Assembly (NCBI GenBank): GCA_947649225.1
Contig: CANSQX010000006.1
Location: forward strand, 1-41,793
DNA length: 41,793 nucleotides
Origin: an uncultured Flavonifractor sp.
Lineage (GTDB): Bacteria; Bacillota; Clostridia; Oscillospirales; Oscillospiraceae
Reading direction: 5' to 3'
This document shows positions 1 through 41,793 of the stretch, one piece after another. Made by a program: the position numbers and the translations under genes. Position 1 is the stretch's first letter. Each line of letters opens with the position of its first letter. The notes under the pieces were generated by a model. That model saw only the letters and a list, made by a program, of their open reading frames with translations, was not told where the DNA came from and ran no database searches.

Positions 1-33
1 GAGGAAGCCAAGGCCATGCAGGAGGGCGACTGA
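1..33 (+). CDS. 3' end of an upstream gene (partial)
   Basis: The first eleven codons read EEAKAMQEGD followed by TGA in frame 1, which looks like the acidic C-terminus of a protein that begins outside the window. There is too little sequence to name a family. The stop is followed by a cluster of stem-loops and no new gene until 273, which fits a transcript end here. Confidence 0.4.
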   Translation, partial: EEAKAMQEGD

Positions 34-60
34 GTAAGATCACATAGGCGCGTCCTCGGG

Positions 61-147
61 GCCCCATCGCAGATGGGGCGGCGCGTAAGCGCCGTACAAG
101 CGTTTTGCCGGAGGCAAAATCTTGGCGTAGGGCGGATTGATTCCGCC
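61..147. repeat. Cluster of short perfect stem-loops (REP-like)
   Basis: Four consecutive small inverted repeats lie in under 90 bases: GCCCCATC/GATGGGGC (61-68 and 72-79), GGCGC/GCGCC (80-84 and 89-93), TTTTGCC/GGCAAAA (103-109 and 113-119), and GGCGGA/TCCGCC around 131-147. No good open frame runs through them. The layout resembles an interspersed palindromic element or a compound terminator; which one cannot be decided from a single copy. Confidence 0.45.
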
Positions 148-216
148 CGGGCATGCCCAGGGAACCGGGGTCCCCGCCCGGTTTCCGCCGGACGGGATCT
201 CCAAATCAAAAAACAA

Positions 217-250
217 GCATCCCGGCCGTACTTCGGCCGGGATGCCCTTT
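217..250. terminator. Intrinsic terminator hairpin upstream of the DUF5655 gene
   Basis: A perfect 12-bp stem, GCATCCCGGCCG (217-228) and CGGCCGGGATGC (234-245), encloses a 5-base loop and is followed by CCTTTTCT. An A-rich run precedes it, so it could act in both directions. It sits 23 bases before the next start codon, so it most likely ends the upstream transcript. Confidence 0.75.
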
Positions 251-272
251 TCTCAGCCCGGGAGGGATCGAT

Positions 273-653
273 ATGGATGCGGACATTTTGGCTTTTTTTG
301 AGGGACATCCTCAGGCGCTGGCCCTGTATCAAGCCCTGGAGGAGCGGATTTTCTGCGAAATCGACGGAGTTTCAGTCAAAGCGCAGAAGACACAGATCTC
401 TTTTTTCAACCGCCGGATGTTTGCCTGCGCCTCCTTTGCCAAGGTGCGCAGAGCCAAGGAGCGCCCGGCGGACTATTTGACCGTCACCTTCGGCCTGGGC
501 CGCCGGGTGGCGTCAGACCGGATTGACGGGGTCGTGGAGCCCTATTCCAACCGCTGGACCCACCACGTCCTCCTCTCTGAGCCTGCCGAGATAGACGAGA
601 CCCTGATGGCGTGGATCCGGGAGGCTGCCCACCTATCAGAAAGTAAACGCTGA
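273..653 (+). CDS. DUF5655 domain protein
   Basis: This encodes 126 residues. The start at 273 is chosen because GGAGGG (261-266) lies just upstream and the protein then begins MDADILAFFEGHPQAL, as DUF5655 proteins do; an earlier in-frame ATG at 153 lies before a terminator and is unlikely. Family hallmarks are the H-P-x-A-L-x-L-Y-x-A opening, the KAQKTQISFFNRR segment (about residues 33-45), the LTVTFGLGRR strand (about 67-76) and the closing NRWTHHVLLSEPAEIDE segment. DUF5655 proteins are small, soluble and of unknown biochemical function, sometimes linked to transport or stress genes. It appears to be a single-gene unit. Family assignment is from recalled motifs; no function is claimed. 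Confidence 0.85.
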   Translation: MDADILAFFEGHPQALALYQALEERIFCEIDGVSVKAQKTQISFFNRRMFACASFAKVRRAKERPADYLTVTFGLGRRVASDRIDGVVEPYSNRWTHHVLLSEPAEIDETLMAWIREAAHLSESKR

Positions 654-930
654 CGGCCCTGACCTACTCCCCCCAGTCGGCATAGCTGGCTGGGCCTGCG
701 CTAAAAATTTGCCACCGGCAAGCTCTCGTCACGCTGCGGCGGCAGTGACTTGCCGCTGCCCGGATAGCCCGCTACGATTGTGGTACCCGGATTTGGTAGC
801 CAGTTCCATTCGATTTGTACGTTTGAAGGCCGCCACATCGCGGGATATAATTCGCCCCTACAGAGGGCGGCAGACGATCAGCACGGGGCGCACAAATCAA
901 AACGCTTCTCCTGGCGGGGACACCGGGCAT
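654..930. other. Gene-free island between DUF5655 gene and GNAT
   Basis: No convincing gene is seen in these roughly 280 bases. Base composition is more even than in the surrounding genes. On the minus strand one frame reads a P-loop-like string (NPGTTIVAGYPGSGKS) before stopping at a TAG, but there is no ribosome site or start. It looks like an interspersed repeat or gene remnant. Confidence 0.4.
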
Positions 931-1374
931 TCACAGCTCCCGCTTCAGGTAGATCATATCTACGAGCTGTCTCCCGCACTCAAAGATAGGGTGGTCGTAG
1001 TGATCGATAAAAAAGTTTGGAATCACATGGGAGCGCTGGAAACCGCAGGCCAGATAAAAGGGCAGGGTAAGGGGGCTGTCGCCGGTGCCGGCCAGCAGGG
1101 TGCGGTAAGCGCCCCTGTACCGCTGAACCAGAAGCGCAATCACCGCCCGGCCATAGCCCTGGTGCTGGAAGCGCGGGTCCACGGCCAGATTTTTCAGCTC
1201 CAGCGTCCCGTTTCCCTCGTCCGTCACCACGCAGAGCGCCTTGACGCCCCCATCCTCCAGGACAAGCAGGGTCCCCCGGTCCAGATAGCGATCGATCATC
1301 TCCTCCTGCTCGTCCCCCACCAGGAGCAGGGGGAGATAGTCCCGTTTTCCGGCTGAAATCTCCCTCAGCTGCAT
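931..1374 (-). CDS. GNAT family N-acetyltransferase, YvbK-like
   Basis: A 147-residue GNAT acetyltransferase that would transfer acetyl from acetyl-CoA to an amine; the substrate is unknown. The acetyl-CoA binding motif A is visible as LAVDPRFQHQGYGRAVI (about residues 68-84), and motif B as LPFYLACGF (about 104-112). The tail with HYDHPIFECGRQLVDMIYL closely resembles Bacillus subtilis YvbK and relatives, where the HYDxPIFExG string is characteristic. The start at 1374 has AAAGGAGG nine bases upstream. It is divergent from tex and has its own promoter in the shared spacer. Family is confident; the YvbK subgroup is recalled from memory. Confidence 0.9.
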   Translation of the reverse strand: MQLREISAGKRDYLPLLLVGDEQEEMIDRYLDRGTLLVLEDGGVKALCVVTDEGNGTLELKNLAVDPRFQHQGYGRAVIALLVQRYRGAYRTLLAGTGDSPLTLPFYLACGFQRSHVIPNFFIDHYDHPIFECGRQLVDMIYLKREL

Positions 1375-1406
1375 GCGTCCCTCCTCCTTTCGGCAGTTTC
1401 TCCCTC

Positions 1407-1435
1407 AGCATACCCCAGCCGGGGTGTTTTTGCAA
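1407..1435 (-). promoter_or_regulatory. Promoter for the GNAT gene
   Basis: Read on the minus strand: TTGCAA (1430-1435), a 17-base spacer, then TATGCT (1407-1412). It lies about 33 bases upstream of the start codon. Confidence 0.6.
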
Positions 1436-1454
1436 GGGGCAGGGGGCTTTCCTC

Positions 1455-1483
1455 TGGACTTCCGGGGCGTTTTGGCGTAAAAT
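1455..1483 (+). promoter_or_regulatory. Promoter for tex
   Basis: TGGACT (1455-1460), a 17-base spacer and TAAAAT (1478-1483), about 30 bases before the tex start. It is back to back with the acetyltransferase promoter. Confidence 0.55.
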
Positions 1484-1513
1484 AGCAGGTACTTTACAGC
1501 AAAGGAGCACACG

Positions 1514-3670
1514 ATGGAAACAGTAGAAATTTTGGCCCGGGAGCTGGGGCGGCCCGCCGCTCAGATCGGAAACGTGGTCAAGCTGATTGACGAGGGGAAT
1601 ACCATCCCCTTCATCGCCCGCTACCGCAAGGAGCTCCACGGGGCCATGGACGATACCCTCCTGCGGACCCTGGCCGACCGGCTGCACTACCTGCGGAGCC
1701 TGGACCAGCGCCGGACCGAGGTCAAGGGGGCCGTTGAGAGCCAGGGCAAGCTGACGCAGGCGCTCTCCGACGCCCTCGATAACGCGGCCACCCTGGCGGA
1801 GGTGGAGGACCTCTACCGGCCCTATAAGCAGAAGCGGCGCACCCGGGCCACCATTGCCAAAGAGCGGGGCCTGGAGCCCCTGGCGGAGCGCCTCTTCGCC
1901 CAGGGGCCAGACTGTCCGGACCCCTTAACAGAGGCGGCCCGATACGTGGACGCGGAAAAGGGGGTGGAGACGCCGGAGGATGCCCTCGCGGGGGCCGCGG
2001 ACATCATCGCAGAGGCCATCAGCGACGATGCGGGGCTGCGGAAGAAGCTGAAGGAGCTGTCCGGCAAGATCGGCCGCCTCGCCAGTGAGGCCGCCACGGA
2101 GGAGGACTCCGTCTACCGGCTGTACTACGACTTCCTCCAGCCCCTCGCCCGTCTCCAGGGCCACCAGGTTCTGGCCATCAACCGGGGCGAGCGGGAGGAG
2201 AAGCTGAAGGTATCTGTCAGGCTGGACTGGGAGTCGGCCATGCGGATCGTCCGCCGCCATACGGTGGACCCCGGCAGCCCGGCCGCGGACTTTGTGGAAG
2301 CCGCCGCCACGGATGCCTACGACCGGCTGCTGCTCCCCTCGCTGAAGCGGGAGATCCGGTCCGAGCTGACCGACTGGGCCTGCCGGGGAGCCATCCGCAA
2401 CTTCGGACTGAACCTGAAGCCCCTGCTCATGCAGCCGCCGGTGAAGGGGAAGGTCACCATGGGCCTCGACCCGGGCTACCGCAACGGCTGCAAGGTGGCG
2501 GTGGTGGACGGCACCGGCAAGGTGCTGGACACGGCGGTGGTCTATCCCACCTTCTCCAAAGCCAAGCAGCAGGAGGCGATTGCCCTTCTGTCGAAGCTCA
2601 TCCGGACGCACGGCGTGGCCCACATCGCCATTGGAAACGGCACCGCCAGCCGGGAGACCGAGCGAATGACGGTGGAGCTGATCCAGGCGGTGGGGGGCGG
2701 CGTCAGCTACATGATCGTCAATGAGGCAGGGGCCAGCGTGTACTCGGCCTCCAAGCTGGCTGCAGAGGAGTTCCCTGACTACGACGTGAATCTGCGCTCG
2801 GCGGTGTCCATCGCCCGGCGGCTCCAGGACCCCCTGGCCGAGCTGGTGAAGATCGATCCCAAGTCCATCGGCGTGGGCCAGTACCAGCACGACATGCCCC
2901 AGGCCCGGCTGGACGAGACCCTCTCCGGCGTGGTGGAGGACTGCGTGAACGCGGTGGGGGTGGATCTGAACACCGCCTCCGCGCCCTTGCTGGCCCGGGT
3001 GTCCGGACTGAATCAGACTACAGCGAAAAATATCGTCAAATACCGGGAGGAGAACGGGGCCTTTACCGCCCGGAAGCAGGTTTTGAAGGTCCCCAAGCTG
3101 GGGCCCAAGGCTTTCGAGCAGTGCGCGGGTTTTCTGCGGGTGCCCGAGAGCCCGTCCATCCTGGACAACACCGGCGTCCACCCGGAGAGCTATGACGCCG
3201 CCCAGAAGCTGCTGGCCCTGGCCGGGTACACCCTGGACGACGTGAAGGAGGGCCGGATCAGCGCACTGCGGGAGCGGACGGAGACCTTCGGCTGGGAGCA
3301 GGCCGCCGGGGCCTGCGGCGTGGGCCTGCCCACCCTGCGGGACATCGCGGGGGAGCTCTTAAAGCCCGGCCGGGACCCCCGGGACGAGCTCCCCAAGCCC
3401 ATCCTCCGCACCGACGTGATGGAGATGAAGGACCTAAAGCCGGGCATGGAGCTCACCGGCACGGTGCGCAACGTCATCGACTTCGGGGCGTTCGTGGATA
3501 TCGGGGTCCACCAGGACGGGCTGGTCCACATCAGCCAGATTGCGGACCGCCGGGTCCGCCACCCCTCCGAGGTCCTGGCCGTGGGGGACATTATCACCGT
3601 CTGGGTGCTGGAGGTGGACGAGAAGAAAAAACGCATTTCCCTCACCATGAAGCGGCCCAAGGGGGCCTGA
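1514..3670 (+). CDS. tex: RNA-binding transcriptional accessory protein Tex
   Basis: This 718-residue protein matches the usual Tex length. Tex is a cytoplasmic nucleic-acid-binding factor that acts with RNA polymerase (the relative of eukaryotic Spt6). The N-terminal helical region includes the conserved IPFIARYRKELHGAMDD segment (about 31-47). A YqgF/RNase H-like fold starts at VTMGLDPGYRNGCKVAV (about 315-331). Helix-hairpin-helix repeats follow, with VGVDLNTASAPLLARVSGL (about 482-500) and FTARKQVLKVPKLGPKAFEQ. A C-terminal S1 domain covers about 640-715 (GTVRNVIDFGAFVDIGVHQDG). AAAGGAG at 1501-1507 sets the start. It is monocistronic with a terminator just downstream. Identification is very secure. 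Confidence 0.97.
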   Translation: METVEILARELGRPAAQIGNVVKLIDEGNTIPFIARYRKELHGAMDDTLLRTLADRLHYLRSLDQRRTEVKGAVESQGKLTQALSDALDNAATLAEVEDLYRPYKQKRRTRATIAKERGLEPLAERLFAQGPDCPDPLTEAARYVDAEKGVETPEDALAGAADIIAEAISDDAGLRKKLKELSGKIGRLASEAATEEDSVYRLYYDFLQPLARLQGHQVLAINRGEREEKLKVSVRLDWESAMRIVRRHTVDPGSPAADFVEAAATDAYDRLLLPSLKREIRSELTDWACRGAIRNFGLNLKPLLMQPPVKGKVTMGLDPGYRNGCKVAVVDGTGKVLDTAVVYPTFSKAKQQEAIALLSKLIRTHGVAHIAIGNGTASRETERMTVELIQAVGGGVSYMIVNEAGASVYSASKLAAEEFPDYDVNLRSAVSIARRLQDPLAELVKIDPKSIGVGQYQHDMPQARLDETLSGVVEDCVNAVGVDLNTASAPLLARVSGLNQTTAKNIVKYREENGAFTARKQVLKVPKLGPKAFEQCAGFLRVPESPSILDNTGVHPESYDAAQKLLALAGYTLDDVKEGRISALRERTETFGWEQAAGACGVGLPTLRDIAGELLKPGRDPRDELPKPILRTDVMEMKDLKPGMELTGTVRNVIDFGAFVDIGVHQDGLVHISQIADRRVRHPSEVLAVGDIITVWVLEVDEKKKRISLTMKRPKGA

Positions 3671-3697
3671 GCCCGCGCCCGGCGCGGCGATCCCTGC

Positions 3698-3745
3698 AAA
3701 AATCCCCAGGTCATCCGCAGTTTGCGGGCGGCCTGGGGATTCTTG
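3698..3745 (+). terminator. Terminator after tex
   Basis: The stem AATCCCCAGG (3701-3710) / CCTGGGGATT (3732-3741) encloses an inner CCGCA/TGCGG hairpin and is followed by CTT. It lies 30 bases beyond the tex stop; the T-tract is short. Confidence 0.65.
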
Positions 3746-3819
3746 GATACCGGGCGCACGGAAGTACGGGGCGGGGTTGGCTCCGCCCAAACCCACCGGG
3801 GCGCTGTCCCCGGATTCCA

Positions 3820-3871
3820 CCGCCCTTTGAAAAGGGCGGCCCATGCCATCGCTGCGGTGGCATGGGCCGCC
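3820..3871 (-). terminator. Hairpins downstream of the MATE gene
   Basis: A perfect 14-bp stem, GGCGGCCCATGCCA (3835-3848) and TGGCATGGGCCGCC (3858-3871), lies 20 bases beyond the minus-strand MATE stop. Next to it is a second hairpin (CCGCCCTTT/AAGGGCGG, 3820-3838). Together they can separate convergent tex and MATE transcription. Confidence 0.6.
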
Positions 3872-3890
3872 GCACGGGCAGGAGGGAGGC

Positions 3891-5297
3891 TTACCGCCCG
3901 GCGGCGGCGTGGACTGGGGCGGGCTGGGGCCTGTCCGGCGCATCCGCCTGGAGGGGATAGCGGCGGCGCAGGCGGCGGATACAGGCGATACAGGCGGGGA
4001 TCAGGAAGAGGTCGGCGCAGATCCAGGCGGCGGGAGAGGCGAAGCAGGCGGCGCTGTAGCCCAATATGGGCACAAAGAAGTGGCCCGCCGCTGTCCGGGC
4101 GGCCATCTCCAGCACTCCGGCCAGAATGGCGAAGGTACTGAAGCCCATGCCCTGGATGGAGAACCGGACGATGTTCACCAGGGCCAGCGGGAAAAAGAAG
4201 GCGGTCAGGGTCAGGACATACTGGCGGGTCAGCCCCACCAGGGTGAAGAGCTCCGGCTCTGCGGGGTCCAAAAAGAGCATGGCGCACTGGGGGGCGAAGG
4301 CCAGCATAGCCGCCAGCGCGGCGGCGGCGTAGATCAGCCCCAGCAGGGCGCAGGCACGCACTCCCCGGCCCAGCCGGTCCAGCTTGCAGGCCCCCACGTT
4401 CTGCCCGCAGTAGGTGGCCATGGCCGCTCCCATGGCGTCGTAGGGGCAGGCGATCAGCTGGTACAGCTTGGCCCCGGCCGCCACGGCGGCCACATAGGTG
4501 CTGCCCAGAGTGTTGACGGAGGTCTGCAGCACGATAGAGCCGATGGCGGTGATGGAGTATTGCAGGCCCATGGGGATGCCCATGGCGCACAGGGCCCGGC
4601 AGAACCGGCCGTCCGGCCGCCGCTCCTCCGGCGTCATGTGCAGGATGGGGTATTTTTTGCGCATGTAGAACAGGCAGGCCAGGCCGGATACCGCCTGGGA
4701 GATGACGGTGGCCAGGGCGGCCCCCGCCACGCCGGCGCGGCAGAACAGAATCAGCACAAAGTCCAGCAGGATGTTCAGCCCGGAGGACAGGGCCAGGAAA
4801 TACACCGGCGTCCTGCTGTCCCCCAGCGATCGGATGATTCCCGCCAGCAGATTGTAGAGGAAGACGGCGGGAATGCCCATAAAGAGCACAAAAATGTAGG
4901 CATAGGAGTCCGGAACGATGTCGGCGGGGGTGCGCATCAGGCCCAGAATCCGGCGGCAGAGCAGGCCGGTGGCCACGGTCAGCACCAGGGCGAAGGCGGC
5001 GGAGAGCCAGGCCGCGTTGGCCGCGAACCGGCGCATCTGGCTGTGGTCGCCCGCTCCCATCCGCTGGGCTACCGGGATGGCAAAGCCGGTACACACGCCC
5101 ATACAGAAGCCGATGACGAAAAAGTGGATGGAGCCGGTGGCCCCAACCGCCGCCAGGGCCTGGGCCCCCAGCAGCTTGCCCACGATCATGGCGTCCACCA
5201 GGTTGTAAAATTGCTGGAACAGCAGCCCGAACAGCGTGGGGAGGGCAAAGCCCAGAATCAGCCGCATAGGGCTGCCAGTGGTGAGATCTCTGGTCAT
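3891..5297 (-). CDS. MATE family multidrug/cation efflux transporter
   Basis: A 468-residue integral membrane protein of the MATE family, which exports drugs or metabolites using a Na+ or H+ gradient. The N-terminus MTRDLTTGSPMRLILGFALP with FGLLFQQFYNLVDAMIVGKL (about residues 23-42) is the classic MatE opening, and about twelve hydrophobic segments can be traced. Internal duplication is visible as two MatE halves, the second opening near MGIPMGLQYSITAIGSIVLQ (about 240-259). Length matches the family (450-470). The tail is arginine-rich and ends with a Pro/Ala stretch. It is transcribed alone. The substrate cannot be told from the sequence. Confidence 0.93.
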   Translation of the reverse strand: MTRDLTTGSPMRLILGFALPTLFGLLFQQFYNLVDAMIVGKLLGAQALAAVGATGSIHFFVIGFCMGVCTGFAIPVAQRMGAGDHSQMRRFAANAAWLSAAFALVLTVATGLLCRRILGLMRTPADIVPDSYAYIFVLFMGIPAVFLYNLLAGIIRSLGDSRTPVYFLALSSGLNILLDFVLILFCRAGVAGAALATVISQAVSGLACLFYMRKKYPILHMTPEERRPDGRFCRALCAMGIPMGLQYSITAIGSIVLQTSVNTLGSTYVAAVAAGAKLYQLIACPYDAMGAAMATYCGQNVGACKLDRLGRGVRACALLGLIYAAAALAAMLAFAPQCAMLFLDPAEPELFTLVGLTRQYVLTLTAFFFPLALVNIVRFSIQGMGFSTFAILAGVLEMAARTAAGHFFVPILGYSAACFASPAAWICADLFLIPACIACIRRLRRRYPLQADAPDRPQPAPVHAAAGR

Positions 5298-5415
5298 AAG
5301 AAGCGGTCCCTTCTATCAATCGGGCGGCGCCCCGGCGGGCGGCTGCGCCGTATGCCCGGGGTCTGTCCTGAGATGCGCCGGAGGGAGCCGTGCGGACTCC
5401 CGAAGGGCGGGCCCT

Positions 5416-5444
5416 ATTGTAGCGCGTTTCCGCCTGAAAGTCCA
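5416..5444 (-). promoter_or_regulatory. Promoter for the MATE gene
   Basis: Minus strand: TGGACT (5439-5444), a 17-base spacer, TACAAT (5416-5421). It predicts an untranslated leader of about 110 bases. The rest of the 379-base spacer holds GC-rich hairpins and the truA promoter; no gene is seen in it. Confidence 0.5.
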
Positions 5445-5598
5445 TACGTTTGCGGGGGCGGAGCAAAAACCGTGAACCTGCCCAAACCGGCGGTTTTTCC
5501 CCCGCCCAATCTGTGCTATCTGCACGGCAAAGACCCGCTGCCGCCGGGAATCGGGACCTCCGGGCGCTTTTCCCCTTTTCCGCGCAGGAAATCTGTGC

Positions 5599-5644
5599 TA
5601 TAATAGCCCGGACACAGCCGCTTCAAGATCGCTCTGCGGCTGTG
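5599..5644 (+). promoter_or_regulatory. truA operon -10 box and 5' leader hairpin
   Basis: TATAAT at 5599-5604 has no good -35 partner. Just after the expected transcript start is a perfect 9-bp stem, CACAGCCGC (5613-5621) and GCGGCTGTG (5636-5644), so the mRNA would begin with a stable hairpin that may protect it or tune translation. Confidence 0.45.
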
Positions 5645-5676
5645 CCGCAGAAATGACCAAGGAACGGGAATGGCCT

Positions 5677-6429
5677 ATGATGAGAAACATCGCGCTCAAG
5701 CTCATGTACGTGGGTACCGCCTACCACGGCTGGCAGGTCCAGAAAAACGCGGTCACGGTGGCCGAGACTCTGGAGAAGGCTCTGGCCACCGTGGTGTGCC
5801 ACCCGGTCAAATGTACCGGCGCCGGGCGGACCGACGCGGGGGTCCATGCCGAGGTCTATGTGGCCAATTTCCGCACCTCCTCCCGCATCCCCTGCAGCCG
5901 CATTCCTCTGGCGGTCAACACCCGGCTGCCCGAGGATATCGTGGTGGTCAAGGCCACCGAGGTGCCCGACGGCTTCAACGCCATCGGCTCCTGCCTGAAA
6001 AAGGAATACACCTACCGCATCTATAATTCCCGCCTGGGCAACGCCTTCTATGTGAACCGGGCCTGGTTCTACCCCAAGCAGCTGGACGAGACCGTCATGC
6101 AGGCGGCGGCCAGCCGCTTTGTGGGCACCCACGATTTTGCCGCCGTGCGCTCGGTGGGCACCGAGACCCGGACCACAGTGCGGACGGTCCACTACTTTCA
6201 GATCACCCGGAGCGGGCCCCTCATTGAGTGCCGGGTGTGCGCCGACGGCTTTCTGTACAATATGGTGCGGGCCATGGTGGGGACCTGCGTCTACGCAGCC
6301 GACGGCAAATTCCCCCCGGAGGCCGTGGATCAGATCCTGGCGGGGAAAAACCGCACCGCCGCCGGGCCTACCGTCCCCGCCTGCGGGCTGTACATGACCA
6401 GGCTGTGGTATGAGGAAGCCGTACTGTGA
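5677..6429 (+). CDS. truA: tRNA pseudouridine(38-40) synthase TruA
   Basis: TruA converts uridines 38-40 of the tRNA anticodon arm to pseudouridine. The product opens MMRNIALKLMYVGTAYHGWQ; the catalytic aspartate lies in TGAGRTDAGVHA (about residues 47-58), and GFLYNMVRAMVG near 190 is the conserved C-terminal motif. At 250 residues it matches the usual length. An earlier in-frame ATG at 5653 adds eight residues that homologues lack; the start at 5677 (or 5680) gives the usual N-terminus, with GGAA/GGGAA upstream. It heads an operon with the DUF5711 and CvpA genes, and its TGA overlaps the GTG of the next gene. Confidence 0.94.
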   Translation: MMRNIALKLMYVGTAYHGWQVQKNAVTVAETLEKALATVVCHPVKCTGAGRTDAGVHAEVYVANFRTSSRIPCSRIPLAVNTRLPEDIVVVKATEVPDGFNAIGSCLKKEYTYRIYNSRLGNAFYVNRAWFYPKQLDETVMQAAASRFVGTHDFAAVRSVGTETRTTVRTVHYFQITRSGPLIECRVCADGFLYNMVRAMVGTCVYAADGKFPPEAVDQILAGKNRTAAGPTVPACGLYMTRLWYEEAVL

Positions 6430-7598
6430 AAAAGATGAAAGCGCGCCCGGGCCGCCCCGGCCTTCTGCTGCGGCTGCTGACCTTTCTGGTCACGGCCGCC
6501 CTGGTGCTGGGGGCGGTCTTCCTGGTGGTCAACTACGAAAAACTGAATTTTGACGCCCTGCGCCGCTGGTTCACCTACCGCTCCCTGGAGCGCAGCGACA
6601 GCGGCCAGGCCGAGTCCTTCCCCTGCGCTGGAGGGAGCGCGAACCGCCTGGCCCCGGTCAACAGCGACCTGCTGGCCTGCTCCGCCAATACCATACGCCT
6701 CTACTCGGGGAGCGGCGCCGTCTACGTGGACGAGGGGGTCTCCCTGGAACACCCGGCGGTGGACAGCGCTGGAAGCCGCGCCATCGCCTACGACGCCGGT
6801 GGCCAGCGGCTCTACGCCTACGGGGACAGGGCCCCGGCCTTTGACCTGGAGCTGGAGGGGGCCATCCTGTCGGCCACGGTCAACGAGAGCGGCTGGGTGG
6901 CCGTCACCGCCCAGGAGACCCGCCATAAGGGTGCGGTGATCGTATACAGCCCCGCCGGACAGGCGGTGATGCAGGCCGATTTTACCTCCAGCTTTGTGAT
7001 GGACGCAGCGGTCTCCCCCGATAGCCGGTCGGTGGCCGTCCTCACTGTGGGGCTGAGCGGCGGCGGCTTTGAGAGCACGGTGTCGGTCTATCCCCTGGAG
7101 GGGGGGAGAACCGACGGCGTCCCGGCCGCCTCCTGCCCGGTGGGCAACAATGTGATCCTGGATTTGCGCTGGACGGACGGGGGCATCTGGTGCCTGGGGG
7201 ACAGCGGGGCCGCCCTGGTGACTCCGGAGGGGGCGCTGGCCGCCGCCTGCGGCTTCGACGGGCGCTACCTCAAAGCGTTCTCCCTGGAGGGTGACGGCTT
7301 CGCCGTGATGCTCCTGGGAAAGTACCGCTCGGGCACCGCCGCCGAGCTCTCCGTGCTGGACAGCAAGGGGAATACCACGTCTCTTCCGGTGGGGGAGCAG
7401 GTCCTCTCCCTCTCGGCAGCCGGGCGGTATATCGCCGTCCTCACCGCCGGCCGGCTGGACATCTACACCCATGACCTCACCCTCTATGACAGCCTGGATC
7501 TGGAGGACGCCCAGAGCGCCCGCACCGTGATTCTGCGTCCCGACGGCACCGCCGTGCTCATCAGCAGCGAGAGCGCCCGGCTCTATGTCCCCAACTGA
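6426..7598 (+). CDS. DUF5711 family membrane-anchored beta-propeller-like protein
   Basis: This 390-residue protein has one N-terminal membrane segment (about residues 12-38: LLLRLLTFLVTAALVLGAVF), preceded by Lys/Arg, so the remainder faces outside. The exterior part is made of repeated strands of WD40/PQQ-like character, for example NRLAPVNSDLLACSANTIRLYS and DAAVSPDSRSVAVLTVGLS, suggesting a beta-propeller. This fits DUF5711, a family found in Clostridia. The GTG start at 6426 overlaps the truA stop (GTGA), so translation is probably coupled; GAGGAA lies upstream. Function is unknown; a sensing or scaffold role in the envelope is only a guess. Confidence 0.8.
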   Translation: MKKMKARPGRPGLLLRLLTFLVTAALVLGAVFLVVNYEKLNFDALRRWFTYRSLERSDSGQAESFPCAGGSANRLAPVNSDLLACSANTIRLYSGSGAVYVDEGVSLEHPAVDSAGSRAIAYDAGGQRLYAYGDRAPAFDLELEGAILSATVNESGWVAVTAQETRHKGAVIVYSPAGQAVMQADFTSSFVMDAAVSPDSRSVAVLTVGLSGGGFESTVSVYPLEGGRTDGVPAASCPVGNNVILDLRWTDGGIWCLGDSGAALVTPEGALAAACGFDGRYLKAFSLEGDGFAVMLLGKYRSGTAAELSVLDSKGNTTSLPVGEQVLSLSAAGRYIAVLTAGRLDIYTHDLTLYDSLDLEDAQSARTVILRPDGTAVLISSESARLYVPN

Positions 7599-7683
7599 GC
7601 GGACATATGCCGCTGCGATCCGGCTTTCTCCTGCGATTCGTATTCAAAACGGAGCCCGCTCTGGCTCCGGCGAGGATTTTTCA

Positions 7684-8400
7684 ATGGACTATCTGATTTT
7701 TGATCTGGTGATTGCCGCCGTGCTGTTGATCTGCGCCATTCATGGGGCATGGCGGGGGCTGGTACTCTCCCTGTGCGGCCTGCTGGCCGCCGTAGTGGCC
7801 TTTGCCGGGGCGGGCTTTGCCGCCAAAACCCTCTCGCCTCTGCTGGCCGGGGCCCTGGAGCCCCGGATTGCCGCCGCCATCGAGCTCCGTCTGGAGGAGG
7901 AGCTCCCCGGAGCGGAGCCCGCCCAGCCGGACGCCTCCGCTCCCCAGGCTCCGGAGGAGGTTCCGCTCCCCGGGGTATTGGAGACCCTGCGGGATATGGG
8001 GCTGTATCAGAACCTGATTGACGCCGTGGGGGAGGCGGTGGCCCAGGGCATGTCGGCGGCCGCCGCCACAGCGGCGGCCTCGGTAGCCGCGGCCCTGGCC
8101 CAGTCGGTGGCCTATCTGGGTGTTTTTATTGTGGCCTTTGTCCTGATCCTGCTTGTCTGGCGGCTCATCAGCGGGGCCCTGGACTTAGTGGCACGGCTTC
8201 CCGTGCTGCACTTTCTCAACAAAACCGGCGGGGCGATCTTTGGGCTGCTCCAGGCCTGTATCCTCCTCTTTGTGGCGGCCTGGCTGGCGCAGTACCTGGG
8301 GAACTGGATCCCCGAGGAGACCGTCCAGAAGACCTGGCTGCTCCAGTTTTTTATGCGCACCAACCCGGTGGAGCTCATCGCCCGGCTGACCGGCCGGTGA
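7684..8400 (+). CDS. CvpA family membrane protein
   Basis: A 238-residue membrane protein. The opening MDYLIFDLVIAAVLLICAIHGAWRG carries the CvpA hallmark of a hydrophobic helix followed by a G-x-x-R-G turn. At least four membrane segments are seen: about 5-22, 26-45, 147-170 and 188-215. An acidic, Pro/Ala-rich extracellular insert (about 78-105) separates the halves and is longer than in typical CvpA (about 165 residues). GAGG at 7672-7675 is placed correctly for an ATG at 7684; the longer frame from 7585 overlaps the previous gene and lacks a ribosome site. CvpA proteins are linked to envelope stress and colicin V export, with no defined biochemistry. It is the last gene of the truA operon. 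Confidence 0.82.
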   Translation: MDYLIFDLVIAAVLLICAIHGAWRGLVLSLCGLLAAVVAFAGAGFAAKTLSPLLAGALEPRIAAAIELRLEEELPGAEPAQPDASAPQAPEEVPLPGVLETLRDMGLYQNLIDAVGEAVAQGMSAAAATAAASVAAALAQSVAYLGVFIVAFVLILLVWRLISGALDLVARLPVLHFLNKTGGAIFGLLQACILLFVAAWLAQYLGNWIPEETVQKTWLLQFFMRTNPVELIARLTGR

Positions 8401-8451
8401 ATTTCCCCCAAAGAATCAAACAGGATTCATACGCAGTTCATAATTGCAAAT

Positions 8452-8514
8452 TATAATCGTTAACTTATAGGGATTTCATCCCTCAACCAAGGAAACAGGC
8501 TTTCCCCAAAAGGA
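8452..8514 (+). promoter_or_regulatory. -10 box and leader of the Clp ATPase gene
   Basis: TATAAT (8452-8457) sits in an AT-rich patch without a convincing -35 box. A small hairpin, AGGGAT/ATCCCT (8469-8474 and 8478-8483), and AAAAGGAG (8508-8514) follow. No CtsR or CIRCE heat-shock operator is visible. Confidence 0.4.
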
Positions 8515-8525
8515 GCTGAGTATAG

Positions 8526-8792
8526 ATGCAGCCGACACTGTGCAGCAAATGTCATAAAAATGTAGCCGTGGTCTTTATTCAGAAGATCGAGGGCGGCGAG
8601 ACTAAGAGCGAGGGGCTCTGCCTCAAATGTGCCCGGGAGATGGGCATCAAGCCCGTCGAGGACATGATGCAGAAGATGGGCATTACAGACGAGGACCTGG
8701 AGGGCATCACCAATGAGATGATGTCCGCCTTCGGCGGCGCGGAGGGGATGGAGGGCCTGATGGACTCCGGCTCTGACGAGTACGAGGAGTAG
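8526..8792 (+). CDS. N-terminal zinc-finger fragment of the Clp ATPase
   Basis: If the TAG is read as a stop, this yields an 88-residue protein. It starts MQPTLCSKCHKNVAVVFIQ and has a C-x-x-C pair at residues 6 and 9 and a second near 32-35 (LCLKCAREMG), the McsA/UvrB-like zinc-finger pattern. A helical segment follows, with PVEDMMQKMGITDEDLEGI and a Gly/Met/Glu-rich end. AAAAGGAG at 8508-8514 supports the start. As a free protein it could resemble an McsA-type adaptor, but the uninterrupted downstream frame makes it more likely the first part of one large Clp ATPase. Confidence 0.6.
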   Translation: MQPTLCSKCHKNVAVVFIQKIEGGETKSEGLCLKCAREMGIKPVEDMMQKMGITDEDLEGITNEMMSAFGGAEGMEGLMDSGSDEYEE

Positions 8793-9011
8793 GACGAGGG
8801 CAAGACCGCCACCTTCCCCTTCCTGAACAAGCTGTTCGGCGCGGCCCAGAGCCCCAATCCCGCCCCGCCTCCGGGGGAGACGCCCAATCCCCCCCGCTCC
8901 GGCCGGGAGGAGAAGGGCGGCAAGGGCGACCGGGCCCCAAAACGCAAATTTCTGGAGAACTACTGCATCTCCCTGACCCAGAAGGCGGCCGGCGGCAAGC
9001 TGGACCGCATC

Positions 9012-11078
<2,067 letters not shown>

Positions 11079-11081
11079 CGA

Positions 11082-11119
11082 AAAACGGACCGGACAGCGA
11101 AGGCTGTCCGGTCCGTTTT
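11082..11119. terminator. Bidirectional terminator after the Clp ATPase
   Basis: A perfect 16-bp stem, AAAACGGACCGGACAG (11082-11097) and CTGTCCGGTCCGTTTT (11104-11119), has a 6-base loop. Ending in TTTT on one strand and preceded by AAAA on the other, it serves both convergent genes. Confidence 0.92.
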
Positions 11120-11131
11120 GCTGGGAGGCAG

Positions 11132-12406
11132 TCAGTTGAAGCTCCCGTCCCACAGGGGCATATTGGTGAGGTATTTTCCCTCCACGGCGGGCACGTAGTA
11201 CGCGCCGTACATCGTCAGCTCCTCCGCCATCTCTATGTTGGGGTTTCGGGGCAGCTCCACCCAGAATTTGTAGTAGGGCAGGTAGATCTCCTCGTACCCG
11301 CTGGCCCGGTAGACCAGATCAACATGGGCCACCGGCCACGCCCCCGTTGGAGCCTCCTCCTGGGGCACGGTGGTGATAAAGTGCCCCTCCCGCAACAGCG
11401 CTTCAGCCTCCTCCGGGGAGATGATGGGGTAGTCCCCCAGCTTTTCGGCGTAGGTCAGGCCGTGCTCCAGCCAGAGCACGTGCAGCTCCCCCCCTTCGCT
11501 CACGCCGAACCAAACGCGGTGGAACGAGCGGCTCAGCATCTGCTCCTCCACGCTGCCCGCCCCGTCGCAGGCCCGCAGATCTGTAATGGGTACACCGTTG
11601 AAGGTGTAGTCTGTGGCAATCATCCGGCGGGGCTCCACATAGCCGTGCAGATCCGCGTACTGTTCCAGCAGGAGGTCTGTGACGCGCTCCGCCGCTTCCC
11701 GGGAAGAAGTCTCACTGCCGTCCGGCAGGGCGGCATAAGGCTCAAAGAAGATCCCCACACTGCCGGATGGGTCCACCCGGATCTCCGCCAGGGGCGTCTC
11801 CGCCTCCAGTCCATCCACGGCGCTGTCAGGCAAAGTGGTGCCAAAAGCGTGCTCTCCCACCCGCTCATAGGTCACCTGGGTAATCTCAGTCCCTAACGCC
11901 GCCGCCGTTTCCTCCGCCAGGGCCAGCATGGCGGCGCCGCCGTCGGGGGCCACGGGCATGTAGTCCGTATAGGCGGTGTTGCGGTAGACCGGCAGGGCGC
12001 TCACTTCCGCCTCCGGCGTCCAGGGGCTGCCCGTGTCCAACTCGGACACGTCGCGGACCATGATCCCCTCAAAGCCCATCCCCATATCGCCGCTCTCCCG
12101 GATGGTCAGCAGAGGGAGCCCGTTCAGCGTGGGGACGGGTGTGGGGGCCGGAGCGGGCGTCCCGCCGGGTATGGCCTCCAGGGCGGCCAGGGGCCGGAAG
12201 TTTTGCACCAGCGCCGCCCAGTTCCACGCCTCCGCCAGCCTTGTTCCGCTATAGGCCGCCGCAGCCACCACGGCCAGACAGGCGGCCAGGGCGATCCACC
12301 GCCGCCAACTCCGCCGCCGGACCATGCGCTCCGGGGCCGCGTCCTCGATCCATACCTCCCGCACCCCTCCCAGGGCCTCCAACAGCCGCTCCGCATCTGT
12401 ATTCAT
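11132..12406 (-). CDS. Probable membrane-anchored anti-sigma/regulatory protein paired with the ECF sigma factor
   Basis: A 424-residue protein with a short cytoplasmic N-terminus (about residues 1-36, ending in MVRRRSWRRW), one membrane helix (about 37-58, IALAACLAVVAAAAYSG), a Pro-rich spacer (TPAPAPTPVPT, about 85-95) and a large extracytoplasmic domain rich in acidic and aromatic residues. The start overlaps the sigma gene stop by four bases (ATGA), so the two are translated together. Position and topology fit an anti-sigma factor, but no zinc-binding HxxxCxxC motif is seen in the N-terminus, so the anti-sigma role is inferred from context. The outer domain is not one I recognise. Confidence 0.72.
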   Translation of the reverse strand: MNTDAERLLEALGGVREVWIEDAAPERMVRRRSWRRWIALAACLAVVAAAAYSGTRLAEAWNWAALVQNFRPLAALEAIPGGTPAPAPTPVPTLNGLPLLTIRESGDMGMGFEGIMVRDVSELDTGSPWTPEAEVSALPVYRNTAYTDYMPVAPDGGAAMLALAEETAAALGTEITQVTYERVGEHAFGTTLPDSAVDGLEAETPLAEIRVDPSGSVGIFFEPYAALPDGSETSSREAAERVTDLLLEQYADLHGYVEPRRMIATDYTFNGVPITDLRACDGAGSVEEQMLSRSFHRVWFGVSEGGELHVLWLEHGLTYAEKLGDYPIISPEEAEALLREGHFITTVPQEEAPTGAWPVAHVDLVYRASGYEEIYLPYYKFWVELPRNPNIEMAEELTMYGAYYVPAVEGKYLTNMPLWDGSFN

Positions 12407-12963
12407 ACTGCAATTCCCTCCCGTTCTAGATGGGCCTTCAGCCTGCCCCGCAGACGGTGCAGCATGGCGGCCACCTTGCTCTCGGTGTACCCGGTCCGGG
12501 CCGCGATGTCCCGCACCGGGGTCAGATGCCAGTACCGCATCAAAAACACCCGGCGCTGCTCCCGACGCAGTCCGGCCAGAAAGCGGTCCAGGCTCTCGGC
12601 CAGGGGGCCGTCCCCGTCCGCCCGGGCCGCCGGATTGGCCGCCGGGAGGCAGCCCTCCAGTTCCGACAGGGCCAGGGCCGTCTCCCCGCCGCCCCGCTTT
12701 TCCGCGTGGTCCCGCTTCCAGCGGTCCAGGGCCAGGTTACGGGTGAGCCTCCCCAAAAAGGCGGACAGCCGGTCGGGCCGTTGGGGCGGTATGGCGTTCC
12801 ACGCCCGCAGCCAGGTGTCGTTGACGCACTCCTCTGCGTCCTCCCGGCTGGCCAGAATGCCGTAGGCGATGCGGTGGCAATAGGGGCCGTACTTGCGCTG
12901 GGTCTCCTGCACAGCGGCGTCCGCCCGTGCCCAGTACAGGTCAATGATGGCACTGTCTTCCAT
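12403..12963 (-). CDS. ECF-type RNA polymerase sigma factor
   Basis: A 186-residue sigma-70 family factor of the extracytoplasmic function class. Region 2 includes ILASREDAEECVNDTWLRAW (about residues 36-55), the hallmark core-binding and -10 recognition helices, then LGRLTRNLALDRWKR. A Gly/Ala-rich linker follows. Region 4 is LAGLRREQRRVFLMRYWHL with the helix-turn-helix VRDIAARTGYTESKVAAMLHRLR (about 148-172) for the -35 element. AAAGGAG lies upstream of the start at 12963. It is the first gene of a two-gene unit with the membrane protein. What it responds to cannot be seen. Confidence 0.93.
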   Translation of the reverse strand: MEDSAIIDLYWARADAAVQETQRKYGPYCHRIAYGILASREDAEECVNDTWLRAWNAIPPQRPDRLSAFLGRLTRNLALDRWKRDHAEKRGGGETALALSELEGCLPAANPAARADGDGPLAESLDRFLAGLRREQRRVFLMRYWHLTPVRDIAARTGYTESKVAAMLHRLRGRLKAHLEREGIAV

Positions 12964-13098
12964 AAGATCTCTCCTTTTCCAGCTGCGGTATCCTCACCTG
13001 TCCAGACGAAAAAAACCCGGTATTTCATGCGCCCGGCCCGCAAAAATTGTCTATGGGGACAAAAACACGCCTGTCCGAATTAGGGTACGCTCCAAAAC
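12964..13098 (-). other. Upstream region of the ECF sigma gene
   Basis: This spacer holds an A-rich stretch, TTGTC/GACAA inverted repeats (13047-13051 and 13058-13062), and, on the minus strand, TGAAAT (13022-13027) ahead of CGTCT (13004-13008). That pair resembles an ECF-class promoter, but the 13-base gap is shorter than the usual 16. No standard promoter was found. Confidence 0.3.
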
Positions 13099-13320
13099 CT
13101 AGGCCCTGTTTGAATAATGGCGAAATGGCCAACGGCGAGAGATTTTACCCCAAGGGTATGTGATATCCGTAAGGCAGCAAAGCTGCCAACGGCTATCCGA
13201 TTCCGTCAGACAAGGCAAAAATTCGCAGGAATACTTGGTGTATTTCAAGAATTTTTAACGCCGTATGGCGGAAAAAGATCCGCTGTTTGGGCGTTTTGAC
13301 ATTTTTCAAACAAGGCCTAG
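13099..13320. mobile_element. MITE-like element, copy 1 (222 bp)
   Basis: Both ends are CTAG plus a matching inverted repeat. The left end reads CTAGGCCCTGTTTGAATAAT from 13099; the right end, read inward from 13320, is CTAGGCCTTGTTTGAAAAAT. Looser similarity extends further in (GCCCAAACAGCGG against GGCCAACGGCG). There is no transposase frame. A related copy lies at 31735-31900. CTAG at both ends suggests a TA or CTAG target duplication as made by IS5-superfamily elements; that family link is an inference. Confidence 0.75.
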
Positions 13321-13430
13321 ACAGAATTGTAGAGATTCTGCGGAGAAATCGAGTAATAATGGTATTTCAGCGCAGGTTTTTCCTGCCTTTGAGAGCCGTC
13401 CGTAGCCCTGAGAGACTTTTTGAATCATAG
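13321..13430. other. Gene-free stretch between the MITE and the ABC-F terminator
   Basis: AT-richer than the neighbourhood, with GCGCAGGTTTTTCCTGC forming a small inverted repeat. I see no gene, promoter or RNA in it. Confidence 0.3.
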
Positions 13431-13463
13431 AGGAGGGGCGTCCCTTGCGGGGACGCCCCTCCT
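13431..13463 (-). terminator. Terminator hairpin after the ABC-F gene
   Basis: A perfect 14-bp stem, AGGAGGGGCGTCCC (13431-13444) and GGGACGCCCCTCCT (13450-13463), lies 22 bases beyond the stop codon. The T-tract on the minus strand is weak. Confidence 0.7.
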
Positions 13464-13484
13464 GTTGTGCCTCCTGTGCCCGTC

Positions 13485-14957
13485 TCAGGCAGGCTCCAGC
13501 CGCACGGTTTTTGTCGCAATGGCCTCCCGGAAGGCGCGGTCGTGCTCCACGAAGACCATGGTGGGCGAAAACTCCTGGATCAGCCGCTCGATCTGAATGC
13601 GGGAGTACACGTCGATAAAGTTGAGGGGCTCGTCCCAGAGGTAGAGGTGGGCCCGCTCACAGAGGCTTTTGGCGAGGAGCACCTTCTTTTTCTGGCCGCC
13701 CGAAAAGGACTCCATGGGCTGCTCCAGCTGTGCGCGCTCGAAATTCATCTTTCGCAGGATGGTTTTCAGCTGGCTCTCGTCAATTTGGCTGTCCGCCGCC
13801 AGTTGGGCCAAGGTGCCGCGCAGCTGGGACGTGTCCTGGGGCACATAGGAGACCGTCACCCCGGAGCCCATGGAGACCGTGCCGGTGTGGGCCGGGGGCT
13901 CGCCCAGCAGGAGCTTCAATAAGCTGCTCTTGCCGCTTCCGTTCCGGCCGTCGATCACCAGCCGGTCGCCCTGCCGCACCGTAAAGGAGACCGGCGCACA
14001 GGCCGCTTTTCCGTCATAGTACACTGCGGTCCCGGTACACGCGGCCAGCACCGCCCCGTGATAGGGCGTGGGGGAGAGCTTCAGACGCTCGGCGGTCTCG
14101 GTGTTTTGCAGGAGCTGGGCCTTTTGCTGAACGGCCTGCTGCCGCCGGGCCTCGATGGACTTGGAGCGCTTCATCATCTTGGCGGCCTTGTGGCCCACAT
14201 AGCCCCGGTCCACCGGGCCGTTCCCGTATTTGGAGGCCTCCGTCCGGCCGGACCAGGCGGAGGCCTGCCGGGCCGCCTGCTGGAGACGGCCGATGTCCCG
14301 TTGGAGGCGCTGGTTCTGGGCCTCCTCAAAGTCCTGCTGCCGCTCGAAATTTTCCATCCAGGACGAAAAGTTGCCGCTCTGCACCTGGATATCCGCCCGG
14401 TTGAAGGACAAAATGTGGTCTACGCAGCCGTCCAGAACGCTGCGGTCGTGGGACACCAGAAGGAACCCCTTTTTCCTGTTCAGGTAGGCGGCCAGCAGTG
14501 CCCGGCCCCGGGCGTCCAAGTGGTTAGTGGGCTCGTCGATAAGGAGAAAGCGCCCCTCGTTCAGGAACAGGGCCGCCAGCAGCGCCTTGGTCTGCTCTCC
14601 GTTTGAGAGGGTTGCAAAGGGCCGCTGGAGCACGCTGTCGTTCATCTCCAGAAAGGACAGCTCGCGGGTGAGCGCCCACAGCTCGGCCTGGGGGCAGATC
14701 GCCTGCAAAACTTCCTCGGTCGTGCGGCTTTGATCGGGGACGGGATATGGGAAGCAGTCAAGAGCTACGGACGCCGTAATCCACCCCCGGTACGCCAGCT
14801 CGCCCAGCAGGAGCCGCAAAAATGTGGTCTTCCCCCGGCCGTTCCGGCCCACCAGGCCGAGCCGCCAACTGGTGTCAATCTGAAAGCTGGCGTGGTCGAA
14901 CAAATCGCCGCCGGACGGGAAGGAAAAGGTCAGATCCTCGATCTGAATCATGGACAT
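13485..14957 (-). CDS. Lsa-type ABC-F ribosomal protection protein
   Basis: A 490-residue ABC-F protein: two nucleotide-binding domains joined by a linker and no membrane segments. These proteins bind the ribosome and displace drugs at the peptidyl transferase centre; Lsa relatives protect against lincosamides, streptogramin A and pleuromutilins. NBD1 has GRNGRGKTT, signature LSNGEQTKALLAAL and LLIDEPTNHLD. The linker is long and charged (about residues 190-300). NBD2 has GRNGSGKSS, FSGGQKKKVLLAKSL and LYLWDEPLNFID. The opening MSMIQIEDLTFSFPSGGDLF is Lsa-like. The start at 14957 is set by AAGGAGG seven bases before; the frame is open further upstream, through the leader terminator. The long leader suggests drug-inducible attenuation. 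The exact drug range is inferred from the family. Confidence 0.88.
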   Translation of the reverse strand: MSMIQIEDLTFSFPSGGDLFDHASFQIDTSWRLGLVGRNGRGKTTFLRLLLGELAYRGWITASVALDCFPYPVPDQSRTTEEVLQAICPQAELWALTRELSFLEMNDSVLQRPFATLSNGEQTKALLAALFLNEGRFLLIDEPTNHLDARGRALLAAYLNRKKGFLLVSHDRSVLDGCVDHILSFNRADIQVQSGNFSSWMENFERQQDFEEAQNQRLQRDIGRLQQAARQASAWSGRTEASKYGNGPVDRGYVGHKAAKMMKRSKSIEARRQQAVQQKAQLLQNTETAERLKLSPTPYHGAVLAACTGTAVYYDGKAACAPVSFTVRQGDRLVIDGRNGSGKSSLLKLLLGEPPAHTGTVSMGSGVTVSYVPQDTSQLRGTLAQLAADSQIDESQLKTILRKMNFERAQLEQPMESFSGGQKKKVLLAKSLCERAHLYLWDEPLNFIDVYSRIQIERLIQEFSPTMVFVEHDRAFREAIATKTVRLEPA

Positions 14958-14984
14958 AACAAAGCACCTCCTTGGTCTGCGCTG

Positions 14985-15026
14985 CAAAAAACAGGAGCCG
15001 CAGGAAGACTCACTTCCCGCAGCTCC
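14985..15026 (-). terminator. Attenuator hairpin in the ABC-F leader
   Basis: On the minus strand the RNA can pair GGAGCUGCGGGAAG with CUUCCUGCGGCUCC (15013-15026 with 14994-15007; 5-base loop), then runs into UGUUUUUUG, just upstream of the ribosome site of the ABC-F gene. Two pairs are G-U wobbles on this strand and would be C-A mismatches on the other, so the structure is built for the minus-strand transcript. A competing pairing is available between GCAGGAAG (15094-15101) and CUUCCUGC (15000-15007), an antiterminator. Confidence 0.75.
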
Positions 15027-15150
15027 GCACAGCATGGCAACGCCGCTGACAGCGCGGCGCCGGAGGCATGATATGGAACAGTGGACGGATGACCTTCCTG
15101 CAAGGGGCGCTGCAACACTGCCGCAGACCGTACCGGCTGCGAAGCCCCAT
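15010..15150 (-). CDS. Candidate leader ORF of the ABC-F gene (46 aa)
   Basis: An open frame from ATG at 15150 to TGA at 15010-15012 begins MGLRSRYGLR and ends VRSCGK; it is Arg- and Cys-rich. Its stop falls in the loop of the attenuator hairpin, where a ribosome would mask the 5' arm. An internal ATG at 15069 gives a 19-residue alternative. Neither has a clear ribosome site, so translation is unproven. Confidence 0.4.
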   Translation of the reverse strand: MGLRSRYGLRQCCSAPCRKVIRPLFHIMPPAPRCQRRCHAVRSCGK

Positions 15151-15206
15151 CAAGTATAGCAGGAAGTTAAATCATCGTTCCACTGCTTTCTTCTGTGATT
15201 GGGGTG

Positions 15207-15235
15207 AGTATACCACATCATCCGGCGGGAATCAA
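15207..15235 (-). promoter_or_regulatory. Promoter of the ABC-F transcript
   Basis: Minus strand: TTGATT (15230-15235), a 17-base spacer, TATACT (15207-15212) with a TGG extension. It predicts a leader of about 240 bases. A second TGC-TATACT box (15153-15158) lies further down and could be an alternative start. The remaining 15240-15380 holds GC-rich dyads and no gene. Confidence 0.65.
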
Positions 15236-15386
15236 GTGCTTTTTTGGCGGCGGCGTCTTTCCGGCCGCCTCTGCGCAGGCCGGATCCGGCGCAGCCGGAC
15301 GGACGGCTTGGCAGATTGCCGAATTTCACCCGATTTTGTATGAATTTTTTATTCCGAAAAAGGAATAGGTTTTTGGGTGGAAATAC

Positions 15387-15414
15387 TTGAATATTTGTGT
15401 GGATGAGATATAAT
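15387..15414 (+). promoter_or_regulatory. Promoter of the adhesin gene
   Basis: TTGAAT (15387-15392), a 16-base spacer and TATAAT (15409-15414). GAGAGGAG near 15437-15445 is the ribosome site for ATG 15455. Confidence 0.75.
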
Positions 15415-15454
15415 ACATACAACTTCTGCCTTCTATGAGAGGAGAGAACAACAG

Positions 15455-18400
15455 ATGAAAGCATTTGGAAAGATGCTGCGGAAGCCGGGGTGGCTGGCGG
15501 TTCTGCTCTGCGCGGGCATCATTCTGCCCAGTTTCAGCGGCCTGTCGCTGGCGGCGGACCCGGATAACGGAGACGGCCTGTGTGAGCATCACCCGGCGCA
15601 TACGCTGGAATGCGGCTATGCCGCGCCTGCGGAGGAGATCCCCTGCGCCCACGTACACGACGGGGCATGCGGCTATGTCCCGGCCCGGGAGGAGATCCCC
15701 TGCGACCGGAATTGCGGGACGCAGGACGCCCCTGCGCCGGAGGATCCCCCGGAGACAGACGCGGCCCCGGACGGGGCGGCTCATGACCCGGACTGCGCCT
15801 ACCGGCCTGCGGAGGCAGAAACGCCCTGTATTCATACCCACGATGCGGCCTGCGGCTATGCCCCTGCGACGGAGGGGCGGCCCTGCGGGTTTGTCTGCCT
15901 GGCTTGCAGGGACGGCGAAGGGCCGCAAAGCGCGGAGATCCAATCCTGGAGCTGGGAGGACCCGGAGGGGCTGCTGGTCTATGCGCCGGAAACCGGCTGC
16001 TGGGGACTGGGCGTGCCCGGCGCCAGCGCGGACAGCCCGTTGATGCCGGAGGCGCTGGCGGAGCTCCTGCCCGGGGCGGCGGTGCTGACGCTGGACGGCG
16101 GCGACCAGGAGACCGTGACGCTGACCTGGGACCTGAGCGCAATCCCGGCGGAGGGCGCGGCCAGCGGCAGCTATGTCCTCACCGCCGCCCTGCCCGAGGG
16201 ATACGCCCTGGGCCCCGGTGCCCCGGCGCTGGAGGTGCTGGTGGAGATCGGCGGAGGAGAGGGGTATGATCTGACCCCGTGGGCGTTTAATAATTGGAAG
16301 TGGGAGCATTACGGAAAGCCTGATGTTGCTGTCCTTTACGTTGGTATAGACGGGATTCAATCAGCGGATGAATTAGCAGTTTTGCTGAAAAAGAATCTTC
16401 CGAAGGAAATTTATGTGAATGTGTGGAGTGATAGAGGGTCTGCATTTTATGTTGCGGAAACTGCAACAACAGGATGGTTGAAAGTATTTTGGAATGATTT
16501 GGAGACACAGTTGCAGAATATCGATTGGCACAACACTTTTCAGGTATATGCTACACCGCCAACCGACGATAAATATGATTATATAGTGAATGATGATGCA
16601 AAACCGGCACCTAACAGAATGGAGCGGCTCCCGATTACGATTTGCCCTTGCTTTTTGAGCGATCATATTGTTACCCCTGTGGAGCCGGAGAACGTTACGG
16701 TGAATCTGTTTGACTACTGGGTGCAGACGGATGGAGCGGCCGGTGACGATCTTCTGCCCAAGACTGACATACATGTCAACAATAAAAGTGAAGAGGTTAA
16801 GCGAACCGGAGTAGATGACTGGAATCATGGAATCAACGCAGGGCGTCTGTTTCTCTTTGGAGACGGCAACATCCACGCCGGATTCTGGAACAAGGGAGCC
16901 GGGGCCGTAACGTCCTACGGCAAAGAGAACGCCGGTATGCCGGGCATTGTAGAGCCTGTGCTTCAATCGGGATATCCTGTTATCAACACAGCGGATATGA
17001 CGAATCTGATGGACGGCGAAGCAAAAACATATCAAGGTATTACTGACTGGGAGCTCTGCGGGGACCATATAGGGTTACCAGACGACACCCAACATGATAG
17101 TTCAAATTATCAAAATATCAGCAACACTGTGATCAACTTGTGGAAAGAATCTGGAAATACCGCCTCGCTGGACTATCTGTTTACCCCGGAAGATGGTGAC
17201 TATAAGCGGACCTATCCAGATGTCGAAGGCCTGTTCCAGCTGGATGCACACGGGTATTACTACTATGACATGCGGCGAAATTATGCCGAATATGATCAAG
17301 AGAGCAACAAGTTTGTCCTGTATGACGCCCCGGCGGTGGATCGCACGGATGGACTTTACGATGATGCCGCTGACGACTGGACAAAGACACGCAGCACTGG
17401 GAATTTCTTCCCGTTTAACCCGGCGTCCGAGGTCTTTACCGGCGTAAAGGACGGAAAGCTGATCAGCAGCACGGCCGTCCAAAGCGATAACAAATTGAAC
17501 AAAAGCGCACGCCCGATGAACCACCATCTGGGCATGACGGTGGAGATTGATTTCCTCCAGCCGGCGGGCGGCAAAATCAAAATGGGCGCGGACGCTCCTG
17601 TGCCCATGACCTTCCAGTTCTCCGGCGACGACGACGTGTGGATCTTTATCGACGACGTGCTGGTTCTGGACCTGGGCGGCGTCCACAGCGAGATCTTTGG
17701 CACCATCGACTTTTCAAACGGAAAGGTCTCGGTGGGGCAGAGCTGGAAGACCAACGGCTTCCCCTATAACGAGGACGGCACCGTCAATGTGGGAAAATTG
17801 GAGGAAAACTCCATTCTGAACACCACCCTCAAACAGCTGTTTGCCGATGCCGGGAGGGAGGATCATACCACCTGGACCGGCAACACCTTTGCCAGCAACA
17901 CCGACCACACCCTGAAAATGTTCTATCTGGAGCGCGGCAACTACGACTCCAGTCTGGCCCTGCGGTTCAATCTTCAGCCTCTGCTGGACCAGGAGCTCAA
18001 GAAGGTGAACCAGGACGGGGAGCCCGTGCCGGACGTGAGCTTTGACCTCTACGCGGCGGAGGACGCGGGGAACGGAATGTACGCAGTTCATCCCAAATTC
18101 CCCAATGCATTCGCAACTTTGACCACCGGCCCGGACGGTACCGTGAAATTTTTAGAGCCGGAAGAGAACGCCGGTGGACGGTCGGAGGGCGAACTGAAAA
18201 ACAGAGAAGGCCGCCCCTTCAACTTTGCAGACCGCTATACAACGGACGGCATTCGGTATTACATCTTAAAGGAAGTGAGAACCCCGGCGGGCTACCGCCC
18301 GGTTCCGGTGGATGTCGTCTTGGAATACCACCCAGAGACTACCACCTTAACCGTGGCCAACCGCTGGACCACCGGTGGTGTATCCAGCTTCACCACCCAT

Positions 18401-20791
18401 ATCTCGGGCAGTACCAACATTACCTATGGACAATTCGACAATGAGCACGGAAACATCAGTGCAGGCAATGTGAAGGTGGACCCTGAGGACCAGAAAAACG
18501 GACTGGTGATTGCCGTTCCCATGACTTGGGTGGAGGGGGAATCGCGCTGGAAAGCGCTGTACGGCAGCAATACAACAGGCTTTCAGACTGTGACTCCGGA
18601 GAAGCGGGAGGCGAAATTCTGGCGCAAAGCGCTGCTGACCGCCGCGCTCTATCAGTGCGCGGATGAGAACACCCCCAGCTGGTATCTGGAGTGGAATGAC
18701 GAGACAAGGCGCCTGGAGGGCGTTCTGGCCGATCTGCCCGGCATGGCCAGTCAGTACCAGTTTAACAACCCGGCGGGCGCCGACATGAAACTGGTCTATG
18801 CCATCATCGACCCAGCGGCCCTTGTAAAGCTTGGCGTGATAGACGCCTCGGCCGGCGAGAGCGGTTCGGCTGATGGGGGTATCCCGGCCGAGAGCGAACG
18901 GTACGCAAAGCTGAGGGGCTACATCAATGCTCAGGTTCAAAGTGGTAAGAGCCTCGATGCCGTGGCGAAAGAAACGGTTGAGATTATTTATGGTACTCGG
19001 GAGGGCGCGAACGGCCGCGGCGTCAGCTTCCTGAACGTAGGCCAGTTCACCCAGAACGCCCGCTCCCTGCTCTACATCCCCAACGAACAGCGGGAGCTGC
19101 GGGTCTGGAAGGTGGATCAGAACGGCCGGGGCGTGAACGGCGCAGAGTTCGGGTTGTATGACAACCCGGACTGTACCGGAGACCCTGTGGCCTCCGGTAC
19201 AACCGGCACGATAGACGGCCGGGACGGTGTGCTGATCTTCGCACCTTATGTAGGCGATGATCCCGCTCATGGCCAGGTGCAGTTTGCGTGGGCCAGCCAT
19301 GAACATGAAAACACCAAAAATTATTGGCTGCAAGAGAGAACGCCCCCTGCCGGACACACCCTTAATCCCACCAAAATCCCCGTGGTAGTGGGCACCTACT
19401 CCATCTACGCCGACGCGGGCGCTGAAAACGACGGCGTAAGCGTGATGGCAGGCGTCGGCAAGCTGGTGCAGACCATGCTCCGCTTTGCCGCGAATGAGGA
19501 GTTGGACATCACCCTCCGGGACATCACCGCCTTTGCCCAGCACCAGGCCAGCGGCAGCTACAGGTCTAACAACTGGGCCGACCTGCCGATGGAGGGCACG
19601 GGAACTCCTGGGATTCCCTGGAGCATGAATCTGCACTACGGAAAAGCCCATGGCACTACGCAGGGGTTTGGCGAGTATTTGAACTACGGCCTGCACGCTG
19701 AGGACGGCGGCGCAAACATTTACCCGTTCTTTACCGCCGACACCGGCTATCTCCGCGCCCGTGTGGAGCAGAACTACCCGGCCCTGACGGGGGATCTCTA
19801 TGAGGGCTCCCAGAGTACGGCGAACAAGATAGACCTGGGAGACACGGACATCACCAGCCTGTTTACCCTGCTGAACGTTGTGGTAGTGACCGATGTGGAG
19901 GAGCAGCCCACCGAGAGGACCGGCCGGCTGACGATCAGTAAGACCGTCAAAGGCGACAAGCTGGAGAAGGAGGACTATAACCGTCCCTTTGTCTTCACCA
20001 TCAAGCTGACCGATGCGAACGGAGTCCCCCTGACCAAGGGGTACAAGTACTATTTCTATGGGCAGAGCAAATCCGGCGAGATCTCGAACGACGGGGAGCT
20101 CCGTCTCCACCACGGCGACCGGGTGACCATTCTAGGTCTGCCTGTGGGGGCGACATTTACTGTGACCGAGGCCGGGCAGAGCGGCTGGATACCGGAGCCC
20201 GCCAGCGGCACGATTCTGGGAACTATCACGGAGACCGAGCCGGGGAAGGCGGAGTTCACCAACATCAAGGGAACGCCCACGCCCACGCCTACGCCGACAC
20301 CCGGCCCTCCCTCCTCCGGCCCAGACCCGACGCCGCCGCCCACGCCTACGCCGACGCCGACCCCCACGCCCAGCCCGTCTCCGACGCCTTCCCCCACGCC
20401 CAGCCCAACGCCGGGGCCTACGCCCAGTCCCAGTCCTAACCCGAGCCCCAGCCCAGCGCCCAGTGCGGCCCCCAGTCCCAGTCCAGGACCCAATGGGCCG
20501 GAGCCGCCCCCAGATCTCCCCACAGAGCTGCCCGACCCCAACGACCCGGAGAGCCCGGACACTGTCACCATCCTGGAGGATGGCGTTCCCACCACCTACA
20601 TCAAGGTGTGGGATCCAGAAGAGGAGGAGTTCTTCTACATCCCCGATGAGGAGGTCCCCCTGATCCCGATGACTGGGGATCGTTCCCCCGGGGCCCTGTG
20701 GGGTGTGCTGGCCCTGTCCGCGCTGGCAGGTCTGGCCCTGGTTGGAACCACGCCCAAGAAATCCGGCCAGCGGCGCGATACAAAGGAATAA
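15455..20791 (+). CDS. Large sortase-anchored surface adhesin (fibro-slime and SpaA/Cna-B domains)
   Basis: A 1778-residue secreted, wall-anchored protein. The signal peptide is about residues 1-34. Residues 42-150 carry three or four Cys/His units of the form C-x-H-x-H-D-x-x-C-G-Y, separated by PAxEEIPC-type linkers. A fibro-slime/PA14-like domain around 714-755 holds [20 protein letters not shown]. SpaA/Cna-B-type domains lie at about 847-965 (opening [20 protein letters not shown], closing with the TPAGY turn) and 1214-1315 ([20 protein letters not shown]); a third beta-sandwich (ISKTVKG) spans 1489-1605. Such domains often form Lys-Asn isopeptide bonds. A Pro/Thr/Ser stalk (1607-1692) leads to an IPMTG sorting signal near 1736, a membrane helix and a KKSGQRR tail. 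It is probably a pilin-like or adhesive stalk. No sortase gene is nearby. Codon use is AT-rich from about 16285 to 17260. Confidence 0.93.
20272..20500 (+). repeat. Degenerate ACGCC(C/T)/CCCAGT repeat coding the Pro/Thr/Ser stalk
   Basis: About 230 bases of imperfect 6-base units (ACGCCC, ACGCCT, CCCAGT) inside the adhesin encode alternating Pro with Thr, Ser or Gly. Six-base units keep the frame, so copy changes would lengthen or shorten the stalk without breaking the protein. Confidence 0.85.
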
Positions 20792-20808
20792 ACGCCCGGA
20801 ACAGCCTG

Positions 20809-20847
20809 ACGCCCCATACCCGCAGCTGCGGGTATGGGGCGTTTTCG
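20809..20847 (+). terminator. Terminator after the adhesin
   Basis: A perfect 17-bp inverted repeat (20809-20825 and 20826-20842, core GCCCCATACCCGCAG) is followed by TTTTCGG. The strict palindrome has no separate loop, so the folded loop uses the central bases. Confidence 0.9.
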
Positions 20848-20894
20848 GTTCGTGTAGGTATGCCTGGGGCGGAGATCGCGGATTCAATACGCCC

Positions 20895-20924
20895 TTGTCC
20901 CCCTTGGGGAAGCCGTGATATAAT
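20895..20924 (+). promoter_or_regulatory. Promoter of the YlmH-like gene
   Basis: TTGTCC (20895-20900), an 18-base spacer, TATAAT (20919-20924). Confidence 0.6.
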
Positions 20925-21000
20925 GACGGCAGAGGATAGGCGCTGCGCGGCGGCCGCACTGCCCTGCCGCCCGCCCATCCCGCTGCAAAGGAGCCCATGT

Positions 21001-21792
21001 ATGACGAAAACGGAATTGCTGAACAAGCTGGCCTGGGACGGGGAGGAGCGCGTCCTCCTCTCCCGGGTATTGGATAAGCTGGAGCTGGCCCGAGAGCGGA
21101 GCGTTCCCGCCCACACCGGCTTTCTCTCACCTGGAGAGCGGGCGGCGGCGGAGGGGCTGATCGGGGCCTCCGGGCATCCCCGGCACCTCTTCTGGGGAGG
21201 CTATGAGGGAGCGGAGCGGACTGTGTGCTTCTTTCTCCCCGACTGGCAGGATCCGGAGGACATTTTAGCCGATCCCCCCATTGCCGCGCTGCGGTGCAGC
21301 TTCCCGCCGGACAGCGGGCTGACCCACCGGGATTTCCTGGGGGGCATTCTGGGCCTGGGGATTACCCGGGAAAAGCTGGGCGACCTTCTGGTGGGGGAGG
21401 GCGTCTGCGATGTGCTGGCCCTGCCCGAGCTGGCGGACTTTCTACTGCTTCATCTGGAGAGCGCCGGACGGACCCGCCTGCATCTGGAGCCCCTGGCGCC
21501 GGCGGAGCTCGTACCGCCGGTGAGGCAGGTGAAGGAGATCCGGGACACGGTGTCCGCCCTGCGGCTGGATGCGGTGATGGCCTCCGGCTTTTCCCTGTCC
21601 CGCGGGAAGGCTGCCGGGCTCATTGCGGCGGGGCGGGTGCAGCTGAACCATCGGGAGTGCGTCAAGGGCGACCGCGCCGTGGCCCAGGGGGACGTGATCA
21701 CCTGCCGGGGCCTGGGGAAGTGTGTGCTCACCCAGGTGGGCGGCCGGTCCAAAAAGGACCGCATCCTCATTGTCCTGGAGCGCTGCCTCTAA
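21001..21792 (+). CDS. S4-domain RNA-binding protein, YlmH-like
   Basis: A 263-residue YlmH family protein. The N-terminal half is the YlmH region (FLSPGERAAAEGLIG, about residues 40-54; and HRDFLGGILGLGITREKLGDLLV, about 112-134). The C-terminal S4 RNA-binding domain is RLDAVMASGFSLSRGKAAGLIAAGRVQLNHR (about 188-218). In other Firmicutes YlmH lies in the division cluster, and homologues act in rescue of stalled ribosomes by recycling peptidyl-tRNA-bearing 50S subunits; here it stands alone. AAAGGAG seven bases upstream fixes ATG 21001; the frame is open further upstream without a ribosome site. Confidence 0.9.
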   Translation: MTKTELLNKLAWDGEERVLLSRVLDKLELARERSVPAHTGFLSPGERAAAEGLIGASGHPRHLFWGGYEGAERTVCFFLPDWQDPEDILADPPIAALRCSFPPDSGLTHRDFLGGILGLGITREKLGDLLVGEGVCDVLALPELADFLLLHLESAGRTRLHLEPLAPAELVPPVRQVKEIRDTVSALRLDAVMASGFSLSRGKAAGLIAAGRVQLNHRECVKGDRAVAQGDVITCRGLGKCVLTQVGGRSKKDRILIVLERCL

Positions 21793-21823
21793 CGGGACGC
21801 TTCCGTTCAAACACAGAAACCGG

Positions 21824-21876
21824 CAGCGCCCCGGGCTTCGCACATATGGCGAGGCCCGGGGCGCTGTGCTTTATTT
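21824..21876. terminator. Convergent terminator between YlmH-like gene and the symporter operon
   Basis: The stem CAGCGCCCCGGGC-TCGC / GCGA-GCCCGGGGCGCTG (21824-21841 and 21849-21866) is followed by TGCTTTATTTC on the plus strand. It also lies just beyond the last stop of the minus-strand operon. Confidence 0.85.
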
Positions 21877-21966
21877 CTTACCCATTTTGTCCCACGCGAA
21901 GGAGAGCACCAGGAAGAATACCATGGTCAGGATGATCACCAGCATCCAGATTTGGGTGGTTGTCAT
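21871..21966 (-). CDS. Symporter-associated micro-protein 2 (31 aa, single membrane helix)
   Basis: The product begins MTTTQIW and ends WDKMGKK, with one membrane helix across residues 7-24. GGAGGAG lies five bases before the ATG. The ATGA overlap with the preceding 44-residue frame and its place at the end of the symporter operon indicate a true gene. It resembles in size the small subunits known for some Na+ symporters (such as MetS with MetP), but identity with those is not claimed. It probably packs against or stabilises the transporter. Confidence 0.75.
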   Translation of the reverse strand: MTTTQIWMLVIILTMVFFLVLSFAWDKMGKK

Positions 21967-22097
21967 TTCTGCTCCTCCTCTCCGACGATGGAATCCGAAT
22001 CACCGAACTTGTTGAACTTGCCGATAACGATGCCGAGGGCGGTGATTGCGAAGACGATGATAATGGTGGAAAGGGCTGTCATGCCGCACATTGCCAT
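21963..22097 (-). CDS. Symporter-associated micro-protein 1 (44 aa, single membrane helix)
   Basis: The product begins MAMCGMTALSTIIIV, has one membrane helix (about residues 7-26), then GKFNKFGDSDSIV and an acidic EEEQK tail. It starts 24 bases after the symporter stop; AAAGGA lies 13 bases before the ATG, so an internal ATG at 22091 is also possible. It resembles the 'symporter small accessory protein' type described in Clostridia, from memory. It is coupled to the 31-residue gene by an ATGA overlap. Confidence 0.75.
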   Translation of the reverse strand: MAMCGMTALSTIIIVFAITALGIVIGKFNKFGDSDSIVGEEEQK

Positions 22098-22121
22098 AGT
22101 GATCCCACATCCTTTCTACAG

Positions 22122-23582
22122 TCAGACCCGCTGCGCCAGGGAGGTGCTCTTGCGGAACAGGCCCGGACGGCCCGGCAGAACGGCCGTCGTGATAATCCCC
22201 ACCACCAGGGAGCAGATCAGGGCGATATAGGTTACATGGAAGTTGGCAAGGCCCAAGTAGGACTGGAGGCCGAAGGTGGACCAGATACACACGGCGATCC
22301 AGGTGACAACAAAGGTGATGATGGAGGCTTTCTGGCTGATCTTCCACCACAGGCCGATGATCACCATGACGAAGATGGGCACGCCGAAGGAGAAGCTCCA
22401 GTTGACCATCTCCACCACTGCGGGCTGGAAATTACACACCAGGATGGAGACCACGCCGATAATCACGATACAGACGCGGGAGATGAGGGTCTTCTGCTTC
22501 TCGGTGGCATCCTTGCGGTAGAGGGTATACATGTCGTTGGAGATGATCGTGGCGGGGGCCAGGGCCATGACCGCGAAGGAGGACAGGTCCACGCCCAGGA
22601 AGCCGGCCATCAGCAGACCCAGCACGGGCTTGGGGAGAAGCTCCACCAGCATCATGGGGGTCATCATCATGGAGCCGTACTTGTTGTAGGCCACCAGGGA
22701 GAAGGCCGCCAGGCCGATGAGGGCGGGGATGATGCAGAAGCAGCCGTTGATGGGGCCGGCGAACCAGAGGGACTTCTTGACGGTCTTGTTGTCCTTGGCG
22801 GTGACAATGGGCTGGTAGCCGGTCTGGGCCACGCCGTGGAAGAGGGAGGCCCCCAGGGCGGTGGGAATGGCGAAGCCGATGATCAGGGCCGAATTGCCAA
22901 AAAGGCTGGTCATCCAGGCGGTGTCCTGAGAGGCCTTCATGGTAGCCTCCACCGCGTCCCAGCCGCCGGGCAGACCGAAGCACAGGCAGATGAACACAGC
23001 GATGAGGGAGACATACATCAGAATGGCGTTAATGAGGTTGAGCCAGGCGATCTCCTTCATCCCGGCCAGCAGGACGTAGAGGACCGCGAAGATGCCGCCC
23101 ACCACGGCCCCGACGGTATAGGACCAGCCGGTCAGGGAGGAGAAGGTGACGGCGATGGTCTCCACCTCCAGGCAGCACATGCCGATGATCAGGGCGGCGT
23201 TGATGCAGGAGATCAGGCGGCCGGAGGTCTTGCCGAAGATCTTGCCTAAAAACTCGCCGCTGGTCTTAGCGCCCGTCCGGCGCATCCAGGGGCCGGTGAC
23301 CTGGGTGATGACCACCATCATCACCACACAGGCGATGCCGAACCACACGGCGATGACGCCCATGCTGGCGGCGTTCTGGCAGGTACCCCAGTTGTGGGCG
23401 GAGCCCAGCAGGGTCAGCGCCAGGGTGATGCCCACCAGCGAGGCGGGCAGGCCGCCCCCGGCGAAGGCGAAGCTGCCCTCCTGATGGACCTTGTGTTTGT
23501 CCTTGCGGGCGACCAGCAGGCCGACGCCCACAATGGAGACGATCTCATAGAGAATAACCGCGATCAAAACGACGTAATTCAA
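22122..23582 (-). CDS. Sodium:solute symporter (SSS family)
   Basis: A 486-residue Na+-driven symporter with about 13 membrane segments. Family features are the TM1 region VVLIAVILYEIVSIVGVGLL, FAFAGGGLPASLVGITLALTLLGS (TM2 with the Na+ site), RTGAKTSGEFLGKIFGKTSG, and FLGVDLSSFAVMALAPATIISNDMY (about residues 320-344). TTG at 23582 is chosen as the start because AAGGAGG lies eight bases before it and the protein then opens at its first helix; the longer frame to 23768 codes for no conserved residues and crosses the promoter. It is followed by two micro-protein genes and is divergent from an MtaA-like methyltransferase, suggesting the cargo is a methylated compound such as a betaine. That substrate is inference. 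Confidence 0.9.
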   Translation of the reverse strand: MNYVVLIAVILYEIVSIVGVGLLVARKDKHKVHQEGSFAFAGGGLPASLVGITLALTLLGSAHNWGTCQNAASMGVIAVWFGIACVVMMVVITQVTGPWMRRTGAKTSGEFLGKIFGKTSGRLISCINAALIIGMCCLEVETIAVTFSSLTGWSYTVGAVVGGIFAVLYVLLAGMKEIAWLNLINAILMYVSLIAVFICLCFGLPGGWDAVEATMKASQDTAWMTSLFGNSALIIGFAIPTALGASLFHGVAQTGYQPIVTAKDNKTVKKSLWFAGPINGCFCIIPALIGLAAFSLVAYNKYGSMMMTPMMLVELLPKPVLGLLMAGFLGVDLSSFAVMALAPATIISNDMYTLYRKDATEKQKTLISRVCIVIIGVVSILVCNFQPAVVEMVNWSFSFGVPIFVMVIIGLWWKISQKASIITFVVTWIAVCIWSTFGLQSYLGLANFHVTYIALICSLVVGIITTAVLPGRPGLFRKSTSLAQRV

Positions 23583-23657
23583 ACCAACATCCTCCTTTTT
23601 AGACGGATCGAGGCGGCAGGACGTGCGGCAGCCGGCGGCGGACCGTTTGCCGCGCTT

Positions 23658-23687
23658 ATTATAAAAGAGGAGGGGCGGCGGCGTCAA
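23658..23687 (-). promoter_or_regulatory. Promoter of the symporter operon
   Basis: Minus strand: TTGACG (23682-23687), an 18-base spacer, TATAAT (23658-23663). It is a strong match to the housekeeping consensus. Confidence 0.75.
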
Positions 23688-23753
23688 AGACAAAAAACAG
23701 ATGTGGATATGCAGATTTTTTATAGGGAAATCAGCCGAAAGGGTTATTGAAAA

Positions 23754-23773
23754 TTTGTATATCGGCATACAAA
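23754..23773. promoter_or_regulatory. Operator-like inverted repeat in the divergent spacer
   Basis: TTTGTAT (23754-23760) and ATACAAA (23767-23773) form perfect 7-base arms around ATCGGC. It lies about 50 bases upstream of the expected methyltransferase transcript start and 66 bases behind the symporter -35 box, as expected of a binding site controlling one or both units. The regulator is not in view. Confidence 0.55.
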
Positions 23774-23781
23774 AATGTGAT

Positions 23782-23811
23782 TTGCACCGCCGGGACTCCG
23801 TCCCTTATAAT
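23782..23811 (+). promoter_or_regulatory. Promoter of the methyltransferase gene
   Basis: TTGCAC (23782-23787), an 18-base spacer, TATAAT (23806-23811). The leader to the start codon is about 175 bases, GC-rich and able to fold (for example GGCCGG 23925-23930 with CCGGCC 23947-23952). I see no B12 box or other known riboswitch core. Confidence 0.55.
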
Positions 23812-23993
23812 GGAGCCGGAGGCGGAAGCACGGCGGAGCTTTGCGGCAAATACAGGGGCCGGGAACTGTCCAAGCCGGGTTTGAGACCGGCCGGAGCGGC
23901 CCGGACAGCGGGACCTTTCCAGCTGGCCGGTACGCCCTGGACGGGTCCGGCCGGATTCCCAAAAACCACAGTTCAGGAAAGGATGAAGCAATC

Positions 23994-24980
23994 ATGGAGA
24001 AGATGACACCCAAAGAGCGGGTTATGGCCTTTTTCAAGAATGAGCCGGTGGACGAGCTGCCCACTGACGATGGCATCTATGTCCTGTTTAACCCCAGCGC
24101 CTATCACGAGCGCCCTCCCTTTGTTCAGGACGGTGTGGACTGGTTCGGCGTGGCCTGGAAGCGGGAGGAGAATGTGGACGCCATTGCCCCCGACCATACC
24201 AAGCCCCCCATTCTGGATGATATCTGCGACTGGCGCGAGGTAGTGAAGTGGCCCGATCTGGACGCCTGGGACTGGAGTAAGGTGGAGGAGATCGACCATA
24301 TCAGCGAGATCGACCGGGAGCACAAGGTCTTTGAGATCATGTTCGTGAACGGGCCCTTTGAGCGCCTGCACATGCTGATGGGCTTTGAGAACGCCCTGTG
24401 CGCCCTGATTACCGACCCGGAGGAGGTCACGGCCTTCCTGGACACCTTTATGGATTGGAAGCTCAAGCTGATGGAGAAGGTCATCGAGCACTATAAGCCC
24501 GATGTGCTGATGTTCCACGACGACTGGGGCACCCAGAAGGATATGTTCTTCTCCCCGGACACCTGGCGGACCCTGTTCAAGCCCCAGATCCAGAAAGCGG
24601 TGAACCGCTGCCACGAGCTGGGCGTGCGCTTTGAGATGCACTCCTGCGGCCGGATCGAGGCCATTGTGCCTGACTTTGTGGAGATGGGCATCGATTCCTG
24701 GCAGGGCCAGGAGATCAACGACATCGCTGCGCTGAAGCGCGTGACGGGGAATAAGCTGGGCTACCACACCACCCCTGAGTACCAGCGCTACCAGACCGCC
24801 GAGCTTGCAGGCACTTTGGACGAGGAGACGCTGCGCACCGAGGTCCGGGAGACCTTCTACCGGAACGCTGAGGGCTACTGCTACTGCCCCATGTTCCTGC
24901 CCTTCGGAGGCTGGTCCAAGGATGTTATGATCGACGAGATTTTGAAGTGTGGCAAGACCGTCTATCAGCAGAAGGGCTGA
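23994..24980 (+). CDS. Uroporphyrinogen decarboxylase-family (MtaA/CmuA-like) methyltransferase
   Basis: A 328-residue protein with the UROD fold. The zinc motif of methylcobalamin:coenzyme methyltransferases is visible: H-x-C-G in FEMHSCGRIEAIVPDFVEMG (about residues 214-233), with a later cysteine in GYCYCPMFLPFGG (about 294-306). This favours a methyl-transfer enzyme over haem synthesis. MLMGFENALCALITDPEEV (about 128-146) and HDDWGTQKDMFFSP are typical of this family. AGGAAAGGA precedes ATG 23994. No corrinoid protein or MttB-like partner is in the window, so the methyl donor and acceptor are unknown. It is divergent from a symporter that may supply the substrate. Confidence 0.85.
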   Translation: MEKMTPKERVMAFFKNEPVDELPTDDGIYVLFNPSAYHERPPFVQDGVDWFGVAWKREENVDAIAPDHTKPPILDDICDWREVVKWPDLDAWDWSKVEEIDHISEIDREHKVFEIMFVNGPFERLHMLMGFENALCALITDPEEVTAFLDTFMDWKLKLMEKVIEHYKPDVLMFHDDWGTQKDMFFSPDTWRTLFKPQIQKAVNRCHELGVRFEMHSCGRIEAIVPDFVEMGIDSWQGQEINDIAALKRVTGNKLGYHTTPEYQRYQTAELAGTLDEETLRTEVRETFYRNAEGYCYCPMFLPFGGWSKDVMIDEILKCGKTVYQQKG

Positions 24981-25000
24981 GCCATACAAACTAGGCAAGA

Positions 25001-25043
25001 AAGCCCCCGGAATCCCGCTTGTGCGGGGCTCCGGGGGCCTTTT
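25001..25043 (+). terminator. Terminator after the methyltransferase
   Basis: The stem GCCCCCGGA (25003-25011) / TCCGGGGGC (25030-25038) has an inner CCCGC/GCGGG and is followed by CTTTTC. The rest of the spacer up to the PEPCK promoter holds no gene. Confidence 0.85.
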
Positions 25044-25177
25044 CATGCGGCCGGCTGGGCGCGCCGGCTGAGCCGCTCCGTGCTTCACCAGCTCGGGAAT
25101 CTCCGTTCAGGACTTGTTTGAACCTTTGTGCTATTGCGGCAGCTCCGCCCTCTTTTTGCAAACCCGGCGAAAAATAC

Positions 25178-25206
25178 TTGCAAAACTGCCCGGTTTCCCA
25201 TATAAT
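25178..25206 (+). promoter_or_regulatory. Promoter of the PEPCK gene
   Basis: TTGCAA (25178-25183), a 17-base spacer, TATAAT (25201-25206), 46 bases before the start; AAGGAGG at 25236-25242. Confidence 0.85.
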
Positions 25207-25251
25207 AACGAATAAGCTACTCAAGCGCATCACTGAAGGAGGAACCGCACT

Positions 25252-27018
25252 ATGGCATTGACCACAAACAAGGCTGTTTTGGACTGGATCGACGAGAAAG
25301 CCGCGCTCACCCAGCCCGATCGCATCGTCTGGATTGACGGAAGCGAGGCCCAGCTGGAGGAACTGCGGGCCGAAGCCTGCTCCACCGGCGAGCTGGAGAA
25401 GCTCAACGAGGAGAAGCTGCCCGGCTGCTACCTGCACCGCACGGCGGAGAACGACGTGGCCCGGGTGGAGGACCGCACCTTCATCTGCTGCGAGCGGAAG
25501 GAGGACGCCGGCCCCACCAACAACTGGATGGCCCCTGCCGAGATGTACGCCAAGCTGAACAAGCTCTATGACGGGGCCATGAAGGGCCGCACCATGTATG
25601 TGATCCCTTACTCTATGGGCGTGGTGGGCTCCCCCTTCGCCAAGTACGGCATTGAGCTCACCGATTCCATCTACGTGGTGCTCAACATGGCCATCATGAC
25701 CCGGGTGGGTCAAGCCGTGCTGGACGCCCTGGGCGATTCCCCCGACTATGTAAAGGGCCTCCACGCCAAGGCCGGTATTGACCCGGAAAACCGTTACATC
25801 GTCCAGTTCCCTCAGGACAACACCATCATGTCGGTGAACTCCGGCTACGGCGGCAACGTGCTGCTGGGCAAAAAGTGCTTCGCTCTGCGCATCGCCACTT
25901 GCCTGGGCCGGGACGAGGGCTGGATGGCCGAGCATATGCTGATTCTGGGTATTCAGAATCCGGCGGGCGAGGTCCGCTACCTTGCCGCCGCTTTCCCCTC
26001 CGCCTGCGGAAAAACCAATCTGGCCATGCTCATTCCCCCCGCCCACTACTTGGAGAAGGGCTGGAAGGTCTGGTGTGTGGGCGACGACATCGCTTGGCTC
26101 CGGATCGGCGAGGACGGCCGTCTGTGGGCCATGAACCCGGAGTACGGCTTCTTCGGCGTGGCCCCCGGCACCAACGACAAGTCCAACCCCAATGCCCTGG
26201 CCACCACCCGGCGGGGCACCATCTTCACCAATGTGGTCCACAACCTGGACGACAATACCGTGTGGTGGGAGGACCTGGACAAGAATCCCCCGAAAAACGC
26301 CGTGGACTGGAAGGGCAACCCCTGGAACGGCCAGGAGAGTACCGAAAAGGGCGCCCACCCCAACTCCCGCTTCACCGCCCCCGCCAAGAACTGCCCCTGC
26401 ATCTCCCCCGAGTTCGAGAGCCCCAAGGGCGTGCCCATCTCCGCCATTGTGTTCGGCGGCCGCCGGGCCAAGACGGCCCCCCTGGTGTACCAGTCCCGGG
26501 ACTGGGATCACGGCGTGTTCGTGGGCTCGGTGATGGCCTCTGAGACCACCGCCGCCGCCGCCGGAGCCGTGGGCGTGGTCCGCCGGGATCCCATGGCCAT
26601 GCTGCCCTTCTGCGGCTACAATATGGCCCGCTACTGGCAGCACTGGCTGGATATGGGCGGGAAGATCGCCCATCCGCCCAAGATCTTCAACGTCAACTGG
26701 TTCCGCACTGACGATGAGGGCCGCTTCATCTGGCCCGGCTTTGGCGATAACCTGCGGGTGCTGGAGTGGATCATGAAGCGCTGCTATGACGAGGTGGAGG
26801 CCGACGAAACCCCCATCGGCTACGAGCCCAGGCCCGAGGACATCGACCTGGAGGGCTCCGGCGTGGATCAGGAGACTCTCAAGGGCCTGCTGTCGGTGGA
26901 CAAGGACCTGTGGCTGGAGGACGTGGCCGCCATCCGGGACTTTTACGTCAAATTCGGCGACACCCTCCCCAAAACGCTGGCCGGGGAGCTGGACGCTTTG
27001 GAGGCCCGCCTGAAATAG
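25252..27018 (+). CDS. pckG: Phosphoenolpyruvate carboxykinase (GTP)
   Basis: This 588-residue protein matches GTP-dependent PEPCK, which interconverts oxaloacetate + GTP with PEP + CO2 + GDP; in anaerobes it often runs towards oxaloacetate. The kinase-1 loop with reactive cysteine is FPSACGKTNLAML (about residues 248-260), followed by VGDDIAWLRI (metal site) and NPEYGFFGVAPGT. The GTP-binding region includes NCPCISPEFESPKGVPISA and FGGRRAKTAPLVYQ (about 403-416). NWFRTDDEGRFIWPGFGDN (about 482-500) is diagnostic of the GTP class. The promoter, ribosome site and terminator are all strong, and it is monocistronic. Identification is very secure. Confidence 0.97.
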   Translation: MALTTNKAVLDWIDEKAALTQPDRIVWIDGSEAQLEELRAEACSTGELEKLNEEKLPGCYLHRTAENDVARVEDRTFICCERKEDAGPTNNWMAPAEMYAKLNKLYDGAMKGRTMYVIPYSMGVVGSPFAKYGIELTDSIYVVLNMAIMTRVGQAVLDALGDSPDYVKGLHAKAGIDPENRYIVQFPQDNTIMSVNSGYGGNVLLGKKCFALRIATCLGRDEGWMAEHMLILGIQNPAGEVRYLAAAFPSACGKTNLAMLIPPAHYLEKGWKVWCVGDDIAWLRIGEDGRLWAMNPEYGFFGVAPGTNDKSNPNALATTRRGTIFTNVVHNLDDNTVWWEDLDKNPPKNAVDWKGNPWNGQESTEKGAHPNSRFTAPAKNCPCISPEFESPKGVPISAIVFGGRRAKTAPLVYQSRDWDHGVFVGSVMASETTAAAAGAVGVVRRDPMAMLPFCGYNMARYWQHWLDMGGKIAHPPKIFNVNWFRTDDEGRFIWPGFGDNLRVLEWIMKRCYDEVEADETPIGYEPRPEDIDLEGSGVDQETLKGLLSVDKDLWLEDVAAIRDFYVKFGDTLPKTLAGELDALEARLK

Positions 27019-27022
27019 CATC

Positions 27023-27060
27023 AAAAACCGTGCGCCGCACCTGCGGCGCACGGTTTTTTC
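27023..27060. terminator. Terminator after PEPCK
   Basis: A perfect 17-bp stem, AAAAACCGTGCGCCGCA (27023-27039) and TGCGGCGCACGGTTTTT (27042-27058), ends in a T6 run. Confidence 0.95.
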
Positions 27061-27069
27061 TCTGCCGCC

Positions 27070-27098
27070 TTGACTTCACGGCCCGGCCCTGTTATAAT
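27070..27098 (+). promoter_or_regulatory. Promoter of the HAAS/PadR operon
   Basis: TTGACT (27070-27075), a 17-base spacer, TATAAT (27093-27098). Confidence 0.8.
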
Positions 27099-27162
27099 CA
27101 GAACAGAACTACTGTATTTTTATCAGTAGATAGAGCTGTGTGATGAAAGGGATGATTGCGAT

Positions 27163-27948
27163 ATGCTGCGAAAGGACTATCTGGCACGGCTTACCCGGGC
27201 CGCCTGCTGGAGCCTCCCACGGGCGGAGGCCGACGAGGTGGTGTCCGATTACCGGGAGCTGCTGGCCGCCCACCCCAGGACCGAGGCGGAGTTATCCCGG
27301 GATTTGGGCGATCCGGCCCAGGCCGTGCGGCTCCTGCGGCAGGGGCGGGCCTATGAGGGCTGGATGGCGGTATTTCTGGTCCTGGCCGTCTCGCTGCTGC
27401 TGCCTGTCCTGTGTGTGTTTCAGCCGGTATGGAATGTGATGGAGCCGCATTGCCGCCAGCTGCTGGAATTCCTGCCCATAGTGGGGATGGGGGTGGCGCT
27501 GGTCTGGTTTTTCTGGACGGACCGGGCCAGGACGCGGCGGCCGCTGCCCAAGGGCCTGCTCCCACTGCTGATCCTGCTGCTGGCCGCCGCCGCCGGGGTG
27601 GTGACCTTCACCTGGGCCGGTATGTTCGTATGTTTGAACGGCGGCGCACTCCTCCTCATCCCGGCTGCGCGGATTGGACCCGCAATCAGTATGCTGTTTG
27701 AGCTTCTGGGTGTGCTGGCCGGTGTGCTGGGGGCGATCGGGCTGATCCGGGCCCGCATGTGCAACCGGCGCTGGCGGGCCCTCTATGTGCTGGCGCTGGC
27801 CGCTGTGGCGGTCTCTGTATCCGTCTTGACCGTTATGCGCCATATGTCTCTGGACATCCCTGCACCGGGGTGGTGGCTCCCCTATTTTTGGAAGAACATG
27901 GGCCTTTCGGCGGCGGGGCTGGTAATGACCGGGGTGGCGCTGTGCTGA
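27163..27948 (+). CDS. HAAS-domain (DUF1700-like) membrane protein
   Basis: A 261-residue protein. The first 65 residues form a helical HAAS-type domain (LRKDYLARLTRAACWSLPRAEADEVVSDY, broken here by ten-residue spacing of Leu; ending DLGDPAQAVRLLRQGR), normally found in membrane partners of PadR regulators. Six hydrophobic segments follow (about 67-85, 98-112, 126-143, 150-165, 175-193 and 205-222), and the tail ends in a further helix. AAAGGGA upstream supports ATG 27163. It overlaps the PadR gene, so the two are coupled. A membrane sensor or antagonist working with PadR is inferred from the family; no ligand is known. Confidence 0.75.
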   Translation: MLRKDYLARLTRAACWSLPRAEADEVVSDYRELLAAHPRTEAELSRDLGDPAQAVRLLRQGRAYEGWMAVFLVLAVSLLLPVLCVFQPVWNVMEPHCRQLLEFLPIVGMGVALVWFFWTDRARTRRPLPKGLLPLLILLLAAAAGVVTFTWAGMFVCLNGGALLLIPAARIGPAISMLFELLGVLAGVLGAIGLIRARMCNRRWRALYVLALAAVAVSVSVLTVMRHMSLDIPAPGWWLPYFWKNMGLSAAGLVMTGVALC

Positions 27949-28262
27949 AAAAGAGCCTGCTGGAGCTCTGTCTGCTCCACCTGCTGGCTGAACAGGACCG
28001 CTACGGCTATGAACTGCTGGGGCAGCTCCATGCGGGCTTTCCCGACACCCAGGAGAGCGCCCTCTATGCCCTCCTGCGGGGGCTGTGCCGGGAGGGCTGC
28101 ACCGAGTCCTACACCGGCCAGGTCTCCGAGGGACCGGCCCGCAAGTACTACCGCCTTACACCTATGGGCGCGGAAAAGTTGGCCGGCCTGCTGGCCGAGT
28201 GGCGCGCCCTGACCCGGGCCCTCCTGGACCTGGGCATTGACGGTATGGAGCCCAGCAAATAG
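27942..28262 (+). CDS. PadR family transcriptional regulator
   Basis: A 106-residue PadR-type winged-helix DNA-binding protein. LLELCLLHLLAEQDRYGYELLGQL (residues 5 on) is the PadR helix with its conserved YGYEL motif, followed by ESALYALLRGLCREGC and GPARKYYRLTPMGAEKLAG, the wing. The GTG at 27942 overlaps the end of the preceding gene by seven bases; the longer frame from 27759 lies inside that gene. PadR proteins repress nearby transport or stress genes and usually their own operon. Here the PadR gene follows its partner, the reverse of the more common order. Confidence 0.88.
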   Translation: MLKKSLLELCLLHLLAEQDRYGYELLGQLHAGFPDTQESALYALLRGLCREGCTESYTGQVSEGPARKYYRLTPMGAEKLAGLLAEWRALTRALLDLGIDGMEPSK

Positions 28263-28264
28263 GG

Positions 28265-28314
28265 AAAGAGCCCCCGGCGGTCCGCTTAAAAGGTGGATCG
28301 CCGGGGGCTTTTGC
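28265..28314. terminator. Terminator after PadR gene
   Basis: The stem AAGAGCCCCCGGCG / CGCCGGGGGCTTTT has inner partial pairing (GTCC with GGAT) and a T-run. It is shared by the convergent small gene at 28326. Confidence 0.85.
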
Positions 28315-28325
28315 TATGTGGGTGC

Positions 28326-28502
28326 TTACAGACCCATGGCGTCGGTCATGTCCTCCACGGCGTGGCTCAGGTTACGGGCGGCCCGGCGGGCGCCACGGCG
28401 GACGTTGTTTTTCTCCTTGGGGGTCATAGTGAGGCCGAGGGCCAGCGCCGCGCCCGCCAGGGCGCCCAGACCGATGCCGCGCAGAAAGGGATGCTGATTC
28501 AT
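28326..28502 (-). CDS. Small hypothetical protein (58 aa), YtxH-like layout
   Basis: The product begins MNQHPFLRGIGLGALAGAALALG and then MTPKEKNNVRRGARRAARNL, ending DMTDAMGL. A Gly/Ala-rich hydrophobic helix (about residues 8-25) is followed by a basic amphipathic helix, a layout like small YtxH-type envelope proteins. GGAGGAA ten bases upstream and normal codon use support a real gene. It stands alone between convergent PadR and divergent pyrC. Function unknown. Confidence 0.7.
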   Translation of the reverse strand: MNQHPFLRGIGLGALAGAALALGLTMTPKEKNNVRRGARRAARNLSHAVEDMTDAMGL

Positions 28503-28613
28503 AGGGAAAATTCCTCCTGTCCAGAAAATTCCGCCCGCTGGAGTGGACCGGGCGGCGCGGCGCGCAGGGCGCGCCGTATACGGATATTGTGCCCGGAATA
28601 CGTGAAAAATCCA

Positions 28614-28642
28614 TTGCGAAAAAGAAAGATTCAGGCTATAAT
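28614..28642 (+). promoter_or_regulatory. Promoter of the pyrC operon
   Basis: TTGCGA (28614-28619), a 17-base spacer, TATAAT (28637-28642). The 96-base leader is very GC-rich and has a small terminator-like hairpin, GGGGC/GCCCC (28697-28701 and 28707-28711), followed by TTTT, plus an upstream GGGGC (28666-28670) that could compete for it. This would allow attenuation; no PyrR-binding loop is recognised. Confidence 0.65.
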
Positions 28643-28744
28643 GAAAAAGAGTACGGGCAGCGGCCGGGGCGCTCCGGCCCGGCGGGCCCGCAGCGCGGGG
28701 CGAAAGGCCCCTTTTCCATGTCCCAGGACGAAAGGAGTGCGGCT

Positions 28745-30031
28745 GTGAAGCTACTGATACGCCAGGGAAGACTGGTCGATCCCGTGGGCGGGATTGGCGG
28801 AGTGATGGATATTCTTGTAGAGGACGGCAAGGTGGCCGTTATTGGCAGCGACCTGCGTGACCCGGCGGCCCGGGAGATCGACGCCCGGGGCTTGACGGTG
28901 AGCGCGGGGCTGGTAGATATGCACGTTCATCTGCGGGACCCTGGCCTGACCCACAAGGAGACGATTGAGACCGGGGCGGCGGCGGCGGCCCGGGGGGGCT
29001 TTACCTCCATCGCCTGTATGCCCAACACAAAACCGGCCATCGACACCCCGGAGACCATCGACTACGTGCTGGAGAAGGCGAGGGCGGCCTGCGGCGTCCG
29101 GGTAATGCCTATCGGCGCGGTGACGGTAGGGGAGAAGGGAGAGAGTCTGACTGACTTCGAGGTCCTGAAGGAGGCCGGGGCCGTGGCCCTCTCGGACGAC
29201 GGGATGCCCATCCAAAATGCCAACCTGATGCGGGACGCCCTGATTCTGGCCCACCGCCAGGAGCTGACCATCCTCTCTCACTGCGAGGATGCCTACATGG
29301 TGCAGAACTATGCGGTGAACGAGGGGCGGATCTCCCGCCGCCTCCGCCTGCCCGGCCGCCCGGCCATCGCGGAGGAGATCATGGTGGCCCGGGACGCTAT
29401 GCTGGCCGAGGAGACCGGCGCGGCGGTCCACATCTGCCACATCTCTACCGCCAAGGCGGTGGCCCTGGTCCGCCGCTATAAGCGCAAGGGGGTCCAGATC
29501 ACCTGCGAGACCTGCCCCCAGTACTTCACCCTCACCGAGAACGAGATTCTCACCAAGGGGAGCCTGGCCCGGGTCAACCCGCCCCTGCGCACCCGCGCCG
29601 ACGTGGAGGCCGTCATCGAGGGGCTGCGGGATGGAACCATCGACGCCATCGCCACCGACCACGCCCCCCATACCGCCGCTGAAAAGGCGAAGCCCCTCAT
29701 CGAGGCCCCCAGCGGTATGGTGGGCCTGGAGACCGCCCTGGCGGTGACCCTCACCGAGCTCTATCACACCGGAGTGATGGGCCTGTCCGATATTTTGAGG
29801 AAGATGACCATCAACCCGGCCTGTATCCTGCGGAAAAACCGGGGAAGACTGGCCGTCGGGGCCAACGCGGACATTGTGATCTTTGACCCCCAGGAAATCT
29901 GGGTGGTGGAGCCCGACCAGTTTGCCTCCATGGGCCGCAATACCCCCTTCGCGGGCCGTCCGGTCCGTGGGAAGGTGAAATGTACCATCGTAGGCGGCGA
30001 AATCGTCTACCAGGAAGGAGCCGATACATAA
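28745..30031 (+). CDS. pyrC: Dihydroorotase
   Basis: Dihydroorotase closes N-carbamoyl-aspartate to dihydroorotate in UMP synthesis. The 428-residue length fits the class I bacterial enzyme. Zinc ligands are in VDMHVHLRDPGLTHKETI (about residues 56-73); the substrate region is CMPNTKPAIDTPE (about 97-109); later metal and catalytic residues are in SHCEDAYM, VHICHIST, and IATDHAPHT (about 300-308). GTG at 28745 is chosen because AAAGGAG lies seven bases before it and the protein then begins KLLIRQGRLVDP; an upstream ATG at 28719 lacks a ribosome site. TAATG couples it to pyrF. Confidence 0.96.
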   Translation: MKLLIRQGRLVDPVGGIGGVMDILVEDGKVAVIGSDLRDPAAREIDARGLTVSAGLVDMHVHLRDPGLTHKETIETGAAAAARGGFTSIACMPNTKPAIDTPETIDYVLEKARAACGVRVMPIGAVTVGEKGESLTDFEVLKEAGAVALSDDGMPIQNANLMRDALILAHRQELTILSHCEDAYMVQNYAVNEGRISRRLRLPGRPAIAEEIMVARDAMLAEETGAAVHICHISTAKAVALVRRYKRKGVQITCETCPQYFTLTENEILTKGSLARVNPPLRTRADVEAVIEGLRDGTIDAIATDHAPHTAAEKAKPLIEAPSGMVGLETALAVTLTELYHTGVMGLSDILRKMTINPACILRKNRGRLAVGANADIVIFDPQEIWVVEPDQFASMGRNTPFAGRPVRGKVKCTIVGGEIVYQEGADT

Positions 30032-30954
30032 TGTCCTTTGATGTGCTGCAAGACAAGATCCGCGCCGCAAAAAACCCTACGGTGGCGGGCCTGGACCCCA
30101 AGCCGGAGTATGTCCCCCCCCATATCCGCAGAGCGTGCTATGATCAGTACGGAGAGACTCTGGAGGGGGCCGCCGAGGCCATTTTCCGCTTTAACTGCGG
30201 GCTGATGGACGCCCTGAGCGGCCTTGTCCCCGCCGTTAAGCCCCAGAGCGCCTACTACGAGCGCCTGGGCTGGCGGGGGATGGAGGTACTGGAGCGCACC
30301 ATCCGCTATGCCAAGGAGAAGGGGTTCTACGTGATCGCCGACGTGAAACGGGGAGATATTGGATCCACCGCCCAGGCCTACAGTGACGGCTGGTTGGGCT
30401 CGGTCAAGGTGGGGGAGGCCGACCTCCCGGTCTTTGACGCGGATTGCGCAACGGTGAACGGTTACATGGGATCGGACGCCATCCAACCCTTTCTGGAGGA
30501 CTGCAAGGCCCGGAACAAGAGCATCTTTGTGCTGGTGAAGACCTCCAACCCCAGTTCCCGGGAGCTTCAGGACCTGGTGGCCGGGGACCGGGTGGTCTAC
30601 AAGGTCATGGGGGACCTGACCCAGCGCCTGGGGAAGGACACCGAGGGCAAGTACGGCTTCACCGCCGCCGGGGCGGTGGTGGGGGCCACCTATCCCTCCG
30701 ACCTGAGGGACCTGCGCCGCCGGCTGGAGCACACCTTCTTCCTGGTCCCCGGCTACGGCACCCAGGGCGGCACTGCCGAGGATGTGCGCTTCGCCTTTGA
30801 CAAATACGGCCGCGGGGCCATCATCAATTCCTCCCGGGGCATCATGTGCGCCTGGCAGAAGACGGGGAGGGACGGTCAGGATTTCCAGGAGGCCGCCCAG
30901 GCCGCCGCTATCGCCATGCGGGACGACATTAAGCAGTATGTGACCATCCTTTGA
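30031..30954 (+). CDS. pyrF: Orotidine 5'-phosphate decarboxylase (class 2)
   Basis: This enzyme decarboxylates OMP to UMP. The 307-residue length and sequence fit the longer class 2 OMPDC. Catalytic residues are in the D-x-K-x-x-D motif, VIADVKRGDIGSTAQAYSD (about residues 104-122). Other signatures are VAGLDPKPEYVP near residue 18, AVKPQSAYYERLG, and FFLVPGYGTQGGT (about 236-248). The start codon shares one base with the pyrC stop, and AAGGAG lies ten bases upstream. Second gene of the pyr operon. Confidence 0.95.
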   Translation: MSFDVLQDKIRAAKNPTVAGLDPKPEYVPPHIRRACYDQYGETLEGAAEAIFRFNCGLMDALSGLVPAVKPQSAYYERLGWRGMEVLERTIRYAKEKGFYVIADVKRGDIGSTAQAYSDGWLGSVKVGEADLPVFDADCATVNGYMGSDAIQPFLEDCKARNKSIFVLVKTSNPSSRELQDLVAGDRVVYKVMGDLTQRLGKDTEGKYGFTAAGAVVGATYPSDLRDLRRRLEHTFFLVPGYGTQGGTAEDVRFAFDKYGRGAIINSSRGIMCAWQKTGRDGQDFQEAAQAAAIAMRDDIKQYVTIL

Positions 30955-30984
30955 TAGAACAGGGGACTGGGAAAGGAGCAGATA

Positions 30985-31188
30985 ATGGAACCAAACAAAG
31001 CTATGGAACAGAAAAAGTGCTGCCCGGCCTGCGGGGCGGAGCTGGAGCCGGCCGTGAAGGGCCTGTCCTTAGGCGGGGACGGCTGGGGCCTGCTCACCAG
31101 CGCCCTGGTGGAGAACCTGGAGGTGGACGCCTATGTCTGCCCGAACTGCGGTAAGGTGGAGCTTTACCGCCGGAAATCCGGCCTGTAA
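30985..31188 (+). CDS. Small zinc-ribbon protein (67 aa)
   Basis: Two C-x-x-C pairs form a zinc ribbon: CCPACGAELEP (about residues 12-22) and VCPNCGKVELYRRK (about 51-64). AAAGGAG precedes ATG 30985. It lies 30 bases after pyrF and 21 bases before another zinc-ribbon gene, so it is probably cotranscribed. Function unknown; nucleic-acid or protein binding is possible but unsupported. Confidence 0.78.
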   Translation: MEPNKAMEQKKCCPACGAELEPAVKGLSLGGDGWGLLTSALVENLEVDAYVCPNCGKVELYRRKSGL

Positions 31189-31209
31189 CCGGCCGAAGGA
31201 GGGGTGTCC

Positions 31210-31731
31210 ATGCGCTGTCCGTTCTGCGGGGCGGAGATGGAACCTGGGGAGCTGCGGCTGACCGGCGCGTCGGCCCGGGGCACGGCCCTGGTGGAGCCGG
31301 ATGCGGCCTGGGTGCCGCCGCCGGGCCGGAATGCCAAGGGCCGTCTGACCCGGGACGGCGGGCAGGCGAAGCCCCTGGCTCTGGAGCTGGGGCAAAAGAC
31401 CCTGCGGGAGACCCTGGGCCTGACCCCCGACGTCTGGAGCGACCGCTTTTACCTGCAAAACGCCTGGTACTGCGAGACCTGCCGCCGGGCGATCTGCGTC
31501 TTTGAGGAGCCTGCGCCCGAGCCGGAGCGCCCTGCGCCTGTCCAGGTGACCTGTCCGGTCTGCGGAACAGTTCACAGCGAGGCGGTGGCCTGTCCGGAGT
31601 GCGTGCTGCGGCAGGTGACCGCCGGAAAGATCCCGGGCTCCGGGGAGCCGGAGCCTCCGCCCCGCCGGGAAAAGCGGGGGCGGGAAAAAGCCCCCTGGGA
31701 GCAGCGGGAGAAGCCGCCCTGGGAAAAATAA
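31210..31731 (+). CDS. Zinc-ribbon protein with charged Pro-rich tail
   Basis: A 173-residue protein. It opens MRCPFCGAEMEPGEL, a zinc ribbon like PF20097-type domains; the second pair is YCETCRRAICVF (about residues 87-98), and a further ribbon is VTCPVCGTVHSEAVACPEC (about 112-130). The tail is Pro/Arg/Lys/Glu-rich and disordered. AAGGAGG seven bases before ATG 31210 sets the start over the in-frame GTG at 31204. Probably cotranscribed with the previous gene. No function assigned. Confidence 0.75.
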   Translation: MRCPFCGAEMEPGELRLTGASARGTALVEPDAAWVPPPGRNAKGRLTRDGGQAKPLALELGQKTLRETLGLTPDVWSDRFYLQNAWYCETCRRAICVFEEPAPEPERPAPVQVTCPVCGTVHSEAVACPECVLRQVTAGKIPGSGEPEPPPRREKRGREKAPWEQREKPPWEK

Positions 31732-31734
31732 AAC

Positions 31735-31900
31735 CTAGCGCCTGTTGGAACACCGTCAACATCCCCAAACGGCGGGTCTTTTCTTGTCTGGACGGCGCGG
31801 TTTCTCTTTGAAATCCGTCAGGATTCCTGCGTCGAAACCGCTTGCCAGCCAAAAAATCCCGCGCCGCTGGGCATTTTGACATTTTTCAAACAAGGCCTAG
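31735..31900. mobile_element. MITE-like element, copy 2 (166 bp)
   Basis: It ends in CTAG at both sides. The right end (from about 31874, TTTTGACATTTTTCAAACA then AGGCCTAG) is identical for 27 bases to copy 1 at 13294-13320. The left end is decayed (CTAGCGCCTGTTGGAAC) but its inner part, GTCAACATCCCCAAACGGCG, matches copy 1. It lies between the zinc-ribbon genes and pyrK and has no transposase. Confidence 0.72.
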
Positions 31901-31918
31901 TTTTCAAACAGACTCTAG
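31901..31918. mobile_element. Remnant of a third MITE end
   Basis: TTTTCAAACAGACTCTAG directly follows copy 2 and resembles its right end, suggesting an older or nested insertion at the same CTAG site. Confidence 0.5.
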
Positions 31919-31944
31919 AATCTGTATGCGCGACCGCTGAACGC

Positions 31945-31997
31945 TGGCCTGCCGGGCGGCAAAAGCCCCCGGCAAGCCGGCATCCCTCGGTTATAAA
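31945..31997 (+). promoter_or_regulatory. Possible pyrK leader signals
   Basis: GCCGGG (31951-31956) can pair with CCCGGC (31968-31973), and TATAAA (31992-31997) could be a -10 box, but there is no good -35. Whether pyrK-pyrD has its own promoter or relies on read-through from pyrC is not settled by the sequence. Confidence 0.3.
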
Positions 31998-32050
31998 TAC
32001 AGGTTCTTATCTGCACAACTGCGGAACAGCACAGAGAAGGGGAGAACGCC

Positions 32051-32815
32051 ATGCCAGTCCAAGCCGTCTGTACGGTGGCGGAGGCCGTCCGCCTGAATGA
32101 ATTTGCCTATTCCTTCACCCTGGAGGCCCCGGCGCTGGCCGCCGCCATCTCCGGGCCCGGCCAGTTTGTCCATATCAAGTGCGGCCACAGCCGCCTGCTC
32201 CGCCGCCCCATCTCCATCTGCGATTGGGATGGGGAGACCCTGCGCATAGTCTTCGAGGTCCGGGGGGAGGGGACCGCGTGGCTGGCCCGCCGGAGCGCCG
32301 GGGACCGGCTGGACGTGTTGGGCCCTCTGGGCCAGGGCTTCCGGATGGCGCGGGGGGAGAAGCTTCTGCTGGTAGGGGGCGGCATCGGCGTGCCCCCCAT
32401 GCTGGGCTGCGCCAAATACGCTGGAGGGAGCGCCTCGGCAGTGCTGGGCTTCCGTGCGGCGGACCGGGCCATGCTGCTGGAGGCATTTGAAGAAAATTGT
32501 AAAGCTGTATCACTTTGCAGCGATGACGGGACCCTTGGTGTAAAAGGCTTTGTTGACGCGCTGGTGTGTGAATGGCTTGAAAAGGAAAAAGATTTTACAT
32601 CAGTGTTGGCCTGCGGCCCTAGACCCATGCTGCGGGCGGTGGCCCGGGCGGCCGCCCGGTACGGCGTTCCGTGCCAGGTCTCCATGGAGGAGCGCATGGC
32701 CTGCGGTGTGGGGGCCTGTCTGGGCTGCGCGATCCAGATGGCGGACGGGACCATAAAGCACGTCTGCAAGGACGGCCCCGTCTTTGCCGCAGAGGAGGTG
32801 GACTGGAATGACTGA
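32051..32815 (+). CDS. pyrK: Dihydroorotate dehydrogenase electron transfer subunit
   Basis: PyrK carries FAD and a 2Fe-2S cluster and passes electrons from PyrD to NAD+. The 254-residue protein has FAD-binding LLRRPISICDWDGETL (about residues 49-64), the NAD-binding GLY-rich LLVGGGIGVPPMLGCAKYAGG (split here as LLVGGGIGVPP and MLGCAKYAGG), and cluster cysteines in ERMACGVGACLGCAIQ plus KHVCKDGP (C-x4-C-x2-C...C). It overlaps pyrD by eight bases. About 127 bases in the middle (32483-32609) use AT-rich codons unlike the rest of the gene. Confidence 0.96.
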   Translation: MPVQAVCTVAEAVRLNEFAYSFTLEAPALAAAISGPGQFVHIKCGHSRLLRRPISICDWDGETLRIVFEVRGEGTAWLARRSAGDRLDVLGPLGQGFRMARGEKLLLVGGGIGVPPMLGCAKYAGGSASAVLGFRAADRAMLLEAFEENCKAVSLCSDDGTLGVKGFVDALVCEWLEKEKDFTSVLACGPRPMLRAVARAAARYGVPCQVSMEERMACGVGACLGCAIQMADGTIKHVCKDGPVFAAEEVDWND

Positions 32816-33728
32816 GTGTGTGGATCTGTCGGTAGAGCTGGCCGGGGTACGGCTGAAAAACCCGGTGGTGGTGGCCTCGGGCACCTTCGGCTTTGGACGG
32901 GAGTACGGGCAGCTGTATGCTCTGAGCGAGCTGGGCGGGATCTGCTGTAAAGGGTTAACCCTTCACCCCAGAGAGGGCAACCCACCTCCCCGGATCGCTG
33001 AGACCCCCATGGGTATCCTCAACTCGGTGGGCCTCCAGAACCCCGGCGTGGACACCTTCATCGCCCGGGAGCTCCCAGAGCTCCGGCGGCACGATCTGGC
33101 GGTGATTGCCAACATATCCGGCAATACCCCCGAGGAGTACGGGGTGATTTGCGGGAAGCTGTCGGAGGCGGGGGTGGACCTGATCGAGGTCAACATCTCC
33201 TGTCCCAACGTGAAGGCGGGGGGGCTGGCCTACGGCACCAAGCCGGAACTGGCCGCCGAGGTCACGGAGGTGGCCAAGCGCCATGCCTCCGTGCCGGTGA
33301 TGGTCAAGCTGTCCCCCAACGTCACCGATATCACCGAGATTGCAAAGGCGGTGGAGGGGGCGGGGGCCGACGCGCTCTCCCTCATCAACACCCTGCGGGG
33401 GATGCGCATTGACGTAAATACCCGCCGCCCCATCCTCCATATGAATACCGGGGGGCTGTCCGGGCCCGCCGTGCTGCCGGTGGCGGTGCGGATGGTCTGG
33501 GAGGTGGCCGGCGCGGTCAAGATCCCCATCCTGGGCATGGGCGGGGTGGCCAAGGGGGAGGACGCCGCGCAGCTCATGCTGGCCGGGGCCTCCGCCGTGG
33601 CGGTGGGCACCGCCTGCTTTGACGACCCCTTTGTCCCCCTGAAGGTCCGGGACGGCTTGACGGAGATCGCCGCCGCCCAGGGGCTGGCAAGAATTTCTGA
33701 TTTGACCGGCGGCGTGAAGCCCTGGTAG
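32808..33728 (+). CDS. pyrD: Dihydroorotate dehydrogenase, class 1B catalytic subunit
   Basis: FMN enzyme that oxidises dihydroorotate to orotate, forming a heterotetramer with PyrK. The 306-residue length is typical. FMN and substrate motifs are NPVVVASGTFGFGREYG (about residues 18-34), NSVGLQNPG, and the catalytic cysteine in EVNISCPNVKAGG (about 126-138; Cys, as in class 1). IPILGMGGVAKGEDAAQLMLAGAS (two motifs, near 240-262) binds the FMN phosphate. The start at 32808 lies inside the pyrK end with AGAGGAGG upstream. Confidence 0.96.
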   Translation: MTECVDLSVELAGVRLKNPVVVASGTFGFGREYGQLYALSELGGICCKGLTLHPREGNPPPRIAETPMGILNSVGLQNPGVDTFIARELPELRRHDLAVIANISGNTPEEYGVICGKLSEAGVDLIEVNISCPNVKAGGLAYGTKPELAAEVTEVAKRHASVPVMVKLSPNVTDITEIAKAVEGAGADALSLINTLRGMRIDVNTRRPILHMNTGGLSGPAVLPVAVRMVWEVAGAVKIPILGMGGVAKGEDAAQLMLAGASAVAVGTACFDDPFVPLKVRDGLTEIAAAQGLARISDLTGGVKPW

Positions 33729-33824
33729 GGGGATTCGGCAATGGACCGGTTTGCTTGATCTGTCTCGCTCTTCATGGACGAGTGCCAAGGAAAATGGAAG
33801 GTTCTCAACAGAAAAGAGGTATGT

Positions 33825-34160
33825 ATGACTCAGACTCCCTTACAGAGAGCCATTACGGCTTTTATCCTTGCGTTGCTCCTTCTTCTGGCGGCGGGCGGCC
33901 TGTTTTTCCTCTTCGGCGGCGGCGTTTTTCTCTATGAGCGGGTTCAGGACTGGTTACGCGGCGGGCACTTTTTCCTGCTTTTGATGCCGTTCTTTGTAAT
34001 TTTAGCTCTGGCTGTGGGTGCAATCGCCTGGGTTCACGGGACAGCGCATGAGGTACAGCTGAATCAGATTGGGGCCGCCGTAGAGCTGCGAGCCAAGATC
34101 GACCATCTGGAGGCCGAGCTTGCGGCGCTGAAACGTGACCAGCCCACAACTCAAGAATAA
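33825..34160 (+). CDS. Small two-helix membrane protein with C-terminal coiled coil
   Basis: A 111-residue protein. Two membrane helices (about residues 10-33 and 46-68) are joined by a short loop, YERVQDWLRGGH. The C-terminal 35 residues form a charged heptad-like helix, VELRAKIDHLEAELAALKRD. AAAGAGG at 33813-33819 precedes ATG 33825; an upstream in-frame start at 33774 lacks a site. No family recognised. It lies downstream of pyrD with a 96-base gap and is followed by a long gene-free block. Confidence 0.65.
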   Translation: MTQTPLQRAITAFILALLLLLAAGGLFFLFGGGVFLYERVQDWLRGGHFFLLLMPFFVILALAVGAIAWVHGTAHEVQLNQIGAAVELRAKIDHLEAELAALKRDQPTTQE

Positions 34161-34549
34161 GTGGAAGACACGAGACCTGGAAGAGTCAACAGAAAAGAGC
34201 GGGCTGATTCCAACCCCGCCAAGCCCGGGGGGGGGCGGAGGGTCCGGCTGACCGCAGGCCTCCTGCGTGCTCGTGCCTTGCGCTCAGGGCTGCACCGCCG
34301 AGCCCGCAGGCAGCGGCAGTGAAGCGCAACCCATCAGCGCGGGCGGCTCTGCCGCCGCACCGCCGCGGCAGCCCAATTTGTAGAAGCCCGGGCACGCGGG
34401 GCGTTCTGTGCTTTCTTTCCCTCCTTTCTTTTCCGAAAGAAAGGGGGCGCCCGCCGCGCAGGCGCGCTCCCCGCGGGGGGGGGGGTCCCTGCAAGGTCCG
34501 CCGGTCCTGAAGGCCGGAAACTAAACCGAGAGGAACGAGACAAACACCT
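34161..34549. other. GC-rich gene-free block with poly-G tracts
   Basis: 389 bases without a supportable gene. It contains G9 (near 34227-34235), G11 (near 34485-34495) and a perfect 9-bp hairpin, CCTTTCTTT/AAAGAAAGG (34423-34431 and 34436-34444), followed by a GC-rich run. The hairpin followed by G/C bases is not a good terminator in the plus direction, but on the minus strand it would be. No promoter with both boxes was found for the following gene. Confidence 0.55.
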
Positions 34550-35713
34550 ATGACGCGAGTATACATTGTCCGGCACGCGGAGGCAGAGGGCAACCTCTAC
34601 CGCCGGGTCCACGGCTGGTATGACAGCTTGATCACCGGGAACGGCTACCGCCAGATCGCGGCCCTGGAGCAGCGCTTTGCGGAGATCCCGGTGGATGCGG
34701 TCTACTCCAGTGATCTGTTCCGCACCAGAACCACCGCCGGAGCCCTTTATAAGCCCAAAAACCTGCCCCTGCGCACCGCTCAGGGCCTGCGGGAGATTAA
34801 CCTGGGAGTCTGGGAGGACCTCCCCTTCGGGGAGCTGGCCCACCGGGACCCGGAGCGGCTGCGCGCGTTCAGCGCCATGGCTCCCGGCTTCTCCGTCCAG
34901 GGCGGCGAGACGTTCGCGCAGGTGCAGGAGCGGGTGCTTCGGACCGTCCGGGAGATCGCCGCTGCCCACCCCGGGCAGACTGTGGCCCTCTTCTCCCACG
35001 GCACCGCCATCCGCTGCCTCCAGGGGGCGATCCGAGGGCTGGGCCCCGGTGAGATGGACAGCCTGGGCCACAGCGACAACACCGGAGTATCCTGCTTCGA
35101 GGTAAACGGGGACGCTGTCACCCCGGTCTTCGAAAACGACAACAGCCACCTGTCCGAGGCGATCTCCACGCTGGCCCGGCAGAAGTGGTGGCGGAACAAG
35201 TCCGGCGGGGCCAAGGACGCCAATCTGTGGTTCCGCCCCATGGATCTGCGGGGCGAGGACGCAGATTTTTACTACGAGGCCCGGCAGGAGGCGTGGCTGG
35301 ACATCCACGGCCCCGCCATCCCCTTCGACGGGGCGGGCTTTCTGGCCGACGCCCGCCAAGGAGCAAAGGGCTTTCCTGGCGCTATCGTCTGCGCCATGCT
35401 GGGTGAGGAGCCCGCCGGGATCCTCCAGCTCAGCCCCCGCCGGGGCGCGGAGGAGGGGGTGGGCTGGCTCCCCTTCGTGTACATGGCACCCGCCCGCCGC
35501 AGGCAGGGCCTGGGCGTCCAGCTCATCGGCCAGGCGGTGTCCTTCTACCGGCCTATGGGCCGCACCCGGCTGCGCCTGCGCTGCGCCCCCGACAACGGCG
35601 TGGCCCAGCGGTTTTATCAAAAGTACGGCTTTTATAAGGTAGGGGAGGCCCAGGGCGCCCGGGTGCCCCTGGATATTCTGGAGAAGCGGATTGGATACGA
35701 TGACACAGAGTGA
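34550..35713 (+). CDS. Histidine phosphatase - GNAT acetyltransferase fusion
   Basis: A 387-residue two-domain protein. Residues 1-205 are a histidine phosphatase (phosphoglycerate mutase-like): RHAEAEGN (7-14) holds the phosphorylated histidine, AVYSSDLFRTRTTA the substrate arginines, and LFSHGTAIRCLQG (about 147-159) the second catalytic histidine. Residues about 235-380 are a GNAT domain, with the acetyl-CoA loop YMAPARRRQGLGVQLIGQAV (about 310-329) and DNGVAQRFYQKYGFYKVGE. Both active sites look intact. The stop overlaps the next gene by 14 bases. Substrates of either half are unknown. Confidence 0.9.
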   Translation: MTRVYIVRHAEAEGNLYRRVHGWYDSLITGNGYRQIAALEQRFAEIPVDAVYSSDLFRTRTTAGALYKPKNLPLRTAQGLREINLGVWEDLPFGELAHRDPERLRAFSAMAPGFSVQGGETFAQVQERVLRTVREIAAAHPGQTVALFSHGTAIRCLQGAIRGLGPGEMDSLGHSDNTGVSCFEVNGDAVTPVFENDNSHLSEAISTLARQKWWRNKSGGAKDANLWFRPMDLRGEDADFYYEARQEAWLDIHGPAIPFDGAGFLADARQGAKGFPGAIVCAMLGEEPAGILQLSPRRGAEEGVGWLPFVYMAPARRRQGLGVQLIGQAVSFYRPMGRTRLRLRCAPDNGVAQRFYQKYGFYKVGEAQGARVPLDILEKRIGYDDTE

Positions 35714-37670
35714 GTTTCTGCCGGTCTCCCGGGCCGATATGGCCCGGCGTGGCTGGGATTTTTATGATTTCCTGGTGATCACGGGGGATGCCTACGTGGA
35801 TCACCCCTCCTTCGGCCCCGCTATCATCAGCCGGGTGCTGGAGGCGGAGGGCTACCGGGTGGCTGTCCTGGCCCAGCCGGACTGGCGCGTCCCCGCCGCC
35901 TTCGCCGCCCTGGGACGGCCCCGGCTGGGGGTGCTGATCTCCGCCGGAAACCTGGACTCCATGGTGGCCCACTACACCGCCGCCAAAAAGCGCCGCCACG
36001 ACGACGCCTATTCCCCGGGCAATCAGGCGGGGCTCCGGCCCGACCGGGCGGTGATCGTCTACGCAAACCGGATTCGGGAGGTCTTTGGGAGCATCCCCCT
36101 GATCATCGGGGGGCTGGAGGCCTCGCTCCGCCGGTTTGCCCACTACGACTACTGGGAGGACAAGGTGCGCCGCTCGGTGCTCTTCGACGCCCAGGCCGAC
36201 CTGCTGGTCTACGGAATGGGGGAGGCGGCCACCCGGGAGATCGCCGCCCGGCTGGCCGCCGGGACGCCGGTGGGGGAGATTTCAGATGTAAAGGGGACCT
36301 GCTTTTCCGCAAATTCCCCCGCCGCCTGCGCCTACCCCCTGGTGGAGGTGCCCTCCTTTGAGACGGTGGCTCAGGATAAGCGGTGCTATGCCCTGGCCAA
36401 CAGGATCGAGTACGAGGAGCACGACCCGGTGCGGGGAAAGGCGGTGCTCCAGCGCCATGGGGACAAGCTGCTGGTGGTCAATCCTCCCATGCCGCCCCTG
36501 ACAGCGGCGGAGCTGGACGGGGTGTATGAGCTGCCCTACATCCGGGAGCCCCACCCGATGTACGGGGCCATGGGGGGCGTGCCCGCCATCGAAGAGGTCC
36601 GCTTCTCGGTGGCCCATAACCGGGGGTGCTTCGGAGCCTGTCATTTCTGCTCCCTGGCCTTCCACCAGGGGCGGATGATCACGGCCCGCAGCCGGGAGAG
36701 CGTGATCCGCGAGGCGGCCGCCCTCACCAAACACCCGGGCTTCAAGGGCTATATCCATGACGTGGGGGGCCCTACGGCCAACTTCCGGCAGCCCTCCTGT
36801 CAGAAACAGAAAAAGGCGGGGCTGTGCCGGGGACGGGCCTGTCTGGCTCCGGAGCCCTGTCCCAGCCTGGACGCCGGACATACCGACTACCTGATGCTCC
36901 TGCGCAGCTTGAGGGAGCTGCCGGGGGTCAAAAAGGTTTTCATCCGATCCGGCATCCGCTTTGACTACATGATGCAGGACAAGAGCGGGGAGTTCTTCGC
37001 CGAGCTGGTCCAACACCACATCTCCGGCCAGCTCAAGGTGGCTCCGGAGCACTGCGTCAATGCGGTCCTGGACAAGATGGGCAAGCCCCATATCGAAGTG
37101 TACGAGAAATTCCGGCAGAAGTACGAGCGCCTGAACCAGCGGTACGGTAAAAACCAGTATCTGGTCCCCTATCTCATGTCCTCCCACCCGGGCTGCACCC
37201 TGGGGGATGCGGTGCAGCTGGCCGAGTGGCTCAACCGCACCGGCCGCCAGCCCGAGCAGGTCCAGGACTTCTACCCCACGCCGGGCACTCTGTCCACCTG
37301 TATGTACCATACGGGGCTGGACCCCCGTACCATGGAGCCGGTCTATGTGCCCCGGGACCCCCATGAAAAGGCTATGCAGCGGGCCCTGATGCAGTGGAAG
37401 CGGCCTGATAAGCGGCCCCTGGTGCTGGAGGCCCTGCGCCGGGCCGGGCGGGAGGATCTCATCGGCTATGGCAAGGGCTGTCTGGTCCGGCCGGAGCGGG
37501 GCGGCTCTGCCCAAAAGCGGGAGGAGGCCCATCAACCGGCCCGGGCGGGAAAGGGAAAAAAGCCGCCGGAGAAGGGGAGCGCACGGTCCGGCAAGCCCCT
37601 GGTCCGGGGGGCGGGCTGGGCGGTCCCAAAGCCCAAAAAGAACGCCCGGCCGAATAAAAAGCGGCGGTGA
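35700..37670 (+). CDS. YgiQ family radical SAM protein
   Basis: A 656-residue radical SAM enzyme of the YgiQ (UPF0313) family. The 4Fe-4S cluster motif C-x3-C-x2-C is in NRGCFGACHFCSLAFHQGR (about residues 306-324). The YgiQ-specific N-terminal domain opens FYDFLVITGDAYVDHPSFGP (about 21-40). The conserved ISGQLKVAPEH and DFYPTPGTLSTCMYHTGLDP segments lie after the radical SAM barrel. The C-terminal 80 residues are basic and disordered. ATG 35700 lies in the end of the previous gene. The reaction catalysed by YgiQ proteins is unknown. Confidence 0.95.
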   Translation: MTQSEFLPVSRADMARRGWDFYDFLVITGDAYVDHPSFGPAIISRVLEAEGYRVAVLAQPDWRVPAAFAALGRPRLGVLISAGNLDSMVAHYTAAKKRRHDDAYSPGNQAGLRPDRAVIVYANRIREVFGSIPLIIGGLEASLRRFAHYDYWEDKVRRSVLFDAQADLLVYGMGEAATREIAARLAAGTPVGEISDVKGTCFSANSPAACAYPLVEVPSFETVAQDKRCYALANRIEYEEHDPVRGKAVLQRHGDKLLVVNPPMPPLTAAELDGVYELPYIREPHPMYGAMGGVPAIEEVRFSVAHNRGCFGACHFCSLAFHQGRMITARSRESVIREAAALTKHPGFKGYIHDVGGPTANFRQPSCQKQKKAGLCRGRACLAPEPCPSLDAGHTDYLMLLRSLRELPGVKKVFIRSGIRFDYMMQDKSGEFFAELVQHHISGQLKVAPEHCVNAVLDKMGKPHIEVYEKFRQKYERLNQRYGKNQYLVPYLMSSHPGCTLGDAVQLAEWLNRTGRQPEQVQDFYPTPGTLSTCMYHTGLDPRTMEPVYVPRDPHEKAMQRALMQWKRPDKRPLVLEALRRAGREDLIGYGKGCLVRPERGGSAQKREEAHQPARAGKGKKPPEKGSARSGKPLVRGAGWAVPKPKKNARPNKKRR

Positions 37671-37681
37671 GGGGGCGGCCC

Positions 37682-38137
37682 ATGTACCTCAGAGCCTATA
37701 CGCCCGCCGACTGCGGGGCGCTGGCAGATCTGTTTTACCACACGGTCCATACCGTCAATGCGCGGGACTATACGGCGGAGCAGCTGGCCGTGTGGGCGAG
37801 CGGTACGGTGGATTTGGCGCAGTGGAACCGGTCCTTTTTGGCCCATATCACGCTGGTTGCGGTGGAGGACGGGCAGATAGCGGGCTTTGGAGACATCGGC
37901 AAGACCGGATATCTGGACCGGCTGTATGTCCACCGGGACTTCCAGCGCCGGGGGATTGCCGCTGCACTCTGCGATGCGCTGGAGCGCAGCATTCCGGCGG
38001 AGCGGATCACGACCTATGCCTCGATTACGGCCAGACCGTTTTTCGAGCGGAGGGGCTACCGTGTCCTCAGAGCGCAGCAGGTGGTGTGCACCGGCGTGTC
38101 TCTGACCAACTATGTGATGCAGTACTGGAAAAAATAG
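37682..38137 (+). CDS. GNAT family N-acetyltransferase (YafP-like)
   Basis: A 151-residue GNAT enzyme. It opens MYLRAYTPADCGALADLFYH; the acetyl-CoA motif is YLDRLYVHRDFQRRGIAAAL (about residues 76-95), with FFERRGYRVLRAQQV (about 120-134) as the C-terminal signature. GAGGGGG six bases before ATG 37682 fixes the start, 11 bases after ygiQ. YafP relatives are linked to resistance to toxic aromatic compounds; the target here is unknown. Confidence 0.9.
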   Translation: MYLRAYTPADCGALADLFYHTVHTVNARDYTAEQLAVWASGTVDLAQWNRSFLAHITLVAVEDGQIAGFGDIGKTGYLDRLYVHRDFQRRGIAAALCDALERSIPAERITTYASITARPFFERRGYRVLRAQQVVCTGVSLTNYVMQYWKK

Positions 38138-38150
38138 AGGCGCCTGCAAA

Positions 38151-38189
38151 GCGGCGCACGGAGCATGAAATCCATACTCCGTGCGCCGC
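38151..38189. terminator. Convergent hairpin between GNAT and racemase genes
   Basis: The 13-bp stem GCGGCGCACGGAG (38151-38163) / CTCCGTGCGCCGC (38177-38189). It lies between two converging stop codons; T-tracts are weak on both strands. Confidence 0.6.
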
Positions 38190-38195
38190 TGTTCG

Positions 38196-39314
38196 CTATG
38201 AGGGGAGGACCACCCGCTCCAGGCGGGGGCCCAGGCGGGAGAACAGCTCGTTGGTGATGGTGCCGCAGGCCTCCGCCAGCTGTCCGGCGGAGCGGGCGGC
38301 CGCCCCGTCCCGGCCGATGAGGGTGGCGGTGTCGCCGGGGGACACCCCGCCGATCCCGGTCACGTCCACCAGAAGCTGGTCCATGCAGACGAGCCCGGCG
38401 ATGGGGGCGTACTGCCCATGGATGAGCACCCCGCCCCGCCCGTTGGAGAGGGCCCGGGGCAGGCCGTCGGCGTAGCCGATGGACAGCACCGCCACCCGGG
38501 CGGGGCCGGAGGGAGAGAAGGCTCCGTCATAGCCCGCCCGCTCCCCGGCGGCCAGCTCCCGCACCTGGACCACCCGGGCCCGGAGGGAGAGTACCGGCTG
38601 CAGCGCAGGATTGGCCCGGGTCTGGTCGCCGGGACGGCTGAGTACGCCGTAGAGGGCGATGCCCGTCCGGGCCCAGGCGCAGGCGGGGAGCTCCCCGTAG
38701 TTGAGGAGGCCGTAGCTGCTCTGGACGTGGAGGGCGGCGGAGCCGCACCCCGCAGCCCGGAGGGTCTCCGCCCCCTGGGCGAACCGGCGCAGCTGTGCCC
38801 GGGTGGCCGCCTCACTGCGCCCGGAGCGGCCGGAGGCCTCGGCCAGGTGGGTGTAGATCCCGGTGACGGTCAGGTTGGGACAGGCGCAGGCCGCCGCCAG
38901 CGCCGCCGCATCGTCCCAGGGGAGGCCCAGGCGGTGCATCCCGGTGTCCAGCTTCAGGTGGACGGACAGGGGGAGGCCAGCCGCGCTGAGCGCCCGGGCG
39001 TGCTCCAGGCTCACCACGGTCTGGGCCAGGCTGTGGCGGGCCAGCAGGGGGGCGGACTCCGGTCCGGCCCAGCCCAGCACCAGAATCGTGCCCCTGATGC
39101 CGTCCTCCCGCAGGCGGACCCCCTCCTCGGGGGTGGCCACGGCGAAGGCGTCCACCCCCGAGGAGGCGCAGAGCCGGGCGATCTCCCGATCCCCGTGGCC
39201 ATAGGCGTTGGCCTTGACCACCGCCATCAGGGCTCCCCCATGGGGCAGCAGGGCGCGCAGGGCGGACAGATTGTGCCGGAGCGCCCCGGCATCCAGCTCG
39301 ATCCACGCTCTCAT
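38196..39314 (-). CDS. Alanine/serine racemase (soluble), VanT-like role
   Basis: A 372-residue PLP-dependent alanine racemase fold. The PLP lysine is K34 in AVVKANAYGHG; the second catalytic base is the tyrosine in GERAGYDGAFSP (about residue 262); SIGYADGLPR and VCMDQLLVDVT (about 308-318) are also typical. It makes D-Ala and, in this operon, possibly D-Ser for the ligase encoded upstream. VanT of classical vanG clusters has an N-terminal membrane domain, which is absent here. It is the last of four overlapping genes and starts inside the acetyltransferase end (ATGA). Whether it prefers serine is not visible. Confidence 0.92.
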   Translation of the reverse strand: MRAWIELDAGALRHNLSALRALLPHGGALMAVVKANAYGHGDREIARLCASSGVDAFAVATPEEGVRLREDGIRGTILVLGWAGPESAPLLARHSLAQTVVSLEHARALSAAGLPLSVHLKLDTGMHRLGLPWDDAAALAAACACPNLTVTGIYTHLAEASGRSGRSEAATRAQLRRFAQGAETLRAAGCGSAALHVQSSYGLLNYGELPACAWARTGIALYGVLSRPGDQTRANPALQPVLSLRARVVQVRELAAGERAGYDGAFSPSGPARVAVLSIGYADGLPRALSNGRGGVLIHGQYAPIAGLVCMDQLLVDVTGIGGVSPGDTATLIGRDGAAARSAGQLAEACGTITNELFSRLGPRLERVVLPS

Positions 39315-39775
39315 GGCCTGTCCCCCCGCTCGAGGATCCGAGGCGGCGGGGCCACCACGGTGGCGCCCCTGGGTACGTCCGTATGCACCACCGCCCCCGC
39401 CCCGATTTTTGCGCCGTCCCCGACGGTGATGCCGCCGACCAGCACCGCCCCCGCCCCGATGAGGCAGTTGTCCCCGATTCTGGGGGCCCGGCCGCCCACC
39501 TCGCCGATGGTCACGTTCTGGTAGATGCGGCAGTCCCGGCCGATGACGGCGTACCGGGAGATATAGACCCCGTGGAGGCCGTGGGGCAGGGTGGGCCGGC
39601 CTGCAAGCACTGCATCCCGCCCGATATAGCCGCCGTGCCTATGGGCCATGCGGTAGAGGAGAAAGGTCAGAATGTCCCGCCAGAGCCGGGAGCGGGTCCG
39701 GCTGCGGGCTTCGAACAGCCGCCAGTAGAGGCCCAGGTTGTCTCCTTTGGAGCAATCAGTCAGCGCGGCCCTCAT
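39311..39775 (-). CDS. Serine acetyltransferase-like hexapeptide transferase
   Basis: A 154-residue left-handed beta-helix acyltransferase. Hexapeptide repeats run from GGYIGRDAVLAG to the end, including the LPHGLHGVYISRYAVIG stretch and NVTIGEVGGRAPRIGDNCLIG. The layout matches short CysE-related enzymes. In this operon, between a D,D-peptidase and a racemase, acetylation of serine or of another precursor is possible, but the substrate is inferred only from position. Both ends overlap neighbours by four bases. Confidence 0.85.
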   Translation of the reverse strand: MRAALTDCSKGDNLGLYWRLFEARSRTRSRLWRDILTFLLYRMAHRHGGYIGRDAVLAGRPTLPHGLHGVYISRYAVIGRDCRIYQNVTIGEVGGRAPRIGDNCLIGAGAVLVGGITVGDGAKIGAGAVVHTDVPRGATVVAPPPRILERGDRP

Positions 39776-40308
39776 GAGAGGAACTCCTCTAGGACCAGAC
39801 CACGGCGGGCGATCTCACCGGCATAGGGCTTCCCCACATAGCGGAAATGCCAGGGCTCGTGAGCGATGCCGGTTACAGCCTCCTTGCCCGCCGGGTAGCG
39901 CTGAATGAAGCCGTAGGCCGGGGCCATCTCCCGAAAGGCCTGGCAGATCCCCTCATAGGGAAACGCAGGGCAGATAAAATCGAGATCCGGCCCCAAGAGG
40001 CCCAGATCGATGGCGAGCCCGGTCTGGTGCTCGCTGTGGCCGGGAAGGGCCACGAACTGCCGGGTGAAGTCCGGGCCGTGGTCCCGGAGGGCGCTGTCAT
40101 AGATCTGCCGCTGCTCCTCCCGGGAGCGCCAGCCGCTCACCGGAACCAGCTGCCGCCAGCCGTGCAGGCGCTCCATGAGCCGGGAGAGGGCGGCAGCTGC
40201 CTCACGCTCCATCAGAACGTGTGGAAAGTCCGGGTGAATGGGGACCAGATCCTGGGCTGTCCCCTCCGGAAAGGGGCGCTGGAGGTTCACAAGAATCAGA
40301 TGATTCAT
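39772..40308 (-). CDS. VanXY-type D,D-dipeptidase/carboxypeptidase
   Basis: A 178-residue zinc peptidase of the VanY/VanX family. Zinc and catalytic residues are in ALPGHSEHQTGLAIDLG (about residues 91-107, S-x-H-x(6)-D) and GIAHEPWHFRYVG (about 148-160, E and H). PVSGWRSREEQRQIYD (about 57-72) is conserved. It has no signal peptide, as in cytoplasmic VanXY. It resembles VanXY-G and would hydrolyse D-Ala-D-Ala and trim precursors ending in D-Ala, leaving D-Ala-D-Ser. It overlaps ligase and acetyltransferase by four bases each. Confidence 0.88.
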   Translation of the reverse strand: MNHLILVNLQRPFPEGTAQDLVPIHPDFPHVLMEREAAAALSRLMERLHGWRQLVPVSGWRSREEQRQIYDSALRDHGPDFTRQFVALPGHSEHQTGLAIDLGLLGPDLDFICPAFPYEGICQAFREMAPAYGFIQRYPAGKEAVTGIAHEPWHFRYVGKPYAGEIARRGLVLEEFLS

Positions 40309-41369
40309 GCGCCCACCGCCAGTCCGATGAGCTTGTCCAGCAGGGGGGTGAACGCCAGCCCAATCCCCTTCATCATATTGGGAAAGCGGCTGTGGGCAGT
40401 GAAGCCGGGGATGGTGTTGACCTCGTTGAAGACGATCTGCTCATCGGGGGTGAGAAACAGGTCCACCCGGGCGAAGCCGGAGCACTCCAGCGCCCGGTAG
40501 ATCCGCCAGGCTGCGGCCTGGATTTTAGCCTCCGTGTCCGGGGAGATGCGGGCGGGCATATGGATGGCCGAGGTGATCAGATGGTATTTTTCCGTGTAGT
40601 CGAAGAAGCCGCCGGACAGCTCGATCTCGTCCACCCGGCCCAAGGTGAGGGTGTCCGTACCCAACACGGCGCAGCCCACCTCGAAGCCGGGGACCGCCTC
40701 CTCCAGGAGCACCTTGCCGTCGTGGGCCAGGGCGGCCTCCACTGCCGCATTTAGGTCCTCCGGGCGCTCCACCCGGCTGATGCCGAAGGAGGAGCCGGAC
40801 CGGGCGGGTTTGACGAAGAGGGGATAGCGCAGGGCGGCGGTGCGCAAGGGGAGGAGTGCGAAATCCTCCCCAGCGCGAAAGGAGGCTGAAGATGGGACGG
40901 CCACCCCGGCGGCTGCGGCCAGGGTGTGGGCTACCTCCTTGTCCATGCAGACGGCCGAGGCCAGGGAGCCGCACCCCACGATGGGGATGCCCGCCAGCTC
41001 CAGCAGGCCCTGAACGGTGCCATCCTCGCCGTTTTTACCGTGGAGCACCGGGAAGGCGGCGTCCAGCCGGATGGTGGTGATCCCGGCGGGGGCGACGGTC
41101 ATCAGCCCGTGGAGCCCACGGTCGGGGGAGATGAGGGCGGGGGTGCAGTGCCGGGCGTCGGCGTGCCAGGTGTCGTCCAGCAGGGCGTCCGCCGGGCCGT
41201 CATAAAGGAACCAGCGCCCGTCCCGGGTGATGCCCAGCAGGACGGGAATGTACTTCCCCCGGTCCAGGTGGGAGACCACCGCGTGGGCCGACTCCAGAGA
41301 GACCGGGTACTCGGTGGAGCATCCTCCGAACAGGACCGCGATGGTGTATTTACGCTGCGTTTGATTCAT
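40305..41369 (-). CDS. vanG: VanG-type D-alanine--D-serine ligase
   Basis: A 354-residue ATP-grasp ligase that opens VLFGGCSTEYPVSLESAH (about residues 13-30), as VanG does. Further matches are PVLHGKNGEDGTVQGLLEL, YPLFVKPARSGSSFGI, EEAVPGFEVGCAVLG and the loop GGFFDYTEKYHLITS (about 233-247), where EKY marks VanC/E/G-type D-Ala-D-Ser ligases rather than VanA-type. NEVNTIPGFTAHSRFPNMM holds metal ligands. It would join D-Ala to D-Ser, giving peptidoglycan ends that bind vancomycin weakly. AGGAGG ten bases upstream marks the start. First gene of a four-gene operon; no VanR/VanS genes are in view. Serine preference is by motif only. Confidence 0.9.
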   Translation of the reverse strand: MNQTQRKYTIAVLFGGCSTEYPVSLESAHAVVSHLDRGKYIPVLLGITRDGRWFLYDGPADALLDDTWHADARHCTPALISPDRGLHGLMTVAPAGITTIRLDAAFPVLHGKNGEDGTVQGLLELAGIPIVGCGSLASAVCMDKEVAHTLAAAAGVAVPSSASFRAGEDFALLPLRTAALRYPLFVKPARSGSSFGISRVERPEDLNAAVEAALAHDGKVLLEEAVPGFEVGCAVLGTDTLTLGRVDEIELSGGFFDYTEKYHLITSAIHMPARISPDTEAKIQAAAWRIYRALECSGFARVDLFLTPDEQIVFNEVNTIPGFTAHSRFPNMMKGIGLAFTPLLDKLIGLAVGA

Positions 41370-41411
41370 AAAGCATTCGCCTCCTGACGCAAGTTCGATT
41401 CGTTCGCTCTG

Positions 41412-41450
41412 ATTATACCAAAGATTGTACCAGGGAAATTTGAGTTTCCC
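41412..41450 (-). promoter_or_regulatory. Promoter/operator region of the vanG-like operon
   Basis: Two overlapping -10-like boxes, TATAAT (41412-41417) and TACAAT (41424-41429), lack a clear -35. Where the -35 should be is a perfect dyad, GGGAAA (41433-41438) and TTTCCC (41445-41450). This is typical of a promoter needing, or blocked by, a regulator. Confidence 0.45.
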
Positions 41451-41504
41451 CGGATCAAAGCCTTACGAATTTCTGTCAGGGGGCTTAATTCTTTGGGACG
41501 GAAC

Positions 41505-41537
41505 GGGGAGGCGGCCCCAGCCGTGACCGCCTCTCCC
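41505..41537 (-). terminator. Hairpin after the S1-domain gene
   Basis: The stem GGGGAGGCGG (41505-41514) / CCGCCTCTCCC (41527-41537) lies 12 bases beyond the stop on the minus strand. The T-tract is poor. Confidence 0.5.
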
Positions 41538-41548
41538 AGTGGGCGCGA

Positions 41549-41793
41549 TCAGCCGCAGAAGACGCTCTCCGCCCCGATTTTACGGCAGCCCTCGGGGGCG
41601 TACTTCCATTTGCCGACGGTCCCGCCGGTGATGAAGTAGCGCAGGGGGGCGGGGGCTGAATCAGGCGGGAGGCGGTCAATGGCCAGCAATTTGATCTTCA
41701 TCCGCTCGGGGAGGATGGACTTGAGGTAGACCGACACCCGGTCCCCCTCGGTCAGCCCGGGCCGGACCTCGGCCAGGCCGGACAGGTTGGGGG
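41549..41793 (-). CDS. C-terminus of an S1 RNA-binding domain protein (partial)
   Basis: The frame stays open to the window edge, so the gene begins outside. The visible 80 codons read LAEVRPGLTEGDRVSVYLKS and ERMKIKLLAID, the end of an S1 domain, then LRYFITGGTVGKWKYAPEG, which resembles the tail of clostridial S1-like proteins. The apparent start within (GTG, 41735-41737) is an internal codon. Function is probably RNA binding. Confidence 0.7.
   Translation of the reverse strand, partial: PNLSGLAEVRPGLTEGDRVSVYLKSILPERMKIKLLAIDRLPPDSAPAPLRYFITGGTVGKWKYAPEGCRKIGAESVFCG

Follow-up and report, generated by a model that had tools for sequence, protein, structure and literature searches.

The window analysed here, a 41,793-nucleotide stretch of a draft contig from an uncultured Flavonifractor sp., encodes on its minus strand an ABC-F protein of 490 residues behind a leader of ~243 nt, measured between an inferred transcription start near 15200 and the ATG at 14957. 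The protein has two ABC_tran domains (Pfam) and scores 457.9 bits to the NCBIfam model ribo_prot_ABC_F, above its cut-off of 380. Its top NCBIfam model is the Lsa family NF000167, matched over the full length at 675.9 bits, below the curated cut-off of 750. The solved structure closest to it is LsaA 7nhk (E 1.5e-118, PDB search), and it scores 399.7 bits to LsaA versus 157.7 to VmlR/ExpZ. The Lsa-type label of a preliminary description of this DNA therefore holds as to the ABC-F class and the top model, with the Lsa score under its cut-off; on these matches we would call the protein Lsa-like rather than a certified Lsa, and the gene behind the leader a predicted resistance-type ABC-F gene.

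The gene adjoining the leader upstream is divergent (15455-20791, plus strand). Its product is a surface protein of 1778 residues that has SpaA and DUF7601 domains and whose C-terminal part is rich in proline. The ABC-F gene is followed downstream by a gene for an ECF-type sigma factor (12403-12963, minus strand) and then by one for a 424-residue protein without a Pfam or NCBIfam match (11132-12406, minus strand). A plasmid DNA similarity search gave no match to the window, and the window's own genome holds no second leader copy except one chance fragment.

Leader layout and competing pairings

Between 13400 and 15500, a consensus scan returned TTGATT and TATACT, separated by a 17-nt spacer and with TG preceding TATACT, as the sole minus-strand promoter match (both strands together: 2 matches versus 0.5 expected). 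In 33 of 36 relatives a -10-like hexamer lies 20-60 nt 5' of the upstream start codon, where shuffles expect 12.1. Both the clear promoter and the leader of about 240 bases reported in the preliminary description were borne out.

An intrinsic terminator is predicted before the gene: a stem of 14 pairs (two G-U) spanning 15026-14994, with a 5-nt loop, is followed by TGTTTTTT, and 15025-14986 has a predicted folding energy of -23.7 kcal/mol (z -5.7). The GC-rich hairpin and U6 described earlier are real, but their placement immediately before the gene was loose, as 28 bases separate the end of the U6 from the start codon. The competing pairing of eight bases (15094-15101 with 15000-15007) was confirmed, GCAGGAAG at 15101-15094 being the perfect complement of CTTCCTGC at 15007-15000. 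That account lacked three elements: another copy of CTTCCTGC (15166-15159), a small frame, ATGATTTAA (15175-15167), and a long hairpin (15187-15077). The second CTTCCTGC directly follows ATG ATT TAA and is an exact copy of part of the terminator 3' arm; GCAGGAAG sits between both copies, complementary to each. Dinucleotide shuffling of the leader reproduced this order of 8-mer, complement and 8-mer again in 3 of 5000 trials. The fold of 15200-15075, which contains the long hairpin, reaches -53.6 kcal/mol (z -4.4). The earlier argument that wobble pairs assign the structure to the minus-strand RNA holds for the terminator (-23.7 kcal/mol on the minus strand versus -14.4 on the plus strand), but the upstream hairpin is indistinct in this respect (-53.6 versus -51.4). 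As judged from sequence and fold, the four segments (Table 1) form an anti-antiterminator/antiterminator/terminator circuit, with 1:2 plus 3:4 as the predicted off state and 2:4 as the predicted on state.

Table 1. Features of the ABC-F leader and gene (window coordinates)
Feature	Position	Strand	Basis
-35 hexamer TTGATT	15230..15235	-	consensus scan, sequence
Extended -10 hexamer TATACT	15207..15212	-	consensus scan; -10-like hexamers of relatives
Shine-Dalgarno region of upstream frame, AGCAGTGGAA	15178..15187	-	degraded versus GAGGTG of relatives; anti-SD pairing energy
Upstream reading frame ATG ATT TAA (ATGATTTAA), Met-Ile-stop, proposed sensor	15167..15175	-	ATG aligned with relatives
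Segment 1 CTTCCTGC, anti-antiterminator 5' strand	15159..15166	-	bases +10 to +17 from upstream start codon
Anti-antiterminator hairpin	15077..15187	-	fold and covariation
Anti-antiterminator pairs	15187-15179:15085-15077, 15176-15171:15093-15088, 15166-15159:15101-15094	-	
Segment 2 GCAGGAAG, antiterminator strand	15094..15101	-	complementary to segments 1 and 4; 2:4 covariation
Segment 3, terminator 5' arm GGAGCTGCGGGAAG	15013..15026	-	
Segment 4, terminator 3' arm CTTCCTGCGGCTCC	14994..15007	-	
U-rich terminator tail TGTTTTTT	14986..14993	-	
Shine-Dalgarno of ABC-F gene, AGGAGG	14967..14972	-	sequence
Lsa-type ABC-F ribosomal protection-like protein, 490 aa, ATG 14957	13485..14957	-	NCBIfam, Pfam, PDB

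Relatives of the leader and covariation

Relatives were drawn from a scan of public genomes, which gave 80 named loci, and from a family search, which gave 30 with sequence. Most Clostridial relatives share the segment logic and a frame of the type ATG NNN NNN NNN TCY TGC (AAR/AGA) stop behind the Shine-Dalgarno GAGGTG. Across 39 aligned leaders, 93.5% of cells in the repressed structure are paired and 16 pairs show changes on both sides (0 of 500 shuffles as high); sliding the alignment by 1-3 columns drops pairing to 44-55%. Terminator cells are paired at 99.1%, almost all leaders have a strong terminator with a U tract, and unconstrained RNAalifold recovers the anti-antiterminator together with the terminator.

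The antiterminator helix 2:4 is 93.4% paired in the same 39 leaders, with 6 both-side-changed pairs (5 of 500 shuffles as high) and 24 both-side-changed cells (0 of 500). One position illustrates how the segments change together: with upstream frame, segment 2, segment 3 and segment 4 read in turn, 16 leaders have T-A-A-T and 9 have C-G-G-C, most of the remainder being wobble intermediates. A covariance model built from the aligned leaders contains no 2:4 pairs. In 37 leaders outside model building, pairing stands at 95.8% for 2:4 (17 both-side changes) and at 96.9% for 1:2 (18 such changes), levels that 0 of 1000 shuffles reach for either helix, with the counts of both-side changes possibly inflated by relatedness of the sequences. 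Covariation of 2:4 on leaders aligned without 2:4 pairs is the strongest single item in this analysis. Covariation in homologous leaders had been named in the preliminary description as a check, and the leader passed it in the 39 aligned leaders and in the 37 others.

Pairing of segment 1 with segment 3 was considered as the main alternative and rejected. Its core pairs (96%) as a consequence of the match between segments 1 and 4, yet it does not extend: 2:4 pairing continues into the loop of the terminator in 79% of cells, versus 47% for the 1:3 extension.

Among 295 genomes of the order, 52 contained matches to the covariance model, and 44 of the 50 matches inspected, the window's included, lie before an Lsa-type gene. 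Of the other six, four are weak matches before unrelated sequence. One good leader match (L132:182-900) precedes a broken Lsa-type gene remnant, and one (L134; genome G495, contig 16), with the frame MIYVSC, precedes a gene for an MsbA-type ABC exporter rather than an ABC-F gene, which suggests that the switch was reused. Farther afield, the Lsa-type gene of Scardovia wiggsiae (L033) has at ~-306 the sequence GTG TAC AGC TTT TCC TGC AGG TAA, a GTG-started frame of the Clostridial type; this actinobacterial Lsa-type protein groups with the Clostridial ones, a placement that suggests transfer.

A second conserved leader frame was seen ~84-160 nt before the gene in 41 of 109 Lsa-type loci (L009-L011, L014-L025, L040, L045-L085 and L091) and is absent from the window. 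It reads M(S/N)xSDTIVTHxxLRISR* in Bacilli and M..IVTHDxLRIVSV.. in Clostridia and has its own Shine-Dalgarno. In these loci CTTATACGGAG is the pairing partner of CTCCGTATAAG, and TTTGTAT is a possible partner for the Shine-Dalgarno of the gene. This second frame looks like a translation attenuator. It stands in tandem with the transcription attenuator in several loci, and no mention of it was found in the literature searched.

Proposed mechanism and its alternatives

The upstream ATG at 15175 aligns with the invariant ATG of 38 relatives. From this ATG to the end of segment 1 there are 18 nt in those 38 leaders and 17 in the window. Some 17-18 nt is about the reach of a ribosome positioned at the start codon. 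In Bacillus subtilis vmlR, a 30S toeprint lies at 16 nt (PMC9226507). Frame length, by contrast, varies: relatives mostly have six or seven codons, three are found in MRK frames (L102, L111-L113, L115 and L160), and two in an MR frame (L139) and in the MI frame of the window, the short frames needing at least five changes on the protein tree. A fixed distance combined with a variable frame suggests that the start codon rather than the peptide matters, as would be expected of drugs that halt ribosomes at initiation or in the first steps, and in line with published work on vmlR and cplR.

Masking a ribosome footprint at the start codon lowered the median penalty of the antiterminator from 16.6 to 3.4 kcal/mol and made it the best fold in 8 of 35 leaders. 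In the window the penalty fell from 23.6 to 5.3 kcal/mol; the terminator fold is still 5.3 kcal/mol better, so antitermination there would have to rest on the order of co-transcriptional folding. Covariation of both helices and this energy shift support the anti-antiterminator and antiterminator as mutually exclusive pairings.

We consider it probable that the leader is a ribosome-mediated transcription attenuator, as indicated by the promoter, terminator, both pairings, covariation, spacing and predicted energy shift. Namely, without drug, ribosomes would complete the two-codon frame at 15175 and depart, segment 1 (CTTCCTGC) would pair with segment 2 (GCAGGAAG) in the long hairpin, segments 3 and 4 would form the terminator, and RNA polymerase would halt at ~14986. 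A drug stalling a ribosome at or just past the start codon would cover segment 1. Segment 2, thus freed, would base-pair with the loop and the 3' arm (segment 4) of the terminator; termination would fail and the ABC-F gene would be transcribed. The expected drugs are lincosamides, pleuromutilins and streptogramin A, the usual substrates of Lsa proteins. Drug-sensed transcription attenuation, as proposed in the preliminary description, gains support from the covariation and both pairings; that account lacked the sensor and the anti-antiterminator, both of which are present, while translation of the frame, the drug and induction are parts we infer.

The window copy has its own peculiarities. Its Shine-Dalgarno core is GCAGTG versus GAGGTG, with a best anti-SD pairing of -7.3 kcal/mol, the weakest of 39 (next, -9.7), and, with one base fewer than the consensus, its frame reads Met-Ile-stop. 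The shorter frame rests on ATGATTTAACTTCCTGC as read in a single draft assembly, 80.7% complete and the sole genome of its genus compared. The weak Shine-Dalgarno and two-codon frame make inducibility of this copy uncertain. They also speak for a decayed switch, in which the sensor has been lost, the anti-antiterminator always forms and the terminator keeps the gene permanently low; in vmlR, mutation of the upstream frame's Shine-Dalgarno or start codon abolishes induction (PMC9226507). We regard such decay as unlikely, though deserving of weight. All pairings of the window are intact: the eighth base of segment 2 has changed from A to G and is met by C in both segments 1 and 4, and the altered Shine-Dalgarno still pairs with 15085-15077. 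Frames of two or three codons occur in other leaders, and the ABC-F reading frame is intact. On the sequence at hand we would tentatively rank a minimal sensor above a switch losing its sensor.

Other readings dispense with this sensor or with transcriptional control. The switch might act mainly on translation, with CCTCC at 15066-15062 hiding the ABC-F Shine-Dalgarno until rearrangement frees it. That CCTCC:GGAGG pairing is possible in the full-leader fold, and vmlR and cplR combine transcription and translation layers; we nonetheless hold this improbable, as CCTCC is not conserved in the alignment and the strong terminators with U tracts recur in almost all leaders. Less credible still is a sensor in another frame, GTG GAA CGA TGA (15183-15172): the stop codon of this frame overlaps the ATG and AGAAG is plausibly spaced to serve as its Shine-Dalgarno, but in relatives the GTG is part of GAGGTG, the Shine-Dalgarno of the ATG frame. 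There is very little likelihood that ribosome sensing plays no part, the leader being a plain intrinsic terminator of upstream transcription or regulated by a protein or metabolite. The terminator is strong by itself and 8-base matches alone are weak evidence; however, the upstream neighbour is on the opposite strand, so there is no upstream operon to terminate, and relatives retain the start codon with its Shine-Dalgarno, the distance from that codon to segment 1, and a short frame closed by a stop.

Comparison with known attenuators

ABC-F genes controlled by ribosome-mediated transcription attenuation are well known. The leader class found here before Lsa-type genes of many gut Clostridia has apparently not been described before in this form. 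Rfam has no family for it, as judged from the window, 13 homologous loci and the window leader at a lax threshold. Literature searches by peptide or topic, covering sources outside subscription papers, found no published description of the class, and the names of the upstream-frame peptides gave unrelated matches only. One Rfam family comes near: RF02452 (ncr1575), which is listed there as an sRNA, has matches in two Bacillus leaders that precede Lsa-type genes (L050:2565-2781 and L075:2567-2783). We discarded the idea that RF02452 is the vmlR leader, since the gene behind the L075 match is of Lsa type; as that match includes a MIN frame, RF02452 is probably an attenuator. Neither the window nor the tested Clostridial leaders match it at the gathering score, and 14900-15300 gives no match at E up to 10.

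By comparison alone, Lsa-type genes in many gut Clostridia stand behind one conserved putative drug-sensing leader without an Rfam entry. The covariance model could flag likely inducible lincosamide, pleuromutilin or streptogramin A resistance in metagenomes. If the proposed mechanism is true, the Met-Ile frame of the window would be among the shortest sensors known for an ABC-F gene. It also becomes testable whether such sensors depend on a peptide or just on a start codon placed at a constant distance from the switch.

Published upstream frames are MAGN for LsaA, MIN for VmlR, MK[L/Q] for VmlR2 and MR[I/M] for CplR. In B. subtilis vmlR, the response to lincosamides and pleuromutilins through the MIN frame is experimental, with MRK less effective (PMC9226507). 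Similar to the window, the vmlR leader has a short frame within an anti-antiterminator hairpin, an antiterminator competing with a terminator, an ABC-F gene downstream and a proposed start-codon stall (PMC9226507). VmlR is not Lsa-type, however, and the sequence differs; in the class described here, the switch strand either overlaps the frame or comes right after it, and the antiterminator finds its partner in the loop and 3' arm of the terminator. Clostridioides difficile cplR likewise combines a clostridial ABC-F gene, a tiny upstream frame and a terminator, with induction shown for lincomycin and retapamulin (PMC10201436). It belongs to another ABC-F subfamily, and its terminator hides the gene's Shine-Dalgarno, whereas that of the window lies 14 nt past the U tract. 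LsaA shares with the window an upstream frame before an Lsa gene; its MAGN peptide, drawn from an 80% identity cut-off around LsaA, is unlike the MxxxSC(K/R) and MI frames found here (PMC10201436).
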